From an uncultured Mucilaginibacter sp. (GTDB lineage Bacteria > Bacteroidota > Bacteroidia > Sphingobacteriales > Sphingobacteriaceae): a stretch of DNA of 64,000 nucleotides. The position numbers and the translations under genes were made by a program. The notes under the pieces were generated by a model. That model saw nothing but the letters and a program-made list of their open reading frames with translations, ran no database searches and was not told where the DNA came from. Positions 1-64,000 of the stretch are shown one piece after another; position 1 is the stretch's first letter, and each line of letters opens with the position of its first letter. The stretch covers positions 1 to 64,000 of the forward strand of contig NZ_CAMLHX010000010.1 in assembly GCF_946479965.1 (NCBI RefSeq). The letters run 5' to 3'.

Positions 1-1055
1 ACCTTAAAGCCTATCATGATCTGCAGCGGAGCGGTTATTCGCCTGCCTACTACAATCAGAACATGTTTACCTTTTACCTTGATCCGCAGTACCTCAAGAT
101 AATTAATACCAACCCTGAACTTTACCAGGATATCTCTATCAAGCAATTTGTTTATGATCCGCCTGATATTGACCGTACGCAGGTTTCAACAGACGAGGTG
201 GCGCTATCGGGCGCCTTGTCAGATTACAAGTTGTATTTTAAATCGTCAAAGAGCTATTTGCGGGCCGAGGCCAATCGCAGGTTTGCACCTGCCGGCGGCA
301 TTATAGTACTGGTTTATTTCTTTTTTGTGTTGATTGGCTGGCTCATTTACCGCAACCTTAACGTTAACCTTAAACTGTTTAAGCTCCAGTACGATTTTAT
401 AAACAACTTTACCCACGAGTTTAAAACACCCGTGAGCGTAATAAAAATAGCGGGCTCAAACCTGCGGGGCGACAGTGAACTTACTGAGCGGCAGCGCCGC
501 CATTACGGCAAAATTTTGGATGAGGAGGCGGACAAGCTGAACGAGCTGATGAATAAGCTGCTGTCATTCACTCAGCTGGAAAATAAATCCATCAAAATAA
601 AAAAGGATAAGATAAACATAGCCGATTTTGTAAAAGGCTATATTGATACCTTTACCATTAAATACCCCGACTTTAAGCTGGATTACAAAATAAAAAATGT
701 GGTGTATTTTGAAGCCGACGCGGTTTTACTGGGAAGTATTTTTCAAAACCTGATGGAGAACGCCTACAAGTACTCGCATCCTGAAAAAAGAACGCTTTTT
801 ATAAATGTAAGCGCCGAAAAGCGTAATATTATATTTTCGTTTATTGACAATGGGATAGGTATCCCAAAAAGTGAATTAAACAATATCTTTAGAAAATTTT
901 ATAGATTAGAGAACCAATATAACAAAAACGGAAGCGTTGGCCTGGGTTTGGCCTTTTGCAAAGAACTGGTAAATTTTATGAATGGTACCATTGTAGTTCG
1001 GAGCAAGGTTAACGAAGGGTCGGAGTTTTTAATAACGTTGCCTTACGAAAATTGA
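1..1055 (+). CDS. Sensor histidine kinase, 5'-truncated by the window edge
   Basis: The reading frame is open from base 3, so the true start lies upstream; the first ATG (63) is internal. A membrane segment is encoded at about 285-360, followed by the HisKA phosphoacceptor motif FTHEFKTP, whose His codon is 414-416. The HATPase domain shows the N box NLMENAYKYS, the G1 box DNGIGIP, the F box FRKFYRL and the G2 box GLGLAF. It is a membrane-bound class I kinase that autophosphorylates and passes phosphate to a response regulator. The partner is almost certainly the OmpR-type regulator starting one base after this stop codon. The signal sensed is unknown because most of the sensor region is missing from the window. 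Confidence 0.93.
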   Translation, partial: LKAYHDLQRSGYSPAYYNQNMFTFYLDPQYLKIINTNPELYQDISIKQFVYDPPDIDRTQVSTDEVALSGALSDYKLYFKSSKSYLRAEANRRFAPAGGIIVLVYFFFVLIGWLIYRNLNVNLKLFKLQYDFINNFTHEFKTPVSVIKIAGSNLRGDSELTERQRRHYGKILDEEADKLNELMNKLLSFTQLENKSIKIKKDKINIADFVKGYIDTFTIKYPDFKLDYKIKNVVYFEADAVLLGSIFQNLMENAYKYSHPEKRTLFINVSAEKRNIIFSFIDNGIGIPKSELNNIFRKFYRLENQYNKNGSVGLGLAFCKELVNFMNGTIVVRSKVNEGSEFLITLPYEN

Positions 1056-1056
1056 G

Positions 1057-1752
1057 ATGATAAACAAAGAGATAAAGATTGCGCTGGTTGAGGATGATGA
1101 AAACCTGCGTTTTTTAGTGGCTGAGCGCCTGGAATCAGAAGGATATAAGGTATTAGAAGCTAGCAATGGCGACGATGCCGAAGAGATCATTCTTTCGCAG
1201 CATCCTGATATAGTTTTGCTGGACTGGATGCTGCCCGGTAAACAAGGATCGGAAGTGTGTGCGAACGTGCGCGCCAAAGGGTTTGACAAGCTGATAATAA
1301 TGACCACCGCTAAGCAGCAGGATATTGATAAGATAGATGCTTATGGCTTCGGCGTGTCCGACTATATTACCAAGCCATTTAACATGGATGTGATGGTGGC
1401 GCTGATTGATAACAAGATCAAGTTCCAACTGAACAACGAAAAATCAGAGACTTACAGCTTCGCTAATATGGAGCATCATCCTAATACGCACCTGCTGATA
1501 AAGGATGGCAAAAAAATTGAGCTGACCATATTAGAAAACCGCATATTGCTTTACTTTTTAAAGAACAAAAACAAAGTAATTAACCGCGAAGAACTAATGA
1601 TGGAAGTTTGGGGCTACAACGCCGATGTAAACACCCGCACGCTGGATATGCACATTGTACGCCTGCGTAAAAAGATAGAAACTAACCCTGACTACCCGCA
1701 ATACCTGCAAACAGTGAGAGGAATTGGATATAAGTTTGCTTACGTGGCGTAA
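1057..1752 (+). CDS. OmpR/PhoB-family response regulator
   Basis: The 231-residue protein has an N-terminal receiver domain (about 1-120) and a C-terminal winged-helix DNA-binding domain (about 135-230). Receiver landmarks are the acidic pair D13/D14, the phospho-accepting D56 (VLLDWMLPG), T84 and K106 (ITKPFN). The C-terminus ends in the family signature RGIGYKF. The start codon lies one base after the kinase stop, so the two genes are translationally coupled. It should act as a transcription factor controlled by that kinase; target genes cannot be read from the sequence. Length is normal for the family. Confidence 0.95.
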   Translation: MINKEIKIALVEDDENLRFLVAERLESEGYKVLEASNGDDAEEIILSQHPDIVLLDWMLPGKQGSEVCANVRAKGFDKLIIMTTAKQQDIDKIDAYGFGVSDYITKPFNMDVMVALIDNKIKFQLNNEKSETYSFANMEHHPNTHLLIKDGKKIELTILENRILLYFLKNKNKVINREELMMEVWGYNADVNTRTLDMHIVRLRKKIETNPDYPQYLQTVRGIGYKFAYVA

Positions 1753-1776
1753 GGCCCGGTCAGTATATTCATAATT

Positions 1777-1803
1777 AAGGGCGCTCATGTAGCGCCTTTT
1801 TGT
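1777..1803 (+). terminator. Intrinsic terminator of the two-component operon
   Basis: A 6-bp GC-rich stem GGCGCT/AGCGCC (1780-1785 and 1791-1796) with a 5-base loop is followed by a T-run. It lies 25 bases after the response regulator stop and also faces the convergent DUF5686 gene. Confidence 0.8.
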
Positions 1804-1815
1804 TTTATATGTACC

Positions 1816-4200
1816 TTAAAACTGCGGATAGAAGCTGAATTTTATAGCATAGGTGCTGACGTTGGGGTGATCCAAATAATTGAAGCGACGGATTACGTCC
1901 ACCCGAAAGAATTTAAAGATATTAGCTATGCCCACACCGCCTTCTACATAGGGCGTGCCACCCAGGGCGTAAACGGCGCTGGGGAAGCGGTATAGATCCT
2001 TGTTTTGCGCAGGGTCGTTTTCGGCGCGCAGGCCGCCATATAAAATTTTGGCCGATACAAATTCGCGCCATTTAAGGCGCTTTATCAGCGGGATCTTGTT
2101 TAAGAAGAAGCCGTTAAACGTGTGGGTGAAGTTAAGGCCCGCATAATGATCGCTCACAAATTCAAGGTAATTCATAGCATTATAGGCATCCCGTTTATAA
2201 GCCAGCGACTGGTTGGCCGGGCTTATATTAAGCAACGGGAACGGTACCTGGCCCAATACATACCCACCCAATAGCGTAACATCGGTAAAACCCGCCTGTG
2301 AAAGATAGAAGCGTTTATAAATATTTATGCCGATATCGGTGTACTTGTAAGTACCGCTCAGGCTGCGGTTGATCTGCAGGTCGTAAATAGGATAGGGGTT
2401 ATGGATGCTGTGCCGGTTGCGGGCGCCTTGTACAATCTCTTCATGCGGTGCATAGCGTAAATGCAGGCCAAGTTCGCTGGTTGTAAGGCTGGGGATGGTA
2501 GTGCCGTCAGCCAGCTGAAAAACCAATGCCTTTGCCGGCGCTTGTTTCCAGTTTTTGTAACCTATTCTATAAGAAAAATGGTTTTCAAAGTCTTTAACAT
2601 ACTCAAATTGGATAATGCGGCTGTAGAGCCAGTAATCCGTTTTCCCTACTTGAAACGAAGACAATGTGGTAGACCTGTTGGTCACCGAAAACGTATGCCC
2701 GGGCACATCCACATCATACAGGTAGCTCACTTTAAAGTAGTCATTCGGAAAGCGATAAGGCGCTACCTTATTTAACGACAAGTAGCCAATTGCGTTGCGT
2801 TTCACCTGGTGGTCCCTGGTACCGTATGACAGAAAGCCTTCAAAATAAAATGTGCTGTCCAGTTTAGGTGTCGACCTGAATCCAATTTCCGGTTTCAGGC
2901 CTTCCTGTGCGTTAAAAGAGAGCGACTGCGCCAAGGGCCCAATTTGTACGGGCCCGGTGTCGGCGTAACCCGATGTCAGCGTGGTTAGCCCCCATATCGT
3001 TCGTTTGTACGATGGCATTTGCTCCAGCTTATACAGTTTGGCATAAACCTGCGCCTGCCCCTTGCTCAGCGTATCAAACCCATTTGCAGGTGTCAATACC
3101 TGCACCGGATTATTCCGGAAATTGCGATACACCACCGTACGGTCGCCAAAAACACCCCAACCCTTTTTCGTCAAGCCAAAATCTGCCTCTACCTTACTTT
3201 GTGTCAGCAGGTAACGCCCATCAGCTTGCGGCGTAAAGTTTAACACCACATCAAAGCTCCGCACAAAATTCACATTTATCTTCCGGTTCAGCCGCAGTTC
3301 GCAAGCCGTTACCGCGTATTTCCCGTCAAGGCTAACGGTCAGTTTGCCCTCAAACAACAGATCGCCTTTAGTACGTGGCGTAAAAGAGAGCTCTACCTGG
3401 TTATCAACTGTATCGGTAATAAAAAACTTATAAAAATTTGGCGCGTTATCTGCTATCGGGCTTAAAAACTGGTAAGCCAGGATAAACACATTATTCTCAT
3501 AAATATCTATCTCGCGCCCATAAAACTGGTTTACATACAGCTTAACGCCTGCCGTATCAATAAACTGCAAAATATTTACCCCTTTGTAAGCCTTTTGCAC
3601 CTGTTTTTTCCTGTAAACGTCAGATAACTTCTCTTCCAGCAATACGGGCAAAAAAGTTTGCCCCTGCACGGTGTCCAGCATAAACTTGTATTTACTAAAA
3701 AACTTACTCTCTACCAGCTTTTGCGGCAAATTAAATAATGACAGGCCCATTCGATCATACTGCTCATATTGCAAATATTCCCCGCCCCGGTTCTCTTTTT
3801 TATGGTCGATCACCTTTTGTATCAGTTCTACTGCGGGGTTCCCCTTGTTCCTGTATGGCCCGCGCCTGCCCGTATTAATTGTCACGCCTGCCAGCTCCGC
3901 TACATCCTGCTCCAATAGTACCTGTAACTTATTTTCCTTCCCTGCCACTATCGTCTTAAGGGTCGGTAGATACCCTACGTACGAAAACTCCACCTGCGTA
4001 AAGCTCCCCGCCCCGGATAACCGAAACCGCCCCAGTGAATCCGCCCGAGTACCCACGGTACTCCCTGCAAAGCTCACCGATACCGACGACAACGGCTTTC
4101 CGCTTGCTGCATCAACCACCTGGCCCGTCACCACCGTCTGCCCTATAGCCGCTAAACCCGTCAATAAAAAACTAATAAAAAAGTAAAAATGCCAACGCAT
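1816..4200 (-). CDS. DUF5686 / carboxypeptidase-regulatory-like outer-membrane protein
   Basis: The 794-residue protein has a signal peptide (about 1-20, ending AAIGQ) and a carboxypeptidase-D regulatory-like beta-sandwich (about 22-100; VVTGQVVDAASGKPL). Then comes the DUF5686 region, beginning around GNPAVELIQKVIDHKKEN and running to a barrel-like C-terminus ending in an aromatic residue (FYPQF). This combination is common in Bacteroidota and is thought to sit in the outer membrane; its biochemical role is not established. It stands alone, convergent with the two-component operon. Family assignment is firm, function is not. Confidence 0.88.
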   Translation of the reverse strand: MRWHFYFFISFLLTGLAAIGQTVVTGQVVDAASGKPLSSVSVSFAGSTVGTRADSLGRFRLSGAGSFTQVEFSYVGYLPTLKTIVAGKENKLQVLLEQDVAELAGVTINTGRRGPYRNKGNPAVELIQKVIDHKKENRGGEYLQYEQYDRMGLSLFNLPQKLVESKFFSKYKFMLDTVQGQTFLPVLLEEKLSDVYRKKQVQKAYKGVNILQFIDTAGVKLYVNQFYGREIDIYENNVFILAYQFLSPIADNAPNFYKFFITDTVDNQVELSFTPRTKGDLLFEGKLTVSLDGKYAVTACELRLNRKINVNFVRSFDVVLNFTPQADGRYLLTQSKVEADFGLTKKGWGVFGDRTVVYRNFRNNPVQVLTPANGFDTLSKGQAQVYAKLYKLEQMPSYKRTIWGLTTLTSGYADTGPVQIGPLAQSLSFNAQEGLKPEIGFRSTPKLDSTFYFEGFLSYGTRDHQVKRNAIGYLSLNKVAPYRFPNDYFKVSYLYDVDVPGHTFSVTNRSTTLSSFQVGKTDYWLYSRIIQFEYVKDFENHFSYRIGYKNWKQAPAKALVFQLADGTTIPSLTTSELGLHLRYAPHEEIVQGARNRHSIHNPYPIYDLQINRSLSGTYKYTDIGINIYKRFYLSQAGFTDVTLLGGYVLGQVPFPLLNISPANQSLAYKRDAYNAMNYLEFVSDHYAGLNFTHTFNGFFLNKIPLIKRLKWREFVSAKILYGGLRAENDPAQNKDLYRFPSAVYALGGTPYVEGGVGIANIFKFFRVDVIRRFNYLDHPNVSTYAIKFSFYPQF

Positions 4201-4247
4201 GTCTACTTAACCCATGTTTTGCGGATATGTTTTTTTAAAACGCCCAT

Positions 4248-4375
4248 CGCCCATCCAAGTGTCTCAATGGATGCTAACAATTTAAGCGTCCCGCTTAAAT
4301 TGGCGATGTTTTGTTTTTTCATTTAAGCGAGGCGCTTAAATAATTTTACGTCCATGCTTACAGCTTGGATGGGCG
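4248..4375. repeat. Quasi-palindromic inverted duplication with nested hairpins
   Basis: Two copies of a roughly 55-bp unit lie head to head. The outer ends are a perfect 12-bp inverted repeat CGCCCATCCAAG (4248-4259) and CTTGGATGGGCG (4364-4375). Each unit contains its own hairpin, AATTTAAGCG-TCC-CGCTTAAATT (4279-4301) and ATTTAAGCG-AGG-CGCTTAAAT (4321-4341). The right arm overlaps the last codons and stop of the small gene at 4358. The structure resembles a non-autonomous mobile element or a large cruciform; identity unknown. Confidence 0.65.
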
Positions 4376-4678
4376 GAGGTTTAAAAACAATAAAGCTAAT
4401 TGACAAATAATTATACCGCCGAGTGCCATATTATCTTTTGCGGCAGATGTGGAGCCATTGCGATGGGTTTGTCTAATCACATCCAAATAATAAGTTGCTT
4501 TAGTTTTCACCGAATCAATGTCTTTGTAGTTAGCTATCGTTATTTTATTACTATTGGTTAAATGAACGTTTTTTGATGGTGCTATATCCACACGATTCTG
4601 ATTATGAAAAAATATATAAACTGTCAGCACTATAGTTGTTATAATTAATGCTGTATTAATCACGATGTTTCGTCTCAT
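4358..4678 (-). CDS. Small two-helix membrane protein, unknown
   Basis: The 106-residue protein has a hydrophobic helix at each end (about 4-25, INTALIITTIVLTVYIFF, and about 86-102, GGIIICQLALLFLNL) around a polar central region of about 60 residues. That suggests a protein with both ends in the inner membrane and a central loop outside the cytoplasm. I do not recognise the family. The coding sequence is AT-richer than its neighbours, and its stop codon falls inside the inverted duplication at 4248-4375, so the 3' end may have been changed by that element. It could be a recent or lineage-specific gene. The reading is plausible but unconfirmed. Confidence 0.5.
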   Translation of the reverse strand: MRRNIVINTALIITTIVLTVYIFFHNQNRVDIAPSKNVHLTNSNKITIANYKDIDSVKTKATYYLDVIRQTHRNGSTSAAKDNMALGGIIICQLALLFLNLRPSKL

Positions 4679-4819
4679 ATGTATAAAGGGATTAAAGCCC
4701 GTACTATTTAAAGATTTTATAGCGGCGTATTCGGCGATGACTAATTTAATAATTAAGTGACTTAAATTTGCGAGAGGTTTGCACTAATATTATAGCAGTA
4801 ATTAAAATAAGATAATACC

Positions 4820-5272
4820 ATGGCAGAAAACAAATTATTAAGAATGGACAATATGGGCATCGTTGTTGAATCCTTGGATAACGCCATTTCTTTTTTTACC
4901 GAGATAGGTCTTGCATTACAATGGCGGGGCAACATAGAAGGGGAGTGGGCCGGTAAGGTTACCGGGCTGGGCAATCAGAATGTTGAGGTGGCTATGATGG
5001 TTACACCCGATGGACATAGCAAGCTGGAAATTTCACGCTTTATTGCTCCTGCGGTTATTGAAGATCACCGCTCGGCACCGGTTAACGCGCTGGGCTACCT
5101 GCGTGCTATGTTTACCGTTCAAGACCTTGATGAGTTGGTAGCAAGGCTGACAAAGCAGGGCGCCCAATTGGTTGGCGAAGTAGTTAATTACGAAAACGTG
5201 TATAAGCTTTGCTACCTGCGCAGTGCAGATGGGCTTTTGGTTGGTTTGGCAGAGGAGTTAGGAAATAAATAA
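4820..5272 (+). CDS. VOC-superfamily (glyoxalase/bleomycin-resistance-like) protein
   Basis: The 150-residue protein begins with the typical first beta-alpha unit (DNMGIVVESLDNAISFFTEIG) and has a second half (RAMFTVQDLDELVARL, then KLCYLRSADGLLVGLAEEL) matching the paired beta-alpha-beta-beta-beta fold of vicinal oxygen chelate enzymes. The C-terminal VGLAEEL carries the usual late glutamate metal ligand; other ligands are not clear. A -7-like TAAATTTG lies at 4763-4770. Substrate is unknown; members range from dioxygenases to resistance proteins. It is monocistronic and convergent with the TonB-C gene downstream. Confidence 0.82.
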   Translation: MAENKLLRMDNMGIVVESLDNAISFFTEIGLALQWRGNIEGEWAGKVTGLGNQNVEVAMMVTPDGHSKLEISRFIAPAVIEDHRSAPVNALGYLRAMFTVQDLDELVARLTKQGAQLVGEVVNYENVYKLCYLRSADGLLVGLAEELGNK

Positions 5273-5310
5273 TTATTAAAATACGCCGCATAAACACGGC
5301 CACATGATGC

Positions 5311-5802
5311 CTATTTTTGCTGCGCGTTGGCAATATCAAATACAATAGGTAAAGTATATTGGACCCTTACCGGCTTGCCGCCAATTTGTCCCGGACTCCA
5401 CTTTGGTGAAGCCGATATCAGTCGCATGGCTTCTTCATCGCAACCCGAGCCAATGCCCTTTATAATTTTAGGCGAACTTAGACTGCCATCTTTCTCAACT
5501 ATAAATACTAAAAATACCTTTCCCTCTACGCCATTTTGTTTTGCCAGCTGAGGGTATTTCATGTTCTTATTGAAATATGTAATCAAACCACTAAACCCGT
5601 CTTTAAATGATGGAGCCACCTCAATAGAGGTGTAAACATGGTCGGGGTCAGTGCTTGTTTCAGGTTCACCGGGTAATCTTATCACTGCATTTGGAGAACC
5701 TAATTGGGCATTACCACTGGTTGGCGGGCCGCTTTGGGCTAACAGCGTGCATGAGGCCAGTGTAACAGATAAAAATATAACAAACGTTAAAATGCGTTTC
5801 AT
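5311..5802 (-). CDS. Secreted TonB C-terminal-domain protein
   Basis: The 163-residue protein has an N-terminal hydrophobic signal (about 1-22, with ASC as a possible lipobox) followed by a low-complexity linker and a single TonB C-terminal domain (about 75-160). Domain landmarks are MKYPQLAKQNGVEGKVFLVF, the DGS turn and SPKWSPGQ, ending QYTLPIVFDI. There is no long proline-rich spacer, so it is unlikely to be a classical energy transducer that spans the periplasm. Four more copies of this domain occur in the cluster at 28916-32718. Role unknown; secreted or periplasmic. Confidence 0.85.
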   Translation of the reverse strand: MKRILTFVIFLSVTLASCTLLAQSGPPTSGNAQLGSPNAVIRLPGEPETSTDPDHVYTSIEVAPSFKDGFSGLITYFNKNMKYPQLAKQNGVEGKVFLVFIVEKDGSLSSPKIIKGIGSGCDEEAMRLISASPKWSPGQIGGKPVRVQYTLPIVFDIANAQQK

Positions 5803-5910
5803 TTTCCGGGCGTAGATTTGAAAATTGATAATTGGTTAAGTTTTTCAAATATAATAAAGACCTGGATTTCAGAAGACTTTTATAATTAAATTTACGCTCA
5901 TCAAAATTAC

Positions 5911-6267
5911 ATGGCAGAATCCCATTTTGATCTAAATGGCCGCATATGGCTTGAAGTTGGCGGAGAAAAGGTTCTTGGCCATGGCCGGGTTGAACTACTG
6001 GAGCGTATCCATGCATCAGGTTCCATCAGGCAGGCGGCCTTGCAAATGAAGATGTCGTACAAGCAAGCCTGGGATCTTATTAATCACATCAATTCTCACT
6101 TTGAAAGCCCCGTTGTTACCTCGCAACGAGGGGGCAAAGGCGGAGGTAAGGCTACGGTTACAAAAGAAGGACTAAAGCTCATCGAAAAATTCCATCAATT
6201 GCAAAGTAGCTTCGCAGCTTTTCTGAGTCAGAACAGCGCATTGTTTGATTTTGACCAATCTGTGTAA
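5911..6267 (+). CDS. ModE N-terminal-type winged-helix regulator, no molybdate-binding domain
   Basis: The 118-residue protein is the LysR-like winged helix of ModE: LLERIHASGSIRQAALQMKM followed by SYKQAWDLINHIN, then the wing QRGGKGGGKATVT. The C-terminal TOBE domains that bind molybdate in E. coli ModE are absent, as is normal for the short ModE class found widely in bacteria and archaea. No modABC transporter is nearby. The next gene has a molybdopterin-oxidoreductase-like fold, which makes control of a molybdenum-related gene set plausible. How it would sense metal without TOBE domains is not visible. Confidence 0.85.
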   Translation: MAESHFDLNGRIWLEVGGEKVLGHGRVELLERIHASGSIRQAALQMKMSYKQAWDLINHINSHFESPVVTSQRGGKGGGKATVTKEGLKLIEKFHQLQSSFAAFLSQNSALFDFDQSV

Positions 6268-6350
6268 CACTAATTTTAAAATGATTAAGGGTAGGTTTTT
6301 TGCAGTCTAAATTTTACTTACTTTAGCCTTATGCTTTTAAAAATATAACG

Positions 6351-6836
6351 ATGAAAAAACTTTTCTCTTCCCTGTTATTTTCGCTTCTTCTAATTGTTGC
6401 TATTGCTGCAAATGCGCAATTGGTTAAGGTAACCGGCGAGGTGGCAACGCCTTTAAATATTGATAAGGCAGAGTTGCAGAAATTTAAACAGATATCCGTA
6501 ACTTATAAAGATAAAGCAGGTAAAGACCATAGCTATTCGGGTGTTTTACTTGCAGATATTTTACAAAAAGCAGGCGTAACATCGGGAGCAGCGCTCAGGG
6601 GACTGAACCTCACCAAATATGTTTTGGCAGAAGCTATTGATGGCTACAAAGTTGTTTTCGCGTTGGTTGAACTGGATAAGGAATTTACAGATAAACAGAT
6701 CATCCTGGCTGATAAGGTAGACGGCAATGCTTTACCCGCAACCGAAGGACCTTTCAGAATTATAGTACCCGATGATAAAAAGGCAGCGAGAAGCATAAGA
6801 CAGGTAACCGCATTAACTGTTGCTTTTGCTAAATAA
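6351..6836 (+). CDS. Secreted molybdopterin-binding-fold (sulfite-oxidase-like) protein
   Basis: The 161-residue protein has a signal peptide (about 1-22, ending NAQ) and one domain resembling the Oxidored_molyb (SUOX) fold: a beta-rich start VTGEVATPLNIDKAELQKF, then YSGVLLADILQKAG, DGYKVVFALVEL and a late EGPFRIIVPDDKKAARSIR. The conserved cysteine that ligands molybdenum in sulfite oxidase is not visible, since the mature protein contains no cysteine. Cofactor binding or catalysis is therefore doubtful. It lies 83 bases after the ModE-like gene on the same strand, supporting a link to molybdenum or molybdopterin. Confidence 0.78.
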   Translation: MKKLFSSLLFSLLLIVAIAANAQLVKVTGEVATPLNIDKAELQKFKQISVTYKDKAGKDHSYSGVLLADILQKAGVTSGAALRGLNLTKYVLAEAIDGYKVVFALVELDKEFTDKQIILADKVDGNALPATEGPFRIIVPDDKKAARSIRQVTALTVAFAK

Positions 6837-6959
6837 CGCGATGTAATCACGATTTCATATTAGGCACTCGTCGCAGACGAGCGCAAGGAAGAAAAATGTA
6901 GTTGACCCTTGTTTTTTTACGAACTTTTCGTAGATTGGTACCGACCAAACCAATTACCA

Positions 6960-7733
6960 ATGAATCTAAAGTATGTTTTAGCATCAGCCGCGCTAATGGG
7001 TATGCATAATATAGTATGCGCGCAAAAATTACCCAACAAACAGGAAACCGGCTTTTTTGCGCCCACCGGAATTAAAATAGATGGCAAGCCCACCGAATGG
7101 AACAATACTTTTCAGGCGTACAATCGTGCTACCGAAATGTCGTATACCCTTTCTAACGATGCAGATAATTTGTACCTGGTTTGCCAGGCAACAGAGGCTG
7201 AGGTTATACAGAAAATAATACTGGGTGGTATAACTTTAACCATTAGTGCGGTGGATAAGAATTCAACCCTAACCCCGGCAACGGTAACATATCCCATAGT
7301 ACCCTGGACATCAGTACAAATTAACTATGACCTGAAGCCGCCGGCCCCATTAAAAGAGGATTTGGTATCTATAATAAACAAAAAAATCAGCGGACAGCTT
7401 AAGCAGATAAAGATTGGCGGTATAAAGGAATTTGCTGCGGGGACTGTGCCGGTTTATAATGACGCGGGTATAATAATGGCCCAAAACGTAACCAAAGACA
7501 AAGTTTATACATTGGAGCTTGCTTTCCCGTTAAAATATATCCGTCATCTTATCAATGATAAAGGCGCGTTTAACTATGGGATAACCGTAAACGGGATGGA
7601 TCCCAGCGTCAAAGTAGTGGGCGGCGGCAGCCTTTTTGGGGCTGCTACAGAGCAGGTTGTTCCCCGGGGACATGAGTATGATATGACGCCGACCTATTTT
7701 ACAGCAACCTACACGCTGGCCGCGAAACCTTAA
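6960..7733 (+). CDS. Secreted protein with CBM9/DOMON-like beta-sandwich, unknown
   Basis: An in-frame ATG exists at 6909, but the ATG at 6960 gives a normal signal peptide (NLKYVLASAALMGMHNIVCAQ) and is preferred; the protein is then 257 residues. The segment IKIDGKPTEWNNTFQAYN followed by LSNDADNLYLVCQA resembles the start of CBM9-like or other ligand-binding beta-sandwich domains in Bacteroidota secreted proteins. No catalytic motif is evident. A small hairpin (CTCGTC-GCA-GACGAG, 6867-6881) lies upstream. It precedes two carboxypeptidase-regulatory-domain genes on the same strand with short gaps and may be co-transcribed. Function unknown. Confidence 0.72.
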   Translation: MNLKYVLASAALMGMHNIVCAQKLPNKQETGFFAPTGIKIDGKPTEWNNTFQAYNRATEMSYTLSNDADNLYLVCQATEAEVIQKIILGGITLTISAVDKNSTLTPATVTYPIVPWTSVQINYDLKPPAPLKEDLVSIINKKISGQLKQIKIGGIKEFAAGTVPVYNDAGIIMAQNVTKDKVYTLELAFPLKYIRHLINDKGAFNYGITVNGMDPSVKVVGGGSLFGAATEQVVPRGHEYDMTPTYFTATYTLAAKP

Positions 7734-7758
7734 TTTAAGGGCGTTTATCGTTAAATAA

Positions 7759-8883
7759 ATGAAGAAGCAAATATTGATATGGTGTTTTTTTACCGCGTTC
7801 TTACTTATATCCAAAGGTGTTAACGCGCAGGTTGTTAAAGGTAAGGTGGTTGATGCTGAAACGGGCAACCCTATTCCTAATGCAAGCATTTATTTAAACG
7901 GATTATCAAAAGGCACCACTTCAAATACGCAGGGCGAGTTTGTATTATATACTAATGAAACCAAAAAAGCATTGATTGTAAGCAGCCTGGGTTATCAGGC
8001 AGATACAATATGTAATTACAACGGCAAAACCTTAAATGTAAAACTAAGCCCACGTGCCAAGGTTTTGCGCGAAGTGACTGTTGGAACCATAATAACGACC
8101 CGCGAAAAGCAGATGAAAATATTTTTAACCCAGTTCATCGGTTCGCGCAACAAAGATTGCATAATAATTAACCCCGACGACATCAACTTTACTTATCATC
8201 AAAAAACAAAAACATTAGCAGCTACTGTAAACCAGCCATTGATAATTCACAATAAAAAACTGGGCTACAGGATCACGTATTTTTTGTCAGCTTTTTCGTA
8301 TGCGCCCGTGCAAACATCTTATCCCTGGGAAATACCAGACCTCATGGAAACATCGTATAAGGGCAACTATGTTTTTGAGGAGGATACATTGGGTCTGACA
8401 ATCGCCGAGATAAAAAAAATACGTAAAGCCCGTGATAAGGCCTATTATGGATCTAGGCTGCATTTCATACGTTCAGTGTTGGCTGGGATGGATTGGCATA
8501 ATTTGGCGAAAGACCGGGAAAAAACTAATTTTTCGTATGGCTTTGGTAACGTGGGTTTTAAGTACAACGATCTAAAATTTAATTTTATTCTTAGTAATAT
8601 AAAAGCGAATAAGAAACAACTGTTAAACAACATCATTTTGCATAGCGACGGAAGGTATTTTGCAGGCCGACCTTACGGGATGATTACATATAACGACATT
8701 GATCGTTCAATAGTAACCTTTCAAGGCGGGGAAATAATCTTTAAAAGGTCTGATAATGCAGTGCCGTTAACGCCTGATAGTTATAATGAAAACAATTTGA
8801 TATGGTGTGGTAAAATGGGCGAGCAACGGGTAAATGTGCTGTTGCCGGTTGATTTTGAGCCTTCGGAGCCGATATCCGATTAA
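7759..8883 (+). CDS. Carboxypeptidase-regulatory-like domain protein, paralogue 1
   Basis: The 374-residue protein has a signal peptide (about 1-23, ending VNAQ) and a CarboxypepD_reg-like domain (VVKGKVVDAETGNPIPNASI to about residue 105). An unrecognised C-terminal region of about 260 residues follows, rich in basic and aromatic residues and containing INFTYHQKTK and AYYGSRLHFIRSV. It is clearly paralogous to the next gene, 9 bases downstream. It has no TonB-dependent receptor barrel, so it is a free secreted or outer-membrane-associated protein. Function unknown; the N-terminal domain in other proteins is a protein-interaction or folding module. Confidence 0.8.
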   Translation: MKKQILIWCFFTAFLLISKGVNAQVVKGKVVDAETGNPIPNASIYLNGLSKGTTSNTQGEFVLYTNETKKALIVSSLGYQADTICNYNGKTLNVKLSPRAKVLREVTVGTIITTREKQMKIFLTQFIGSRNKDCIIINPDDINFTYHQKTKTLAATVNQPLIIHNKKLGYRITYFLSAFSYAPVQTSYPWEIPDLMETSYKGNYVFEEDTLGLTIAEIKKIRKARDKAYYGSRLHFIRSVLAGMDWHNLAKDREKTNFSYGFGNVGFKYNDLKFNFILSNIKANKKQLLNNIILHSDGRYFAGRPYGMITYNDIDRSIVTFQGGEIIFKRSDNAVPLTPDSYNENNLIWCGKMGEQRVNVLLPVDFEPSEPISD

Positions 8884-8892
8884 TAATTAATA

Positions 8893-9918
8893 ATGATAAA
8901 GGCCTTATTTTCAGCTATTGCTTTTTTGCTTTTAACAGCTTATGCACACTCACAAGTTGTTAAAGGCACTGTAGTTGATGCCACAACCGGCAACCCTATT
9001 CCTAATGCAAGTGTTTATTTAAAAGGATTATCAAAAGGGACCACCTCAAATACAAAGGGTGAGTTTATATTATATACCGATGAAGCCAAAACACCATTAA
9101 TTGTAAGCAGCCTGGGTTATCAGGCAGATACAATAGGTAATTACAACGGCAAAACTCTAACGGTAAAATTAAGTCCACGCGCCCAGGTTTTACGTGAAGT
9201 GGTTATTGGAGATAAGAGCCGGGAAAAGTATATGAAAATGTTTTTAACCCAATTCATTGGTTCACGCAACGGAGATTGTATAATAATTAACCCGGAGGTT
9301 ATCAACTTTACTTATCATAAACGCACATTAGCAGCTAAGGCAAACCAGCCATTGATCATTCACAACAAAAAACTGGGCTATAAGATCACTTATTTTCTGT
9401 CAGCTTTTTCGTATGCGCGAAGATCAACTCCAAATCAAACATCATATAAAGGCAATTATGTTTTTGCAGAGGATACATTGGACCTAACGCCGGACGAGAT
9501 AAAAAAAATACACCAGGCGCGTGATGAGGCCTATTATGGATCGAGAATGCATTTTATACGTTCAGTATGGGCAAATGACCTGAAAAAGACCAATTTTTTT
9601 TACGACTATGCTAACATTAATTTTGCCTTTAATAATATAAGAGCTAATAAGGAAAAATTATTAAAAGATACATGCATTACCACCCTCGTGAACAGCATAC
9701 ATCATTTTATGGAATTTCCTTGTATGGTTATTAGGTATAACGGCGGTAATGAGTCGCACCTAAGTTTTCAAAACGGGACTAAAGATAATCTGATAACTCC
9801 CGGTAGTTATAACGAAAGTAACCTGATATGGAGCGGTAGAATGGGCGGGCAACGGGTAGGAGATTTGTTGCCGATTGATTTTGAGCCTTTGGAGCAGGTA
9901 TCAAAACCAGATAAGTAA
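8893..9918 (+). CDS. Carboxypeptidase-regulatory-like domain protein, paralogue 2
   Basis: This 341-residue protein is a tandem duplicate of the preceding gene: the same signal peptide, regulatory domain (VVKGTVVDATTGNPIPNASV) and C-terminal motifs (INFTYHKR, AYYGSRMHFIRSV). Identity is high through the first 200 residues. Relative to paralogue 1 it lacks short blocks in the C-terminal half (around ARRSTPNQ and after SVWANDLKK). The pair is separated by 9 bases and is probably one transcript. Divergence in the C-terminal half suggests specialisation or loss of constraint after duplication. Confidence 0.8.
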   Translation: MIKALFSAIAFLLLTAYAHSQVVKGTVVDATTGNPIPNASVYLKGLSKGTTSNTKGEFILYTDEAKTPLIVSSLGYQADTIGNYNGKTLTVKLSPRAQVLREVVIGDKSREKYMKMFLTQFIGSRNGDCIIINPEVINFTYHKRTLAAKANQPLIIHNKKLGYKITYFLSAFSYARRSTPNQTSYKGNYVFAEDTLDLTPDEIKKIHQARDEAYYGSRMHFIRSVWANDLKKTNFFYDYANINFAFNNIRANKEKLLKDTCITTLVNSIHHFMEFPCMVIRYNGGNESHLSFQNGTKDNLITPGSYNESNLIWSGRMGGQRVGDLLPIDFEPLEQVSKPDK

Positions 9919-9934
9919 ATCATCATTTCCGTCG

Positions 9935-9964
9935 CCTCAGGGTCCCCTGGAAGGGACCCTAAGG
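9935..9964 (+). terminator. Hairpin after the paralogue pair, no U-tract
   Basis: A strong stem AGGGTCCC/GGGACCCT (9939-9946 and 9953-9960), extended by CCT/AGG across one mismatch, lies 16 bases after the stop. No T-run follows, so it may be a Rho-dependent or 3'-protecting hairpin instead of an intrinsic terminator. Confidence 0.45.
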
Positions 9965-9975
9965 TTGCCCGAAAG

Positions 9976-10172
9976 CGTTTCACTAACAAGTGTAAAACTG
10001 TGTTTTTTACAATAAACTGAAAATAAGTTAATTAAGAAGGTTTTACAGCTAATTTTCCTGACGAATAAGTAGTTTCACAGTGTTTCACATAAAATTTTAA
10101 CTTGTTTATTATCAACTGTTTATTTAGAATAGCGTTTTATCCGTTTCATTTTGTTTCATATTCATGTGAAAC
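9976..10172 (+). repeat. Word-repeat element A (word GTTTCAC)
   Basis: The element is bounded by CGTTTCAC (9976-9983) and its inverse GTGAAACG (10165-10172). The family core, containing CCTGACGAATAAGT, is at 10045-10070. GTTTCAC follows at 10072 and 10082, and GTTTCAT at 10143 and 10153, each pair spaced 10 bp. TTAATTAA lies at 10028-10035. It shares core and layout with elements at 19589-19792 and 26591-26793, which use different words. It sits between convergent genes, 57 bases past a same-strand stop. Nature unknown. Confidence 0.75.
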
Positions 10173-10180
10173 GGAACACT

Positions 10181-12100
10181 TCAGAAATAGTACCTTTTAA
10201 AGGCCTCCATAGCGGCGTATTCGGCAAAACCCAGGCGGTCGTATTGCTCTGCGGTTTCGCGGTTACGGTCCTCTGCCCGCTGCCAAAACTCCCGCCGGTC
10301 CTCACCCGGAAACACCGCCGGGTCCTTCTGGCTTTGGTGCTTAAATATGGCATAACGCTTACGCAACACCTCATCCGGCGATAAGGGCACGGCCATTTCT
10401 ATCTCGTGGGTTTCAAACTCAAACCAGGCGCCGCGGTACATCCACAGCCAGCAATCGGCAACCCAGGTTTCGGCTTGGCGCAAACGGCGCAGGGCCTCAA
10501 CCACTATGTTAAAACAAACTATGTGGGTGCCATGCGGGTCGGCAAAGTCGCCGGCAGCAAACACCTGGTGCGGTTTTATCTCCTGCAGCAGCTCCATTGT
10601 AAGGCGGATATCTTCATCGCTAACGGCATTCTTCTTCACCTTGCCCGTCTCGTAAAAAGGCAGCGCCATAAAGTGGATATGGTCGTCCTTCAAACCGGCG
10701 TACCGGGCACCCGCTAACGCTTCGGTTTTGCGGATAAAGCCCTTTACGTCGCGGATTTCGCGACTATCGGGTTGGTTGGGTTGTTTTTGGGCGATGAACG
10801 TGCGCATATCGGTATAAGTGCTTTGAAGCCTGGCTGCGTTGGTTCCCATCCGCTCATCAAAATCAATAGCAAATTCAACGTAGCGTAACACATCGTCATC
10901 CCACACAGCCGTATTGCCCGATGTTTGGTAGGCCACATGCACATCATTACCCTGATCAACCAGGCGCATAAACGTGCCACCCATTGATATAACATCATCG
11001 TCAGGGTGTGGCGAGAAGATAACCGAACGTTTCTGCGCAGGTTCTGCCCGCTCCGGCCGCTGGCTGTCATCAGCGCCCGGCTTACCGCCGGGCCAACCGG
11101 TAATGGTATGTTGTATCTGGTTAAATATGTCAATATTGATATCATAAACCGGGCCCTGCTCTACGGCCAACTGCGCCATGCCGTTGTTATTGTAATCTTC
11201 GGCAACCAGCTTTAAAATGGGTTTGCTTACGTATTCGGCCAGCCATATTACGGCTTTCTTTTTCAGTTCGTTATCCCACACGCAGTCCTTTACCAGCCAT
11301 GGGGTTTTAAAGCGGGTAAGCTCCGAAGCGGCAGGCTCATCTAAAATGAATTCCACGTTGTCAGAAAGCTGCAAATAAGTAGCCGGCACTTCAGATGAGA
11401 CCTCGCCCTCTACGGCCTTTTTAACAATAGGCGCCTTCTTACTGCTCCATGCCATCAGGATGATCTCACGCGCCTTAAATATAGTGCCTATACCCATGGT
11501 GATAGCCTTGGTAGGCGCGTTCTGCTTGCCGCCAAAATCGCGGGCAGCATCGGCGCGGGTCATGTCATCTAAAGTTACCAACCGCGTGCCTGAGTTGGGC
11601 GCCGAGCCGGGCTCATTAAACCCGATATGCCCTGTACGGCCGATGCCTAATATCTGCAGGTCGAGCCCGCCCAATTCTTCTATCTGCTTTTCGTAGTTCA
11701 AACAAAAGTTAACTATCTCGTCTTGTGTAAGGGTGCCATCCGGTATATGGATATTATCACGGTCAATATCAATATAATCAAACAACTGCTCATTCATAAA
11801 GCGCACATAGCTTTGCGCGGCTTCGGGTTGCATGGGGTAATATTCATCCAGGTTAAAGGTGATAACGTTTTTAAAACTTAAGCCTTCCTCCTCATGCAGG
11901 CGCACCAGTTCTGCATAAACCGCAACGGGTGTTACGCCGGTTGCCAGGCCCAGCACCGCGTTTTCACCTTTGGTTTGTTTGCCACGTATCAGCCCCGCTA
12001 TTCGCCCGGCTACCGCTACGGATGCTTCGGCAGGCGTGGCATAAACGGTGACGGGCAGCTTCTCGTAACGGGTTTCTTCTAATAAATTTAATCGGGCCAT
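10181..12100 (-). CDS. nagB: Glucosamine-6-phosphate deaminase fused to a PIG-L/LmbE-type deacetylase
   Basis: The 639-residue protein starts at the ATG at 12100 (MARLNLLEE); an upstream in-frame ATG adds 16 residues without family support. Residues about 15-270 are NagB: GLATGVTPVAVY, NLDEYYPM and the catalytic region GIGRTGHIGFNEPG. Residues about 375-630 are a PIG-L-type zinc deacetylase with SPHPDDDVISMGG and a DPHGTH metal-ligand motif. NagB converts glucosamine-6-phosphate to fructose-6-phosphate and ammonia; the C-terminal half probably removes an N-acetyl group from an amino sugar. The fusion is typical of Bacteroidota. It is divergent from anmK, consistent with peptidoglycan or amino-sugar recycling. 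Confidence 0.93.
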   Translation of the reverse strand: MARLNLLEETRYEKLPVTVYATPAEASVAVAGRIAGLIRGKQTKGENAVLGLATGVTPVAVYAELVRLHEEEGLSFKNVITFNLDEYYPMQPEAAQSYVRFMNEQLFDYIDIDRDNIHIPDGTLTQDEIVNFCLNYEKQIEELGGLDLQILGIGRTGHIGFNEPGSAPNSGTRLVTLDDMTRADAARDFGGKQNAPTKAITMGIGTIFKAREIILMAWSSKKAPIVKKAVEGEVSSEVPATYLQLSDNVEFILDEPAASELTRFKTPWLVKDCVWDNELKKKAVIWLAEYVSKPILKLVAEDYNNNGMAQLAVEQGPVYDINIDIFNQIQHTITGWPGGKPGADDSQRPERAEPAQKRSVIFSPHPDDDVISMGGTFMRLVDQGNDVHVAYQTSGNTAVWDDDVLRYVEFAIDFDERMGTNAARLQSTYTDMRTFIAQKQPNQPDSREIRDVKGFIRKTEALAGARYAGLKDDHIHFMALPFYETGKVKKNAVSDEDIRLTMELLQEIKPHQVFAAGDFADPHGTHIVCFNIVVEALRRLRQAETWVADCWLWMYRGAWFEFETHEIEMAVPLSPDEVLRKRYAIFKHQSQKDPAVFPGEDRREFWQRAEDRNRETAEQYDRLGFAEYAAMEAFKRYYF

Positions 12101-12215
12101 GGTGCAGCAGGTTAATTGGATGCTATGTGGTTCAACAAATATCAACAATTATTGATTTAACTTTTGCGGTTGCAGCGGCAAATCGCTAATTTTAAGCAAC
12201 GCTTCTGTAGAGGCA

Positions 12216-12292
12216 AGAATCAAGATGCAAGAATCAAGATTGATACGGTTTAACTCGTACTTCTTGGCTCTTGATTCTTGCATCTTGATTCT
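12216..12292. repeat. Word-type inverted repeat in the anmK upstream region
   Basis: A perfect 24-bp inverted repeat (12216-12239 and 12269-12292) is separated by 29 bases. Each arm is built from the word AGAATCAAGA repeated around TGC. It lies within 25 bases of the anmK start and in the nagB-anmK divergent intergenic region, so it would be in the 5' leader or promoter of anmK. Confidence 0.75.
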
Positions 12293-12314
12293 ATTTCTCA
12301 CCTTACTTCTATAT

Positions 12315-13505
12315 ATGCAGCTACTCAACAAAAACTTACAACAACTGGTAGATATCGCCCAAAAGCCCTCGCGGTTAGGGATTGGTTTAATGTCGGGCAC
12401 CTCGCTTGACGGTTTGGACATCGCGCTGTGCAGCTTTACGGGCAATGGCCTGGAGACCAAATTTGAGCTGCTCAACTTTACTACCATACCTTACGATGAT
12501 AAGTTTAAGGACGATGTTCGTTCGGTATTCTCAAAAAAGCTGGTGGAGTTAGAGAAAGTATGTTTGTTGAATGCTTATATAGGCAGCTACCACGCCGACC
12601 TGGTTTTGGAAGCATTGCGCCATTGGGATGTAGGAACCGAAGATGTTGATTTTATTGCCAGTCACGGGCAAACCATTTACCATGCGCCGCAGCGCCTGCA
12701 TAAGCACGAGGGTTACCCCAACGCGACGCTGCAAATTGGCGACGGCGACCATCTGGCGGTTAAAACGGGTATATTAACTATATCTGATTTCAGGCAGAAA
12801 CATGTGGCCGCAGGTGGCGAAGGTGCACCTTTAGCTTTATATGGCGATGTTATTCTAGGAAGTCTCGCGGGGGAGGATCGCATATTGCTAAATATTGGCG
12901 GGATCTCTAACCTCACCTATCTGCCTGCCGATGGCGACACAGATCGGATCCTTTGCTCAGATATTGGGCCGGGTAATACTTTGATAGACACCTTTAGTCG
13001 TAAGTTTTTTAACAAGGCATTTGATGAAGATTCGGCCATTGCCAATTTAGGTACGGTGAACGAGGGTTTGCTAAACTCGTTGCTTAAACATCCTTTCTTC
13101 CAGGAAGAGCCGCCCAAAACCACCGGACCGGAGTTATTTAACGAAGAATACGTCCGCGCGGCGCAGGAGCGTTCAGGCACCAGCCATATAGCGCCCGAGG
13201 ATGTGATAAGCACCCTAAGCGCTTTTACCGCCAAAGCAATTGCCGATTTTACCCGTGCCTATATGCCAAAAGGAGCTAAAATGTTTGTTAGCGGCGGCGG
13301 CGCAAAAAATCCGTTTGTGATGGATTATTTGAAAAAGAGACTCTATCGCACAGAAATTAATGATACAGGCAGTTTGGGTATTAACCCTGATGCTAAAGAA
13401 GCTATATTATTTGCTTTGTTAGGGAATGAAGCGCTGGCAGGCGAGCCGTTATCAGTAGGAGGTAATCCCTCGGTTCTTTTAGGAAAATTTAGTTTCGCGG
13501 GATGA
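12315..13505 (+). CDS. anmK: Anhydro-N-acetylmuramic acid kinase
   Basis: The 396-residue protein has the AnmK ATP-binding start GIGLMSGTSLDGLDIALCSF, the central LLNIGGISNLTYLP and DIGPGNTLID motifs, and the late phosphate-binding FVSGGGAKNP. It phosphorylates and opens 1,6-anhydro-MurNAc to MurNAc-6-phosphate in cell-wall recycling. The ATG at 12315 is chosen: the in-frame ATG at 12225 would translate an inverted repeat into a leader with no family match. Length suits the Bacteroidota AnmK family. It is divergent from the nagB fusion, which acts further down the same recycling route. Confidence 0.94.
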   Translation: MQLLNKNLQQLVDIAQKPSRLGIGLMSGTSLDGLDIALCSFTGNGLETKFELLNFTTIPYDDKFKDDVRSVFSKKLVELEKVCLLNAYIGSYHADLVLEALRHWDVGTEDVDFIASHGQTIYHAPQRLHKHEGYPNATLQIGDGDHLAVKTGILTISDFRQKHVAAGGEGAPLALYGDVILGSLAGEDRILLNIGGISNLTYLPADGDTDRILCSDIGPGNTLIDTFSRKFFNKAFDEDSAIANLGTVNEGLLNSLLKHPFFQEEPPKTTGPELFNEEYVRAAQERSGTSHIAPEDVISTLSAFTAKAIADFTRAYMPKGAKMFVSGGGAKNPFVMDYLKKRLYRTEINDTGSLGINPDAKEAILFALLGNEALAGEPLSVGGNPSVLLGKFSFAG

Positions 13506-13591
13506 GCTTATAGCTCAGACAATAAAAAACGTAAAACCTAAAACGTACTACATATAACCTTTCTCGTATATTCGTAAAAAAAATTTCATTC

Positions 13592-14029
13592 ATGTATAGT
13601 TTCCTTTTGCATCTCCATTCAGGGTTTAGGTATTTAGTAATGCTGCTGGTAGTAGTAGCTATATTGGTGGCCTTTGTAGGTTGGTTCAGCAAAAGCTCTT
13701 ATACCAATGGTAACCGTAAGTTAAACCTGTTTGCCATGATATCGGTGCACACGCAGTTTTTGATTGGATTGATATTATATTTTGTTAGTCCGTTTGTGCA
13801 GTTTACCAAAGCAACCATGAAAGATGATACCGCACGTTACTGGACAGTGGAACACGCTGTTATGATGTTATTTGCAATAGCGCTTATAACTATAGGCCAT
13901 GCCCGTTCAAAAAAGGCGATATTGCACGATGCTAAATTTCGCGCTATCGCTATTTCGTATTCGCTGGCTTTACTTGTAATTGTCGTGGCTATTCTTCAAA
14001 GTGGCCGTGGATTATTTGGTGCCAGCTAA
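13592..14029 (+). CDS. Four-helix membrane protein, cytochrome b-like, unknown
   Basis: The 145-residue protein has four predicted membrane helices: about 5-30 (VMLLVVVAILVAFVGW), 45-68, 88-105 (MMLFAIALITIG) and 118-137 (SLALLVIVVAIL). Several histidines lie near helix ends (H7, H9, one before TQFLIG, one in EHAVMM, one in IGHARS), which could bind haem. Similar small proteins in Bacteroidota are often labelled cytochrome b, but no haem-binding signature is certain. It ends 55 bases before the trp leader peptide and is not obviously related to tryptophan synthesis. Confidence 0.7.
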   Translation: MYSFLLHLHSGFRYLVMLLVVVAILVAFVGWFSKSSYTNGNRKLNLFAMISVHTQFLIGLILYFVSPFVQFTKATMKDDTARYWTVEHAVMMLFAIALITIGHARSKKAILHDAKFRAIAISYSLALLVIVVAILQSGRGLFGAS

Positions 14030-14047
14030 AAAAAGAACATAAAAATT

Positions 14048-14076
14048 TTGCTAATTCAATTTTCTTTATAAATTTG
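14048..14076 (+). promoter_or_regulatory. Predicted trp operon promoter
   Basis: TTG at 14048-14050 and TAAATTTG at 14069-14076, with an 18-base gap, match the Bacteroidota housekeeping consensus TTG / TAnnTTTG. Transcription would start near 14081-14084, almost at the leader-peptide ATG. Confidence 0.65.
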
Positions 14077-14084
14077 TGACCACA

Positions 14085-14165
14085 ATGATCAAAAACAACA
14101 ATAAAAACTACTGGTGGCACTCATTAAATTGGGCAGCCGGAGTCGTTTGTGATCAGCAAGACTAA
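14085..14165 (+). CDS. trpL: trp leader peptide
   Basis: A 26-codon ORF encodes a peptide containing YWWHSLNW, with three Trp codons (14112-14114, 14115-14117, 14130-14132), two of them adjacent. Trp is rare, so this density directly upstream of trpE marks a sensor of charged tRNA-Trp. The ORF lies 8 bases after a consensus -7 element and ends 26 bases before a strong terminator. Ribosome stalling on the Trp codons would favour an alternative pairing of 14131-14140 with 14192-14202, which excludes the terminator. No other function is needed to explain it. Confidence 0.85.
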   Translation: MIKNNNKNYWWHSLNWAAGVVCDQQD

Positions 14166-14185
14166 TCAAATTGTAAACCTATTAC

Positions 14186-14220
14186 AAAAACCCGGCGAGC
14201 CCCAATCTGCCGGGTTTTTT
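14186..14220 (+). terminator. trp attenuator (terminator and competing antiterminator)
   Basis: The terminator stem is CCCGGC (14191-14196) with GCCGGG (14209-14214), preceded by five A and followed by six T. The competing antiterminator pairs GCCGG (14136-14140) with CCGGC (14192-14196) and GGGC (14131-14134) with GCCC (14199-14202). The upstream strand of that pairing overlaps the end of the leader peptide's Trp codons. Confidence 0.82.
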
Positions 14221-14244
14221 GTTTTATGCCATATTTAATAATCA

Positions 14245-15654
14245 ATGAAAAAGTTTAAAATTACTACCACTTATAAAAAACTACTTGCCGATACCACAAC
14301 GCCGGTAAGCATATATCTGCGCCTGCGCGACGTGTTCCCTAATTCGCTGCTACTGGAAAGTTCCGACTATCATAGCCGCGAAAACAGCCATAGCTTTGTT
14401 TGCTGTCAGCCGTTTGCCGGTTTGTTGTTAGATAATGGCAAGCTGACCAAAACTTACCCCTTTGGCGCAAAGGAAGAATTAAAGGAAGGGAGCTTTGAGC
14501 TGATAGACCAGATAAGTGATTTTATAGCGAGTTTTGAAACTACCGAGATCCCCCTGAAAATTACTTCAAATGGCTTGTTTGGCTATTTTACCCACGAAGC
14601 GGTAGAGCATTTTGAAACCATCACCCTAAAAAAAAGTGATGAAACTGCCCGCAAAATACCGGTGATGCAATACCACCTTTACAGGTACATTATTGCTATT
14701 GATCACTTTAAAAATGAGTTGTATATATTCCACAACGCTACCGAAGGTGATGATGACGGATCGGGCATCAGCCGTATAGAAGATCTGATAAAAAATAAAA
14801 ACTTCCCTGAGTATAGCTTCCAGAGTAACTCGGAAGAAAGCTCAAACCTGAGCGACGAAGGTTTTATGGCCATAGTGGAGAAAATGAAGCAGCATATTTA
14901 CCGCGGCGACGTTTTCCAGATAGTACCATCGCGGGCTTTCTCTAAAAAATTTACCGGCGACGAGTTTAATGTGTATCGTGCTTTACGTTCTATCAACCCA
15001 TCGCCTTATTTGTTCTATTTTGATTTTGGCGACTTCAGGATCTTTGGTTCGTCGCCCGAGGCACAGATTACCATAAAAGACCGCCACGCTACCATATTCC
15101 CTATAGCGGGTACCTTTAAACGCAGCGGCGATGATGAAAAGGATGCCGAAATAGCAATGAGTTTGAAGAACGATCCAAAAGAATCATCAGAGCACGTAAT
15201 GCTGGTTGACCTGGCCAGGAATGATCTAAGCCGCCATTGCGACCATGTATCGGTTAAGGCTTTTAAAGAGGTGCAATATTATTCGCATTTAATTCACTTG
15301 GTATCAAAAGTTAGCGGTCAGTTATTGCCTGATGTGCCTACGTTTAAGGTGGTGGCAGATACCTTCCCCGCAGGAACACTAAGCGGCGCGCCAAAATACC
15401 GCGCGATGGAAATTATTGACGAGAACGAAAATATAAAACGCAGTTTTTACAGCGGAGCCATTGGCTATTTAGGTTTTAACGGCGATTTTAACCATGCCAT
15501 TATGATCCGCTCTTTTCTGAGCAAAAATAACACCTTGCATTACCAGGCAGGTGCGGGTATTGTAGCAGGATCTGTAGCCGAAAGCGAACTTAACGAGGTG
15601 AACAACAAAATAGCAGCATTAAGAAAAGCCATTGAATTAGCCGAAGAGTTGTAG
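14245..15654 (+). CDS. trpE: Anthranilate synthase component I
   Basis: The 469-residue protein has the tryptophan feedback motif LLESSD near residue 35, which separates TrpE from PabB. The chorismate-binding domain shows FRIFGSSPEAQI, PIAGTFKRSG, VMLVDLARNDLSR and FPAGTLSGAPKYRAMEIID. With TrpG it converts chorismate and glutamine to anthranilate. It is the first structural gene after the leader peptide and attenuator, so it is probably regulated by tryptophan both at transcription and by feedback. Length is normal for Bacteroidota TrpE. Confidence 0.96.
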   Translation: MKKFKITTTYKKLLADTTTPVSIYLRLRDVFPNSLLLESSDYHSRENSHSFVCCQPFAGLLLDNGKLTKTYPFGAKEELKEGSFELIDQISDFIASFETTEIPLKITSNGLFGYFTHEAVEHFETITLKKSDETARKIPVMQYHLYRYIIAIDHFKNELYIFHNATEGDDDGSGISRIEDLIKNKNFPEYSFQSNSEESSNLSDEGFMAIVEKMKQHIYRGDVFQIVPSRAFSKKFTGDEFNVYRALRSINPSPYLFYFDFGDFRIFGSSPEAQITIKDRHATIFPIAGTFKRSGDDEKDAEIAMSLKNDPKESSEHVMLVDLARNDLSRHCDHVSVKAFKEVQYYSHLIHLVSKVSGQLLPDVPTFKVVADTFPAGTLSGAPKYRAMEIIDENENIKRSFYSGAIGYLGFNGDFNHAIMIRSFLSKNNTLHYQAGAGIVAGSVAESELNEVNNKIAALRKAIELAEEL

Positions 15655-15749
15655 CATCTGCAACTATCACGTATAAAAAATGTCTTATCAGAACTAACTA
15701 CAACATAAAACGTATAAACATAAATCCCCTAAAAAAATAAAAGACGGGC

Positions 15750-15757
15750 AGGAGGTG
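15750..15757 (+). promoter_or_regulatory. Strong Shine-Dalgarno site before trpG
   Basis: AGGAGGTG ends 4 bases before the trpG ATG (15762). Strong Shine-Dalgarno sites are rare in Bacteroidota and almost absent elsewhere in this window, so trpG may be translated independently of the long (107-base) trpE-trpG gap. Confidence 0.7.
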
Positions 15758-15761
15758 TAAA

Positions 15762-16373
15762 ATGGAAAACAAAATTCTAATTATTGACAACTACGACTCA
15801 TTTACCTACAATCTGGTGCATTTGGTTAACGAAATTGGCCTGCAATGCGAAGTATGGCGCAATGATAAATTCAAACTTGAGGATGTAGATGCCTTTGATA
15901 AGATCATCCTTTCGCCGGGGCCGGGCATACCTACCGAGGCAGGTTTGTTATTAGATGTTATTAAAAAATACGCCCCTACAAAAAGCATTTTTGGTGTGTG
16001 TTTAGGTCAGCAGGCCATTGCCGAGGCTTTTGGCGGGAGCTTGTATAATTTAAAACAGCCTATGCACGGCATTGCTACGCCCATAAAAGTAACTGATAAA
16101 AGCGAGCGGCTTTTTCAAGGCTTACCTTATCAGTTTAAGGTAGGGCGATACCATTCATGGGTGGTTGATGAAAAAAATCTTCCGGATGTGCTTACCGTTA
16201 CCGCTATTGATGAGCGCGATAACTCTGCCATGGCTTTAAGGCATAAGTTTTATGATGTTAGGGGCGTGCAGTTTCATCCTGAATCTATCCTTACCGAGTT
16301 TGGTAAAGAAATGATGCAAAACTGGCTGGAGCTCCGCACGGAAACAGTGGGAGAAGAGTTGGTTTCAAAATAA
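15762..16373 (+). CDS. trpG: Anthranilate synthase component II (glutamine amidotransferase)
   Basis: The 203-residue class I glutamine amidotransferase shows IDNYDSFTYNLVH at the start, the oxyanion motif SPGPGIP, the catalytic cysteine in GVCLGQQAIAEAFGG and the His/Glu pair in QFHPESILTEFG. It supplies ammonia to TrpE; it may also serve PabB for folate synthesis, as in many bacteria with one TrpG. The gene follows trpE after 107 bases and has its own strong Shine-Dalgarno site. In Bacteroidota trpD normally follows; here trpC follows instead. Confidence 0.95.
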   Translation: MENKILIIDNYDSFTYNLVHLVNEIGLQCEVWRNDKFKLEDVDAFDKIILSPGPGIPTEAGLLLDVIKKYAPTKSIFGVCLGQQAIAEAFGGSLYNLKQPMHGIATPIKVTDKSERLFQGLPYQFKVGRYHSWVVDEKNLPDVLTVTAIDERDNSAMALRHKFYDVRGVQFHPESILTEFGKEMMQNWLELRTETVGEELVSK

Positions 16374-16381
16374 GCGCCCCG

Positions 16382-16479
16382 CCCCCCTAAAAGGGGGAGT
16401 ATATAAAATTGATAGGTATATTTACAGAAAAAATTAATTAATGAGCATTCAAACATCCCCCCTTCAGGGGGTAAGGGGG
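16382..16479. repeat. C/G-rich REP-like palindromes spanning the trpG-trpC junction
   Basis: CCCCCT-AAA-AGGGGG (16383-16397) lies just after trpG, and CCCCCCTTCAGGGGG followed by TAAGGGGG (16457-16479) lies inside the first codons of trpC. Both are of the C-run/G-run hairpin type common in Bacteroidota intergenic regions. The second copy is translated, as TSPLQGVRG. Confidence 0.6.
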
Positions 16480-17265
16480 CTAACCATACTTGATAAAATT
16501 GTAGTCCGCAAACGCGAAGAAATAGCGGCAGCAAAGGCAAACGTTTCAGTTAAACAACTGGAGAGTTCAGTTCTGTTTAACCGTGAAACTTATTCGTTTA
16601 AAGAATCTTTGCTGAACCCCGCCCGCACCGGTATTATTGCCGAGTTTAAGCGCAGGTCACCCTCAAAAGGTATTATAAATGATAAGGTAAGTGTTGAGGA
16701 TGTTACCACCGGTTACGCCGCCGCGGGTGCATCTGCGCTATCGGTTTTAACTGATACCGACTTTTTTATGGGTACCCAACAAGACCTTGCAAAGGCCCGC
16801 GCCGTAAACCAGATACCGGTGCTACGCAAGGACTTTATGATAGATGAGTACCAGGTGTTGGAAGCCAAAGCCTGGGGTGCCGATATTATTTTGCTGATAG
16901 CGGCTATACTTACTCCTGAAGAAATAGATACCCTGGCGTCATTAGCTAAAAGCTTGGGCTTGAATGTGTTGCTGGAAGTTCACAATATGGAAGAACTACA
17001 GCGCAGTATTCATCCCAAACTGGATGCAATTGGCGTTAACAACCGAAATTTGGCTGACTTTACTGTATCTGTACAAACCTCTTTTGATCTGGTGGATCAT
17101 ATCCCTTCAGATTTTATGAAGATATCTGAGAGTGCCATCAGCAATACCTCCGTAATAAACGAGCTAAAGCAAACCGGCTTTAATGGCTTTTTGATTGGCG
17201 AGAACTTTATGAAGCAGGAAAACCCGGGAGCGGCGATGCAGGAGTTTGTGAAGGGATTGAAATAG
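16441..17265 (+). CDS. trpC: Indole-3-glycerol-phosphate synthase
   Basis: The 274-residue TIM barrel shows IIAEFKRRSPSKG, VLRKDFMIDEYQVLEAKAWG, LLEVHNMEEL, GVNNRNLADF, SESAIS and GFLIGENFM. It converts carboxyphenylaminodeoxyribulose phosphate to indole-3-glycerol phosphate. Family proteins typically start with M-T-I-L-D-K; here 13 extra residues (SIQTSPLQGVRGL) separate the only usable ATG from TILDKI. That insert is the translation of a C/G-rich palindrome. trpD is missing between trpG and trpC, and trpF, trpB and trpA do not follow, so the pathway is completed elsewhere in the genome. Confidence 0.95.
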   Translation: MSIQTSPLQGVRGLTILDKIVVRKREEIAAAKANVSVKQLESSVLFNRETYSFKESLLNPARTGIIAEFKRRSPSKGIINDKVSVEDVTTGYAAAGASALSVLTDTDFFMGTQQDLAKARAVNQIPVLRKDFMIDEYQVLEAKAWGADIILLIAAILTPEEIDTLASLAKSLGLNVLLEVHNMEELQRSIHPKLDAIGVNNRNLADFTVSVQTSFDLVDHIPSDFMKISESAISNTSVINELKQTGFNGFLIGENFMKQENPGAAMQEFVKGLK

Positions 17266-17283
17266 AAATTTAGAAATCGTGCA

Positions 17284-17326
17284 ACCAAAAACAGCGATGG
17301 GTTTTAAACCCATCGCTGTTTTTGGT
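17284..17326. repeat. REP palindrome (GCGATGGGTTT family), likely trp operon terminator
   Basis: A perfect palindrome with 21-bp arms (17284-17304 and 17306-17326) around one central T. The inner core AGCGATGGGTTT is the same as in the palindromes flanking the transposase at 59974. As RNA it would be followed by few U residues beyond its own GTTTTTGGT arm, but it still probably stops transcription 18 bases after trpC. Confidence 0.85.
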
Positions 17327-17424
17327 TATGAGCTTTATCATTTAGTAGCGTGTCCTTCGTCACGCTTTCTCCTTGCATTTTTTGAGAGCTTTATCAGCGG
17401 TCTAAAACTATTCTGCCGCTTGAT

Positions 17425-18363
17425 ATGAAACACATTGTAACCGTTACTTTTAATCCGGCTGTTGATAAAAGCACTACTGTAGAAAAGCTGGTACCTACCC
17501 ATAAAATGAAGGCATCGGAGCCAGTTTACCATGCAGGTGGTGGCGGCGTTAATGTGGCCAGGGCGCTTAAAATGCTTGGCTTGCCCGCTACAGCCGTTTA
17601 CTTTGAAGGTGGCAATACCGGCGAGTTTTTCTCCTGTTTACTTACCGAAGAAGGTGTTGATATTGAGCCGGTTAAAACCCAGGGTGCAACAAGGGAAAAC
17701 TTTATAGTAAACGAGCTGAGCACCAACAGGCAGTTTAGGTTTGGGCTTCCGGGCCCCTTTATTAGCGCGGCGGAGCTTGACGAAATGTTAGATAAAATTT
17801 CGGGTATACCGCAGATTGACTACCTGGTTATTTCAGGAAGTGTGCCCCCCACAATCCCCATTACTATTTTTAAGAATTTAAAAGCAATAGCCGATGAAAA
17901 GAAAGCAAAGTTGGTGGTTGATACTTCGGGCGGAGCATTAAGCAGCGCCTTATCTTCGGGCGTATATTTAATTAAGCCAAGCCTTTCTGAAATGGCTGAG
18001 CTGGCCGGAAAAGAAAAACTGGAAATACCCGAAGCTATTGAGGCTGCTAAACAGATGATTGCTTTGGGCCAGTGCAGTATTGTTGTTTTATCATTAGGCA
18101 GCGATGGCGCGATGATGATAACCGACGAGTTTACGCTACAGGTAGCCGCTCCTCCTGTACAGGTGTTAAGCACAGTCGGCGCAGGCGACAGTATGCTGGC
18201 CGGAATATTATTTGCTTTAGCTAACGACAAAGGGCTGAGTACCGCGCTTGAATATGGCGTGGCCTGCGGCACTTCTGCGACTACAAAACATGGTACAAGC
18301 CTTTGTGAGAAAGATATGGTAGAGGAGCTTTTCGAGAAAATTTCTACCCACCCGGTTTATTAG
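17425..18363 (+). CDS. PfkB-family phosphofructokinase / tagatose-6-phosphate kinase-type sugar kinase
   Basis: The 312-residue protein has the N-terminal TVTFNPAVDKSTTV, substrate-binding HAGGGGVNVARAL, the central DTSGGAL and KPSLSEM, and the C-terminal catalytic motif STVGAGDSMLAG. These features place it with 1-phosphofructokinase, 6-phosphofructokinase 2 and LacC. It phosphorylates a sugar phosphate with ATP; which one cannot be decided from sequence alone, and 6-phosphofructokinase 2 is the closest guess. It stands alone behind the REP palindrome. A short hairpin (AGCGTG/CACGCT, 17347-17366) lies in its upstream region. Confidence 0.88.
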   Translation: MKHIVTVTFNPAVDKSTTVEKLVPTHKMKASEPVYHAGGGGVNVARALKMLGLPATAVYFEGGNTGEFFSCLLTEEGVDIEPVKTQGATRENFIVNELSTNRQFRFGLPGPFISAAELDEMLDKISGIPQIDYLVISGSVPPTIPITIFKNLKAIADEKKAKLVVDTSGGALSSALSSGVYLIKPSLSEMAELAGKEKLEIPEAIEAAKQMIALGQCSIVVLSLGSDGAMMITDEFTLQVAAPPVQVLSTVGAGDSMLAGILFALANDKGLSTALEYGVACGTSATTKHGTSLCEKDMVEELFEKISTHPVY

Positions 18364-18402
18364 GATGAAAGAAAAGGTTAGAAGGGATATTGGCCGTTAT
18401 AA

Positions 18403-18687
18403 TTAACGTGTTATGTCTTCCTTTTGATGGTAAATGGATTTAATTTCAACCGCATTTTCCATCACCTCATAATAAATGTAAAAGTCATCCCATATCAACA
18501 AATGAGTGTCTTTCCTACCTGTTTCTATTCCCATGTAAGGAAATATCTTAAGCCGTTCTAACTGCTTGAAAAGTGACTTTACAAATTTTCGCGAATACTT
18601 TGATGATTGATTTCTGGAATCATTGAAGTCAATTATACGATCGATATGAAGATAAGCGGTGCGAGAGACTATTAGTCTTTTAACCAT
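18403..18687 (-). CDS. ParE/RelE-family toxin
   Basis: The 94-residue protein has the compact RelE/ParE layout: VSRTAYLHIDRIIDF at the start, a basic helical stretch (SSKYSRKFVKSLFKQLERL), then FPYMGIETG and a C-terminal beta hairpin with IYYEVMENAVEIKSIYH. The strand ending in YHQKED is the usual C-terminal catalytic or binding region. The start overlaps the antitoxin's end by 16 bases, the normal antitoxin-first layout. Whether it cleaves mRNA (RelE) or poisons gyrase (ParE) is not certain; the sequence looks closer to ParE. Confidence 0.85.
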   Translation of the reverse strand: MVKRLIVSRTAYLHIDRIIDFNDSRNQSSKYSRKFVKSLFKQLERLKIFPYMGIETGRKDTHLLIWDDFYIYYEVMENAVEIKSIYHQKEDITR

Positions 18688-18899
18688 TTTTCGTACCGCT
18701 TTTCAAGCTCTTCTAAAGTTAGGAAATCACCATTTTTTATATCTTGCTCTCCTTGTCTAATACCTTCAAGATGTTCTTTTGGGATCTGAAAAACGGTGTC
18801 TTTATATTTAAGCATGGTATCCAACACCTCTAAATAATCGGAATCATCCAACTCCTCGATCCTTTCATGCAATGATTTTTTCAATTCTATTAGTGTCAT
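18672..18899 (-). CDS. Antitoxin of the ParE/RelE-type module
   Basis: The 75-residue acidic protein begins TLIELKKSLHERIEELDD and contains YLEVLDTMLKYKD, then a C-terminal segment (GDFLTLEELEKRYEKWLKD) of the kind that wraps a RelE/ParE toxin. It is the upstream gene of the pair and overlaps the toxin by 16 bases. Similar short antitoxins in Bacteroidota lack an obvious DNA-binding fold, so autoregulation is uncertain. The module lies between a sugar kinase and a DUF922 gene with no mobility genes around it. Confidence 0.8.
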   Translation of the reverse strand: MTLIELKKSLHERIEELDDSDYLEVLDTMLKYKDTVFQIPKEHLEGIRQGEQDIKNGDFLTLEELEKRYEKWLKD

Positions 18900-19001
18900 A
18901 ATATAAAGTTACAAAGAATACAGAATAGATAAAAATATATCCCATTAAACCTTCCCCCACCTCTTTCAGTCAAAAAAGGGAGTTTAAAGATTTTTAGTTT
19001 A

Positions 19002-19565
19002 ATGAGAGGTGGTTTAGTGAGGATGGCCCTGGCCGTCGCCTTAATGATTATAGTGAGTAACGAGGCGATGGCTCAGGGGTACCATCAATTAACACCATCT
19101 GATTTTCAGGGGATACCCAAACCGCGCATGATGGGCCATGTGGCCTACACCAATTGCACTATTGATTTTAAATACAGAGCGTATCGCGATAAAGACGGTG
19201 CTTACCGCTTGTATGCTACTGTGCAACTGTTGCTTAACCGCGACCGCTGTTGGTTGGATACCAGGAGTATGCGTTCTAAAGAAATGCTGGATGAAGTGCT
19301 TAACCATGAGCAGGGCCATTATATAATTGCCTATATGGAGCAGCAGGAACTATTACGCCAGATAAACCGCACTTCTTTTACCGCCAATTATAAGGCCGAG
19401 GCCATGCAATTGTTTGACACAGTGGATGCCAAATTCAAGGAGCTTAACCAAAATTACGAGACAGGTACACAACATATGCAGAATAAGGCACAGCAGCGCA
19501 GTTGGGATGACTACTTTAAACAGCGGTTGGAATATGCGCCGCCTTTGGCTCAAAACGGTTATTAA
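19002..19565 (+). CDS. Secreted DUF922-like zinc-protease-type protein
   Basis: The 187-residue protein has a signal peptide (MALAVALMIIVSNEAMAQ) and an HEQGH motif in EVLNHEQGHYIIAYMEQQELL, matching the HExxH zinc signature of the DUF922 family of predicted secreted metalloproteases. The start may be 19002 or, better for a signal peptide, 19023. Upstream of the motif is a beta-rich region including YTNCTIDFKYRAYRDKDGAYRLY. Substrate unknown. A word-repeat element (19589-19792) begins 24 bases after the stop. Confidence 0.82.
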   Translation: MRGGLVRMALAVALMIIVSNEAMAQGYHQLTPSDFQGIPKPRMMGHVAYTNCTIDFKYRAYRDKDGAYRLYATVQLLLNRDRCWLDTRSMRSKEMLDEVLNHEQGHYIIAYMEQQELLRQINRTSFTANYKAEAMQLFDTVDAKFKELNQNYETGTQHMQNKAQQRSWDDYFKQRLEYAPPLAQNGY

Positions 19566-19588
19566 ACAGCATAAACTCCCCCTCTTTT

Positions 19589-19792
19589 TTGTTCCGCTGC
19601 CGGAACAAAATTAGTGCATTTCGTAAGTATATTGATAGTGAGTTGATTAGACTGCAATTACAGCTAGGTTTCCTGACGAATAAGTTGCTTCGCTTTGCTC
19701 CGGTCAGAAAATTAATATGCTGGATATCAGTTAATTAAAAATTACTTGCTCCGCTTTGCTCCGATTGTTTCACTCACACCAAGCTGAGCAAA
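19589..19792 (+). repeat. Word-repeat element B (word TTGCTCCG)
   Basis: The family core (CCTGACGAATAAGT) is at 19659-19684. It is followed by TTGCTTCG (19684) and TTGCTCCG (19694), then TTGCTCCG at 19745 and 19755, each pair spaced 10 bp, and a closing inverse GAGCAA (19785-19790). About 68 bp upstream of the core is a hairpin GTTCCGCTGCCGGAAC carrying a related word. TTAATTAA is between the word pairs here, not before the core. It lies between convergent genes, just after a same-strand stop. Confidence 0.68.
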
Positions 19793-19803
19793 CAAGGGAG
19801 TTT

Positions 19804-22332
19804 TTACAATCCCTTTTTTCTTGTTATCCCCGGTTTTCTTGATCTTTTGGTTTCTACAGAGCCGAAACCCTCGGCACCATATTGCCGCGCCATTTTGGCT
19901 ATGCGGTCCTCCAAACTTTCGGTGGTTAAGCGCTCACGGCCTAAACTATCCACCATTATCGGAAATGCGAAAGGGGTAGGGCGCTCAATTGTTTTAAGTA
20001 CTATGCTTTGTTTGGCAATGCGCTGTAGCGCTGCCCGTAATCTGAACTCTTCTAACTGAAATGCCAAAGCCTCGTTGTATGCCTGCCGTACCAAAAGATT
20101 ATCGGGCTCGTACTCGCTGAAAACTTCAAATAATAAGGAAGAAGATGCCTGCAAATGTCTATTCTTTACCTGCTGCCCGGGGTAACCTGTAAACAACAGA
20201 CCGCCTATATGAGCAATGTCCCTGAAGCGGCGACGGGCCATTTCGTTGGCGTTAAGGCTGTGCATTATATCGTCTAACAGGTTATCAATAGAAAAGAACG
20301 AGGCATCCTCCAGTACTTCTTCAATAGGCACATCTTCATCAGTAAGCAGCTCAAAGCCGTAATCATTCATCGCGATAGAAAAGCTTGCGGGTCTGGTACG
20401 CGATATGCGGTAGGCCAGGAGCGAGGCCATTCCCTCGTGCACCAGTCGACCTTCAAAAGGGTAGAACAGCAAATGGTGCCCCTCACGCGACTTAAAAGAC
20501 TCGATCAAAAACTCGTGGCTCCGCGGTAAGTGCGATAACTCCTGCTGCAAAGCGAACAAGGGCTTTAGGGCTTTTACCTCCTCATCCTGCTCAATACCGT
20601 TTGCCACCTCATCTAACTTATCTCTTAATACGGCTGATAACTGTGATGATAGGGGCATCCTGCCACCGTTCCAGCTCGGTATCATACCCTTTTTCGCGGT
20701 TGATTTTTTGACGTAGGCCGACATGTCTTTCAATCGCACAAACTCCAAACTGCGCCCTGCAAACCAAAAGGTATTGCCGGGCTTTAGTTTAGATATGAAG
20801 GATTCTTCTACAGTACCCAGGCTGCCGCCGCTCAACCACTTAACCCGCACGCTCATATCGCTGGTAATGGTGCCGATGCTCAGCCGATGGCGCATGGCCA
20901 CCCTGCGACTATTTACTTTATATAAACCATTCTCAACCTCTACCTTCAAAAATTCATCGTATTGTGCCAGCGTTTTGCCACCGTTAACAATAAAATCAAG
21001 CAACTGGTTAAACTCACCGCGACTCAAATCTGCAAAGGCATAGGTGGTTTTTACTTCATCAAATAGTTTATCCGCCCTGAAACCGTCGGATACTGCTAGT
21101 GTTACCATGTACTGTATCAGCACATCCATGGTAAGTAACATCGGGTCGCGGCTTTCAAATATGCCGCGCTTAAGGGCTTCCTTTAGAGCGGCACCTTCCA
21201 ACAGTTCCAACGAATGCGTTGGTACAAAGTATGCTTTGGATATAGCGCCGGGATGGTGCCCGCTACGCCCGGCCCGCTGCATAAATCGTGCAACGCCTTT
21301 TGGGCTTCCCACCTGTATTACTGTGTCCACCGGTCTAAAATCCACCCCCAAATCAAGACTGGAAGTGCAAACAACTACTTTAAGCGCCTCGGCGTGGAGT
21401 GCCTGTTCAACCCAATTACGCAACTCATTATCCAATGATCCGTGGTGCATGGCCATAATGCCGGCGTACTCAGGATAGTTGTCTAAAATGGCATGATACC
21501 AGATCTCAGACTGCGACCGCGTATTGGTAAATATCAGCGTGGTTTTGCTTTTGGCTACCAGCTCCATTACTTGGGCTATCAGTTTAACACCGATGTGACC
21601 CGCCCACGAGTAATTTTCAATATTTGGCGGGATAACCGATTTTATAACCAACTTCTTATCAATATTGGCGCGAATCAATTTTACTTTATCCGGTGCAAAG
21701 TTGTTCCCTAATAGCACTTCTCCCGCTTGTTCAAGATTGCCGATTGTAGCGCTAATGCCCCAGATTCTGAGTTGGCCGGCTACGCCAATAGCCTTAAGTC
21801 GGGATAATCCCAACTCCACTTGTACGCCGCGTTTGGTGCCTAGTAGCTCGTGCCACTCATCAACCACCAAAACCTGTAGACTTTTAAATATGGCGGGGTA
21901 TTCCTTTTGGGCAAGCATTAAATGCAGGCTTTCCGGCGTGGTGAGCAGAACTTCCGGAAGTTTCTTTTTCAGCGCGGCTTTCTCGGCTGCGGAGGTGTCG
22001 CCGGTTCGCGTGGCAATTTTCCATGGCAGTTCCAGGTCATCGCAAACCTCCTGCATGGCTTTGCGGATATCATTGGTGAGTGCCCGTAGCGGGGTTATCC
22101 ACAGCATTTGTAGCCCGTTGTTTTTGCGGGTTTTGTAGTCAGGGTTTTTGTTGATGAAGTCAGCCAGAAAAGGGAGAAACAATGCGAATGTTTTGCCACT
22201 GCCGGTAGGCGCGTTCAACAGACCCGAATAACCTTCAAGGTAAGCAGCTTCCATTTCTTTTTGAAATGGGAATTGCTTCCAGTTTTTTTGGCGATACCAT
22301 TGTTGAATAACTTTTTGGCCAGGCGTACTCAT
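19804..22332 (-). CDS. Lhr-like DEXH-box helicase of the ligase-associated DNA repair type
   Basis: The 842-residue superfamily 2 helicase has Walker A APTGSGKTFALFLPFL near residue 40, the motif II box VVDEWHELLG, SATIGN (motif III), and the motif VI region QRAGRSGHHPG. A long C-terminal region follows, including HLPRSHEFLIESF and SFSIAMNDYGFELL, as in Lhr-core proteins. It most resembles the helicase found with an ATP-dependent DNA ligase, an exonuclease and a phosphoesterase in bacterial DNA-damage cassettes. None of those partners is adjacent here. It probably unwinds DNA-RNA or DNA substrates during repair. Confidence 0.88.
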   Translation of the reverse strand: MSTPGQKVIQQWYRQKNWKQFPFQKEMEAAYLEGYSGLLNAPTGSGKTFALFLPFLADFINKNPDYKTRKNNGLQMLWITPLRALTNDIRKAMQEVCDDLELPWKIATRTGDTSAAEKAALKKKLPEVLLTTPESLHLMLAQKEYPAIFKSLQVLVVDEWHELLGTKRGVQVELGLSRLKAIGVAGQLRIWGISATIGNLEQAGEVLLGNNFAPDKVKLIRANIDKKLVIKSVIPPNIENYSWAGHIGVKLIAQVMELVAKSKTTLIFTNTRSQSEIWYHAILDNYPEYAGIMAMHHGSLDNELRNWVEQALHAEALKVVVCTSSLDLGVDFRPVDTVIQVGSPKGVARFMQRAGRSGHHPGAISKAYFVPTHSLELLEGAALKEALKRGIFESRDPMLLTMDVLIQYMVTLAVSDGFRADKLFDEVKTTYAFADLSRGEFNQLLDFIVNGGKTLAQYDEFLKVEVENGLYKVNSRRVAMRHRLSIGTITSDMSVRVKWLSGGSLGTVEESFISKLKPGNTFWFAGRSLEFVRLKDMSAYVKKSTAKKGMIPSWNGGRMPLSSQLSAVLRDKLDEVANGIEQDEEVKALKPLFALQQELSHLPRSHEFLIESFKSREGHHLLFYPFEGRLVHEGMASLLAYRISRTRPASFSIAMNDYGFELLTDEDVPIEEVLEDASFFSIDNLLDDIMHSLNANEMARRRFRDIAHIGGLLFTGYPGQQVKNRHLQASSSLLFEVFSEYEPDNLLVRQAYNEALAFQLEEFRLRAALQRIAKQSIVLKTIERPTPFAFPIMVDSLGRERLTTESLEDRIAKMARQYGAEGFGSVETKRSRKPGITRKKGL

Positions 22333-22410
22333 TGTTTGCTAACAAAATAAGTAAAGTATTTGTTATTATAAATAATGGGTTGTGAGATAGCAACGCAACT
22401 ATACAAAAAG

Positions 22411-22440
22411 CAAAAACCACCCGTTATTGGGCGGCTTTTA
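22411..22440 (-). terminator. Intrinsic terminator of the M16 gene
   Basis: Read on the minus strand, the stem CCGCCC/GGGTGG with a 6-base loop is followed by TTTTT. It lies 22-51 bases past the stop of the M16 gene. Confidence 0.7.
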
Positions 22441-22461
22441 CATAAATATCGACCTAGATAA

Positions 22462-25326
22462 TTATTTTTTCTCGGGCATTAGCGCCAGCTTAATAAGGTT
22501 GGCATTATTAAGATATTTATTGGCCGCTTCTTTAGTACGCGGTATAGTTAGTTGTTGCAGCATCTGTGCGTGTAGTAGTACCTTACCAGGCTCTTCGCCG
22601 TTTTGAGCGGCAACATTCAACGCACCGCTCCAAAAGGCGTTCTGTTTCATTTGCGCCTGGGTATTGCGAGCGTCGTCCAAAACAAAGGTATTTAGTTCTT
22701 TTTGCTCGGCGCCATTTTGTTTGAACTTGCTTATTTCGTCCATAACAAAACCGGTAATTCTGTCAAGATCTGCAACCGGGCATTCAATGTCAATATTTAC
22801 GCGGTATCTGCTTTCGGGGAGTTTTGTGTAATTCACCCTTACACCTACATTAATATTTCCGGTGGTGTCTTTTATCCGCTGCGCTATTTTTAAATATAAT
22901 ATTGTTTCCAGCGCATCCAGATCAATGTTGTTAACCGCGTTATAATCGTAAGTCCCGCTAAATATTAGTTGGCTTATAGCATTATTACCCTTGCCTTTAA
23001 CCAACGTTCTGGTGACGTTGCCTGCCGGCGGATGCATACCAAGGTTTTTGAAGGTTTCGGTGCCGGGCTTAGTTGGTAACGAACCTAAATAGGTTTCAAT
23101 GAAAGGTAATATAGCGTCAACTGTAAAAGAGCCGGTGAACGTAAAAGTAAAGTTGGCCGCGTTTGAGAAACGGTCTTTATAGAATTGATAAGCCTTATCT
23201 AAACTGGCAGCGTTCAACTGAGGTATAGTAGTTGTCATGCCGCGTTTTTTATAACCGTTTAAAATGGCGTTTGCGGTGTCCTGCAACATTGAGGTTTCTT
23301 CCACAGCGCGTAAAACCAACGCCCCTTTGGTTTGTGCTATTAAGCTTTGCCACGCCGCGGCGTCTTTGCGTGGTTGTGTAAAATAAAGATGGAGTAGCTG
23401 TATGGCCGTTTCAAAATCGTCAGACGATGTAAAGCCGGTAAAACCATGAATAATATCGCTTGTATAGGGTGCAATGTTTACACTTTTATTACGAAGCATT
23501 CTTTCAAGTTGGGTTTGACTAAAGCCGGCAACTCCGCTTGTGCTTATAACTCTTGCGGCAAGGTCAGCCGAAGTAAAATCATCGTCAGACGCGAGGGATG
23601 TACCGCCAAATGCAAAACCATTCATAATGATTTGCCCAGCCTGAAATTGCGTCGGCTTTAAAATTACTTTCACACCATTTGATAACGTTACGTTGGTTAC
23701 AAGTATAGTGCTGTCGGTCTTAATACTTGTTACTTTGCCAGCTATGGGCAGTTTTTCCATAAGCGGGATACTTGCATTGTCTACATAGCCTTTAAGCGCA
23801 GCATCGCCGGCGGTAAACCAGTTCCGCACGGTCGGTTCTGTTGGTAACAGCGCCTTTTCAGTCTCTGGTGCTTGTATTAAAACAACACGGTTTTGCGTTA
23901 ATAATTTTGCAGCCAACGCATTCATTGCAGCAAGGTCAATTTTGCCAATGTTGTTAAGATAATAGTTATACTTATAACTGGTGCCTGTTGCAATGCCACC
24001 TGTTAAAAAATTACGTTGATATTCTGCAGCAATGCTTACAGGCAATATATTGTCACGTTGCTCATACTCATAGCCTATCTGCGAAAGGCCATCCTGTTTG
24101 GCGCGTTCCAATTCAGTTGATACAAATCCAAATTTTCGTATACGCTCAATCTCTGTGGCTAGCGTTTTTACGGCGGTATCAATGCCCCTGGAATTAGATA
24201 TAGCCATCGCTATAAACGCATCCTGTTTGCCAATAAAGCTATTGTAACCTGCCTGGGCAAATAGGAAAGGTGAGTTGGACTGTTGTTTCAGTTCATCAAT
24301 ACGTGCTGCCAGCATTTGATTAAACAAATTAAGCTGCACATTTTGCATATAAGTTGTTGGGGTTTTGGCTATAGTTTGGGGATGTGTTATAACAACCTGG
24401 GTAACTACATACTGCAACTCCTTATCACTAATAAATTTTATCTGGGTGCCGGTTACCGGTGTTATTGTATAAGGGGTAACCGGTTTAGGGTTTGCAGGGT
24501 TTTTTAAAGATGAAAAGATGTTTTTTATTGAAGCTTCAACCTTTTTTACATCAACATCACCAACAACAATAATGGCCTGCAGATCCGGGCGGTACCAATC
24601 AGCATAAAAGCTTTTTAAAGTAGCTGCATCCGCGGCAGCAACTACAGCCGCTTCTCCTTTGGGATTGCGTAGCGCATAGCGCGAGTTGTTAAGCATAAAT
24701 GGCAGGGCGGCCTTGTCAAGCCTGTCCTTCATTACATTTGCACCGTTTTTCAACTCTTCGGATACAGCAGTTTTGGCAGCGTTTACTTTGGCAGGATCAA
24801 AGGCTAGATTGCCTGCCCAGCCGGCAAATAAATTCAAACCTTTATTTAGTGCATCAGCGGTATCTGTTGGTACAGTAAGGCGGTACACGCTTTCATCGTA
24901 ACTGCTTATGGCGTTACTGTCGGCTTTTAAGGTGTTTTTTGTAAGTTTAAGGAAACCAGCCAATTGGTCTTCTGATAAATCTGCTGTGCCTTTAAGCGCT
25001 AAATGGCTAATCAGGTGTGCATAGCCGCGTTGCGCGTCGGTTTCTAATATCGATCCGGCTTTGTTTACCAAAACCAATTCTGCTTTTTTGGGAAGCGCCT
25101 GCGTGTTTCTTATATAATAGGTTAAGCCGTTGGCTAAAGTACCTTTTAGTAAAAAAGGGTCTGCAGGTAAAGTTTGCGTGGTAACCTGCGGCGCAATTTG
25201 CGTAGCCTGTGACACAGGCTTGCTTTTAGGAGAGGCTGCAGGTTTTTTCTTTACCTGGGCAAACGCTCCGCCTGCGGTAACCAACAACACAGTTGCCGAT
25301 AAAAAAAAGGTATGCTTAAAATTCAT
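22462..25326 (-). CDS. M16-family (insulinase-like) protein with degenerate zinc motif
   Basis: The 954-residue protein has a signal peptide (about 1-23, GGAFAQ) and two M16 halves (about 55-500 and 530-940). The first half has GLTYYIRNTQALPKKAEL, the helix with the expected zinc motif, and VGDVDVKKVEASI; the second has TFTGSFTVDAILPFIETYLG. The zinc motif HXXEH reads H104-L-I-S-H108, so the catalytic glutamate is replaced by serine. It is therefore probably not an active protease, or acts as a partner of an active M16 subunit encoded elsewhere. Location is periplasmic or outer-membrane associated. Confidence 0.9.
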   Translation of the reverse strand: MNFKHTFFLSATVLLVTAGGAFAQVKKKPAASPKSKPVSQATQIAPQVTTQTLPADPFLLKGTLANGLTYYIRNTQALPKKAELVLVNKAGSILETDAQRGYAHLISHLALKGTADLSEDQLAGFLKLTKNTLKADSNAISSYDESVYRLTVPTDTADALNKGLNLFAGWAGNLAFDPAKVNAAKTAVSEELKNGANVMKDRLDKAALPFMLNNSRYALRNPKGEAAVVAAADAATLKSFYADWYRPDLQAIIVVGDVDVKKVEASIKNIFSSLKNPANPKPVTPYTITPVTGTQIKFISDKELQYVVTQVVITHPQTIAKTPTTYMQNVQLNLFNQMLAARIDELKQQSNSPFLFAQAGYNSFIGKQDAFIAMAISNSRGIDTAVKTLATEIERIRKFGFVSTELERAKQDGLSQIGYEYEQRDNILPVSIAAEYQRNFLTGGIATGTSYKYNYYLNNIGKIDLAAMNALAAKLLTQNRVVLIQAPETEKALLPTEPTVRNWFTAGDAALKGYVDNASIPLMEKLPIAGKVTSIKTDSTILVTNVTLSNGVKVILKPTQFQAGQIIMNGFAFGGTSLASDDDFTSADLAARVISTSGVAGFSQTQLERMLRNKSVNIAPYTSDIIHGFTGFTSSDDFETAIQLLHLYFTQPRKDAAAWQSLIAQTKGALVLRAVEETSMLQDTANAILNGYKKRGMTTTIPQLNAASLDKAYQFYKDRFSNAANFTFTFTGSFTVDAILPFIETYLGSLPTKPGTETFKNLGMHPPAGNVTRTLVKGKGNNAISQLIFSGTYDYNAVNNIDLDALETILYLKIAQRIKDTTGNINVGVRVNYTKLPESRYRVNIDIECPVADLDRITGFVMDEISKFKQNGAEQKELNTFVLDDARNTQAQMKQNAFWSGALNVAAQNGEEPGKVLLHAQMLQQLTIPRTKEAANKYLNNANLIKLALMPEKK

Positions 25327-25414
25327 ATTAAAGTTTAAAATAATTAGGGCTAAAGATGCAAAAACGAAAGGGTTAGGTAAAAATTATTTTTTGAGTAGGT
25401 TTTTTGTGAATCCG

Positions 25415-26518
25415 CTATACCTTGATAACTATATTCCGCTTATACAATATACGCATCAGCCCCCAAATTATAAAAACCAGCAGCAGCCCGCTAAGGGCAG
25501 ATGCTACATAAGGTAAAAAATATGGTTCAAAAACCCATTGATAGAGGTTTTTGCCTCTTACATGTATTTTATTGGTAATGTAATGCGGAATATAGTTAGA
25601 AAGCACATAGGCCGTTATGGCGTTTACACCTAAGGGTACAAAGAACATAGCGACTTTTTTATGGCCCTGCACATCAATTAACCAGTAACAGAGGGCCAGT
25701 GCTACGGCTGCCCAGCCACCGGTGTACAAAACAAACGAGCTTGTCCACAAGGCTTTATTGAGGGGGAAGAGCAATCCCCAAAGCAGCCCGGCAACTATTG
25801 CCGTAAAGCCATATATAAATAACCAGCTTACTTTAACAGCGTCATCGCAGTCCTTGCGTTTTAGCCAGCTGCCAACTCTTATGCCAAACAAACAGGTTGC
25901 AATTGCCGGCAAAGTGCCCAATAAACCTTCAGGATCCCAGGTTTTTGACTCAGACCATAAATGGTTGGTTGAGAATACCACGCGGTCAACCCAGGCGCCC
26001 ATATTGGTCTCCGGGTCGAGGCTTGCTTTGCCGGTATCGGGTACCGGTACAAACACCATTAAAATGTAGTACCCAATAAGCGATGTGGCGAACAGTACAT
26101 CGCGAGTTTTTTGTGTTGTTTTAAGATAGATAAGCGTGCTTATAAAATACACAACACCAATGCGCTGCAGCACCCCGGGAAAACGCAAATGGGCAAAACC
26201 GGGATGAAAAAGCGATTGTGTTATCAGGCTGATGATGATCAAGATTAGCATGCGCCTGAAGGCACTCCATAACATTTTTGAGTGGTTAGCCTTTACTTCG
26301 GCCTTGCTTTCCATAGCATAAACTATAGATACACCTACTATAAATAGGAAGAAGGGAAATATCAAATCGGTAGGGGTACAGCCATTCCAGGCAGAGTGTT
26401 CAAGCGGGGCGTAAATATGCCCCCAGTCGCCGGGGTTATTAACCAATATCATGGCAGCAACCGTTGCACCCCGGAAAACGTCGAGCGAAAGCAGGCGGGG
26501 TTTGGTGATTGCAGTCAT
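25415..26518 (-). CDS. NagX-like / heparan-alpha-glucosaminide N-acetyltransferase-like membrane protein
   Basis: The 367-residue protein begins RLLSLDVFRGATVAAMILV and continues NPGDWGHIYAPLEHSAWNG, then TPTDLIFPFFLFIVGVSI. These motifs mark the DUF5009/HGSNAT-like acyltransferase family. About ten membrane helices follow, ending in IYKRNIVIKV. The early histidine in HSAWNGCTPTDL is the likely transfer residue in this family. It may move acetyl groups across the inner membrane to a sugar; a link to the amino-sugar genes at 10181-13505 is only suggestive. Monocistronic, preceded by word-repeat element C. Confidence 0.87.
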   Translation of the reverse strand: MTAITKPRLLSLDVFRGATVAAMILVNNPGDWGHIYAPLEHSAWNGCTPTDLIFPFFLFIVGVSIVYAMESKAEVKANHSKMLWSAFRRMLILIIISLITQSLFHPGFAHLRFPGVLQRIGVVYFISTLIYLKTTQKTRDVLFATSLIGYYILMVFVPVPDTGKASLDPETNMGAWVDRVVFSTNHLWSESKTWDPEGLLGTLPAIATCLFGIRVGSWLKRKDCDDAVKVSWLFIYGFTAIVAGLLWGLLFPLNKALWTSSFVLYTGGWAAVALALCYWLIDVQGHKKVAMFFVPLGVNAITAYVLSNYIPHYITNKIHVRGKNLYQWVFEPYFLPYVASALSGLLLVFIIWGLMRILYKRNIVIKV

Positions 26519-26590
26519 AATTATGGTTTAGGTAAAACTACAATTTTATTTGCAAGTGACAGGGGCTTAAATGACATTGAAATTAGCGCA

Positions 26591-26793
26591 AGTGTTGCAG
26601 AAATATATAGCAACAATTGCAACACTTGCAACAGTACTATTTATTAATAGGCTGATTATCATTTTGTTATATTTTCTACATGCAACACTTCGCAACAGAC
26701 TTATTCGTCAGGAAATTTAGCTGTAGAAATGATGTAAAATTCTAAATATCAGTTAATTAAAACTACAAGCAAAATTATACATAATTGCAACAC
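26591..26793 (-). repeat. Word-repeat element C (word AGTGTTGCA)
   Basis: On the minus strand this element starts with AGTGTTGCA (26785-26793) and ends with the exact inverse (26591-26599), a 9-bp terminal inverted repeat. The family core is at 26699-26724. GTTGC words follow at 26691-26696 and 26681-26686 (10 bp apart), then at 26627-26632, 26618-26623 and about 26610. TTAATTAA is at 26753-26760. The layout matches element A closely. It begins 55 bases past the stop of gtrA on the same strand and fills most of the 329-base gap before the NagX-like gene. Confidence 0.75.
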
Positions 26794-26847
26794 TATGTAA
26801 ACCCACACCATGACTAAGCAAATTTCATGAAGAAGGGTTGGTCCGGA

Positions 26848-27348
26848 TCAATTTTCTTTTTTAAGATGAAGGATATCTTCCTTTATCTTAAAAAAGAAAT
26901 GCGTTTGCATCATATAATTTATAACTGTGATAATTACTGTAGCGGTGATCTTGGCCGCAGTAGGGTAAAGATGGAGGTATTCTACAAAAATTTTAATAAA
27001 TACAACGTTTAGTACTATGCATAGTATGTTTACGGCTATAAACCTGTACAATTGAACACTTCTTTTTAACCCGGATTCTTTAAAGACTATATACCGGTTT
27101 AAATAAAAACCTGTGCAGAAAGAGATGGGGAACGAAAGGAAAAACGACGCAATATAAGGGCTTAAGGTAATTTGTCCGAGATGAAAATCCTGCTTCGTAA
27201 AAATAAAATTATAACAAACGGAAAACAGAATAATATCAAACGCCGTGTTTCCGCCGCCGCAGGCTGCATAGCGGAACGTATGTAGCGGGATCCATTTTTT
27301 AAACGGACCGTAAAAAAAATCAATAAAATTAAATATGAGCTGCCTCAA
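26848..27348 (-). CDS. GtrA-family membrane protein
   Basis: The 166-residue protein has four membrane helices: TAFDIILFSVCYNFIF, PYIASFFLSFPISFCTGFYL, FIAVNILCIVLNVVFIKI and AAKITATVIITVINYMMQ. It also has the family pattern FYLNRYIVFKES after helix 2. GtrA proteins are thought to move lipid-linked sugars or assist glycosyltransferases in cell-surface polysaccharide synthesis. The C-terminus is basic and Phe-rich (THFFFK). It follows the beta-CASP gene with a 32-base gap and may be co-transcribed with it, although their functions are unrelated. Confidence 0.88.
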   Translation of the reverse strand: MRQLIFNFIDFFYGPFKKWIPLHTFRYAACGGGNTAFDIILFSVCYNFIFTKQDFHLGQITLSPYIASFFLSFPISFCTGFYLNRYIVFKESGLKRSVQLYRFIAVNILCIVLNVVFIKIFVEYLHLYPTAAKITATVIITVINYMMQTHFFFKIKEDILHLKKEN

Positions 27349-27380
27349 TTAACGATAATGTTTAGTAGGGTAAAGGTAAA

Positions 27381-28784
27381 CTATTCCAGCACCACTTTTT
27401 GATGCTGAGCCGGGATTTCTATATTGGCAAATCCATTCTCTTTAAGTGTTTGAGCGAAGTGTTGCTGCACATCATATTCGCCGTGCACTAAAAATAGCTT
27501 ACGCACCTTGGCCGGATCCTGGCATTTTAAAAAGTGAAGCAGATCTTCATAATCGCCATGCGCGCTCATTGATCGTATCTCTGCCACTTCGGCTTTTACA
27601 TCATATTCATCTCCAAAAATATGAACCACTTTTTCGCCCCTCATTAAACGTCCGCCCAATGAATTAGGCTCGCAATAGCCTACTATTAATATGGTATTTT
27701 TAGCATTGTTGATAGCATATTTTATATGGTGCTTTACCCTGCCAGCCTCAGCCATGCCCGATGCTGATATCACTACGCAAGGCTCGGGGTTATTGTTCAG
27801 CGCTATTGATGCCTCTGTCGACGGAACAAAGCTTAAACCTTTAAATGCGAAGGGATCGGCATCAACCTTCATCACTTCTTTAACGCCACTATTATAAACT
27901 TCCGGATGGCTTTTTATTACCTGTGTGGCTTTTTCTGATAATGGACTGTCCACATAATAAGGCACGTCCGGCAATAGGCCACGCAGTTCAAGCGCATTTA
28001 AAGCATACAAAAGCTCCTGGGTGCGGCCCACGCTAAACGCGGGTATAATTACTTTGCCCTTTTTAACCAGGCAGGTTTGCTTAATAATGTCTAACAAGGC
28101 ATCTTCAATAGGGCCTATATCTTTATGCAAAGAATCGCCATAGGTAGACTCCAGTAAGATATAGTCAGCCTGCGGAAATCTTTGCGGGCTTTTTAAAAGC
28201 AGGTCGCCGTAGCGCCCTACGTCGCCGCTAAAAGTTACCCGGGTTTCTTTTCCATCTTCGGTAATTGCCAAATGCACGGCCGCGCTGCCTAAAATATGCC
28301 CGGCATCGCTAAAGTGGAATTTTATTTCAGGCGTTATGGCATAGTGCTCATGGTAGTCAACAATCTTAAAAAGGCGCAACGCTTCCATTGCCTGGTCATC
28401 GCTATATAGCGGCTCAAGTAGAGGCAAGCCCTTGCGCAGGCGCTTTTTGTTGCTGTATTCGGCATCCTGCATTTGTATTTTAGCCGAATCCATCAGTAAT
28501 ATACGGGCAAGATCCATGGTAGCCGGTGTGCAAAATATGGTGCCGGTGAAGCCTTCCGCAACAAGTCGTGGTATTAAACCGCAATGATCAATATGCGCGT
28601 GCGATAATATTAAGTAATCAACCTTATGCGGATTAAAGCCAAAATGCTCATTCAGTCCGTCGGTATCATCGCCTAAACCCTGGAACATCCCGCAATCAAG
28701 CAATATCGTGGTGCCATTTTTTAGCCGTATTAAATGCTTGCTGCCTGTAACGTTACGGGCAGCGCCGTGAAAAGTAATTTCCAT
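27381..28784 (-). CDS. Beta-CASP metallo-beta-lactamase-fold ribonuclease
   Basis: The 467-residue protein starts EITFHGAARNVTGSKHLI and has the metal motif LSHAHIDHCGLIPRL, then DAGHILGSAAVHL and FSGDVGRYGDLLL. The beta-CASP insertion follows (PAFSVGRTQELLYAL, DSPLSEKATQV, SASGMAEAGRVKHHI). The C-terminal RMM-type segment has EIRSMSAHGDYEDLLHFL and LVHGE. These features identify an RNA-processing exo/endonuclease related to YbaX/CPSF73-like proteins of bacteria. Cytoplasmic, two zinc ions expected. RNA substrate unknown. Confidence 0.92.
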   Translation of the reverse strand: MEITFHGAARNVTGSKHLIRLKNGTTILLDCGMFQGLGDDTDGLNEHFGFNPHKVDYLILSHAHIDHCGLIPRLVAEGFTGTIFCTPATMDLARILLMDSAKIQMQDAEYSNKKRLRKGLPLLEPLYSDDQAMEALRLFKIVDYHEHYAITPEIKFHFSDAGHILGSAAVHLAITEDGKETRVTFSGDVGRYGDLLLKSPQRFPQADYILLESTYGDSLHKDIGPIEDALLDIIKQTCLVKKGKVIIPAFSVGRTQELLYALNALELRGLLPDVPYYVDSPLSEKATQVIKSHPEVYNSGVKEVMKVDADPFAFKGLSFVPSTEASIALNNNPEPCVVISASGMAEAGRVKHHIKYAINNAKNTILIVGYCEPNSLGGRLMRGEKVVHIFGDEYDVKAEVAEIRSMSAHGDYEDLLHFLKCQDPAKVRKLFLVHGEYDVQQHFAQTLKENGFANIEIPAQHQKVVLE

Positions 28785-28840
28785 TAAACAAAATTTGGTT
28801 TATAAGCCGAAACATACGCTAAATGTTTGATTAAAAAAAT

Positions 28841-28887
28841 AACTAAAAAAGTAGTTGTATATTGAACAATAAACTAATAAATTCGTT
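28841..28887 (+). promoter_or_regulatory. BlaI-type operator pair 1
   Basis: Two imperfect palindromes, AACTAAAAAAGTAGTT (28841-28856) and AACTAATAAATTCGTT (28872-28887), lie upstream of the first TonB-C gene. The second is repeated exactly before two other transcription units here, including blaI. ACTA/TAGT half-sites resemble known BlaI/MecI operators. Confidence 0.6.
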
Positions 28888-28915
28888 ATAGTATATAAGC
28901 CAAATAAAAACAGAC

Positions 28916-29350
28916 ATGAGAACATTAAAAAACACCATCGCAACAGCGGTATTGTTTATTATCGCATTTGCTTTGAGTGCCGGCGCACAACAAAAACCAA
29001 ATGCACCCACCCGGGTAATTGAGGACCCCGATAGAGTATTTGTTGTGGTTGAAAAATCGCCCACTTTTCCGGGGGGAACAAAAGCCCTTGGAACCTACTT
29101 ATCTAAAAACATAAAATACCCTGCAGTAGATAGAAATAACAATATACAGGGTAAAGTAATTGTCTCTTTTGTTGTTGAGCCCGATGGCAGGTTGACCGAT
29201 GTAAACGCTTTGCGCGGGCCATCAGCAACTTTGAAAGCCGAAGCAGTTAGGATAATTAAACTTTCGCCTAAATGGATAGCAGGCGCACAAGGAGGCAAAA
29301 GGGTACGTGTTAAATATGCCGTACCGGTTAACTTTACTTTAAGAAGTTAG
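28916..29350 (+). CDS. Small secreted TonB-C domain protein 1
   Basis: The 144-residue protein has a signal peptide (about 1-24, ALSAGAQ) and one TonB C-terminal domain (about 45-143): VVVEKSPTFPGGTKALGTYL, YPAVDRNNNIQGKVIVSFVV, DGRLTDVNALRGPS, SPKWIAG and a final YAVPVNFTL. There is no transmembrane anchor other than the signal, and no proline-rich spacer. It is the first of three such genes, each related to the two TonB-C domains at the end of the M56 protein downstream. The 69 bases spanning its promoter and first codons are duplicated exactly before the next gene. Confidence 0.87.
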   Translation: MRTLKNTIATAVLFIIAFALSAGAQQKPNAPTRVIEDPDRVFVVVEKSPTFPGGTKALGTYLSKNIKYPAVDRNNNIQGKVIVSFVVEPDGRLTDVNALRGPSATLKAEAVRIIKLSPKWIAGAQGGKRVRVKYAVPVNFTLRS

Positions 29351-29410
29351 CGTAATTTACTAATGTTAATTTTTGCATTGATATTGCTTTACAACGTATT
29401 GATTGAAAAT

Positions 29411-29457
29411 AACTAAAAAATTAGTTGCAAGTTAAATAATAAACTAATAAATTCGTT
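29411..29457 (+). promoter_or_regulatory. BlaI-type operator pair 2
   Basis: AACTAAAAAATTAGTT (29411-29426) is a perfect palindrome, and AACTAATAAATTCGTT (29442-29457) is identical to the copies at 28872 and 30539. They precede the second TonB-C gene and repeat the arrangement before the first. Confidence 0.62.
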
Positions 29458-29485
29458 ATAGTATATAAGCCAAATAAAAACAGAC

Positions 29486-29923
29486 ATGAGAACATTAAAA
29501 AACACCCTTAAAATTGCAGCCTTATTTGTTGTTGCAATTTCTTTCGCTGCGGGCGCACAACAAAAACCAAACGCTCCGGTTGCAAAAAAACCGAAAAATG
29601 GAAACATTTATGTTTCGGTACAACACTTGCCCGAATTTGGTGCCGGAAAGAAAGCTTTTTGGAAATTTTTAGAAACGAACGTAAAATACCCGGCAATAGA
29701 CAGGGAAAATAACATACAAGGTAAAGTGTTTGTTAAGTTTGTTGTTGAGCCGGATGGTAAATTAACCGATGTTACCGCTGTTCGCGGCCCTTCAGAAACG
29801 TTAAAAACAGAGGCGGTAAGAGTAATGAAAATGTCACCTAAATGGAAGCCGGGAATACAGGGAGGTAAAAAAGTACGGACTGAATATGTAGTTCCTATTA
29901 ACTTTACAATAACAGAATCTTAA
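29486..29923 (+). CDS. Small secreted TonB-C domain protein 2
   Basis: The 145-residue protein is a close paralogue of the preceding gene: signal peptide ending AAGAQQ, then VSVQHLPEFGAGKKAFWKFL, YPAIDRENNIQGKVFVKFVV, DGKLTDVTAVRGPS, SPKWKPG and VVPINFTI. The usual FPGG turn reads FGAG here. It carries its own copy of the duplicated promoter block (29438-29506), so it arose by a duplication that included the operator and first codons. It is likely co-regulated with its neighbours. Function unknown; secreted or periplasmic. Confidence 0.87.
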   Translation: MRTLKNTLKIAALFVVAISFAAGAQQKPNAPVAKKPKNGNIYVSVQHLPEFGAGKKAFWKFLETNVKYPAIDRENNIQGKVFVKFVVEPDGKLTDVTAVRGPSETLKTEAVRVMKMSPKWKPGIQGGKKVRTEYVVPINFTITES

Positions 29924-30025
29924 GCTCCCGGCCTAAATCACTATCATGTTGATTTAAAATACCTAATGAATTAGCTTTTTATTTAAAAGCTAACTGATAA
30001 CTTAGATAATACCAATAATATAAAC

Positions 30026-30481
30026 ATGAGCGTATTAAAAAACGCACTTAAAATAACAGCAATAGTCGCAGCTATGTCATTCTCGGCCAGCGCGATGAAT
30101 GCCGACCTGTTTACAAAAAACAATGGAAAGCTTATAACACCTTACAATTCGGCAGGCAATGATACTACCGTTTATACTATAGTAGATGTAATGCCGGGTT
30201 TTCCGGGAGGACCAGCGGCTTTTGCCGGTTACCTGGGTAAAAATATAAACTACCCGACGGCAGACAGGGAGAAAAAGATCGGCGGGAAGGTTTTTGTTAC
30301 TTTTATAGTTGAGTTGGATGGCAGTTTATCGAATTTTAACACTATTAGCGGCCCATCAGAAACGTTAAAAGCAGAAGCTATAAGGGTAGTGGCGAAATCG
30401 CCTAAATGGATGCCGGGACAAGTGGATGGTAAGGTGGTGCGCACTAAGTTCACTGTTCCTATAAACTTCTCCACAAATTAA
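30026..30481 (+). CDS. Small secreted TonB-C domain protein 3
   Basis: The 151-residue protein has a signal peptide (about 1-23, SFSASA) and a TonB-C domain: TIVDVMPGFPGGPAAFAGYL, YPTADREKKIGGKVFVTFIV, DGSLSNFNTISGPS, SPKWMPG and TVPINFS. It is more diverged than the first two and lacks the exact operator repeat; its upstream region instead contains a TTAGCTTT/AAAGCTAA inverted repeat (about 29971-29993). The position before blaI and the M56 gene suggests the same regulon. Confidence 0.85.
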   Translation: MSVLKNALKITAIVAAMSFSASAMNADLFTKNNGKLITPYNSAGNDTTVYTIVDVMPGFPGGPAAFAGYLGKNINYPTADREKKIGGKVFVTFIVELDGSLSNFNTISGPSETLKAEAIRVVAKSPKWMPGQVDGKVVRTKFTVPINFSTN

Positions 30482-30538
30482 TAGAGTTAAGTAACGCAAA
30501 TGCAAGCTGATGAAAATTAGTTTGCATTTGTTAATTTA

Positions 30539-30554
30539 AACTAATAAATTCGTT
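30539..30554 (+). promoter_or_regulatory. BlaI-type operator before blaI
   Basis: AACTAATAAATTCGTT is identical to the sites at 28872 and 29442 and lies 49 bases before the BlaI-family gene. This fits autoregulation of blaI and the M56 gene together with the TonB-C genes. Confidence 0.62.
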
Positions 30555-30603
30555 AACATAAATAATACCCCGTACTAAAACAGATAACTACAATTAAAAA
30601 ATC

Positions 30604-30975
30604 ATGGAAATTAAAGAATTAACACGTGCTGAGGAACAATTGATGCAGATATTATGGCAGTTAAAAAAAGGTTTTGTTAAGGATGTAATTGAATTACTGC
30701 CTGAGCCGAAACCCGCTTATAATACCGTATCAACCATTATCAGGATATTGGAAACAAAAGGCTTTGTAAGCCATAATGCCTATGGTAAAAGCCATGAGTA
30801 TTACCCGGTAATAAGCAAAGATCAATACCAAAATTTTGCAACCGATAAGTTGATGAATGGTTACTTTGATAACTCTGTACAGCACATGTTCTCTTACTTT
30901 GTAAAAAAGGAGAAAATTGACCTGAAAGAGGCTGATGAAATACTTAAACTGATAGAGAAACTTAAAAGCAAATAA
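30604..30975 (+). CDS. BlaI/MecI/CopY-family repressor
   Basis: The 123-residue protein has the BlaI winged helix (TRAEEQLMQILWQLKKGFV, then AYNTVSTIIRILETKGFV and the wing HEYYPVISKDQY) and a C-terminal dimerisation and cleavage region. It lies 3 bases before an M56 (BlaR1-like) membrane protease gene, the classical signalling pair: the protease senses a signal and triggers loss of repressor. No beta-lactamase gene is nearby; the likely targets are the TonB-C genes and itself through the repeated AACTAATAAATTCGTT palindromes. Confidence 0.92.
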   Translation: MEIKELTRAEEQLMQILWQLKKGFVKDVIELLPEPKPAYNTVSTIIRILETKGFVSHNAYGKSHEYYPVISKDQYQNFATDKLMNGYFDNSVQHMFSYFVKKEKIDLKEADEILKLIEKLKSK

Positions 30976-30978
30976 GTT

Positions 30979-32718
30979 ATGAGCTGGTGGCATTATTTAT
31001 TGCTGGTAAACTTTTACCTGCTTTTGTTTTTTGCCTTTTACGCGCTGCTGCTGCGTCGCGAAACCTTTTTTCAGCTTAACCGCATTTACCTTGTGGCGGC
31101 GTCGTTACTTTCGTTTGCGATACCATTGATACAGGCAGATTGGGTTAAGGACCTGTTTATAACCAGGCAGGTGCAAAGCACGCTATATGGCGGCGGAGTT
31201 GAATTAATTACATACAACTTTAAGCAGGCAGAACAATCTGTAACAATAGGCCACCTTTTAACTTTAGTTTATATAGCAGTTACCATGTTTTTAACCTTGC
31301 GGTTAATGTGGCAGCTAATAGTCCTTAAAAAACAAATAGAGAAACCATCTCCTTCTGCAGCTTACTCCTTTTTCAAAAAAATAAGTTTAGGCAAAGACGT
31401 TGCCCACCATCATGCCATTGCCAGGCATGAGCAGGTGCACGCCACCCAATGGCACTCGGTTGATGTGATGATAATAGAAACGGTGATGATCATCAACTGG
31501 TTTAACCCGGTAGTTTATCTGTACCGCTTTGCCATTAAATATATACATGAGTATATTGCCGACATGCAGGTAATAAGTTCGGGTACGGACAAGGCCGACT
31601 ATGCCCTGCTGCTACTCAGCCAAACCTTTCATGTCCCTGCCCATAAATTAACCAATCCTTTTTACAGCCACAGCATGCTTAAAAAGCGTATAATGATGTT
31701 GCAGAAAAGCAAATCACAGCGCATAATGCTGTTTAAATACTGCCTGTCTGCTCCCTTATTTGTGTTAATGATGATACTCTCATCAGCAACTGTAAATAAC
31801 AGTACGGCGGTTAACAATCTGCACGATGGTGTGAAGGAAGTATTTGCGGCACCGGTTGACAATATCACTAACGAAATAATAGAACACGCCGAAATACCCG
31901 AGGACGAGATACGGGTGAAATTTCCGACACCGGTTGTTTATTCTGATGCTGCCCGGCAATATTATACCACGCCGTACAAAGATCATCCCACATATGGATC
32001 AGAAATAGAAGACCTGTTGGGCGACAAAAAAGTATTTGTATCTGTAGAGCAATCACCGGAATTTCCGGGCGGCTCAAGCGCCTTTGTTAAATTTTTAGAG
32101 CACAATGTAAGATACCCTGCGCAAGCCAGGGAAAATAATATTCAGGGTAAGGTATTTGTTCAATTTATTGTTGAAGCCGATGGTTCACTCTCTGATGTAC
32201 ACGCAGTTCGCGGGCCCTCTGAAGAGCTAAATGCAGAGGCGGTGCGTGTGTTCAGTACCTCGCCCAGGTGGCAAGCCGGTGTGCAAAACGGCCGGGCAGT
32301 GAGAACGCAGTATACCGTACCTATTAATTTTACACTTGGCGACGAGGATGATATGCCGCCTGGTCCAAACGATGATAATAAAGTATTTTCAACAGTTGAG
32401 GCATATCCGGTTTTCCCCGGTGGTATGAGCGGATTTACTAAGTTTTTATCAAAAAACCTTAAGTATCCCAATGAAATGAGGAGCAGGGGCATACAAGGAA
32501 AAGTTTTTGTACAATTTATTGTAGGAATGGACGGCTCGCTGTCTGACATAAAGGCTATGCGCGGCCCGAGCGAAGAGTTTAAAGAGGAAGCTGTAAGAGT
32601 GCTTTCTACCTCGCCAAAGTGGATACCCGGCTTTCAAAATGGTCGCAAAGTAAAGGTGCAGTATACAGTGCCTATTAACTTTACACTTTCTTTTGATGAG
32701 ACACAAGCCAACCAGTAA
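30979..32718 (+). CDS. BlaR1-like M56 metallopeptidase with two C-terminal TonB-C domains
   Basis: The 579-residue protein has N-terminal membrane helices (YLLLVNFYLLLFFAFYALLL; LVAASLLSFAIPLI; HLLTLVYIAVTMFLTL) and an M56 domain with the zinc motif RHEQVHATQWHSVD and the following HEYIADMQV. A fourth helix comes before residue 280 (APLFVLMMILSSA), then two TonB-C domains (about 350-455 and 470-575), each with FPGG, NIQGKVFVQF or GIQGKVFVQF, DGSLSD and SP(R/K)W. It probably senses an envelope signal outside the inner membrane and controls BlaI. The fused TonB-C domains match the three separate proteins upstream, hinting at an interaction among them. Confidence 0.92.
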   Translation: MSWWHYLLLVNFYLLLFFAFYALLLRRETFFQLNRIYLVAASLLSFAIPLIQADWVKDLFITRQVQSTLYGGGVELITYNFKQAEQSVTIGHLLTLVYIAVTMFLTLRLMWQLIVLKKQIEKPSPSAAYSFFKKISLGKDVAHHHAIARHEQVHATQWHSVDVMIIETVMIINWFNPVVYLYRFAIKYIHEYIADMQVISSGTDKADYALLLLSQTFHVPAHKLTNPFYSHSMLKKRIMMLQKSKSQRIMLFKYCLSAPLFVLMMILSSATVNNSTAVNNLHDGVKEVFAAPVDNITNEIIEHAEIPEDEIRVKFPTPVVYSDAARQYYTTPYKDHPTYGSEIEDLLGDKKVFVSVEQSPEFPGGSSAFVKFLEHNVRYPAQARENNIQGKVFVQFIVEADGSLSDVHAVRGPSEELNAEAVRVFSTSPRWQAGVQNGRAVRTQYTVPINFTLGDEDDMPPGPNDDNKVFSTVEAYPVFPGGMSGFTKFLSKNLKYPNEMRSRGIQGKVFVQFIVGMDGSLSDIKAMRGPSEEFKEEAVRVLSTSPKWIPGFQNGRKVKVQYTVPINFTLSFDETQANQ

Positions 32719-32758
32719 ATAATAAAGGTATAAACGACGAATAATTTTCTATCGGTTT

Positions 32759-32789
32759 AGCCTCGTGGATGTTTCTGCGAGGCTTTTTT
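32759..32789 (+). terminator. Intrinsic terminator of the BlaI/M56 operon
   Basis: Stem AGCCTCG (32759-32765) with CGAGGCT (32778-32784), a 12-base loop and a following T-run, 40 bases after the M56 stop. Confidence 0.85.
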
Positions 32790-32921
32790 GTGCGAGAGAC
32801 GGCGGTAAACGCTAATGTGATACCAAATTTAATTGTACATAAAATAAACTTTTTTGCTGTAGTTATGGCAGTTTTTTTAGGTTTAATTATTACTTTTGAT
32901 GCGTTAAGCAATATTAAAAAC

Positions 32922-33311
32922 ATGAACCCATTTATTTCAAGAAGCTTTTACGGAGTTATAAATTATGTGGCCGCCTTAGTATCAATGGCGTCTCCATGGT
33001 TATTTGATTTTGCCCATTTTGGCGGCGCTGCTCTTTTTCTACCAATACTTATAGGATGGGTGCAACTAATAATGGCTATTTTTAGCAATAACAGTCACGG
33101 TTTTATTAAGATCTTCCCTATGCCAACGCATAATGTGCTTGATGCATTTTCGGGCTTTATCTTATTGGCATCTCCTTTTTTATACGGTTTTTGTGGTAAG
33201 GTTTGTTTGCCGCATGTTTTAATTGGCGGTACATTTTTAATAGCAGGTGTTTTTACACACGGCTCTCCGTTTACAACAGATGACGTACACCACGAAGTAG
33301 TTAATAACTAA
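32922..33311 (+). CDS. SPW-repeat-like four-helix membrane protein
   Basis: An upstream in-frame ATG at 32769 would fall inside the terminator of the preceding operon, so the ATG at 32922 (NPFISRSFYGVINYV) is preferred, giving 129 residues. Four membrane helices are arranged as a duplicated pair: VAALVSMASPWLFDF and FLPILIGWVQLIMAIF, then FSGFILLASPFLYGF and VLIGGTFLIAGVF. The ASPWLFDF and ASPFLYGF motifs match the SPW repeat. Function of the family is unknown. It ends with a strong bidirectional terminator shared with the convergent outer-membrane protein gene. Confidence 0.75.
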   Translation: MNPFISRSFYGVINYVAALVSMASPWLFDFAHFGGAALFLPILIGWVQLIMAIFSNNSHGFIKIFPMPTHNVLDAFSGFILLASPFLYGFCGKVCLPHVLIGGTFLIAGVFTHGSPFTTDDVHHEVVNN

Positions 33312-33325
33312 ACTACATAAAGCAT

Positions 33326-33365
33326 AAAAAAGGCGGTCTCTACAATGCGTAGAGACCGCCTTTTT
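33326..33365. terminator. Bidirectional intrinsic terminator
   Basis: Arms AAAAAGGCGGTCTCTAC (ending 33343) and GTAGAGACCGCCTTTTT (starting 33349) form a 17-bp stem with a 5-base loop, with T-runs on both strands. It serves both the SPW-like gene and the convergent outer-membrane protein gene. Confidence 0.9.
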
Positions 33366-33388
33366 ATTTATGCGCATTTTTCTGATGA

Positions 33389-34681
33389 TCAGAAAACTTC
33401 GTTCAGGCCTATAAATATCCCCTTGGCGCCGTAGGTGCCTACTCCGTAATCAATACATAGGTTTGATCGGGTATATTTGTTGAATAATATACGCAGGCCA
33501 AATCCGCCGCCGGGTTCAATAAATTCGCCAAGATTAACATCATTTATAGTACGCTGGGCGCTTGAAGTTTGCGCATTGGCAAACACCACGCCGCTAAATA
33601 ATTTATTTTGTGAGATAGGGAAGCGGTATTCAGCTTCGGTATAAGCGAATGACTGCCCCTTAAAACGGCCTATGGTATATCCGCGACCTAAACGGTTGGT
33701 TTGGTCGCTACCGGTGCCCGGCAGTTCAAGGTAAGGCAGATCGCCGTTTAGCAGAAAGCTGCCCCAAAACCAGAACGCCATTACATGTTCGCGGTTAATT
33801 TTTGAAAGGCCCCAGTACTTTCTGAATTCTGTGCGCAATTGTGTTGCCCGCCTGTTGCTGCCCATCCAGGTTTCGTTAGTGCGCAAAACTACATCGGCGA
33901 ACACTCCTTCGTAGGGGCGGTTAATATGGTCGCGCGAGTTATATTCTATATTCAACAACAGCCCGTTATTTTTGTAACCCATTGAAGGGAAACCATGATT
34001 CATGCTGTATCTCACATTATGCGCATTCATGTTTCGCCCTAATTTTCGTTCGTTATCAATATCCTGGTATATATTAAAAATAACACCTGCGCCCAGCAGC
34101 AGGTGGGGTGCCACTCTGCGATATACTCTTTCGGATATTTTGATGTACGAGTAATTTATAGTCATTACTTCGCTGTTGCTTGATAGTGGTAAACCATCAA
34201 ACGAAAAACCCTGTTCGCCGCGGGCCCGGCTTCCTGTTCCTACACCATAATCCAACGCCACGGTTTTACCAAACTGTACATTGCCCTGGATATTATACAG
34301 GTCATCATTAGTGAAAATGTTGTTTTTTACTTCAAACTGTAAAAGGCCTTTGGTTGATATGTAGGCATTGGCATTTAAAACAGACATGGTGGTGATCTTT
34401 GGATCGCCAAAAATTAAACCTGCCGTAGAAGTTACACCCGCCGAAAGCCCGACACTTGGGTTAAAGCCGGCAGAAGGGAGCGTAGAAATGGTTGAAGGTT
34501 TTGTAGTATTTGTATAAGATGCGGCCTTTTTTTTACTGAACCATTTGCTCAGTACTTGTTTCGCATCTGTTTGCTTTTGTAAAACCTCAGGCGGATCCTG
34601 CCGCTCCTGAGCAAAAATTGTCCCTGTGCATAACAGCACCACGCCCGCTGTCCAGGCGAGTTTCCACACGAATTTAATCAA
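33389..34681 (-). CDS. Omp85/BamA C-terminal-like outer-membrane barrel protein
   Basis: The 430-residue protein has a signal peptide (about 1-24, TGTIFAQ) and a linker. About 350 residues of amphipathic strands follow with the surface-antigen (D15) pattern: GLLLNIEYNSRDHINRPYEGVF, where a conserved turn precedes a strand, then RGYTIGRFKGQSFAYTEAEYRF and a final GGFGLRILFNKYTRSNLCIDYG. RGYTIGRFKG resembles the VRGF/YRGY motif region of Omp85 proteins. No POTRA domains are present, so it is a barrel-only relative. It probably forms a pore or surface protein; substrate unknown. Confidence 0.8.
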   Translation of the reverse strand: MIKFVWKLAWTAGVVLLCTGTIFAQERQDPPEVLQKQTDAKQVLSKWFSKKKAASYTNTTKPSTISTLPSAGFNPSVGLSAGVTSTAGLIFGDPKITTMSVLNANAYISTKGLLQFEVKNNIFTNDDLYNIQGNVQFGKTVALDYGVGTGSRARGEQGFSFDGLPLSSNSEVMTINYSYIKISERVYRRVAPHLLLGAGVIFNIYQDIDNERKLGRNMNAHNVRYSMNHGFPSMGYKNNGLLLNIEYNSRDHINRPYEGVFADVVLRTNETWMGSNRRATQLRTEFRKYWGLSKINREHVMAFWFWGSFLLNGDLPYLELPGTGSDQTNRLGRGYTIGRFKGQSFAYTEAEYRFPISQNKLFSGVVFANAQTSSAQRTINDVNLGEFIEPGGGFGLRILFNKYTRSNLCIDYGVGTYGAKGIFIGLNEVF

Positions 34682-34898
34682 TTTACTTAGGGTTTATTGA
34701 ATTGCAATATAGTCATTGAAGTGTAAAATAAAACAAATAAGTAATTTTTTTTTTGCAGGAAAATAATAATTTAGTCGGTCGTTTTAATTTAAAGTATAAT
34801 TATTGCTGCGAACAGATAATTTCGGTGCGTTTTAAACTATAGGATTGTAACGAGGTCGAATTAAGAACGTCAAACACTAAAAAGGGAGGAATAATACT

Positions 34899-34985
34899 AT
34901 GGGAATGCTAAAAGTTTGCTGGAATTATTGTTTTGCCGATACGCATAAACTACTCAACGAGGTTTGTTCGGCTGAAATTTTTTGA
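34899..34985 (+). CDS. Small ORF (28 residues) with strong Shine-Dalgarno site
   Basis: The ORF starts with ATG at 34899 and encodes a 28-residue peptide beginning GMLKVCWNYCFADTHKLL, with three cysteines and one tryptophan. AGGGAGGA (about 34883-34890) lies 8 bases upstream, a rare strong Shine-Dalgarno site for this organism. A terminator follows 26 bases after the stop. The setting, between two minus-strand genes, looks like an independent small transcript coding for a peptide or a dual-function RNA. Family unknown; expression unproven. The rest of the 382-base gap (34682-34860) shows nothing I recognise apart from AT-rich DNA. Confidence 0.42.
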   Translation: MGMLKVCWNYCFADTHKLLNEVCSAEIF

Positions 34986-35010
34986 TTTTTTTGATCAGAT
35001 ATCAAACCAA

Positions 35011-35036
35011 AAGAGCCCCGCATAGCGGGGCTCTTT
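35011..35036. terminator. Bidirectional intrinsic terminator
   Basis: Stem AGAGCCCCGC/GCGGGGCTCT (35012-35021 and 35025-35034) with a 3-base loop and A/T runs on both sides. It ends pyk on the minus strand and could end the small transcript starting near 34880 on the plus strand. Confidence 0.9.
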
Positions 35037-35063
35037 TATGTTCTATAATGAAATAAGACTTTA

Positions 35064-36497
35064 TTATTCTATAACAGATACCTTCACGGTATTGGTACGT
35101 CCCTGGCGGGCTATAGGCGCTGATACCGTGTTGATGATAACATCTCCGGCAGCTATTAAATTTTCAGCTATCAGCATGTTATTACAATCCGTAATAGTTT
35201 GATCAGTGCTTTCCACTTTATCGTAGTAAAACGTACGTACTCCCCAAACTAAACTAAGGGCAGTTAATAAATGCTTGTTGGCCGTAAAGGTATATGTAGG
35301 TGCTTCAGGTCTGTAGCTTGATATTTCAAACGCGGTATAGCCGGATGAAGTCATGGCTATGATTCCCTGTGCATCAGTTTGCTCTGCCAGGTAAACCGCA
35401 GATCCGCAGATGGCATCGGCCAAATAGGTTGATTTAGCATTATCAATATCGGCTTTACCGGTATTGAACGGATAACCCACCTCTTCTACATTCCTGATAA
35501 TTTTTGACATCGTCTCTATAACGATCAACGGAAACTCACCTACTGACGTTTCTCCGCTAAGCATCACAGCATCCGCACCATCTAATACAGAGTTAGCTAC
35601 GTCGTTAACCTCTGCACGGGTAGGGCGCGGTGTAGTTATCATTGATTCCAGCATCTGTGTAGCAACAATAACCGGTTTTGAAGCGGCGCGGCATTTACGC
35701 GCTATCATTTTTTGCAGTAATGGCACTTCTTCCAATGGCATTTCAACACCAAGGTCGCCACGTGCTACCATTATACCATCAGTAACCGCTATAATAGCAT
35801 CTATATTATCAATGGCTTCAGGCTTTTCTATTTTGGCAATTACCTTGGCGGCTTTACCGCTGCGGCTTATTATTTGCTTTAATTCAACAATATCTTCAGC
35901 ATTTCTTACAAACGACAGGCCTATCCAGTCAACATCGCACTCTAAAACAAAATTCAGGTGTTCCAGGTCATCCTCAGTTAAGCTTGGGATAGATACTTTA
36001 GTATTTGGAAGATTAACACCCTTACGAGACGTTAAAATACCGCCATGCACAACTTCGCAAACTACGGTATCTATTTTATTGGTCTCTAATACACGCATTT
36101 GTATTTTTCCGTCGTCAAGCAAAATTATCTCATTAGCCTGTACATCCTGCGGAAACGTATCATAAGTAATATATATCTGGTTGTCGTCGCCTATACACTC
36201 GTGGGTAGTTATATTAATATGCGTACCATTAATCAGGTTTATACCGCCATCCTTAACCAAACCAATACGAATTTTAGGCCCCTGCAGGTCAGCAAGTATG
36301 GCCACGTTGGTTTTATGCTGTTCGTTAATTTCGCGTATTGTTTCAATAACTTTTTTATGGTCAGAAATTTTTCCGTGCGAAAAGTTAAGACGGCATACGT
36401 TTACGCCGGCTCTTATCATTGACAGCAGTACATCTTTATTTGACGATGCCGGCCCCATGGTGGCAACAATTTTGGTGCGGTTATTAGCTAATTTCAT
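35064..36497 (-). CDS. pyk: Pyruvate kinase
   Basis: The 477-residue protein shows the N-terminal RTKIVATMGPASSNKD, the catalytic lysine region IAKIEKPEAIDNIDAII, the family signature with VARGDLGVEMPLEEVP, and SGETSVGEFP. The start at 36497 is chosen because family members begin just before the TKIVAT motif; an in-frame ATG at 36533 adds 12 residues. It catalyses the last step of glycolysis, phosphoenolpyruvate to pyruvate with ATP formation. The IPExxxVDY-family gene lies upstream on the same strand, a recurrent pairing in Bacteroidota. Confidence 0.96.
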   Translation of the reverse strand: MKLANNRTKIVATMGPASSNKDVLLSMIRAGVNVCRLNFSHGKISDHKKVIETIREINEQHKTNVAILADLQGPKIRIGLVKDGGINLINGTHINITTHECIGDDNQIYITYDTFPQDVQANEIILLDDGKIQMRVLETNKIDTVVCEVVHGGILTSRKGVNLPNTKVSIPSLTEDDLEHLNFVLECDVDWIGLSFVRNAEDIVELKQIISRSGKAAKVIAKIEKPEAIDNIDAIIAVTDGIMVARGDLGVEMPLEEVPLLQKMIARKCRAASKPVIVATQMLESMITTPRPTRAEVNDVANSVLDGADAVMLSGETSVGEFPLIVIETMSKIIRNVEEVGYPFNTGKADIDNAKSTYLADAICGSAVYLAEQTDAQGIIAMTSSGYTAFEISSYRPEAPTYTFTANKHLLTALSLVWGVRTFYYDKVESTDQTITDCNNMLIAENLIAAGDVIINTVSAPIARQGRTNTVKVSVIE

Positions 36498-36560
36498 GTT
36501 TATCTGTATCCAAGTATTTTTATAACTATACACGGTTATAATACGTGTGTAAAATTTCCG

Positions 36561-36983
36561 CTAAAATAGAAGATTTTCGCGTGATTTTATTTTTTTTGGG
36601 TCGATCTTTACTGCAGCAACAATTTCGGGGATGCGATTTACCGATGAAATAAGGTTTTCGAGGTCGGTTTCATCAATATAATTTTTTATTAGCAGAAAAT
36701 AGTCGGCTTTACGCATTTCCGGAACAAGATATCCTTCGGTACTTTTGTTGGCGATAAAATAAAAGTCGGTTTCGCTGGCTTCCCAGTTGCAGCTGAACAG
36801 CGAAAAATAACCGCGTTTATTGTTGCCGTTTAAATTATCAACCGTAAGATCATCTACGCGAACAAAATTGAAATTTAAGTGTTTATTGATAAGATAGCAG
36901 GCGCGATAGTCTTTTAATGAGGCAGTTACGGCTATCAAAATAAAATCGAGATCTATCTCAAACTTTAAAATTTTCCTGTTCAA
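36561..36983 (-). CDS. IPExxxVDY-family protein
   Basis: The 140-residue protein contains NRIPEIVAAVKIDPKKIKS near its C-terminus, the region that gives this Bacteroidota family its name (the usual V-D-Y reads V-K-I here). The N-terminal half has LDFILIAVTASLKDYRACYLI and a beta-rich middle. It is a small cytoplasmic protein of unknown function, typically encoded beside pyk and divergent from acpP-fabF-rnc, exactly as here. That conserved setting is the main reason to take it as a real gene with a housekeeping link. Confidence 0.82.
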   Translation of the reverse strand: MNRKILKFEIDLDFILIAVTASLKDYRACYLINKHLNFNFVRVDDLTVDNLNGNNKRGYFSLFSCNWEASETDFYFIANKSTEGYLVPEMRKADYFLLIKNYIDETDLENLISSVNRIPEIVAAVKIDPKKIKSRENLLF

Positions 36984-37069
36984 TTATAACTATATTTATC
37001 CCGCTAAAGATACAAAAACAGCATTGTGGAATTAAATTTTGTTGGTCAAAAACTAAAAAGGTTTTAGAT

Positions 37070-37099
37070 TTGATATTTGATAGATTTTATTTTTCTTTG
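37070..37099 (+). promoter_or_regulatory. Predicted acpP promoter
   Basis: TTG at 37070-37072 and TTTCTTTG at 37092-37099 (7 of 8 to TAnnTTTG) with a 19-base gap precede acpP by 35 bases. Confidence 0.5.
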
Positions 37100-37134
37100 C
37101 ACAGAATTTTATTTAATCATTAAACTATAAAACT

Positions 37135-37371
37135 ATGTCTGATATCGCTTCAAGAGTAAAGGCTATTATCGTTGAAAAATTGGGTGTTGACGAAAGTGAA
37201 GTAACACCTGAGGCTAGCTTCACCAATGATCTTGGTGCCGACTCTTTAGACACCGTGGAACTTATCATGGAGTTTGAAAAAGAATTTAATGTGGCTATAC
37301 CTGATGATCAGGCAGAAACTATTGGTACTGTAGGTCAAGCCATAGCTTACCTTGAGAAAAACGTTAAATAA
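37135..37371 (+). CDS. acpP: Acyl carrier protein
   Basis: The 78-residue acidic protein has the phosphopantetheine attachment motif [15 protein letters not shown] (Ser in the DSL) and the expected four-helix length. It carries growing acyl chains in fatty-acid synthesis. It is the first gene of acpP-fabF-rnc; fabF starts 20 bases downstream. No strong ribosome-binding site is visible, as is usual for Bacteroidota; an A/T-rich leader precedes the ATG. Confidence 0.97.
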
Positions 37372-37391
37372 GCTCTCCTTATTTTATTTAA

Positions 37392-38645
37392 ATGGGGTTT
37401 AAAAGAGTAGTTGTAACCGGGCTTGGGGCACTCACTCCAATTGGCAACAGCGTTTCTGAATATTGGAACGCTCTTATCAATGGAGTGAGTGGCGCTGCTT
37501 TGATCAAGAGTTTTGATACTGAAAAGTTCAAAACAAAATTTGCATGCGAAGTTAAAAACTTTGATGCCGACGGCTTTTTAGGCCGCAAGGATGCCCGTAA
37601 GCTCGATCCGTTTGTTCAATACGCGCTTTATTCTACAGAGGAAGCAGTTAAAGACGCCGGGTTAGATTTTTCAAAGCTTGATACCAATCGCATAGGTGTG
37701 ATATGGGGATCAGGCATAGGAGGTTTAAAAACCTTTTTAGATGAAGTTGTTGCCTTTGCAAAAGGCGACGGAACACCAAGGTTCAATCCCTTCTTTATTC
37801 CTAAAATGATAGCAGATATTGCCCCCGGCCATATCTCCATCAAATACGGATTACGCGGGCCAAACTTTACTACTGTTTCGGCTTGTGCATCGTCAAACAA
37901 TTCGCTGATAGATTCTTTCAATTACATTCGCCTGGGGCGCGCCAATATGTTTATCACCGGCGGTTCTGAGGCTATTATAAATGAAGCGGGTATTGGTGGT
38001 TTTAACGCCATGCATGCCTTATCAGTACGTAATGATGATCCGGCTACGGCTTCACGTCCGTTTGACCTGGACCGCGACGGCTTTGTTGCCGGCGAAGGTG
38101 CGGGTACAATAATTTTAGAAGAACTGGAACACGCTAAGGCGCGTGGTGCTAAAATTTATGCTGAAATGATAGGCGGTGGCATGAGTGCCGATGCGTATCA
38201 CATGACGGCTCCGCATCCCGATGGTTTGGGCGCTGCGCTGGTTATGAAAGCTGCATTAAGCGATGCCGGGCTTCAGGCATCAGACATTGATTATGTTAAT
38301 GTACACGGAACGTCAACTCCCATAGGCGATCCGCAGGAAGTAAAAGCTATACAGGATGTTTTTGGCGATGATATTTACCGTATAAATATCAGCTCAACCA
38401 AATCAATGACCGGGCACCTTTTGGGCGCTGCGGGTGCGGTTGAGGCAATAGCATCTATATTGGCTTTAAATAATGGCATTATACCGCCAACTATCAACCA
38501 CTTTACAGACGATCCATCATTTGATCCTAAAATTAACTTTACTTTTAACACTGCTCAAAAGCGCGATGTTAAAATAGTACAAAGCAACGGCTTTGGTTTT
38601 GGCGGTCATAATGCTTCTGTGATTTTTAAAAAGTATGAAGGTTAA
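37392..38645 (+). CDS. fabF: 3-oxoacyl-[ACP] synthase II
   Basis: The 417-residue condensing enzyme has the catalytic triad in context: Cys in VSACASSNNSLIDSF, His in VHGTSTPIGDPQE and His in SMTGHLLGAAGAVEAI, with the C-terminal NGFGFGGHNASVIF. It elongates acyl-ACP with malonyl-ACP and controls long-chain and unsaturated fatty-acid content. Spacing to acpP (20 bases) and rnc (11 bases) indicates one operon. Length is normal. Confidence 0.97.
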   Translation: MGFKRVVVTGLGALTPIGNSVSEYWNALINGVSGAALIKSFDTEKFKTKFACEVKNFDADGFLGRKDARKLDPFVQYALYSTEEAVKDAGLDFSKLDTNRIGVIWGSGIGGLKTFLDEVVAFAKGDGTPRFNPFFIPKMIADIAPGHISIKYGLRGPNFTTVSACASSNNSLIDSFNYIRLGRANMFITGGSEAIINEAGIGGFNAMHALSVRNDDPATASRPFDLDRDGFVAGEGAGTIILEELEHAKARGAKIYAEMIGGGMSADAYHMTAPHPDGLGAALVMKAALSDAGLQASDIDYVNVHGTSTPIGDPQEVKAIQDVFGDDIYRINISSTKSMTGHLLGAAGAVEAIASILALNNGIIPPTINHFTDDPSFDPKINFTFNTAQKRDVKIVQSNGFGFGGHNASVIFKKYEG

Positions 38646-38656
38646 TAGTAACGTTA

Positions 38657-39382
38657 ATGCCGGTAAGCCGATTATATAAGCTTTATTTATCTCCTCACAG
38701 AAAATACGTTAAAGTTTTAAAGAATTTGCTCGGTTTTGTGCCGGGCAATTTGTTGTTATATCGTTTAGCTTTCAGGCATAAGTCGGTAGCCCAAAACGTA
38801 AAAAAAGGCGTAAAAAACAGTAATGAGCGCCTTGAATTTTTAGGCGATGCCGTTTTAGGCAGCGTGGTGGCCGAGGTGCTTTTTAAACTTTACCCTTATG
38901 AGGACGAAGGCTTTTTAACGGAGCTGCGTTCTAAAATAGTTAACCGCCAAAATTTGAATCAGCTGGCCCGTAAATTGGGTTTTGAGCAGCTTATTGAGTA
39001 TGATGCCCGTATGCTTGGTCCATCGCGCCAGGGCTCATTGTTAGGCGATGCCTTTGAGGCGCTTGTAGGTGCTGTTTACCTGGATAAAGGATACAATTTT
39101 ACGCGCGATTTTTTGGTGAACCAGATCATCAAAACGCATATTGATATCCATATGCTGGAGCAAACCGAAACCAATTTTAAAAGTAAGCTAATAGAGTGGT
39201 GCCAAAGGCATGGTAAAGATATTTCTTTTGATGTTGTAGAGAATGACCTTGGAGAAAGTTTAAAGTTATTTACCGTGCAAGCCAGTATAGAGGGCCAAAT
39301 GCTGGGCCTGGGTAAAGAGTTCAGTAAAAAGAATGCTGAGAAACTGGCTGCCGAAAAAGCTTGTGAAGCTTTGGGGATTTAA
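38657..39382 (+). CDS. rnc: Ribonuclease III
   Basis: The 241-residue protein has the signature NERLEFLGDAVLGSVVAEVLF with metal-binding acidic residues, a second acidic site in GDAFEALVGAVYLDKG, and a C-terminal double-stranded RNA-binding domain (FKSKLIEWCQRHGK to KKNAEKLAAEKACEALG). It processes rRNA precursors and structured mRNAs. It ends the acpP-fabF-rnc operon, and its stop codon overlaps by 4 bases that of the convergent gene. Confidence 0.96.
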   Translation: MPVSRLYKLYLSPHRKYVKVLKNLLGFVPGNLLLYRLAFRHKSVAQNVKKGVKNSNERLEFLGDAVLGSVVAEVLFKLYPYEDEGFLTELRSKIVNRQNLNQLARKLGFEQLIEYDARMLGPSRQGSLLGDAFEALVGAVYLDKGYNFTRDFLVNQIIKTHIDIHMLEQTETNFKSKLIEWCQRHGKDISFDVVENDLGESLKLFTVQASIEGQMLGLGKEFSKKNAEKLAAEKACEALGI

Positions 39383-40197
39383 TATAATTTTTGCGGCTTC
39401 AAATTTTCCTTATTCTTCACGAAGAAAGCGTAAGAGGTCTGTACGTATTTAATAATATCGTAATCGGCCCAAACCCTTATCTGATCATACGACGGTGTAA
39501 AAGCCATCATAAAAGCTGTGATATCCTCGTCGGGGATATCTACAATTTTCTTAATTACACCTCTATTATATCGCTTTTCAATTTCTACCTGCTCCAGCTC
39601 GCGTTTAGAAAACGCTTCAAAGCGCCTTGCCCGGTTAGCTGTTTTACCAAAGAGATTAGATAGGCCGGATAATGGAGAGAAGATGGTAGCCGCAACACTC
39701 GGATGTAACGTACCAAAGGGGGTGGCTTTTCTATAATTATTTAATGTAGAATTCAGTTCCTGCCTTGTGCTCTTGTCAGATATATTTACCTCGTCTAACG
39801 TTACCATTGGTTGTAGATATACCGAAAGCAGATCGTCGTTGTTTACTACAACGGTTTGTGTGGTGTACCTGTTTTTGCTGAACAGTAATGTATCGCCTGC
39901 GCCTGCCTGGATCCTGAAAACGCCCAGGTCATCGCTTTTAACAATCGTTCTGCGGTTTATATTGCTAATTACCACCTGTGACACACGATTTTGCGAAGCT
40001 TTTTCAAACGTAACTCCTGTTACTATAAATAGCTTTTGAGCTTTTGCGTCCTTATAAACAAATGCAGAAAGCAAAAGTACAAAAGTGCATATCCGGTATA
40101 AAAATGGCTTTGTCAACACACGCAAAATTAGCAAACTATTGAAATATCTAACGTTAAAAATTGTTAAACCTTGTTTAACGTATGGGTTTTTTGCCAT
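39379..40197 (-). CDS. Carboxypeptidase-regulatory-like secreted protein
   Basis: The protein (272 residues from 40197) contains a signal-like hydrophobic stretch RICTFVLLLSAFVYKDAKAQ and a carboxypeptidase-regulatory-like domain (FIVTGVTFEKASQNRVSQVV to the repeat-like NDDLLSVYLQPMVTL). The downstream region has VNISDKSTRQELNSTL and a conserved-looking GLSNLFGKTANRARRFEAF. A GTG at 40119 would give a conventional short signal peptide and is a credible alternative start. Related Bacteroidota proteins are secreted and of unknown function. It converges on rnc with overlapping stop codons. Confidence 0.78.
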   Translation of the reverse strand: MAKNPYVKQGLTIFNVRYFNSLLILRVLTKPFLYRICTFVLLLSAFVYKDAKAQKLFIVTGVTFEKASQNRVSQVVISNINRRTIVKSDDLGVFRIQAGAGDTLLFSKNRYTTQTVVVNNDDLLSVYLQPMVTLDEVNISDKSTRQELNSTLNNYRKATPFGTLHPSVAATIFSPLSGLSNLFGKTANRARRFEAFSKRELEQVEIEKRYNRGVIKKIVDIPDEDITAFMMAFTPSYDQIRVWADYDIIKYVQTSYAFFVKNKENLKPQKLY

Positions 40198-40229
40198 AGC
40201 GGTTGTATAGAATATTACCGACCGGCAGA

Positions 40230-40257
40230 TTGTAGTTTACTAAAAAGATTATCTTTG
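40230..40257 (+). promoter_or_regulatory. Predicted yicC promoter, near-leaderless
   Basis: TTG (40230-40232) and TATCTTTG (40250-40257) are separated by 17 bases and match the Bacteroidota consensus exactly. The -7 element ends 3 bases before the ATG at 40261, so transcription would start at or within a few bases of the start codon. Confidence 0.65.
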
Positions 40258-40260
40258 CGC

Positions 40261-41136
40261 ATGATAAAATCAATGACAGGGTACGGCATTGCCAGTTTTG
40301 ATACGGGTAATACAAAATACACCGTCGAAATTAAATCCCTCAATAGCAAGTTTCTTGAACTTAGTCTGCGCCTGCCGAAAATGTTTTCTGAAAAAGAATT
40401 TCAGTTGCGTAACGACTGCAGCAGGCAAATTGAGCGCGGAAAGGTAAACCTTTCTATAAATACTGAACAGGCAAATTCTAAAGTTAAAGCTGCCGGTATT
40501 GATGCTACTTTACTCAAACATTACTTAACGCAGTTACAGCAGGTTAGCACAGAACTAGGTCAACCGGCTGATAATCTTTTACAGTTGGCGCTGGGCCTGC
40601 CGGAAGTAGTTAAGTATGATGAAGAAACGGTATCAGACGAGGAGTGGAGAATAGTTGAGGATACCTTTAAGCAGGCCATGGCCGCTTTTCAGCAGTTCAG
40701 AAAAGATGAAGGCGATACGCTTGAAAAGGATATTAAATACCGTATAGGCATTATTGTAGAAAACCTAAGACTGGTAGAAATTGAGGAACCTAAACGTGTA
40801 CCGGTTATACGCGAGCGATTAAACCAGTTTTTAAGTGAAGCTGTTAACCGCGAGGCCATAGATCAGAACCGTTTTGAGCAGGAGCTTATTTATTATATTG
40901 ATAAGCTTGATATTACCGAAGAAAAGATCCGCCTTAAAACGCATTGCGATTACTTTTTAGAAACCCTGCAAAATGCCGATGCGAATGGTAAAAAGCTGGG
41001 CTTTATATCGCAGGAAATTGGTAGGGAAATAAATACCCTGGGCTCTAAAGCTAACGATGCCAACATGCAAAAATTGGTGGTGGGCATGAAAGAAGAGCTG
41101 GAGAAAATAAAGGAACAATTACTTAATGTATTATAG
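40261..41136 (+). CDS. YicC-family endoribonuclease
   Basis: The 291-residue protein starts IKSMTGYGIASFDTGNTKY and has VEIKSLNSKFLELSLRLP, the typical YicC N-terminus. The C-terminus has IDKLDITEEKIRLKTHCDYF, then KKLGFISQEIGREINTLGSK, the DUF1732 signature. YicC-type proteins act as endoribonucleases and affect stationary-phase growth in E. coli. The start at 40261 is chosen on the family N-terminus and on the promoter lying immediately before it. gmk and nadD follow on the same strand, a common grouping. Confidence 0.94.
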   Translation: MIKSMTGYGIASFDTGNTKYTVEIKSLNSKFLELSLRLPKMFSEKEFQLRNDCSRQIERGKVNLSINTEQANSKVKAAGIDATLLKHYLTQLQQVSTELGQPADNLLQLALGLPEVVKYDEETVSDEEWRIVEDTFKQAMAAFQQFRKDEGDTLEKDIKYRIGIIVENLRLVEIEEPKRVPVIRERLNQFLSEAVNREAIDQNRFEQELIYYIDKLDITEEKIRLKTHCDYFLETLQNADANGKKLGFISQEIGREINTLGSKANDANMQKLVVGMKEELEKIKEQLLNVL

Positions 41137-41145
41137 GAGTTCATA

Positions 41146-41270
41146 GTTGATGGTTCATAGTTCATAGCAGTTTATAGATGATGGTTAATAGTGTATAGAA
41201 ATTATACAATTAGCCAATAACCATGAACTACCGCCTATCAACCATGAACCATGAACTATGAACCATCAAC
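41146..41270. repeat. Word-type inverted repeat in the yicC-gmk gap
   Basis: A perfect 20-bp inverted repeat (41146-41165 and 41251-41270) built from the words GTTCATAG and GGTTGATG/ATGAACC, with several partial copies of the same words between the arms. It ends 8 bases before the gmk start and is of the same type as the repeat before anmK. Confidence 0.7.
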
Positions 41271-41278
41271 TGAAAACC

Positions 41279-41851
41279 ATGACCCCAAACGGTAAACTCG
41301 TTATATTCTCGGCCCCTTCAGGTGCAGGTAAAACAACTATAGTACACCACTTACTTAAAAAAATACCTAACCTGGAGTTTTCTATATCGGCTACTACCCG
41401 TGAGCGCCGAGGCGATGAGGTTGATAAAAAGGATTACTATTTTATAAGTAAAGAAGAGTTTTTACACCGCATTGCTAAAAAGCAGTTTGTTGAATTTGAA
41501 GAAGTTTATAGCGGCACTTTTTATGGAACGCTTCGGGAAGAAATTGAGCGGATCTGGGAATCGGGCAAAACTGTGATCTTTGATATTGATGTTGAGGGAG
41601 GCCTTCACTTAAAGAAAAAATACGAAGAGCAGGCTTTAGCAATATTCGTACAGCCACCATCTCTGGAGGTTTTAAAGCAGCGTTTAGCCGGTCGGGGCAC
41701 TGATAGCCCGGAAAAATTGCAGGAAAGGTTTGTTAAAGCTGAAAAAGAGCTGAATTATGCCCCTCAATTTGATATTATACTAAAAAATTACGACCTTAAT
41801 ACAGCCTGCGAGGAGGCGGAGAAATTGGTTGCCAATTTTATTAATTCCTAG
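41279..41851 (+). CDS. gmk: Guanylate kinase
   Basis: The 190-residue protein has the P-loop FSAPSGAGKTTIVHHLL, then FSISATTRERRGDEVD and YYFISKEEF for GMP binding, and VIFDIDVEGG. It phosphorylates GMP to GDP. The ATG at 41279 is preferred over an in-frame ATG at 41258 that begins inside the repeat arm. It follows yicC after a repeat-filled gap and precedes nadD by 28 bases. Confidence 0.96.
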   Translation: MTPNGKLVIFSAPSGAGKTTIVHHLLKKIPNLEFSISATTRERRGDEVDKKDYYFISKEEFLHRIAKKQFVEFEEVYSGTFYGTLREEIERIWESGKTVIFDIDVEGGLHLKKKYEEQALAIFVQPPSLEVLKQRLAGRGTDSPEKLQERFVKAEKELNYAPQFDIILKNYDLNTACEEAEKLVANFINS

Positions 41852-41879
41852 GCACTACTCACTCAAAACTGCCAACTAA

Positions 41880-42455
41880 ATGAAAATAGGCTTGCTATTT
41901 GGTTCATTTAATCCCATTCACATCGGCCATTTAATTATAGCCAACTACTTGGCTAACCATACAACTTTAGATAAAGTTTGGCTGGTGGTATCGCCCCAAA
42001 ATCCATTAAAAAAATACGGCGACCTGATAAATACTTACGACAGGTTGGAGATGGCACGCCTGGCTACAGATAATGCGCAGAATATTGAGGTGAGTGATGT
42101 GGAGCTTAAACTGCCGCAACCATCTTATACTATTGATACGCTTACCCACCTTAAAGAGAAATATCCACAGCATGAGTTTGCCCTTATAATGGGATCAGAT
42201 AACCTGATATCGCTGCCTAAATGGAAAAACTACAAGCTCATATTGCGAGATCATCAGATCTATGTATACCCCCGCCCGGGTTATGAAAATGCTGAACTTG
42301 CTTCGCATCCATCAGTTACCATCACTATGACGCCACAAATGGAACTGTCTGCTACTTTTATCCGCAAATCAATAGCCGAGAAAAAGAACGTGCAGTTTTT
42401 TGTGCCCGATGCTGTGCTTAAGTTTATAGAGAGCAAAAGTTTGTATAGAATTTAA
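41880..42455 (+). CDS. nadD: Nicotinate-nucleotide adenylyltransferase
   Basis: The 191-residue protein has the nucleotidyltransferase start GLLFGSFNPIHIGHLIIA with the HxGH motif, the ATP-binding LSATFIRKSIAE near the end, and FALIMGSDNLISLPKW in the middle. It makes deamido-NAD from nicotinate mononucleotide and ATP. It follows gmk in a 28-base gap and is followed by a small membrane protein gene. Length is typical of Bacteroidota NadD. Confidence 0.95.
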   Translation: MKIGLLFGSFNPIHIGHLIIANYLANHTTLDKVWLVVSPQNPLKKYGDLINTYDRLEMARLATDNAQNIEVSDVELKLPQPSYTIDTLTHLKEKYPQHEFALIMGSDNLISLPKWKNYKLILRDHQIYVYPRPGYENAELASHPSVTITMTPQMELSATFIRKSIAEKKNVQFFVPDAVLKFIESKSLYRI

Positions 42456-42476
42456 TCTTTTATCCGTTAAAATAAT

Positions 42477-43019
42477 ATGATCGGTAAATACCTGAAGGCG
42501 GGTTTAACGTTGATAATTGTACTATCAACAGTTACATATATTGCTATTCGGAAAGGACCTCATTCTTTTGTTTTTGCCTGGACTTTAAACTTTATGCTAA
42601 TGTTGGGTGTTTTCTTTTTTACCAACATGTTTAAACTGTCATTAGCATCAAAGTATTATGATGCAAAGCAATGGGAGGCTAAGGGAGCGATATACAAATG
42701 GTTTGGCGTTAATCTGTTCAGGAAAATTTTGGTATGGATTGGCTGGGAGAAAGTTATTAGAGCGTCCAATCCCGTTAAAAACAATTTGGACGCAATAAAA
42801 CATTTAGAATATGGCACCCGTCAGTCAGAATTTGGGCATTTGGTTATTTTCTTTATCGTGTTAGCAACAAATCTCTTTGTAGCAATTTATTACGGCATTG
42901 CTAAATCACTGCCGCTTTTATTCCTTAATATAGTGCTAAATGCTTACCCGGTTGTACTTCAGCGCTATAACCGTCCACGCCTGCAACGCGCTATGCAAAT
43001 ACGAGAAACTATAAGGTAA
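42477..43019 (+). CDS. Small membrane protein, possibly CrtO-like acyltransferase family
   Basis: The 180-residue protein has four hydrophobic helices (about 7-24, 31-52, 121-142, 145-162) and a central amphipathic part with WEAKGAIYKWFGVNLFRKIL. The segment TRQSEFGHLVIFFIVLA resembles the conserved E-x-x-H block of glycosyl-4,4'-diaponeurosporenoate acyltransferase (CrtO)-like membrane proteins. No carotenoid genes are nearby. The family call is tentative; a membrane protein of unknown function is the safe description. It is 21 bases after nadD, so probably co-transcribed. Confidence 0.6.
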   Translation: MIGKYLKAGLTLIIVLSTVTYIAIRKGPHSFVFAWTLNFMLMLGVFFFTNMFKLSLASKYYDAKQWEAKGAIYKWFGVNLFRKILVWIGWEKVIRASNPVKNNLDAIKHLEYGTRQSEFGHLVIFFIVLATNLFVAIYYGIAKSLPLLFLNIVLNAYPVVLQRYNRPRLQRAMQIRETIR

Positions 43020-43041
43020 CTCGTATAATCACCATCTTTAT

Positions 43042-44664
43042 TTAGTAACCCCTTGGTCTCGCTATATCCTCATACAAATGGCGGAATGAGCTCCGTAACG
43101 CAATAAACACCATGGTGGTTTTATCGTTAAACTTGGAATTAGTTTCGTTGCGATAGGTTAAACCAGCCTCTACACGCAGGTTATATTTGGGGTTAACTAC
43201 ATAAGCAACCCTGCCGTTTAAGTAAACCATATTAGTGGTTAAACCCTGGCCAATATAATTTCCATATGCCTTAGCAGGATATATGTAACTTTTAAAAATG
43301 TCTTTACCGTAATTAGCTGCGTCTACATCCAGGCCATAGCGGGCATAATTAAGCTGTCCGCTAAAATCAAAGCGCTTGTAGCTATAATTAAGCATCCCTA
43401 CGGTTTCTCTAAAGTTAGCGCCGAAAGGATGCGCCAACGGCTCGGCCTGCTGGCTGTAGTTGGTAATGGAGTTTTGCTCAGAATAAGTATATGGCCGTGC
43501 AGAATTATATTCCACTAAATAATTTAGATTTTTAACCTTGAACAGGTCGGCGCCGCGCACGCCAATTTGAAAAGCATATTTGTTGCGTGAACTGCCATTG
43601 CCCGAGAAGAGGTCTTTAGACACAAATTCATCCAACACGAATTGACCGTAGGCTGCTATGCCATCTGCTATTTTGTATTTACCGGTAAAGCCTATCATAG
43701 CGTTATCAGGCGAGCCGATAGAGGCTTCGGTCGGCCTTAAAAACGCAATGGGATTCAGGTAATTAAAATCAAACCCTCTAAAATTCCCGTCACCATCACG
43801 TTCGGCCCATATAACTGATTCAAAGAAGCCCAACGAAAGCCTGTTTGTTACACTCCAGTCCAAATAATGGAAGGCGCCCCATTTTTTACGGTAGCCATTT
43901 ACGTATGATACCTGGGGCGATGCAGGATCCGTCATATAAGACCACATGGTCATGTATTTGATGTTACCCAGGTTTGCTGTAAGTTTAAGAAAAGGGTAGG
44001 GAGAGGCGTTGTCTGACAGTAGCAGCGAACGATAACCATCACCAATAAAATTCCTGTCGTTCCCCAGCGTAACATTTAAAAATTTTACCGGTGTGTACGA
44101 TATCAATGCTAAAACGTTAGACCAATCTTTTTCGTCGTGCTCAGCAAAGGTGCGGTCAAAGGCCTGGCCGGGCACTACGCCAACCTGGTCAATATACTTT
44201 CGGTAATAGTCAGGAAACACGGCCTGGTTCTCAAACCCGGCAGAGTAGAAGTAAAAGTTTTTACCTACGGTACCACCTATTTGAAAACCGCGGGTATTGC
44301 GCCACACAGTTTTTTTACCGGTTATGTCACGGCCCCCGGTAATATCAGTCAGATAATCAGCAAAGAAAGTGTATTCTTTATCGTTAACCTCTATTAAGTG
44401 CTCATTAAAAAGTTTGCGATGTATCCAGCCGTGCTGTACAGTACTGTCTTTACCATAATTCATCAGCTGCTGATAGCGGCGCTGCAGCACCGTATCATCC
44501 ATAAAAAACGGCTTTAACGAAGTGTGAAAACGCGTTTTGGTTGAATAGGCGTCGGCATTGAATTTTTGGTAGAACTGGTAAGAATAAGGCTGATATTGCG
44601 CCTGGCCCTTTGATATTGTTATCGCTGTTATAAGTATAATTATGCTTAGGTAGATTCTTTTCAT
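43042..44664 (-). CDS. Outer-membrane beta-barrel protein, RemB/Wzi-like
   Basis: The 540-residue protein has a signal peptide (about 1-20, ITISKGQA) and a long series of short amphipathic strands: FQIGGTVGKNFYFYSAGFEN, NVTLGNDRNFIGDGYRSLLL, WGAFHYLDWSVTNRLSLGFF. The NxFIGDGYRSL block is typical of the capsule-assembly Wzi/RemB-like barrels found in Bacteroidota. RemB is linked to gliding in Flavobacterium, Wzi to capsule attachment in Proteobacteria; neither role is shown here. It lies just downstream of gmd on the same strand, which fits a role in surface polysaccharide. Confidence 0.78.
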   Translation of the reverse strand: MKRIYLSIIILITAITISKGQAQYQPYSYQFYQKFNADAYSTKTRFHTSLKPFFMDDTVLQRRYQQLMNYGKDSTVQHGWIHRKLFNEHLIEVNDKEYTFFADYLTDITGGRDITGKKTVWRNTRGFQIGGTVGKNFYFYSAGFENQAVFPDYYRKYIDQVGVVPGQAFDRTFAEHDEKDWSNVLALISYTPVKFLNVTLGNDRNFIGDGYRSLLLSDNASPYPFLKLTANLGNIKYMTMWSYMTDPASPQVSYVNGYRKKWGAFHYLDWSVTNRLSLGFFESVIWAERDGDGNFRGFDFNYLNPIAFLRPTEASIGSPDNAMIGFTGKYKIADGIAAYGQFVLDEFVSKDLFSGNGSSRNKYAFQIGVRGADLFKVKNLNYLVEYNSARPYTYSEQNSITNYSQQAEPLAHPFGANFRETVGMLNYSYKRFDFSGQLNYARYGLDVDAANYGKDIFKSYIYPAKAYGNYIGQGLTTNMVYLNGRVAYVVNPKYNLRVEAGLTYRNETNSKFNDKTTMVFIALRSSFRHLYEDIARPRGY

Positions 44665-44690
44665 GTAGGCAGATGATTTTTATTTATGTA

Positions 44691-45827
44691 TCACTCAAAG
44701 TAATTTAAAGTTTTAAAGCCCCCTTTTTGAAGATAGTCGTCCTTTTTTACCAGATTCAGGTCTGATAACACCATCTCTTGAACCAAAGCCGGCAGATCAT
44801 ATTTTGGTGTCCAGCCCAATTTTTGCTTAGCTTTTGAAGCATCGCCTATCAAAAGATCAACTTCTGTGGGCCTGAAATATTTAGGATCAACCTTAACAAT
44901 GGTTTGACCTTGCGGTAGCGCTGCCAGGTTAAGGCCAAGTTCTTCCGCCCGTTGCCTGTCAACGTCAATTATAACACCCCGTTCGTATTCGTCCCTTCCG
45001 CTAAATTCCACTTCAATGCCCAGTTCTCCAAAAGCCATTTTAATAAAATCTCTTACGGTGGTGGTTACGCCCGTGGCAATAACAAAATCTTCGGCTTTAT
45101 CTTGTTGCAACATCAGCCACATGGCTTCTACATAGTCTTTGGCATGTCCCCAATCGCGCTGCGCAGACAGATTGCCCACGTAAAGGCAATTTTGAAGCCC
45201 AAGAGCGATCTTTGCTGCTGCGCGTGTAATTTTACGTGTTACAAAGGTTTCGCCGCGTACGGGGCTCTCATGGTTAAACAGGATGCCATTGCAGGCATAC
45301 ATACCATAAGCTTCGCGATAGTTCACTATTATCCAGTAACCATACATTTTGGCTACAGCATAAGGCGAGCGCGGATAAAAAGGTGTTGTCTCGCTTTGTG
45401 GCACGGCTTGTACCAAACCATACAACTCTGATGTTGACGCCTGGTAAATACGGGTTTTTTGGGTCATGCCTAGTATGCGCACAGCTTCCAGTATTCTGAG
45501 GGTGCCAACGCCATCGGCGTTAGCAGTGTACTCGGGTGTGTCAAAACTTACTTTAACATGGCTTTGCGCAGCCAGGTTATAAATTTCGTCGGGTTGTGTT
45601 TCCTGAATGATACGGATAAGATTGGTGGAATCGGTTAGATCGCCGTAATGCAATTTAAACTGTAAACCGCCTTCGTGCTGATCATGATAAAGGTGGTCAA
45701 TACGGTCGGTATTGAAGGATGAAGCCCTTCTTTTTACTCCGTGGACAAAATAGCCCTTTTTTAAAAGAAATTCAGCCAGGTACGCACCATCCTGACCGGT
45801 GATACCCGTTATTAAAGCTATTTTCAT
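44691..45827 (-). CDS. gmd: GDP-mannose 4,6-dehydratase
   Basis: The 378-residue short-chain dehydrogenase-type enzyme shows the nucleotide-binding start [19 protein letters not shown], the catalytic Tyr-x-x-x-Lys in [14 protein letters not shown], and the substrate region [16 protein letters not shown]. It converts GDP-mannose to GDP-4-keto-6-deoxymannose for fucose or rhamnose synthesis. No fcl (GDP-fucose synthase) is adjacent. The outer-membrane barrel gene is 26 bases downstream, suggesting a surface-polysaccharide pair. Confidence 0.96.
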
Positions 45828-45963
45828 TGTTGTGAAGTAATTATTACAATATTATTCAATTTAATTGTAAAACCGGTTAGATAGCGGTTCTAAATTAGCT
45901 GATAATATAGCTACAGGTGCAACAAACAAAAGCTATTTGAGTTTTTTAAGAAAAGCTTAAGGC

Positions 45964-46542
45964 TTAAATTTCTGAGGTATTGATGTAGTCAACAGCTTCT
46001 TCCAATTCAGTGTACCAATCGGCGCCATACTTCCTTATCAGCGGGGCTTTTAAAAACTCGTGTACGTGTACCTTAAGTTCATTGCCAAAGCTACAGGCGG
46101 GGCTGCAAATGCTCCAACGATCATAATTCAATACATCAAACTCAGGGTATTTAGTTATACGGATAGGGTATAGGTGACAAGAGATGGGTTTTTTCCAATT
46201 GATAACTCCCTCTTCATAAGCCTTTTCAATGGCACACTTGGTTATACCGGCTTCCCATATTACGTAAGCACATTCTTTATTGGTATCAACACATGGTGTG
46301 GTGTAGTCGCCTTCAAAATCAGTAACATGAGTACCTTCGCGCTCAATGGTAGCTATGCCTTTGGTAGTCATGTACGGCTTAACTTTAGGGTATATTTCTT
46401 TCAGGATATCTAATTCGGCGGCTTCCAGCGGCGCGCCGGAGTCGCCCTCAAGGCAGCAGGCGCCTTTGCATTTGTTCAAATTACAAACAAAATTCTCTTT
46501 TACTACATCTTCGTGCACCAGCACACTGCCTACTTCAATCAT
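45964..46542 (-). CDS. DUF3109-family cysteine-cluster protein
   Basis: The 192-residue protein has an N-terminal cysteine group FVCNLNKCKGACCLEGDSG and further cysteines in TTPCVDTNKECAYVIW, GITKCAIEKAYEEG, ISCHLYPIRI and ICSPACSFG. The pattern matches the DUF3109 family and is related to the YkgJ-type zinc or iron-sulphur cluster proteins. Metal binding is likely, function unknown. It is 8 bases downstream of the DUF3108 gene and probably co-transcribed with it. Confidence 0.9.
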   Translation of the reverse strand: MIEVGSVLVHEDVVKENFVCNLNKCKGACCLEGDSGAPLEAAELDILKEIYPKVKPYMTTKGIATIEREGTHVTDFEGDYTTPCVDTNKECAYVIWEAGITKCAIEKAYEEGVINWKKPISCHLYPIRITKYPEFDVLNYDRWSICSPACSFGNELKVHVHEFLKAPLIRKYGADWYTELEEAVDYINTSEI

Positions 46543-46550
46543 TTATATCT

Positions 46551-47330
46551 TTACTTTTTAACAGGATTTAAGGCGTATTTAAGTCCGCTTGCTCCTGTCA
46601 GATCCATCGTTACGCTGCCTACTATCAAGCCAACGTGTGCTTTAACCGGTATACGGTTGCCGTCGTCTGTTATCCACAAATATAGCTTACTATCTTTCTT
46701 AAATATGCGCCCCGGTATAATTGTGGGGTTAAACTTAAGGCACTTAAAGGTGCCCATTGAGCATTTTACCTGTTCCTTGCCTATATAAGTAATAGATAAA
46801 GTGTGTATGCCATCCTCTAGAAAATAAGGCATATCCAGTTTATCGCCGGGTTTAAGCTGTGATATATCCAGGTTGCGGGCGAAATAGTAGGCCGATACAA
46901 AATCAAATATCTTTCCTTTAAACGGAAATGTGCCTTTATCGGCAGTTACTTTTCCTTCCTGATGATTAAAGGTTACGTTATCTGTATGTCTGTAACCCCC
47001 TTCGCGCCTGTTTTCGGTGTAATAGTAGGGCAACAGTGTGTTTTTGTCTATATAGCTATCGTACTGGTTGCGCACCTTGTAAAAAACATCAAAAGTACCT
47101 GCTGTCTTTCCGTTGGCGGTTATATGATAGCTTGGATGCCCGCTTATTTTCTGTCCCCCGTCTTCAACCTTCAACGTCGCTTCGGCACCGGTAAATATGC
47201 CATACTTTAATTTATAGCTAAGTTCTTCCCCGGGTTTAAAAACGGGGTCGCCGGTGGTTTTAAGTTCCTGCGCGGTTACAAGATTAAAGCAACTTATAAA
47301 AAGTATAATGGTAATAATATATTTATTCAT
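46551..47330 (-). CDS. Secreted DUF3108-family protein
   Basis: The 259-residue protein begins with a signal peptide (NKYIITIILFISCFNLVTAQ); an upstream in-frame ATG at 47357 adds nine residues before it. The mature part starts FKPGEELSYKLKYGIFTGA, then has YDSYIDKNTLLPYYYTENRR and SMGTFKCLKFNPTIIPG, the DUF3108 signature, and ends with DDGNRIPVKAHVGL. The family is periplasmic and of unknown function, with a lipocalin-like beta barrel likely. It forms a pair with the DUF3109 gene. Confidence 0.87.
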   Translation of the reverse strand: MNKYIITIILFISCFNLVTAQELKTTGDPVFKPGEELSYKLKYGIFTGAEATLKVEDGGQKISGHPSYHITANGKTAGTFDVFYKVRNQYDSYIDKNTLLPYYYTENRREGGYRHTDNVTFNHQEGKVTADKGTFPFKGKIFDFVSAYYFARNLDISQLKPGDKLDMPYFLEDGIHTLSITYIGKEQVKCSMGTFKCLKFNPTIIPGRIFKKDSKLYLWITDDGNRIPVKAHVGLIVGSVTMDLTGASGLKYALNPVKK

Positions 47331-47430
47331 TATCAGGTTATTACAAAAGCAAACCAATTAATTTTGGTATATTATTAAGACCATAAATACTTATAATAGT
47401 TTAATTTTTTATCAGGAGGTATTAGCCCGA

Positions 47431-47946
47431 TCAATCTTTTCGCTTATAAATGGGTACGGTTGAGCACGGCTCGCCAAACATAAGGCTTTTAACAACGGGA
47501 CTAAGTTTTTTGCCTAACTCAACATAGGCTGCAACAGGTATATCAATATCTCCGCAGCCTTTTATTACCAGGCGCTGGTCGCGGTACTGCTCCGGGTTAA
47601 GTTTAGCTATGGCTTTAACAAATAGTACAGTTTCCAGAACATCCGCATCACCAAATACAACTTCGTTAGCATAGGGTGCCATACGGTTGGCCAATAACAA
47701 ATATGCCCAGGCGGGTACTATCGCATCGGCAGTACAGGTTACTGCTACATTTTTATTCTGGTATTGTGTCCAGTCATGCCCCTTAACAAACTCTCTGAAA
47801 TCCTTCTCGCGCAAAATAAGGCCCTGAAACAAGTTATCTTTTATATCATATACCACGCGCTCACCCGGCGTATAAAAGTCGGCAGGATCCAATGTAACCA
47901 GTCCGCTTTGCGCCACCTTATTCATTATATTTTCCTGTATATCCAT
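47431..47946 (-). CDS. DUF2480-family protein
   Basis: The 171-residue protein starts with QENIMNKVAQSGLVTLDP and ADFYTPGERVVYDI, then LFQGLILREKDFREFV and AIVPAWAYLLLA, all features of the Bacteroidota DUF2480 family. It is cytoplasmic and of unknown function. The C-terminus has VIKGCGDIDIPVAAYVELG. The gene stands alone between the DUF3108 gene and the PpiD terminator. Confidence 0.86.
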   Translation of the reverse strand: MDIQENIMNKVAQSGLVTLDPADFYTPGERVVYDIKDNLFQGLILREKDFREFVKGHDWTQYQNKNVAVTCTADAIVPAWAYLLLANRMAPYANEVVFGDADVLETVLFVKAIAKLNPEQYRDQRLVIKGCGDIDIPVAAYVELGKKLSPVVKSLMFGEPCSTVPIYKRKD

Positions 47947-47960
47947 ATCTGTAAAATAAA

Positions 47961-47998
47961 AAAATCCGGGATTACGATATTATCGCGATCCCGGATGC
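47961..47998 (-). terminator. Intrinsic terminator of ppiD
   Basis: On the minus strand ATCCGGGAT/ATCCCGGAT form a 9-bp stem (47964-47972 with 47988-47996) around an inner CGATA/TATCG, followed by seven T residues. It lies 23 bases past the ppiD stop. Confidence 0.85.
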
Positions 47999-48018
47999 AA
48001 AATTACTTTAATTTATAA

Positions 48019-50112
48019 CTATAACAGCCTTGCCCTGTAATCTTTTACATTGCCCTTATTTTTCAATGCCTCAAGTGCTTGTCCTTGCGAGCGCTGAACC
48101 AATGCTTGTGCTAGCTGTTGTTTTTGTGTTACGGTATTAGCCAAAGCGGCCGGATTAACAAAACTATTAACTACAAAAATATAAACACCCTGCTGGCCGG
48201 TAACCGGTTTAGATAATTTATTGACCTGAGAACCAAATATGGTTCCTATCAATTTATATTCGGCACCACCGGCCGGAATCATTGGGTTGGCAAATACAAT
48301 ATTTTGAACCGGAGTAACCGTTGCGCCTGCTTTTTGTGCAGCCTGCTCAATTGTTGATGCCCCACTTAATGCTGCCGCGAATTTATCGGTAAGCATTTTC
48401 GCTTTAACCTCAATTCTCACCATTGGTTCAATTTGTTTCTTAACCAGATCAAGTGCTAAAATACCCTTTGGTTTAATTGCAGTTAAACGAGCAACTACAT
48501 ATTGATCGCCTGATGTATAAACCTGGTCATAAACAGCGTTCTTATCAGCATTAAATGCCCATCTTACCAATTCGCGTGCAGATTCAAGGCCTGGTAGCGA
48601 TGCGGCAACTCCGGTAACGTCATCAGCAGTTTTTACCTCAAGGCCTGCTTTTTTAGCTTCGGCTGTAAAGTCTCCGTCATTGGTAGAGATCAAAAAGTTC
48701 TGTGCTTTTGTGTATGCTGCAGATTGTGTTTCGCTGCTGGCGGTTAACGGCTTATCAACAACGGCAACCTTAACAACACGCGATGATCCTTTTTGAGCAA
48801 CTATGTATATAAGGTGTACACCATACTGAGAGGTAATTATTTTATAATCGCCGGTTTTTGCGTTAAAAGCGGCCTCTTCAAAATCAGGTACCATTGCGCC
48901 ACGGGCAAAAGTACCCAGATCACCACCTTTGGCTGCTGATTGCTGATCGAGCGAATAGGTTTTTGCCATATCAGCAAATGATTTTCCACCCTGTATAAGG
49001 TTTTTTAGCGAGTCTGCTTTTTTCAAACCGTCAACAGGGCTTAACAGAATGTGCTTGGCTGTAACCGAATCGGGGCCAACTCTTGAGTCAACCAGTTTAG
49101 CCAATGCATAATATCCGTTTTGCAGGTAAGGGCCGTACACAAAACCGGGTGCAGCGTTAAACATTACAGAATCTAAGCCACTGCCCAATTCGCCTTTATG
49201 TTTGTAAGCAAAAGGTTGTTTGTTTTCTGAATTTATCTGCACAAATAACGAGTCGTTAGTTGAAGCTGCAAACTCGGCTTTTAATTTTTCAACCTGAGTT
49301 TTTACTACAGCCGAATCTGCTTTTGACGGCGCACCGTTAAAGCTTACATACTCCAGCGTACGTGTTTCCTGCGGATTTTTGAATTCGTTTTTATGCTCTT
49401 CATAATAGCTGCTGTAGTCAGCGTCAGTTATAGTAACCTTGCTATCCTCAATAGTTTGATAGTTTAAAACGGCATATTTAAAATTAGCCAGTTTGTTCTT
49501 AGCCTCATAATCGTCTTTTGCTTCAAGCGAATTAACATATAATCCGTTGGTCAGGGCAGACATATATTTTTCAGCCAGTTTGTTTTGGATCAGTTCTTCT
49601 ACAAACTTGTTCCATCGTTGTTTGTCCGGATCTGTATCAGGTGTTACGCGCAATTTGTTTATTGTTGCGCTAAGGTTAGCCCTGTCAAACTGGCCGGTTT
49701 GCGGGTTTGTAAAAGCCCGTACTATTTCGGCGCTTGGGTTATTTCCGCTGATCATCGCTTGTGATTCGTCGCCCGTAACCAGTAAACCAATTTTTTCGGC
49801 TTCGTGCTCTATCATGGCTTTACTTAACATCTGGTTCCAGGTGTTTTCTTGTACGTAAGCCGTTATTTGCGGAGACAGACTGTTTTGACCTGATTGCTGT
49901 TTAAACTGGTTGCTGTTTTGCTCAACCGTTTCTGTAAATTCAACATATGGTATCTTTGTACCAAATATTTCGCCTATAGTGCTATTATCGTCTTTAAAAA
50001 AAGAACCGCCCGATTGCACAACCTCAGTTATAACGAAAGCCACAAGCGATACGCCTATTACACCTGCTACAATTTTACCCATCCGCTCGCGCAGATAACC
50101 CATTATACCCAT
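48019..50112 (-). CDS. ppiD: PpiD/SurA-type periplasmic peptidyl-prolyl isomerase
   Basis: The 697-residue protein has an N-terminal anchor (about 13-30, VAGVIGVSLVAFVITEVV), a SurA-N-like helical domain (about 40-250) and one clear parvulin domain (about 335-435; TAKHILLSP, SFADMAKTYSLD, AKGGDLGTFARGAMVPDFEE, YGVHLIYIV). Parvulin-type chaperones help fold outer-membrane proteins in the periplasm. It starts the downstream end of the purQ-coaX-barrel-lptC series; the 102-base gap before it may hold its own promoter. The second part of the protein (about 440-690) is a parvulin-like but degenerate repeat. Confidence 0.9.
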   Translation of the reverse strand: MGIMGYLRERMGKIVAGVIGVSLVAFVITEVVQSGGSFFKDDNSTIGEIFGTKIPYVEFTETVEQNSNQFKQQSGQNSLSPQITAYVQENTWNQMLSKAMIEHEAEKIGLLVTGDESQAMISGNNPSAEIVRAFTNPQTGQFDRANLSATINKLRVTPDTDPDKQRWNKFVEELIQNKLAEKYMSALTNGLYVNSLEAKDDYEAKNKLANFKYAVLNYQTIEDSKVTITDADYSSYYEEHKNEFKNPQETRTLEYVSFNGAPSKADSAVVKTQVEKLKAEFAASTNDSLFVQINSENKQPFAYKHKGELGSGLDSVMFNAAPGFVYGPYLQNGYYALAKLVDSRVGPDSVTAKHILLSPVDGLKKADSLKNLIQGGKSFADMAKTYSLDQQSAAKGGDLGTFARGAMVPDFEEAAFNAKTGDYKIITSQYGVHLIYIVAQKGSSRVVKVAVVDKPLTASSETQSAAYTKAQNFLISTNDGDFTAEAKKAGLEVKTADDVTGVAASLPGLESARELVRWAFNADKNAVYDQVYTSGDQYVVARLTAIKPKGILALDLVKKQIEPMVRIEVKAKMLTDKFAAALSGASTIEQAAQKAGATVTPVQNIVFANPMIPAGGAEYKLIGTIFGSQVNKLSKPVTGQQGVYIFVVNSFVNPAALANTVTQKQQLAQALVQRSQGQALEALKNKGNVKDYRARLL

Positions 50113-50214
50113 ATTGATCTATAATATTTTAATGAAACTTTTTTCTTTAAAAGAGGGCGCAAGATACAACTTTTGGTAAAATTATATAATACAATTTTTT
50201 AACTCAAAATAAGG

Positions 50215-50796
50215 CTATTGCATTTGATTTTCAGGGACCTCAAATTCGCCTGTTGCACCCTTAACTTCCGGATGTTCCAGCTTATCATCGCTGGTAAAAC
50301 CTACTCCGTAAGTTACATCGCCATTAGGCCTGTGCATCTCAACCCGCTGGTTAGAGTAGATGATCTTTTTAGGTTGATCCCATATCATTTCTTCAGATTT
50401 GAAGGTAGTGCCATCTGAACTAGTTACAATAACATTTTTATAAAACTTAGTGATGTTTTCGTTCTCCAGCTGAACAGCCGAGTCGGCTACTATATTTCCT
50501 TCTTCTTTGCCAAATTTATCAAATGATATTACCTTAACGCCATCGGGCATAACATCATAAGGCTTATCTGTGGAGTATTTAATAAGTAAAGGCGTTAGCA
50601 TCCGGCCTTTTACTACAGCAGAGTCGCTGTAAATAACGTCAACACTTCGGGTAGTATCAACCGCCGCGCCCGATGTCATGTTAGCAATTTTCTTAATGTT
50701 TTCCAGATCGTTTTCGCATGCGGTAAGCCCAAACACACCAATGGCCAAAACAGCTAAAAGCAGGCGCGATGCATGTTTTGGAGTATGTGGCAACAT
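50215..50796 (-). CDS. lptC: LPS export protein LptC
   Basis: The 193-residue protein has a lipobox (FGLTAC, lipidated Cys27) and a beta-jellyroll region with VKGRMLTPLLIKY, MPDGVKVISFDKFGKEEG, FYKNVIVTSSDGTTFKSEEM and DGDVTYG-like turns, ending VGFTSDDKLEHPEVKGATG. It matches the LptC/YrbK fold that passes lipopolysaccharide from LptFGB to LptA. Unlike the E. coli membrane-anchored form it appears to be a lipoprotein, common in Bacteroidota. It lies 2 bases after the barrel-protein gene. Confidence 0.88.
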   Translation of the reverse strand: MLPHTPKHASRLLLAVLAIGVFGLTACENDLENIKKIANMTSGAAVDTTRSVDVIYSDSAVVKGRMLTPLLIKYSTDKPYDVMPDGVKVISFDKFGKEEGNIVADSAVQLENENITKFYKNVIVTSSDGTTFKSEEMIWDQPKKIIYSNQRVEMHRPNGDVTYGVGFTSDDKLEHPEVKGATGEFEVPENQMQ

Positions 50797-50798
50797 GT

Positions 50799-52151
50799 TT
50801 AATCAAATTTATACCGCTGGAACCACCTGTCGTTAAGCGTAAAGCCCAGGCGTATTTTGAAATAGTTTTCGCGCACCAGGCCGTTTGTCAATGTTCCCCT
50901 GCGCCCTAATTCGGCTGCAATGTTTATTTTATAAAAACTTGTGCCGTTAACAGCGCGTAAAGGTAAACCGAAGCCAAAAGTAGCCGCGTAAGATTTGATA
51001 TTGGTTTGGCCCGTACCGGTTGCATTGTTAACGTTAAAGTACGTTTGGTCTAAAATTAAACCTGCACGATAATCTACCGTTGCCCAATAACTGTTTATTG
51101 AGTTTAAGTTAGGGGTTATTTGTCCGCCCACGTTAAGTGTACGGCTGTTAGCCATACCGGCGTTTGCACCGTCAATTGTTAATGCCGACCAGTTACCTAT
51201 GGAATAATCAACACCCACTAAAAATTTCTCATCGCGTTGGTAAGAAACACCAAAATGATGAACATTAGGCAGCTGTATTTTAGTTTTAGCGTTTTGGATA
51301 TTGATTACCGAATCGGTGGGTAAACCTTCGGCACCGGAAGCGTCAGTTTTGTAATGGCTAACAATGTGACTTTTTTGAGAATTGAGGCTTGACTGTGCTG
51401 AGGCTGAATAGCCAAAAATAACGTGCCTTGTTAGCGATAGATCAAGCTGATACTGTGCGCCGTAATCATAGTTAACACCTCCTACAGCATAACTTTTCTC
51501 ATCGCGCGAGTTGAGCGCGCCGTAAAGATCAGGAAACTCTGTTGAGCTAAATTGTTTCATGTTGCCGAAAATGTACGAGACGTTGGCTCCCAGTTTCAAT
51601 GTTCTGAAAAGCGAAAAACCGTAACCTAAAAACGCTTTTGAAAGGCCGCCTTCGCCTTTGTAGCTTAATAACGTGCGATTAGTGTCGGCAGGTGCCGATG
51701 AGCCAAAACCGTGCTCAAGTGTTTTAGTATAATTATAACCAATTTCGCTGTAAGGCATTAAACCAAACGCTAAGGCCGAATTACGTGTTACCGGTATGCC
51801 AAAAGTAATATGGCTCAACCTGAAACTGGCGTCGCGCTGTGAAGTTTGCCCGGTTTGGTTCAGCGTAAAAACACTGCCATATAAGCCTACATCAATTGTT
51901 GTTAGCCCGATGGATGAATACGATGACGGATTAATGGGGTTTACAGTGCTATAGCGATTAATAGGACCAAGGGCCGTACCAATACCGCCCATTGCCATAT
52001 TTTGCGGCAATAACGATGGATTAAGGTCACCAAGACCGTAACGCGAATAAGGTGAACTGGTAGTTGGGCTGTTCTGAGATCTTGCATCAAGTACTACACC
52101 GGCAAGTAAAAACAGCAGTAAAAACTTTATATATTTAATCATTATGCTCAA
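50799..52151 (-). CDS. Outer-membrane beta-barrel protein, FadL-like
   Basis: The 450-residue protein has a signal peptide (about 1-25) and a barrel with the early motif SSPYSRYGLGDLNPSLLPQ and MAMGGIGTALGPINRYSTVN. Strands such as DVGLYGSVFTLNQTGQ, HFGVSYQRDEKFLVGVDYSI and YAATFGFGLPLRAVNGTSFY follow, ending RFGFTLNDRWFQRYKF. The start may be 52151 or 52142; either overlaps the upstream coaX. It is a porin-like protein of unknown substrate. Its tight linkage with lptC is conserved-looking and suggests an outer-membrane assembly theme. Confidence 0.8.
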   Translation of the reverse strand: MSIMIKYIKFLLLFLLAGVVLDARSQNSPTTSSPYSRYGLGDLNPSLLPQNMAMGGIGTALGPINRYSTVNPINPSSYSSIGLTTIDVGLYGSVFTLNQTGQTSQRDASFRLSHITFGIPVTRNSALAFGLMPYSEIGYNYTKTLEHGFGSSAPADTNRTLLSYKGEGGLSKAFLGYGFSLFRTLKLGANVSYIFGNMKQFSSTEFPDLYGALNSRDEKSYAVGGVNYDYGAQYQLDLSLTRHVIFGYSASAQSSLNSQKSHIVSHYKTDASGAEGLPTDSVINIQNAKTKIQLPNVHHFGVSYQRDEKFLVGVDYSIGNWSALTIDGANAGMANSRTLNVGGQITPNLNSINSYWATVDYRAGLILDQTYFNVNNATGTGQTNIKSYAATFGFGLPLRAVNGTSFYKINIAAELGRRGTLTNGLVRENYFKIRLGFTLNDRWFQRYKFD

Positions 52152-52875
52152 TGGCTGCGTTTAATCCTTTTAAAACCAGGTGCGGCTCTTTTTTTATATA
52201 GGGGGCAAAGATGCTATTTTTAAGCAGCGTATCAAAAAAAACATTATCGCCCCCGGTTAGTATAATATTTATGTCCTGCCTGTTATCACTGTAATTCTCA
52301 ATAAATCCCATCAGTTCGTACTTTATTCCGTTTTGTATACCTGATGTAATTGCGGTAATAGTATCATCGCCATATACCCCGTCAAAATTCGCGTCTGGTT
52401 CAAGCAATGGCAATGCCGCTGTGTAATGGTTCAGCGCATTATAACGCATATTTAAGCCCGGCGATATACTGCCGCCGAAATAATTTCCGCCGGCGTCAAT
52501 CCAGTCATAAGTTATGCAGGTACCCCCATCAACAACCAGGTTATTTTTAGCAGGAAATAAGTTATGCGCCCCCACTACGGCGGCCAGTCTGTCGGCACCC
52601 AATGTTTGCGGAGTTTTATAACGGTTATTTATGCTTTTTACCATGCCGGCATTAAAGTATAACAAAGTTGCTTTAGCTTTTAACTCAGCCTCCCATGCGC
52701 GGCTGTCTTTTTTTACCGATGAGATAATGGCTTTACTGATGTTGTGTTTTTGCAGAATGGTTTCGATGGTTGTCGTGTCAATATCTTCGTAACGCGCCAC
52801 ATCAACCATTTCATTATGATTAAATACGGCCAATTTTGTATGCGTATTACCTATATCGATAACCAAATTGGCCAT
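52135..52875 (-). CDS. coaX: Type III pantothenate kinase
   Basis: The 246-residue protein has the ASKHA ATP-binding start VIDIGNTHTKLAVF, the pantothenate-site QTLGADRLAAVVGAHN and VDGGTCITYDWI, and a late ILTGGDNVFF. It phosphorylates pantothenate in the first step of CoA synthesis. The start codon overlaps the purQ stop (TGATG), and its end overlaps the barrel-protein gene by 8-17 bases, so translation of the set is coupled. Confidence 0.95.
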   Translation of the reverse strand: MANLVIDIGNTHTKLAVFNHNEMVDVARYEDIDTTTIETILQKHNISKAIISSVKKDSRAWEAELKAKATLLYFNAGMVKSINNRYKTPQTLGADRLAAVVGAHNLFPAKNNLVVDGGTCITYDWIDAGGNYFGGSISPGLNMRYNALNHYTAALPLLEPDANFDGVYGDDTITAITSGIQNGIKYELMGFIENYSDNRQDINIILTGGDNVFFDTLLKNSIFAPYIKKEPHLVLKGLNAAIEHND

Positions 52876-53567
52876 CAGGCTCGCGCTATTGAAACAATAG
52901 ATTCAAATATGGCCAAACCATCTTCGTTAGCTAACAGGCTATCTGCAGCGCGTTCAGGGTGAGGCATAAAGCCAAATACATTTCTTTCAGCATTGCACAC
53001 CCCGGCAATGTTTTCAATAGAACCGTTAGGGTTAGCATCAGTGGTTATGTTACCCGCCTCATCACAATACCTAAACAATATCTGGTCGTTATCATTTAAT
53101 TGCTTAAGCAACACGGCATCCGCAAAGTAATTGCCTTCGCCATGCGCGATAGGTATTTTAAGCGCTCTTTGCTGATCTATTTGCGCAGTAACTAGTGAAT
53201 TAGCTGTCTGCGGTTTCATATAAATATTGCGGCAAATAAACTTACGGTGTTCATTATGCAGCAATGCGCCCGGCAATAAACCGGCTTCTGTTAGTATCTG
53301 AAAGCCGTTGCAAATGCCCAAAACCTTGCCGCCTTTAGCCGCAAACTGTATAACCTCTTGCATAATTGGCGAGAAACGGGCAATGGCGCCTGAGCGCAGA
53401 TAATCGCCGAAAGAGAACCCTCCGGGTAAAATTATAAAATCGGCCCCTTGCAGGTTGTGATCTTTGTGCCACAGGCGAACAACCTGCTGACCCATTATAT
53501 TTTCTAATACATGGATGATATCTTCATCGCAATTGGAACCGGGGAAAATTACTACGCCAAACTTCAT
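52875..53567 (-). CDS. purQ: Phosphoribosylformylglycinamidine synthase subunit PurQ
   Basis: The 230-residue class I amidotransferase has FPGSNCDEDIIHVLENI, the catalytic cysteine in LGICNGFQILTEAGLLPG, and the His/Glu pair in FMPHPERA. It releases ammonia from glutamine for PurL in purine synthesis. It is the separate small subunit used when PurL is the two- or three-component type; purL and purS are not in the window. It heads the coaX-barrel-lptC series, translationally coupled to coaX. Confidence 0.95.
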   Translation of the reverse strand: MKFGVVIFPGSNCDEDIIHVLENIMGQQVVRLWHKDHNLQGADFIILPGGFSFGDYLRSGAIARFSPIMQEVIQFAAKGGKVLGICNGFQILTEAGLLPGALLHNEHRKFICRNIYMKPQTANSLVTAQIDQQRALKIPIAHGEGNYFADAVLLKQLNDNDQILFRYCDEAGNITTDANPNGSIENIAGVCNAERNVFGFMPHPERAADSLLANEDGLAIFESIVSIARA

Positions 53568-53612
53568 GCTACAAAACTAATATAACCGCTCAAATTTGAA
53601 CGCATATAAAAG

Positions 53613-54599
53613 TTAAAAAGTGTTAAACTGAAAATAAATGATACCGCCAACCAGCAAAAAGAACAGCCCCTCGTAAAACCACCTGCTTGTGGCGTACAAA
53701 AAGTAGTAGGAGAAAAACACTGCCAGGGGTACTGCACACAGTAAAAAGTGCTCCAAATGGAACTCTTTTTTAGTGTAAAACGACAGCCCTGCTATAACCG
53801 TAAGCACCATTAAAAGCTGAAATGATTTGCGCGTTTGCACATAGCTTCTGAAAAATATCTGGCTTACCTTTAAAAAACAAAGCAGCAATATTATAGCAAC
53901 CGGTATTAGTACCAGGTAATTGTAGGAGCTGATTTGAATATGTGCGGGAAATTTTGTTGTCAGCGGCAGCCATATTTTTGCAAAATCGGGCAATCTGTCA
54001 GTCAGATAATAGATCACCGCTAAAAAGAAAAATATGGTGGCGAAGCCCATAATAGCAGCAACCCATTCGCGCCAGTTAAATGGCCTGAAAACCATCAGCC
54101 CTACCCATATTACCAGGAACATGAAAATAAATGGCAGATAAATAAGCGTGCCCAGGGCTACCACCATACCCATGTCGTAGGCTACAGACTTGGCATCGGG
54201 CGTTTTATAGGTGCCAAACAGCCGATAAAGCATGCCTATTACCAAAAAATTGCAAATAAGCGGTGTGCTCAATGTTAAAAATGGTGCAAAAAGGGCTGTC
54301 AGCACAACATACATTAGCGCGGGTAAAAAGCTGGGCCGCCCCATTAAATTAAAACTATTTACCAAACGGTTAAACCACAACGCCTGCAGAAAAATGAGAA
54401 CGCTTGCCAAAAAAACATTCATTAACGGCGATGGCGTGAGTTTGTAATCAGCCGGGAATAGCAGGCGAGCAAATGGCTCAACAAATTCAAATTGTATCTG
54501 TTGCGGGGCGTTTAATACATAGCCAATGCGCAATACAACCAGCAAAATAACCAGCCATATAGCATTAAGCGGGTTATATGTTCTGAACAGGTTGATCAT
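53613..54599 (-). CDS. DUF6427-family polytopic membrane protein
   Basis: The 328-residue protein has about nine membrane helices, including AIWLVILLVVLRIGYVL, FIFMFLVIWVGLMVF, TIFFFLAVIYYLTD, YLVLIPVAIILLLCFL and YEGLFFLLVGGIIYF. Loops are short and basic, with WREWVAAIMGF. It matches the Bacteroidota DUF6427 family of unknown function. It lies 45 bases upstream of purQ on the same strand and may be in the same transcript, but no functional link is evident. Confidence 0.82.
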   Translation of the reverse strand: MINLFRTYNPLNAIWLVILLVVLRIGYVLNAPQQIQFEFVEPFARLLFPADYKLTPSPLMNVFLASVLIFLQALWFNRLVNSFNLMGRPSFLPALMYVVLTALFAPFLTLSTPLICNFLVIGMLYRLFGTYKTPDAKSVAYDMGMVVALGTLIYLPFIFMFLVIWVGLMVFRPFNWREWVAAIMGFATIFFFLAVIYYLTDRLPDFAKIWLPLTTKFPAHIQISSYNYLVLIPVAIILLLCFLKVSQIFFRSYVQTRKSFQLLMVLTVIAGLSFYTKKEFHLEHFLLCAVPLAVFFSYYFLYATSRWFYEGLFFLLVGGIIYFQFNTF

Positions 54600-54645
54600 G
54601 CGGCAATATTAACGTTTTTGGGTGATTTTTAATCGGAGATTAGTA

Positions 54646-55635
54646 TTATCGCCGTGCGTAGCGCTTCACCATATCATCTACTATCTGGGCGGTCTCATCC
54701 GGGAAGTTGACGAACACACGTTCATCCTCGTGCACCCATTTGGCCACATGCTCTGCAAATTTATGGCCAATAGCGGGCACAAAAGGCACACCCATCCGCG
54801 ATGCTGCCAACGCATTGCACTGTTGCTCATATTGGCCCTGCATGGGTATCATCATTACCTTTTTTTGGAGGAAGAGCGCTTCGGCAGGCCCTTCAAACCC
54901 GCCCCCTGTAAGTAAGCCCTCGCAGCTTGCCAAACTGCTGTTAAATGCCTCGTTGCTTACCGGGAATATGTTGATGTTATCCAATTTATAGGGCGTTTTT
55001 TGCCGTTTTGAAAAAATGTGCCACTCGGTGTTTTTTACCTTGCTAAGGTGCTGCGCCAGTTTCTTGTCATCATAAGCCGGCAGGTAAACGGTATAGTGCC
55101 CTGCGTTGCTGGTAACCATACTGCGGATGCCGCTGCGGATGACAGGAGTATGTATAAAATCATCATACCGCTCAAAATGAAAACCGATGTGATGCGTAGT
55201 AGGCGAGTAGTTTTTAAACAGCCACTCCCCATAGTGCCATTTGCGCGGGCGCGGTGTTTTTCTAGAAACAAAAGAACATTGATGACTTAATGATACTGAT
55301 GGGATACCCTGCATTTTACAGGCCCAGGCGCTTACCGGTTCAAAATCATTAACTATCAGATCGTATTGGTCAAGCGGCAATCCCCGCATGTCTTTCCACA
55401 ATTGGGGCAGGTCCATAATTTTAAAGGTGGCCCACTTGTCTACACCGCCGTTAGTGCCAAAAACAAAGCTAAACCCATGAAAGCGGTATTTGAGCGGTTG
55501 CGACAGGGTAACTTCGGCTTCAGTACCGCTTACCAGCAGGTCAAGTTCGCCATATTGCTGCAGCAACGGTACAATCTCGCGGGCGCGACTGATGTGTCCG
55601 TTACCTGTTCCCTGAATGGCAAATAATATCTTCAT
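54646..55635 (-). CDS. MurG-like family 1/28-type glycosyltransferase
   Basis: The 329-residue protein starts LFAIQGTGNGHISRAREIVP, the nucleotide-sugar transferase N-terminal motif with the G-x-G-H region, and has a C-terminal donor-binding region LTGGGFEGPAEALFLQKKV and GQYEQQCNALAASRMG typical of GT28-like enzymes. It is probably cytoplasmic and adds a sugar to an acceptor using a UDP- or GDP-sugar. The acceptor is unknown. It lies alone between two unrelated genes, 46 bases from the DUF6427 gene. Confidence 0.85.
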   Translation of the reverse strand: MKILFAIQGTGNGHISRAREIVPLLQQYGELDLLVSGTEAEVTLSQPLKYRFHGFSFVFGTNGGVDKWATFKIMDLPQLWKDMRGLPLDQYDLIVNDFEPVSAWACKMQGIPSVSLSHQCSFVSRKTPRPRKWHYGEWLFKNYSPTTHHIGFHFERYDDFIHTPVIRSGIRSMVTSNAGHYTVYLPAYDDKKLAQHLSKVKNTEWHIFSKRQKTPYKLDNINIFPVSNEAFNSSLASCEGLLTGGGFEGPAEALFLQKKVMMIPMQGQYEQQCNALAASRMGVPFVPAIGHKFAEHVAKWVHEDERVFVNFPDETAQIVDDMVKRYARR

Positions 55636-55694
55636 TAGGCTGTTATCCCCACAAAGATATTATTTGCTACAGTTTATACTAAACTCTGTTAAAA

Positions 55695-56324
55695 TTAAAA
55701 TGAATAACCCAATGATAAAGCGAAACCGCTGTTTTTAGCCCTGTTTTGAGCAGAGTTATCATTAGCTGCTTTATCAAAATCAAAAACATAGTTGCCAATA
55801 AGGCTTACATTGCTGTTAAAATTATAACCTAGCCCAACGTGGCCCCCTATAGCGTTTTTTCTTAAACCATCGGTACTGGTAGTGTTTGATGTTGCTGCGC
55901 CATTTACATAGGTATCTGACGATTGCGACAACAAAAATGCCACCTGTGGGCCCGCAAACAGGGTAACATCCGGCGAAGGTTTAAAACCTACTAGCAGCGG
56001 TACATCCAAATAATTAAGTCGGGTCTTTAATTCGCCGGTTGTTGAACCTATAGTCCCTTTTACGTTACCGCCTTTTTGGGTATATAATACCTGTGGCATA
56101 AATGATAGTTGACTTGCCAGCGGCAGATCGGCCATTAAACCGCCCTGGAAACCGAAACGGTAATCGTAGTCATAAGTAGCGCCCCCTGTTTCCAGTTGGC
56201 CCAACGTCATGTAATTAGCGCCGGCCTTAATACCTATACGTGGCCTCGTTGATTGTGCCGTGGCCGTGTTTAGGCCTGCTGTTAGCGTTAATCCTAATGC
56301 TGATAGTATGATTAGCTTTTTCAT
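55695..56324 (-). CDS. Small porin / outer-membrane beta-barrel protein 1
   Basis: The 209-residue protein (start at 56324, KKLIILSALGLTLTAG signal) is an eight-stranded-type barrel with PRIGIKAGANYMTLGQL, FGFQGGLMADLPLASQLSFM, YLDVPLLVGFKPSPDVTLFA and a C-terminal SGFALSLGYSF ending in Phe. It is a paralogue of the next gene upstream and similar to OmpW/OMP_b-brl_2 porins. Function and substrate unknown. An in-frame upstream ATG would add 13 residues before the signal peptide. Confidence 0.85.
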   Translation of the reverse strand: MKKLIILSALGLTLTAGLNTATAQSTRPRIGIKAGANYMTLGQLETGGATYDYDYRFGFQGGLMADLPLASQLSFMPQVLYTQKGGNVKGTIGSTTGELKTRLNYLDVPLLVGFKPSPDVTLFAGPQVAFLLSQSSDTYVNGAATSNTTSTDGLRKNAIGGHVGLGYNFNSNVSLIGNYVFDFDKAANDNSAQNRAKNSGFALSLGYSF

Positions 56325-56481
56325 TTTTTTATGATTTGTGTAATAAAATATTGGACAGGCCAAGCCAATATCTATGCCAAAGCCATAATTAGTAATGCTT
56401 AAAAAGGACGGAAGTATGCCGTTAGACTATGATAGTGAGGTACTTATTGGGAAGTATTTATGCCTTGTCGCATACATCAGA

Positions 56482-56539
56482 AACGGGCCAACTTCGTCTG
56501 TTTTACTATCCAAACGAAGCGGCCCGTTAGGGTTTTTTT
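56482..56539 (+). terminator. Long hairpin in the intergenic region between the two porin genes
   Basis: AACGGGCC (56482-56489) pairs with GGCCCGTT (56521-56528), and CTTCGTCTG with CAAACGAAG just inside, leaving a 10-base loop. Seven T residues (56533-56539) follow on the plus strand, so it terminates best in that direction, where no gene is annotated. On the minus strand it lies just past the stop of porin 2. Confidence 0.6.
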
Positions 56540-56549
56540 GTAATGATTA

Positions 56550-57176
56550 TTAGAATTTAACGCCTAATGTAAGAGCGAAACCGCTGTTTCTTTCACCGGT
56601 GTCAGCATTGCTTTTTGCGGCGTGGCCAAAATCAAATGCATAATGGAGGTTTACACCCACTTTGTCTGTTATGGTATAACCGGCGCCAAGGTTGCCGCCA
56701 ACAGCAACTTTTTTCAAATCGTCGGTTTTTGTATCGGTATTAGTACCCAATCCTGTAACAGTTACAACTGTTTTTTGCGACATCAAAAATGAAGCCTGTG
56801 GACCTACGTAAAACGAAAGTTTAGGATTGGCTTTAAAACCAAATAAAACCGGAAGATCAATGTAATTAACCTGCGTTTTGGCATCAAAGGTAACACCGCT
56901 TATGGTTGCTGCAGCATTGCCACCCTTTTGGGTATACAATAACTGGGGTGCGAAAGAGACACTTTCTGATATAGGCGTCTCAATAAAAATACCACCTTGA
57001 AAACCCGGGCGGAAATCGTAATTAATAGATATGCCGTTGCTTGATGCCGCGCCCAAAGTCATATAGGTAAGGCCGGCTTTAACGCCAATGCTGGTTTTTG
57101 ATTGTGCGTTGGTTTTAGTTGTGAAGCCCAAAACAGCTGCAAATGCCACTGCGCAAGAGAGGATAAGGTTTTTCAT
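56550..57176 (-). CDS. Small porin / outer-membrane beta-barrel protein 2
   Basis: The 208-residue protein has a signal peptide (about 1-24, TTKTNAQ) and the same barrel pattern as porin 1: TSIGVKAGLTYMTLGAAS, FRPGFQGGIFIETPISESV, YIDLPVLFGFKANPKLSFYV and SGFALTLGVKF. It is transcribed upstream of porin 1 on the same strand; the 225-base gap between them holds a strong hairpin. Duplication followed by moderate divergence is clear. Function unknown; outer membrane. Confidence 0.86.
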   Translation of the reverse strand: MKNLILSCAVAFAAVLGFTTKTNAQSKTSIGVKAGLTYMTLGAASSNGISINYDFRPGFQGGIFIETPISESVSFAPQLLYTQKGGNAAATISGVTFDAKTQVNYIDLPVLFGFKANPKLSFYVGPQASFLMSQKTVVTVTGLGTNTDTKTDDLKKVAVGGNLGAGYTITDKVGVNLHYAFDFGHAAKSNADTGERNSGFALTLGVKF

Positions 57177-57298
57177 TGTAATAAAATTAAGGGTTTAAAA
57201 ATTGGAACGAAGATAGCGTTTTCTTTACCTAAGTACGTAGTTTAGGTGTGTAGGAGCGCTAAACGGGTGGTTTACAAGGAATAAAGTTTGCATTACAA

Positions 57299-58150
57299 TT
57301 AACTTTCTTGCCTAAATCTTTCCAATAAACCGCGAACGTCCATTTTTGCGTCCAGGTCCTCGGCGTCTGACAGGTCGGCTGCATCACTGTCTTCTTCAAA
57401 ATCAAGGGGGGAATATTTAAAGATTTCCCATTCGCCTTTATTGTATTCCAGCGCAGTAAGGTTCTCTACCCAATCGCCCGAGTTAAGGTAAAGCACCTTG
57501 CCCGGATTATCTGTAGCTACTATCTCGCGCATTTCGGCCTGGTGGATGTGGCCGCATATTACGTATTGATATTCTTTGCTTACGGCAAGGTCGGCAGCTG
57601 TTTGTTCAAACTGGTTAATGAATTTTACAGCGTCTTTAAACCGGGCCTTTATTTTTTTAGAGAAGCTCATCTTTTCGCGCCCCATGGCGGTAAGCAGCCA
57701 GTTGGTAAAGCTGTTAAGCAGTATCAGTGTATCATAACCAACAGCGCCTAATTTGGCCAGCCATTTAGAGTGTTGCATGGTAACATCAAACACATCGCCA
57801 TGAAAGATCCATGCTTTTTTACCATCGATATTAAGGACAAGCTTATTTAATAGTTGGAACGAGCCCAGGTTCATATCTGCAAACTTGCGCAGCATTTCGT
57901 CGTGATTACCGGTTAGATAATACACCGGAACACCATCAGTAACAAACTTTAATATCCTGCGCACCACTTTCATGTGTGCCTCGGGCCAGTACGATTTGCT
58001 GAACTGCCAGATATCAATAATATCGCCGTTAAGAATAAGTATTTTGGGTTTTATGCTTTTTAGATATTTAAGCAGTTCTTTGGCGTGACAGCCATACGTG
58101 CCTAAATGCACATCAGATATAATTACGATATCAACTTCGCGCTTTGCCAT
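57299..58150 (-). CDS. LpxH-like UDP-2,3-diacylglucosamine diphosphatase-family phosphoesterase
   Basis: The 283-residue calcineurin-fold protein shows the metal motifs IISDVHLGTYG, LNGDIIDIW, LTGNHDE, FHGDVFDV and ICGHIHQAEMR. The domain order matches LpxH/LpxH2-type enzymes, which release UMP from UDP-2,3-diacylglucosamine in lipid A synthesis. A C-terminal acidic tail (after about residue 250, EEDSDAADLSDAED) is not part of the core fold. It stands alone. The LpxH2 group is common in Bacteroidota, but substrate is inferred from family only. Confidence 0.88.
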   Translation of the reverse strand: MAKREVDIVIISDVHLGTYGCHAKELLKYLKSIKPKILILNGDIIDIWQFSKSYWPEAHMKVVRRILKFVTDGVPVYYLTGNHDEMLRKFADMNLGSFQLLNKLVLNIDGKKAWIFHGDVFDVTMQHSKWLAKLGAVGYDTLILLNSFTNWLLTAMGREKMSFSKKIKARFKDAVKFINQFEQTAADLAVSKEYQYVICGHIHQAEMREIVATDNPGKVLYLNSGDWVENLTALEYNKGEWEIFKYSPLDFEEDSDAADLSDAEDLDAKMDVRGLLERFRQES

Positions 58151-58225
58151 TAATTAAAGGGGGATAAAAGGCACTCCCGGTAATATTTACCGGCGCAATA
58201 AAGGGAAGTATAGCAGAGCAACTTT

Positions 58226-58336
58226 TATTCGTCGTCTTCGTCTTCATTAACTTTAAGTTCATACGGACTTAAATAGAACACGCCAACTAATACAAGCAGC
58301 CCTATAACAACCATATACGATGTATACTCAAACATG
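58226..58336 (-). CDS. Small membrane protein (36 residues) with acidic tail
   Basis: The ORF encodes 36 residues with one hydrophobic helix (YMVVIGLLVLVGVFYL, about 7-22) and an acidic end (VNEDEDDE). One helix, a short periplasmic or cytoplasmic head and a strongly charged tail is the usual look of small membrane-regulatory proteins. It lies in a 335-base gap (58151-58484) that otherwise shows only AT-rich DNA. Codon choice resembles the neighbours (mixed GTT/GTA, few rare codons). No family recognised, expression unproven, but the clean hydrophobic/acidic layout makes chance less likely. Confidence 0.55.
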
Positions 58337-58484
58337 ATAAAAGGTTTTTACAAAGGTCTGTAAATCAATTTAATTTAACGTTAAGACTCTGTTAAATGTA
58401 AAAGGTTTCATCTGTTGAAAAATATATTTTTTATGAACATGTTAACAGGGGGGAAAACATGTCTACCTTGCAATGATAGGATGA

Positions 58485-59204
58485 TTACAACAACACCGTC
58501 AACTCCCTTAAATGGTTGATCTGAACCGGCACATCCTCCGGCTTTTCTGCATTAAAAGGATTAAAATAAATGGCATCCATCCCAAAGTTAAGCGCTCCGT
58601 AAACATCAGCTTCTAAGCTATCACCTATCATAATGCTTTCGTGTTTTTGAGCACCTGCTATATCCAAAGCATGCTGAAAAATGGCTCTATCGGGTTTGTT
58701 TACGCCGACTAATTCTGACACTACTATATGCTGAAAGTACTTACCAATACCTGTATTGCCTATTTTAATATCCTGCGACTCTTTAAAACCATTAGAGATG
58801 AGGTGCAAAGTATACTTGCCTTGCAAATAGCTCAGCGTTTCGTGCGCGTGCGGGAAAAGGTTGGTTTTGGTAGGGCATAGCTGCACGTAGGCATCTTCAA
58901 ATCCCATCGGTATAACGTCAGGATGAACACCCAGATCTAAAAATGTTTGATTGAACCGTGCCTGGCGGAGTTGTTCTTTGGTAATGGTACCTAAATGATA
59001 TTCCCTCCACAGGCGGTGGTTGTTCGCCGTGTAGGTTTCAATGAATATATCGGCAGAGTTTAGGCCGATATCAGCCAGTTTGTGCAGTAAGTATAGCTCG
59101 TGCAGGGTTTCTTCGGCGTTCTTGTCAAAATCCCAAATGGTATGGTCAAGATCAAAGTAGATGTGTTTGTATTGCTTACCCGTGGATGGTTTCGTGCTTG
59201 CCAT
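58485..59204 (-). CDS. YjjG-like HAD-family nucleotidase
   Basis: The 239-residue HAD hydrolase has motif I YFDLDHTIWDFDKN (two aspartates), motif II LISNG, and motifs III and IV KPDRAIF with MIGDSLEADVYGALNFGM. The cap region and length match the noncanonical-pyrimidine nucleotidase YjjG group, which hydrolyses nucleoside monophosphates. The start overlaps miaE by 29 bases, so translation is coupled to it. Confidence 0.88.
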   Translation of the reverse strand: MASTKPSTGKQYKHIYFDLDHTIWDFDKNAEETLHELYLLHKLADIGLNSADIFIETYTANNHRLWREYHLGTITKEQLRQARFNQTFLDLGVHPDVIPMGFEDAYVQLCPTKTNLFPHAHETLSYLQGKYTLHLISNGFKESQDIKIGNTGIGKYFQHIVVSELVGVNKPDRAIFQHALDIAGAQKHESIMIGDSLEADVYGALNFGMDAIYFNPFNAEKPEDVPVQINHLRELTVLL

Positions 59205-59775
59205 AATTCTGTATCACTTTAGCCTCGTAAGCTAAAAATTCCTTCCAGCGCGTATCAACATCAATACTGCCTGCGTATTTTTTGGCCAGGTTAATAAACA
59301 TGGTGTAGTGCGTGGCTTCGCTTATCATCAACTCATGATAAAACTCGGATAGTTGCTCATCATTAATATTCTCTGACAGCACTTTAAAACGCTCGCAGCT
59401 GCGCGCCTCTATCATGGCCGAAAACAGCAGTCTATCAATTAACTGCGCTTCGCGGCCGCCGCCTATTATTATAAATTTGCGTAGCTCGTTAACATAGTCG
59501 TCTTTGCGTTCCTTTCCCAAGATAAATCCACGCTCCAATATTATCTGGTGCACCCGTTTAAAGTGATCCATCTCCTCGCGCACCAGGTCGGCCATTTGCT
59601 GCACCAGGTCGCTTAGGTTAGGGTTTTGTACAATAAGCGTTATGGCGTTGCTGGCGGCTTTTTGCTCGCAAAAAGCGTGGTCGGTAAGTAGTTCTTCAAT
59701 GTTGCTCTCCACTACATTTTTCACCCAAACAGGATCGGTAGGTAACTGCAATTTAAGAATGGTTTTCTCGCTCAC
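59176..59775 (-). CDS. miaE: tRNA-(ms2io6A)-hydroxylase-like diiron protein
   Basis: The 199-residue ferritin-like protein has the diiron ligands in VREEMDHFKRV, EARSCERFKVL and SEATHYTMFI. The four-helix architecture and length match the MiaE family, which hydroxylates the isopentenyl group of modified adenosine 37 in tRNA. Bacteroidota homologues are widely annotated so, with the reaction inferred. It overlaps the yjjG-like gene. The reading start at 59775 is natural, with no better alternative. Confidence 0.85.
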   Translation of the reverse strand: MSEKTILKLQLPTDPVWVKNVVESNIEELLTDHAFCEQKAASNAITLIVQNPNLSDLVQQMADLVREEMDHFKRVHQIILERGFILGKERKDDYVNELRKFIIIGGGREAQLIDRLLFSAMIEARSCERFKVLSENINDEQLSEFYHELMISEATHYTMFINLAKKYAGSIDVDTRWKEFLAYEAKVIQNYGKHETIHG

Positions 59776-59825
59776 GGGGCAAAGATAATAAATAGCGGTG
59801 GCATCATTATAGCGTTATCATTATC

Positions 59826-59854
59826 ATAGCGATGGGTATAAAACCCATCGCTAT
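59826..59854. repeat. REP palindrome copy (left of transposase, outer)
   Basis: ATAGCGATGGGT (59826-59837) pairs with ACCCATCGCTAT (59843-59854) around ATAAA. It has the same core as the palindromes at 17284, 59900 and 60395. Confidence 0.8.
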
Positions 59855-59899
59855 AGCGGTAACCGCGTTTTAACCCATTATTATAACGGCATTTTCTTT

Positions 59900-59930
59900 A
59901 ATAGCGATGGGTTTTATACCCATCGTTATT
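59900..59930. repeat. REP palindrome copy (left of transposase, inner)
   Basis: AATAGCGATGGGT (59900-59912) pairs with ACCCATCGTTATT (59918-59930) around TTTAT, one G-T wobble. It is the nearest palindrome to the transposase ORF on its left side. Confidence 0.8.
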
Positions 59931-59973
59931 GAGAATGAATAATTTTCAATATTTTAGATGTAAATCTAAACCA

Positions 59974-60393
59974 ATGCCGCAAAGTTATTCTTCAATATGG
60001 GTGCACCTTATCTGGTCCACAAAAAACCGAGAGCCAATTCTTACACCCACATTAAAAAGCGAAGTTTACAGAGTGATCAACGAAATAGCAGCAGACCATG
60101 AAATATACCTCGACTGCATTAATGGTGTAGAAGACCACGTTCATCTTTTAGTGCGATTAAGAACAGATCAATCAGTTGCCGATATAGTTAAAACGATAAA
60201 AGGCAGTTCGTGGGAATATTTTAAAAATGATCCGGAGAAATATATTACCTGGCAAGATGGTTTTGCGGCGTTCAGTGTCAGCCCGAATGAATTAAAAAGG
60301 GTGCGAGGTTATATCTATAACCAAGAGAAACACCATCGCGATAAATCTTTTACGGATGAAGTAAAAGAGATAAAAAAGGCTCAAAAACAATAA
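59974..60393 (+). CDS. IS200-like / REP-associated tyrosine transposase (RAYT)
   Basis: The 139-residue protein starts at the ATG at 59974 (PQSYSSIWVHLIWSTKNREP), the usual N-terminus of this group; longer in-frame starts run into the REP palindrome. It has the HUH motif in EDHVHLLVRL and the catalytic tyrosine in GYIYNQEKHHRDKSF, as in IS200/IS605 TnpA. Flanking palindromes (59900-59930 and 60395-60449) with the same core as distant copies make it a REP-associated transposase, the type that spreads REP sequences but not itself. The ORF looks intact. Confidence 0.9.
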   Translation: MPQSYSSIWVHLIWSTKNREPILTPTLKSEVYRVINEIAADHEIYLDCINGVEDHVHLLVRLRTDQSVADIVKTIKGSSWEYFKNDPEKYITWQDGFAAFSVSPNELKRVRGYIYNQEKHHRDKSFTDEVKEIKKAQKQ

Positions 60394-60394
60394 A

Positions 60395-60449
60395 CCCTCA
60401 TACAAAAATAGCGATGGGTTTAAAACCCATCGCTATTTTTGTATGAGGG
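60395..60449. repeat. REP palindrome with 27-bp arms, right end of the transposase
   Basis: Arms 60395-60421 and 60423-60449 are perfectly complementary (outer CCCTCATACAAAAATAGCG, inner core GCGATGGGTTT). It starts one base after the transposase stop and ends 7 bases before the dxs end, so it also stops transcription from both sides. Confidence 0.9.
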
Positions 60450-60456
60450 GCGATAA

Positions 60457-62385
60457 TTAACTAGCTATCGTATGCGCTTTGCGCTGTGCGGCAATGCTTT
60501 TAACCTTTATGGCAATATTCGCGGCATCAAAACCACATTCTGCCCAGAGTTCGGGCTGCTCGCCGTGTTCTACAAAATGGTCGGGGATACCCAGGCGGAT
60601 AACTTGCGCCTGGTAGTTGTTATCAGCCATAAATTCAAGCACGGCTGTTCCCATACCGCCTTCCATACAGCCATCTTCAACAGTTATAACCTTGCTGAAT
60701 TTTTTAAATACCTCGTGGAGTAACGCTTCGTCAATCGGTTTAACAAAACGCATATCGTAATGGGCCGGGTAATAACCCTCGCCATTAAGTTCGGCAACGG
60801 CGTTTACGGCTTCGTTACCTATGTGCCCTATGGTTAATATGGCTACATCTTCACCATCGCATATTTTACGCCCCTTGCCAACCGGAACGGCCTTAAACGG
60901 ACGCTGCCAGTCAACCATAACACCCGTACCACGCGGGTAGCGTATCACAAACGGACCCATGTTTTCCTGCTGCGCGGTATACATCAGGTTACGCAGTTCT
61001 TCCTCGTTCATTGGTGAAGAAACCGTCATATTAGGGATGCAACGCATAAACGCCAGATCGTAAGCGCCGTGGTGTGTTGCACCATCCGCACCGGCAATAC
61101 CTGCCCTATCCAAACAAAACACAACATTCAGGTTTTGGATGGCAACGTCATGTATCACCTGGTCGTAAGCCCGCTGCATAAAGCTAGAGTAGATATTACA
61201 AAACGGTACCAGCCCTTGTGTTGCTAAACCCGCCGAAAAAGTAACGGCGTGCTGCTCGGCTATGCCTACGTCAAAAGCACGATCAGGCATGGCCTTCATC
61301 ATCAGGTTTAATGAGCAACCCGAAGGCATAGCAGGCGTTATACCCATTATTTTGGCATTCTGCTCGGCTAATTCAATTATGCTGTGGCCAAACACGTCCT
61401 GATATTTTGGAGGTTGAGGCTTGTCGCTTTTGGTCTTTTTTATTTCGCCGGTTATTTTATCAAACAAACCGGGGGCGTGCCATTTGGTCTGATCTTTTTC
61501 GGCCAATGCATAGCCTTTGCCTTTAACCGTAATGCAGTGCAGCAGTTTTGGGCCGGGAATATCGCGCAGATCGCGCAGTACTTTAGCTAAATTTTTAACA
61601 TCATGCCCGTCAACCGGACCAAAATATCTGAATTTTAAGGCCTCGAAAAAGTTGCTTCGTTTAAGCAGGGTGCCTTTAATGCTCTTCTCAATTTTAAGCG
61701 CCATGTTATAGGCATCAGGACCTATAGACGAGATCTTAGCCAAAACGCTGGCAATATCATCCCTGAAACGATTGTAGGGCCTGGAAGTGGTTATGCTCGT
61801 CAGGTATTCTTTTAACGCGCCAACGTTCGGGTCTATAGACATGTTGTTGTCGTTCAGAATAACCAACACGTTGGAGTTGGCTATGCCCGCATGATTCAAA
61901 GCCTCAAAAGCCAAGCCTGCGGTCATGGCGCCGTCGCCAATTACGGCAACGTGTTGCCTGTCGTTCTCGCCTTTGTATTTTGATGCGACAGCCATACCCA
62001 ATGCTGCCGATATTGAAGTAGAAGAGTGGCCCACGCCAAAAGTATCGTATTCGCTTTCTGAGCGTTTAGGGAAGCCGCTTAAGCCGCCATAAACCCGGTT
62101 GGTATGAAAGTCGTTGCGGCGGCCGGTCAATACCTTGTGCCCGTAAGCCTGGTGACCAACGTCCCACACTAACTGATCGTAAGGCGTATTGAGGATATAA
62201 TGCAGCGCTACAGTTAATTCAACCACGCCTAAACTGGCGGCAAAGTGCCCGCCGTTTACCGATACCACATCAATAATGTACTGGCGCAGCTCCTGGCAAA
62301 CCTGCTCAAGTTGTTCTTCTTTAAGTAGTTTCAGATCAGAAGGCGAGTTAATGCCTTCAAGTAGTTCACCAGCGGGTACCTGCAT
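60457..62385 (-). CDS. dxs: 1-deoxy-D-xylulose-5-phosphate synthase
   Basis: The 642-residue thiamine enzyme has the TPP motif GDGAMTAGLAFEALNHAG ending in NDNNMSI, the substrate region DVGHQAYGHKVLTGRR, the mobile motif DRAGIAGADGATHHGAYDL and a transketolase C-terminal domain ending GIPDHFVEHGEQPELW. It condenses pyruvate and glyceraldehyde-3-phosphate for isoprenoid synthesis. It is monocistronic and ends against the REP palindrome. Length and motif order are complete. Confidence 0.96.
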   Translation of the reverse strand: MQVPAGELLEGINSPSDLKLLKEEQLEQVCQELRQYIIDVVSVNGGHFAASLGVVELTVALHYILNTPYDQLVWDVGHQAYGHKVLTGRRNDFHTNRVYGGLSGFPKRSESEYDTFGVGHSSTSISAALGMAVASKYKGENDRQHVAVIGDGAMTAGLAFEALNHAGIANSNVLVILNDNNMSIDPNVGALKEYLTSITTSRPYNRFRDDIASVLAKISSIGPDAYNMALKIEKSIKGTLLKRSNFFEALKFRYFGPVDGHDVKNLAKVLRDLRDIPGPKLLHCITVKGKGYALAEKDQTKWHAPGLFDKITGEIKKTKSDKPQPPKYQDVFGHSIIELAEQNAKIMGITPAMPSGCSLNLMMKAMPDRAFDVGIAEQHAVTFSAGLATQGLVPFCNIYSSFMQRAYDQVIHDVAIQNLNVVFCLDRAGIAGADGATHHGAYDLAFMRCIPNMTVSSPMNEEELRNLMYTAQQENMGPFVIRYPRGTGVMVDWQRPFKAVPVGKGRKICDGEDVAILTIGHIGNEAVNAVAELNGEGYYPAHYDMRFVKPIDEALLHEVFKKFSKVITVEDGCMEGGMGTAVLEFMADNNYQAQVIRLGIPDHFVEHGEQPELWAECGFDAANIAIKVKSIAAQRKAHTIAS

Positions 62386-62576
62386 TTGTTATATTACCGA
62401 TATTAACTTACAAATTAAGCTAATTATATGATAACTTTTAAAGAAAAAATTAGTTTGTTGCAGGTGCAATTAATTATAACGACATAGATAGGCGATTTGT
62501 TATACGGGGGCAATATCTTTTTCTGATTTACCACCTGAGGCAATAATGGTCGAAATCCCTATATTTGGATTAAGCC

Positions 62577-63329
62577 ATGACCGAAGAAAGCTTTGAAATA
62601 AAACTGCCGCAGTTTGAGGGTCCGTTTGACCTGCTGCTGTTCTTTATTGAACGGGATGAGCTGGATATACACGAGATTTCCATCACCCGCATAGCCAACG
62701 ATTTCCTGGATTACATCCACCACATGACCAGCCTTAACATTGAGCTGGCCAGCGAGTTTATTTTTGTTGCCGCTACGCTTATGCGCATAAAGGCTAAAAT
62801 GCTGCTGCCGCGATACGATACCGAAGATGGCGAAAGCGAACTAGATCAAAAAGATGAACTGATACGCCGGCTGATAGAATACAAGAAATTTAAAGAGATT
62901 TGCGAAGAGATAAGGCCGATGGAGGAAGAGCGCTTTAAACAGGAGCGCCGGGGTAACATTAAGTACGATATAGAGCAAACCGAGGCCGTAAAACTGCCGG
63001 GCGAAGAATTGGCCGACATAAGCTTATATAAACTGATGATGGTTTACTCCCGCCTGATGCGCAATTACCAAAACCGCGCGCAGGAGGTTACGCATACCGT
63101 AGTGCAGTACCCATACACCATAGAGGCGCAGAAGAAAGCCATAGATGATCTGTTGCGCATAAACAGCCGGCTCGATTTTAAAACCATAGCCGGCAACTCA
63201 GAAAACAAAGTGCATTTTGTATACAACTTTTTAGCCGTGCTGGAGATGCTGCAGCAGGAGCTGCTCGAAATTCAGATCGGGCTGGGATATAACAACTTTT
63301 GGGTATCGCCGAAGGAGGCTGCTCAATAA
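62577..63329 (+). CDS. scpA: Segregation and condensation protein ScpA
   Basis: The 250-residue kleisin has the N-terminal motif FEGPFDLLLFFIERDELDI and ASEFIFVAATLMRIKAKMLLP, the ScpA hallmark, and a C-terminal winged-helix-like part with FKTIAGNSENKVHFVYNFLAVLEM. It bridges SMC dimers in chromosome condensation. A TATATTTG -7-like element lies at 62560-62567, 10 bases before the ATG. scpB is not in the window. The stop lies just before a degenerate REP palindrome. Confidence 0.94.
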   Translation: MTEESFEIKLPQFEGPFDLLLFFIERDELDIHEISITRIANDFLDYIHHMTSLNIELASEFIFVAATLMRIKAKMLLPRYDTEDGESELDQKDELIRRLIEYKKFKEICEEIRPMEEERFKQERRGNIKYDIEQTEAVKLPGEELADISLYKLMMVYSRLMRNYQNRAQEVTHTVVQYPYTIEAQKKAIDDLLRINSRLDFKTIAGNSENKVHFVYNFLAVLEMLQQELLEIQIGLGYNNFWVSPKEAAQ

Positions 63330-63336
63330 ACAAATT

Positions 63337-63360
63337 GCGACGCGTTTTAAACCCATCGCT
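63337..63360. repeat. Degenerate REP palindrome between convergent genes
   Basis: GCGACGCGTTTTAAACCCATCGCT matches the REP core (GCGATGGG...) with two changes in the left arm. It lies between the scpA stop and the end of the DUF1569 gene and has lost perfect pairing. Confidence 0.65.
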
Positions 63361-63366
63361 ATTGTT

Positions 63367-63822
63367 TTACACGCCAAACTGTTCCAAATGATGGTTAAGG
63401 TGCTTATAAAACATCACGTTCCATTCATCAGCGGTCAGGCGCCCGAAGGACAGGGATTCGCGGCCCTCAAAATGATCTTTACCCAATTGGAGGGTATGAT
63501 CCAGATAATCTAACAAACGTTTTTTCTCCGTCTCAAAATCTCTTCCGTCGCCTATTATAAACGCTTTGGCGGTAGGTGTATTCCTTTTGTACGGTTTTGG
63601 CCCGACCACCACATTTTTTACTACCGTTTTTAAAATTAACCGCAGTAAGAAACCTGGCCTTGGATATTTATCAGTATAAGCCATTTCATAGCTAACATTG
63701 GTATGCGCCAACATCTGCGACACGTTCATTTTGCCCCACAGGGCAGCTGTTTGCGGCGTTAATTTATTGATGCGATCCTTAAGTTCGGTAACATCGGCGG
63801 CATTGAAAACGCTTTTAATCAT
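63367..63822 (-). CDS. DUF1569 / DinB-like family protein
   Basis: The 151-residue protein has the helical bundle pattern of DinB-like proteins: ELKDRINKLTPQTAALWG, QMLAHTNVSYEMAYTDKYP and a C-terminal MFYKHLNHHLEQFG. The histidines in MLAHTN and YKHLNHHL are the likely metal ligands. Members are cytoplasmic and usually of unknown function, sometimes thiol-linked hydrolases. It is convergent with scpA. Confidence 0.82.
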   Translation of the reverse strand: MIKSVFNAADVTELKDRINKLTPQTAALWGKMNVSQMLAHTNVSYEMAYTDKYPRPGFLLRLILKTVVKNVVVGPKPYKRNTPTAKAFIIGDGRDFETEKKRLLDYLDHTLQLGKDHFEGRESLSFGRLTADEWNVMFYKHLNHHLEQFGV

Positions 63823-63864
63823 GATGAGCGGGTTTGTTCAAATATAGGGTTTAGAATGAATTAC

Positions 63865-64000
63865 TTATCCCTTCCAAACAGGCAGGTGGAAATAAAATTT
63901 AGCGCCCTCGCCCGGCTTACTTTTAACACCGATGCTGCCGCCCTGGGCTATAATAAACTCCTTTGATATGGCCAGGCCAAGACCACTGCCGGTTTTATTT
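63865..64000 (-). CDS. Histidine kinase C-terminus, truncated by the window edge
   Basis: The minus-strand frame encodes [19 protein letters not shown], the G2 box of a HATPase domain, and a final strand [18 protein letters not shown], ending at a TAA complementary to 63865-63867. The 5' part lies beyond the window. It is a sensor histidine kinase, probably hybrid or membrane-bound; domains upstream cannot be seen. It ends 43 bases upstream of the DUF1569 gene's start on the same strand. Confidence 0.85.

Follow-up and report, generated by a model that had tools for sequence, protein, structure and literature searches.

RIB/BIME-1 elements of E. coli consist of two opposite REPs placed around an IHF site, as described in the parts of the sources used here (PMC2817692; Boccard and Prentki 1993). 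Correia/NEMIS elements of Neisseria are intergenic, about 100-160 bp long and bounded by inverted ends, with a longer form carrying an IHF site, according to the excerpt of PMC2229807 that was available. In the window, which means the whole stretch of 64,000 nucleotides that was analysed, three intergenic elements of about 200 bp (A, B and C) were present, and no description of such elements was found in the open-access literature. They were built on a repeated heptamer, or word, of the form TG-NNN-C(A/G). The general layout ran from one or two left end words (W-1, W0) through AT-rich DNA holding a bend-like site, the core, the pair W1 and W2 (10 bp spacing), a second bend-like site, and W3, W4 and often W5 (9 bp spacing) to the inverted end word W6'. 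The features of the three copies are given below with the evidence for each in brackets; R2 is the longer of two sequence-only models and was trained on 18 copies, A, B and C included.

9976..10172, + strand: element A, word GTTTCAC/GTTTCAT (R2 match 9994-10149, E 1.4e-24)
8893..9918 (+) and 10181..12148 (-): ORFs whose 3' ends flank element A
9976..9982, + strand: left end word W0 of A, CGTTTCA (sequence, repeat listing)
10045..10070, + strand: core of A, ACAGCTAATTTTCCTGACGAATAAGT (sequence, core scan)
10071..10087, + strand: words W1 and W2 of A, spacing 10 bp (sequence, repeat listing)
10110..10122, + strand: candidate right bend-like site of A, TATCAACTGTTTA (fit to WATCAANNNNTTR, which we take to be the IHF consensus)
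10142..10158, + strand: words W3 and W4 of A, spacing 10 bp (sequence, repeat listing)
10166..10172, - strand: inverted end word W6' of A, GTGAAAC (sequence, repeat listing)
19589..19792, + strand: element B, words TGTTCCG, TGCTTCG and TGCTCCG (R2 match 19608-19757, E 4.6e-22)
19002..19565 (+) and 19804..22332 (-, helicase): ORFs whose 3' ends flank element B
19660..19685, + strand: core of B (sequence, core scan)
19686..19702, + strand: words W1 TGCTTCG and W2 TGCTCCG of B, spacing 10 bp (sequence)
19747..19763, + strand: words W3 and W4 of B, both TGCTCCG, spacing 10 bp (sequence, repeat listing)
19784..19790, - strand: inverted end word of B, CTGAGCA, the reverse of TGCTCAG (sequence, repeat listing)
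26591..26793, - strand: element C, word TGTTGC(A/G/T) (R2 match 26618-26766, E 2.7e-22)
26848..27348 (-) and 25415..26518 (-): ORFs beside element C, which lies downstream of the former and upstream of the latter
26786..26792, - strand: left end word W0 of C, TGTTGCA (sequence, repeat listing)
26699..26724, - strand: core of C (sequence, core scan)
26681..26697, - strand: words W1 TGTTGCG and W2 TGTTGCA of C, spacing 10 bp (sequence, repeat listing)
26609..26633, - strand: words W3 TGTTGCA, W4 TGTTGCA and W5 TGTTGCT of C, spacing 9 bp (sequence, repeat listing)
26593..26599, - strand: inverted end word W6' of C, TGCAACA (sequence, repeat listing)

An earlier note on this DNA had placed three elements at these positions around a shared core, and both points held: CCTGACGAATAAGT was found without mismatch once in each element and nowhere else in the window, and with up to three mismatches it gave 13 matches against a shuffle mean of 3.93 (sd 2.03), with none of 100 shuffles reaching 13. 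The length of 26 bp given for the core was too short, the sequence identical in A, B and C being ACAGCTANNTTTCCTGACGAATAAGT. The word order described in A was confirmed, with GTTTCAC/GTTTCAT starting at 9977, 10072, 10082, 10143 and 10153 and the inverted GTGAAAC at 10166, and C had the same order plus an inverted TGCAACA. The inverted ends were found in A and C but were weak in B, the least regular copy (TGTTCCG, TGCTTCG, three TGCTCCG, TGTTTCA and inverted CTGAGCA). The 71 bp given for the distance between the two word pairs of A was atypical, the value being 64 in C, 61 in B and 63-65 in related genomes. The left bend-like site, read from the sequence, was degenerate in all three copies, and the three copies carried three different words. 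No fourth element was found in the window, where the best next R2 match had an E of 0.057. The ORF 10181-12148 (-) next to A joined a glucosamine-6-phosphate isomerase domain and a PIG-L deacetylase domain in a single frame.

Extent and layout of the family

The first sequence-only model, R1, was built from eight copies and matched 18 of 149 genomes of one Bacteroidota genus at E <=0.001, while R2 revealed relatives of the window elements in 28 of the 149 at E <=1e-4. At the latter limit R2 also matched 15 of 399 family genomes, all of which belong to the genus list, and 2 of 395 class genomes, one of which is in the genus. The copy numbers per genome are lower bounds and were at least 19 in 9 genomes, 18 in G599, 15 in G321 and 1 to 9 in the other seventeen. 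Weaker R2 matches (E about 1e-5 to 1e-3), some of them possibly due to chance, showed word pairs and an inverted word in G516, G284, G459, G477, G549 and G429; these features were not convincing in G257 and G574, and the sequence of G032, a weak match of the class scan, was unread.

An approximate core was found at 5 places in the 399 family genomes against 1 for the reversed-pattern control, and only L024 among them had the full layout, carrying a new word; the core matches at L025-L028 were judged by eye to be chance. In the 149 genus genomes there were 8 places against 4 in the control, with the layout present in L024, L029, L030, L033 and L034; the core matches in L025, L031 and L032 were judged chance, and L031 nevertheless had an element elsewhere. 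The exact core matched one viral contig (L001), which showed no layout in the 501 bases read, and 18 stretches of genome contigs, which were judged chance because their lineages were scattered (sequences unread). Among plasmids, 23 records gave short weak matches at an E limit of 10, and none covered 80% of the query.

A detector of four words sharing one triplet gave 140 hits in 1.73 Mb, mostly chosen because it was element-bearing, and 0 hits in the same sequence reversed; since both strands and overlapping registers are counted, the hits correspond to at most about 70 places. The claim that words agree within a copy beyond chance was borne out by this result, the agreement being weak in B, which the detector missed while recovering A and C. 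A search of G381 for an exact word-pair pattern returned 74 hits against 0 in the control; they formed 40 clusters, three of which were read by eye as coding matches, so that in this genome the pair occurs almost solely in elements.

The distance from W1 to W3 in G381 was 63 bp in 27 of 30 elements and 64 bp in the other 3, and that from W-1/W0 to W6' was 211-213 bp in 21 of 30; AT spacers drifted while the word spacing stayed rigid. The terminal inverted words, W-1/W0 against W6', were found in A, C, G381 and G568 and were weak in B. Among the 27 in-register G381 copies read by eye, 17 had CTGAC and at least 6 had no recognisable core, some of these holding a sequence like CTAAAGTTTTTGTAC instead; words without the core are the converse of core without words, which the earlier note had named as the finding that would count against its idea. 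With up to one mismatch allowed, 20 of the 27 copies had WATCAANNNNTTR at one constant left offset (13 exact) and 19 had it at one constant right offset (3 exact) on the reverse strand. The best forward-strand offsets held 14, 12 and 6 of the 27, and the other listed offsets 3 at most. These AT-rich sites at fixed offsets resemble IHF/HU bend sites.

Several arrangements were seen beside the ordinary layout. On G381 contig C14, L173 held at about 510-610 an unbroken array of TGTTCCG-type words at intervals of about 9-10 bp that lacked both core and spacer; the word was that of the left end of element B and the arrangement was different. In G568, L075 and L076 had an extra 132-bp module directly beyond the left element end, 88% identical between the two, and a similar piece lay near an element on G620 contig C165. 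The TGTCCC/TGTACC subfamily of G321 (L106, L107, L113 and L116) carried TTAGTGTA in direct orientation immediately outside both ends in several copies. All element matches on G381 contig C16 (369 kb, L125-L143) lay within 156.8-364.3 kb, and the first 156 kb gave no significant match.

Word usage across genomes

The triplets found in the words included TTT, TTA, TTG, TTC, CTC, ATC, ATT, TAC and TCC, and there were several genomes in which almost every sampled copy carried the same words. TTT stood at every word found in the eight parsed copies of G627, ATC in almost all of the nineteen rows of G381, and mostly TTT in the four copies of G599, while G568 and G620 had mixtures of TTT and TTA. Seven of the eight G606 copies had TTT with some TTA and one had ATT; the seven G623 copies had TTT from W2 onward, with ATT or ATC in some left words. 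Two word classes were present in G321, and in G477 the slots were unlike (TCC in W1, W3 and W6', TTT in W2). The word table took only words with T as the middle triplet letter, and unparsed copies were dropped, namely L085 and L104 of G381, one of nine G627 loci and one of five G599 loci. The words had been called element-specific in the earlier note, which fits the window and partly G321, but not G381, G627 and G568/G620, where one or two words were shared.

G568 and G620 were 92% identical over 3.1 kb at one locus and 82-98% identical in other aligned flanks. Eleven of 12 G568 loci were filled in G620, L081 being aligned on one flank only, and the twelfth (L075) had no assignment. Divergence was counted in ten pairs and word shift in eleven; L073 was filled, with its partner outside the set, and L075 was left out. 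In the ten pairs, spacers differed at 206 of 1690 positions, whereas words did so at 26 of 538 and the core at 1 of 116, with Fisher p values of 2.5e-7 and 1.4e-5. In the eleven pairs, 25 words had gone from TTT to TTA and one the reverse way (p 8e-7), with two words changed otherwise, where TTT was taken as ancestral from the words of G627 and G599, a direction set without a tree. The spacers of the same pairs served as control and had 15 changes from T to A and 18 from A to T. TTA was found in G568 at W1 in 20/21, W4 15/21, W2 10/21, W6' 7/21, W5 2/20, W0 1/21 and W3 1/21, and in G620 (each of 20) at W1 in 20, W4 19, W2 17, W6' 15, W5 11, W0 7 and W3 7. The slot order of TTA frequency was the same in both genomes, which does not make two independent results, since they share ancestry.

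Such a shift could also arise if copies merely converted one another and no reader of the words existed, an explanation that is very improbable. The right half of L067/L207 looked exchanged (9/39 substitutions and 12 gap columns), L065/L268 differed at 8/45 positions of the right spacer, and both pairs may include exchange between copies; when L065 and L067, with nine changes, were left out, the shift still stood at 16 to 1. Five words had changed in L081/L205 and two in L072/L223, however, with only 2/45 right-spacer differences each, and conversion leaves the rigid spacing and the conservation of the core unexplained. Gene conversion was kept as a possible contributor to the shift. The only element match in G624 (contig C53 near 4.4 kb, L043/L340) lay in sequence 92% identical to G568, other G568 flanks being about 70-78% identical to G624, so this locus is a possible transfer or assembly mixture.

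Gene ends, turnover and rival explanations

Position was scored for 48 elements from G568, G381 and the window, with ORFs called mechanically. At least one neighbouring ORF ended at the element in 44 of 48, both in 23 and neither in 4; as background for the 23, these loci had 146 gaps of 100 bp or more, element gaps included, and 29 of them were convergent. A 3' end was faced by the right (hairpin) end in 31 of 48 elements, with the stop then at a median of 9 bp, and by the left end in 36 of 48, at a median of 107.5 bp; the distances are measured from the profile match, which may extend beyond the last word. Taken alone, the preference of right ends for 3' ends was not significant (p 0.059 against one half). 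The 88 flanking ORFs included Sua5, RNase H, tRNA synthetase and gyrase/topoisomerase subunit A proteins.

With the hairpin end so near to stop codons, the region might be transcribed in mRNA 3' ends and the words and end hairpin might act as RNA. RNAalifold gave a consensus of -11.9 for 17 aligned G381 copies against -0.37 in column shuffles (z -18) on the forward strand and -14.2 (z -18) on the reverse, a control that breaks up the conserved words. An RNA role is nonetheless improbable. The predicted pairs were mainly those of the end hairpin, the word copies are direct repeats 9-10 bp apart that are unable to pair mutually, W5 and W6' often disagreed in G568/G620 (e.g. L072, L073 and L074), and at gathering thresholds Rfam gave no match anywhere in the window. 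A further point against it is that genes run into the element from the left or from the right, so that the RNA would come from one strand or the other. Phage lambda attP has direct arm repeats, IHF bends and a core, and the arm-like direct repeats, bend-like sites and core of the elements recall it, as they might if the elements were relics or copies of integrase attachment sites. Here there are many copies, dozens in G381 alone, the core is optional, being absent in at least 6 of 27 G381 copies, and no integrase family was seen among the 25 most frequent of 146 families in the 88 flanking ORFs, so that an origin of this kind is hardly credible.

The elements could also be non-autonomous and mobile, like MITEs or REPINs, with the words bound by a recombinase supplied in trans, the inverted end words serving as its ends, and species-specific words arising from co-evolution of enzyme and ends; this is possible and rather unlikely. 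The inverted end words favour it, and elements came and went. Of the 14 G620 loci sought in G568, 3 were empty (L273, L274 and L275), 3 were filled (L267, L270 and L284, scored from element matches lying between the flanks) and 8 had no assignment; these are 14 of 20 loci, five others matching tested G568 loci and L271 being omitted for its repetitive flanks. The examined stretches of G568 and G381 had few element loci in common, namely L067/L143 in the same and L078/L093 in opposite orientation; G381 and G321 shared L094/L113 in the stretches examined. RAYT transposases and REPs co-evolve in a similar way, so far as the portion of PMC2817692 used here describes it. Against mobility, however, flank repeats were at chance level (mean best 3.07 against 2.86 in 30 G381 elements, a value reached by 10% of shuffles, and 3.14 against 3.16 in 37 G568/G620 elements), and no duplication was visible at the three empty sites, which had ragged edges and other sequence replacing the element (an inverted repeat pair in L274). 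No recurrent mobile gene stood among the same 25 families, and words and core were constrained at fixed places. Y1_Tnp was present in 11 of 12 genomes rich in elements and in 9 of 12 that had none, and of 30 examined Y1_Tnp loci (1.5 kb each side; more such places exist) not one contained an element, on which ground RAYT was rejected as partner. The earlier note's suggestion of mobility is thereby weakly supported by the differences in presence and absence and not by the flanks, and the target-site duplications that it proposed to look for at filled and empty loci did not appear above chance. Turnover exists, and the classical transposon signature is absent: of MITE traits, terminal inverted repeats were found and target-site duplication was not. 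Since elements were gained or lost between related species, they are not indispensable.

Two other observations concern neighbouring repeats. The only Y1_Tnp gene seen near an element lay 1.6 kb away (G381 contig C17, 105.6 and 107.3 kb), which is too distant for flanking. Other palindromic repeats, perhaps of the CGTC-tagged REP kind, stood beside or in place of elements in G568 at L312 1680-1870 and L077 5190-5240 (GCGTCATTGCGAG...CTCGCAATGACGC; AAGCGTCTACGCTTG...CAAGCGTAGACGCTTG).

Proposed reading and comparison with known systems

Each element may be a DNA platform on which a word-reading protein and a DNA bender form a higher-order complex, a reading that we put forward tentatively, as just short of evenly balanced. 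The earlier note had already thought of a protein-binding site, which suits the shared core, the agreement of words within a copy, the near-helical spacing and the inverted end words. A dedicated protein would bind the TG-NNN-C(A/G) heptamers, and an IHF/HU-type protein would fold the DNA and bring the word pairs together; no word-reading protein was found in this analysis. At the 3' ends of genes the complex could affect DNA topology or a transcription boundary, as RIB/BIME-1 may. If the preference of the reader drifted, the sites of the genome would follow, giving species-specific words and the one-way change from TTT to TTA, and spread to new places would be a separate, rarer process. Many sites tracking one reader is the simplest reading, because words, core and spacing are conserved, spacers drift and words move one way. 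A wider claim is that of a chromosome-wide system in which a fast-evolving DNA-binding protein gives each lineage its own triplet code at gene ends and, across the sampled elements of G568 and G620, TTT is rewritten to TTA in place, slot by slot and in a single order; we regard it as doubtful. The family offers a bacterial example in which the specificity of a DNA-binding protein and its numerous sites in the genome seem to shift jointly, one stage of this being visible between two related species, and if the reader were found its binding code could be checked against the words of each species.

Among known systems, REPINs and their RAYTs likewise have many copies per genome, sequences differing by species, and a motif and partner thought to co-evolve, as given in the part of PMC2817692 drawn on; in contrast, the 30 Y1_Tnp loci had no RAYT beside an element, and the words are direct repeats instead of palindromes with a tag. 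Correia/NEMIS elements are also intergenic with inverted ends and an IHF site, where the elements here have an IHF-like one, but their ends are 24 bp long and come with target duplications in the available excerpt (PMC2229807), whereas here no duplication was found and the internal words repeat the end word. Judged from sequence, the defining features of RIB/BIME-1 and Correia appear either to fail or, for IHF binding, to rest on fit to the consensus.

RIB/BIME-1 share with the elements the dispersed intergenic mosaic build, an IHF or IHF-like site between repeated motifs and the location at gene 3' ends, so far as PMC2817692 and Boccard and Prentki (1993) were available, and the location was found here in the 44 of 48 elements noted above. 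The differences are that REP palindromes and a REP pair are absent, with only a hairpin at the right end, and that at least six fixed slots are occupied by a direct heptamer whose triplet is species-specific, beside a separate core and two bend-like sites. The elements are a counterpart of RIB/BIME-1 that lacks REPs and belongs to another phylum, which opens an independent lineage to the question of how repeats with bend sites function at 3' ends, and the best explanation is that they work like RIB/BIME-1 but differ in build.
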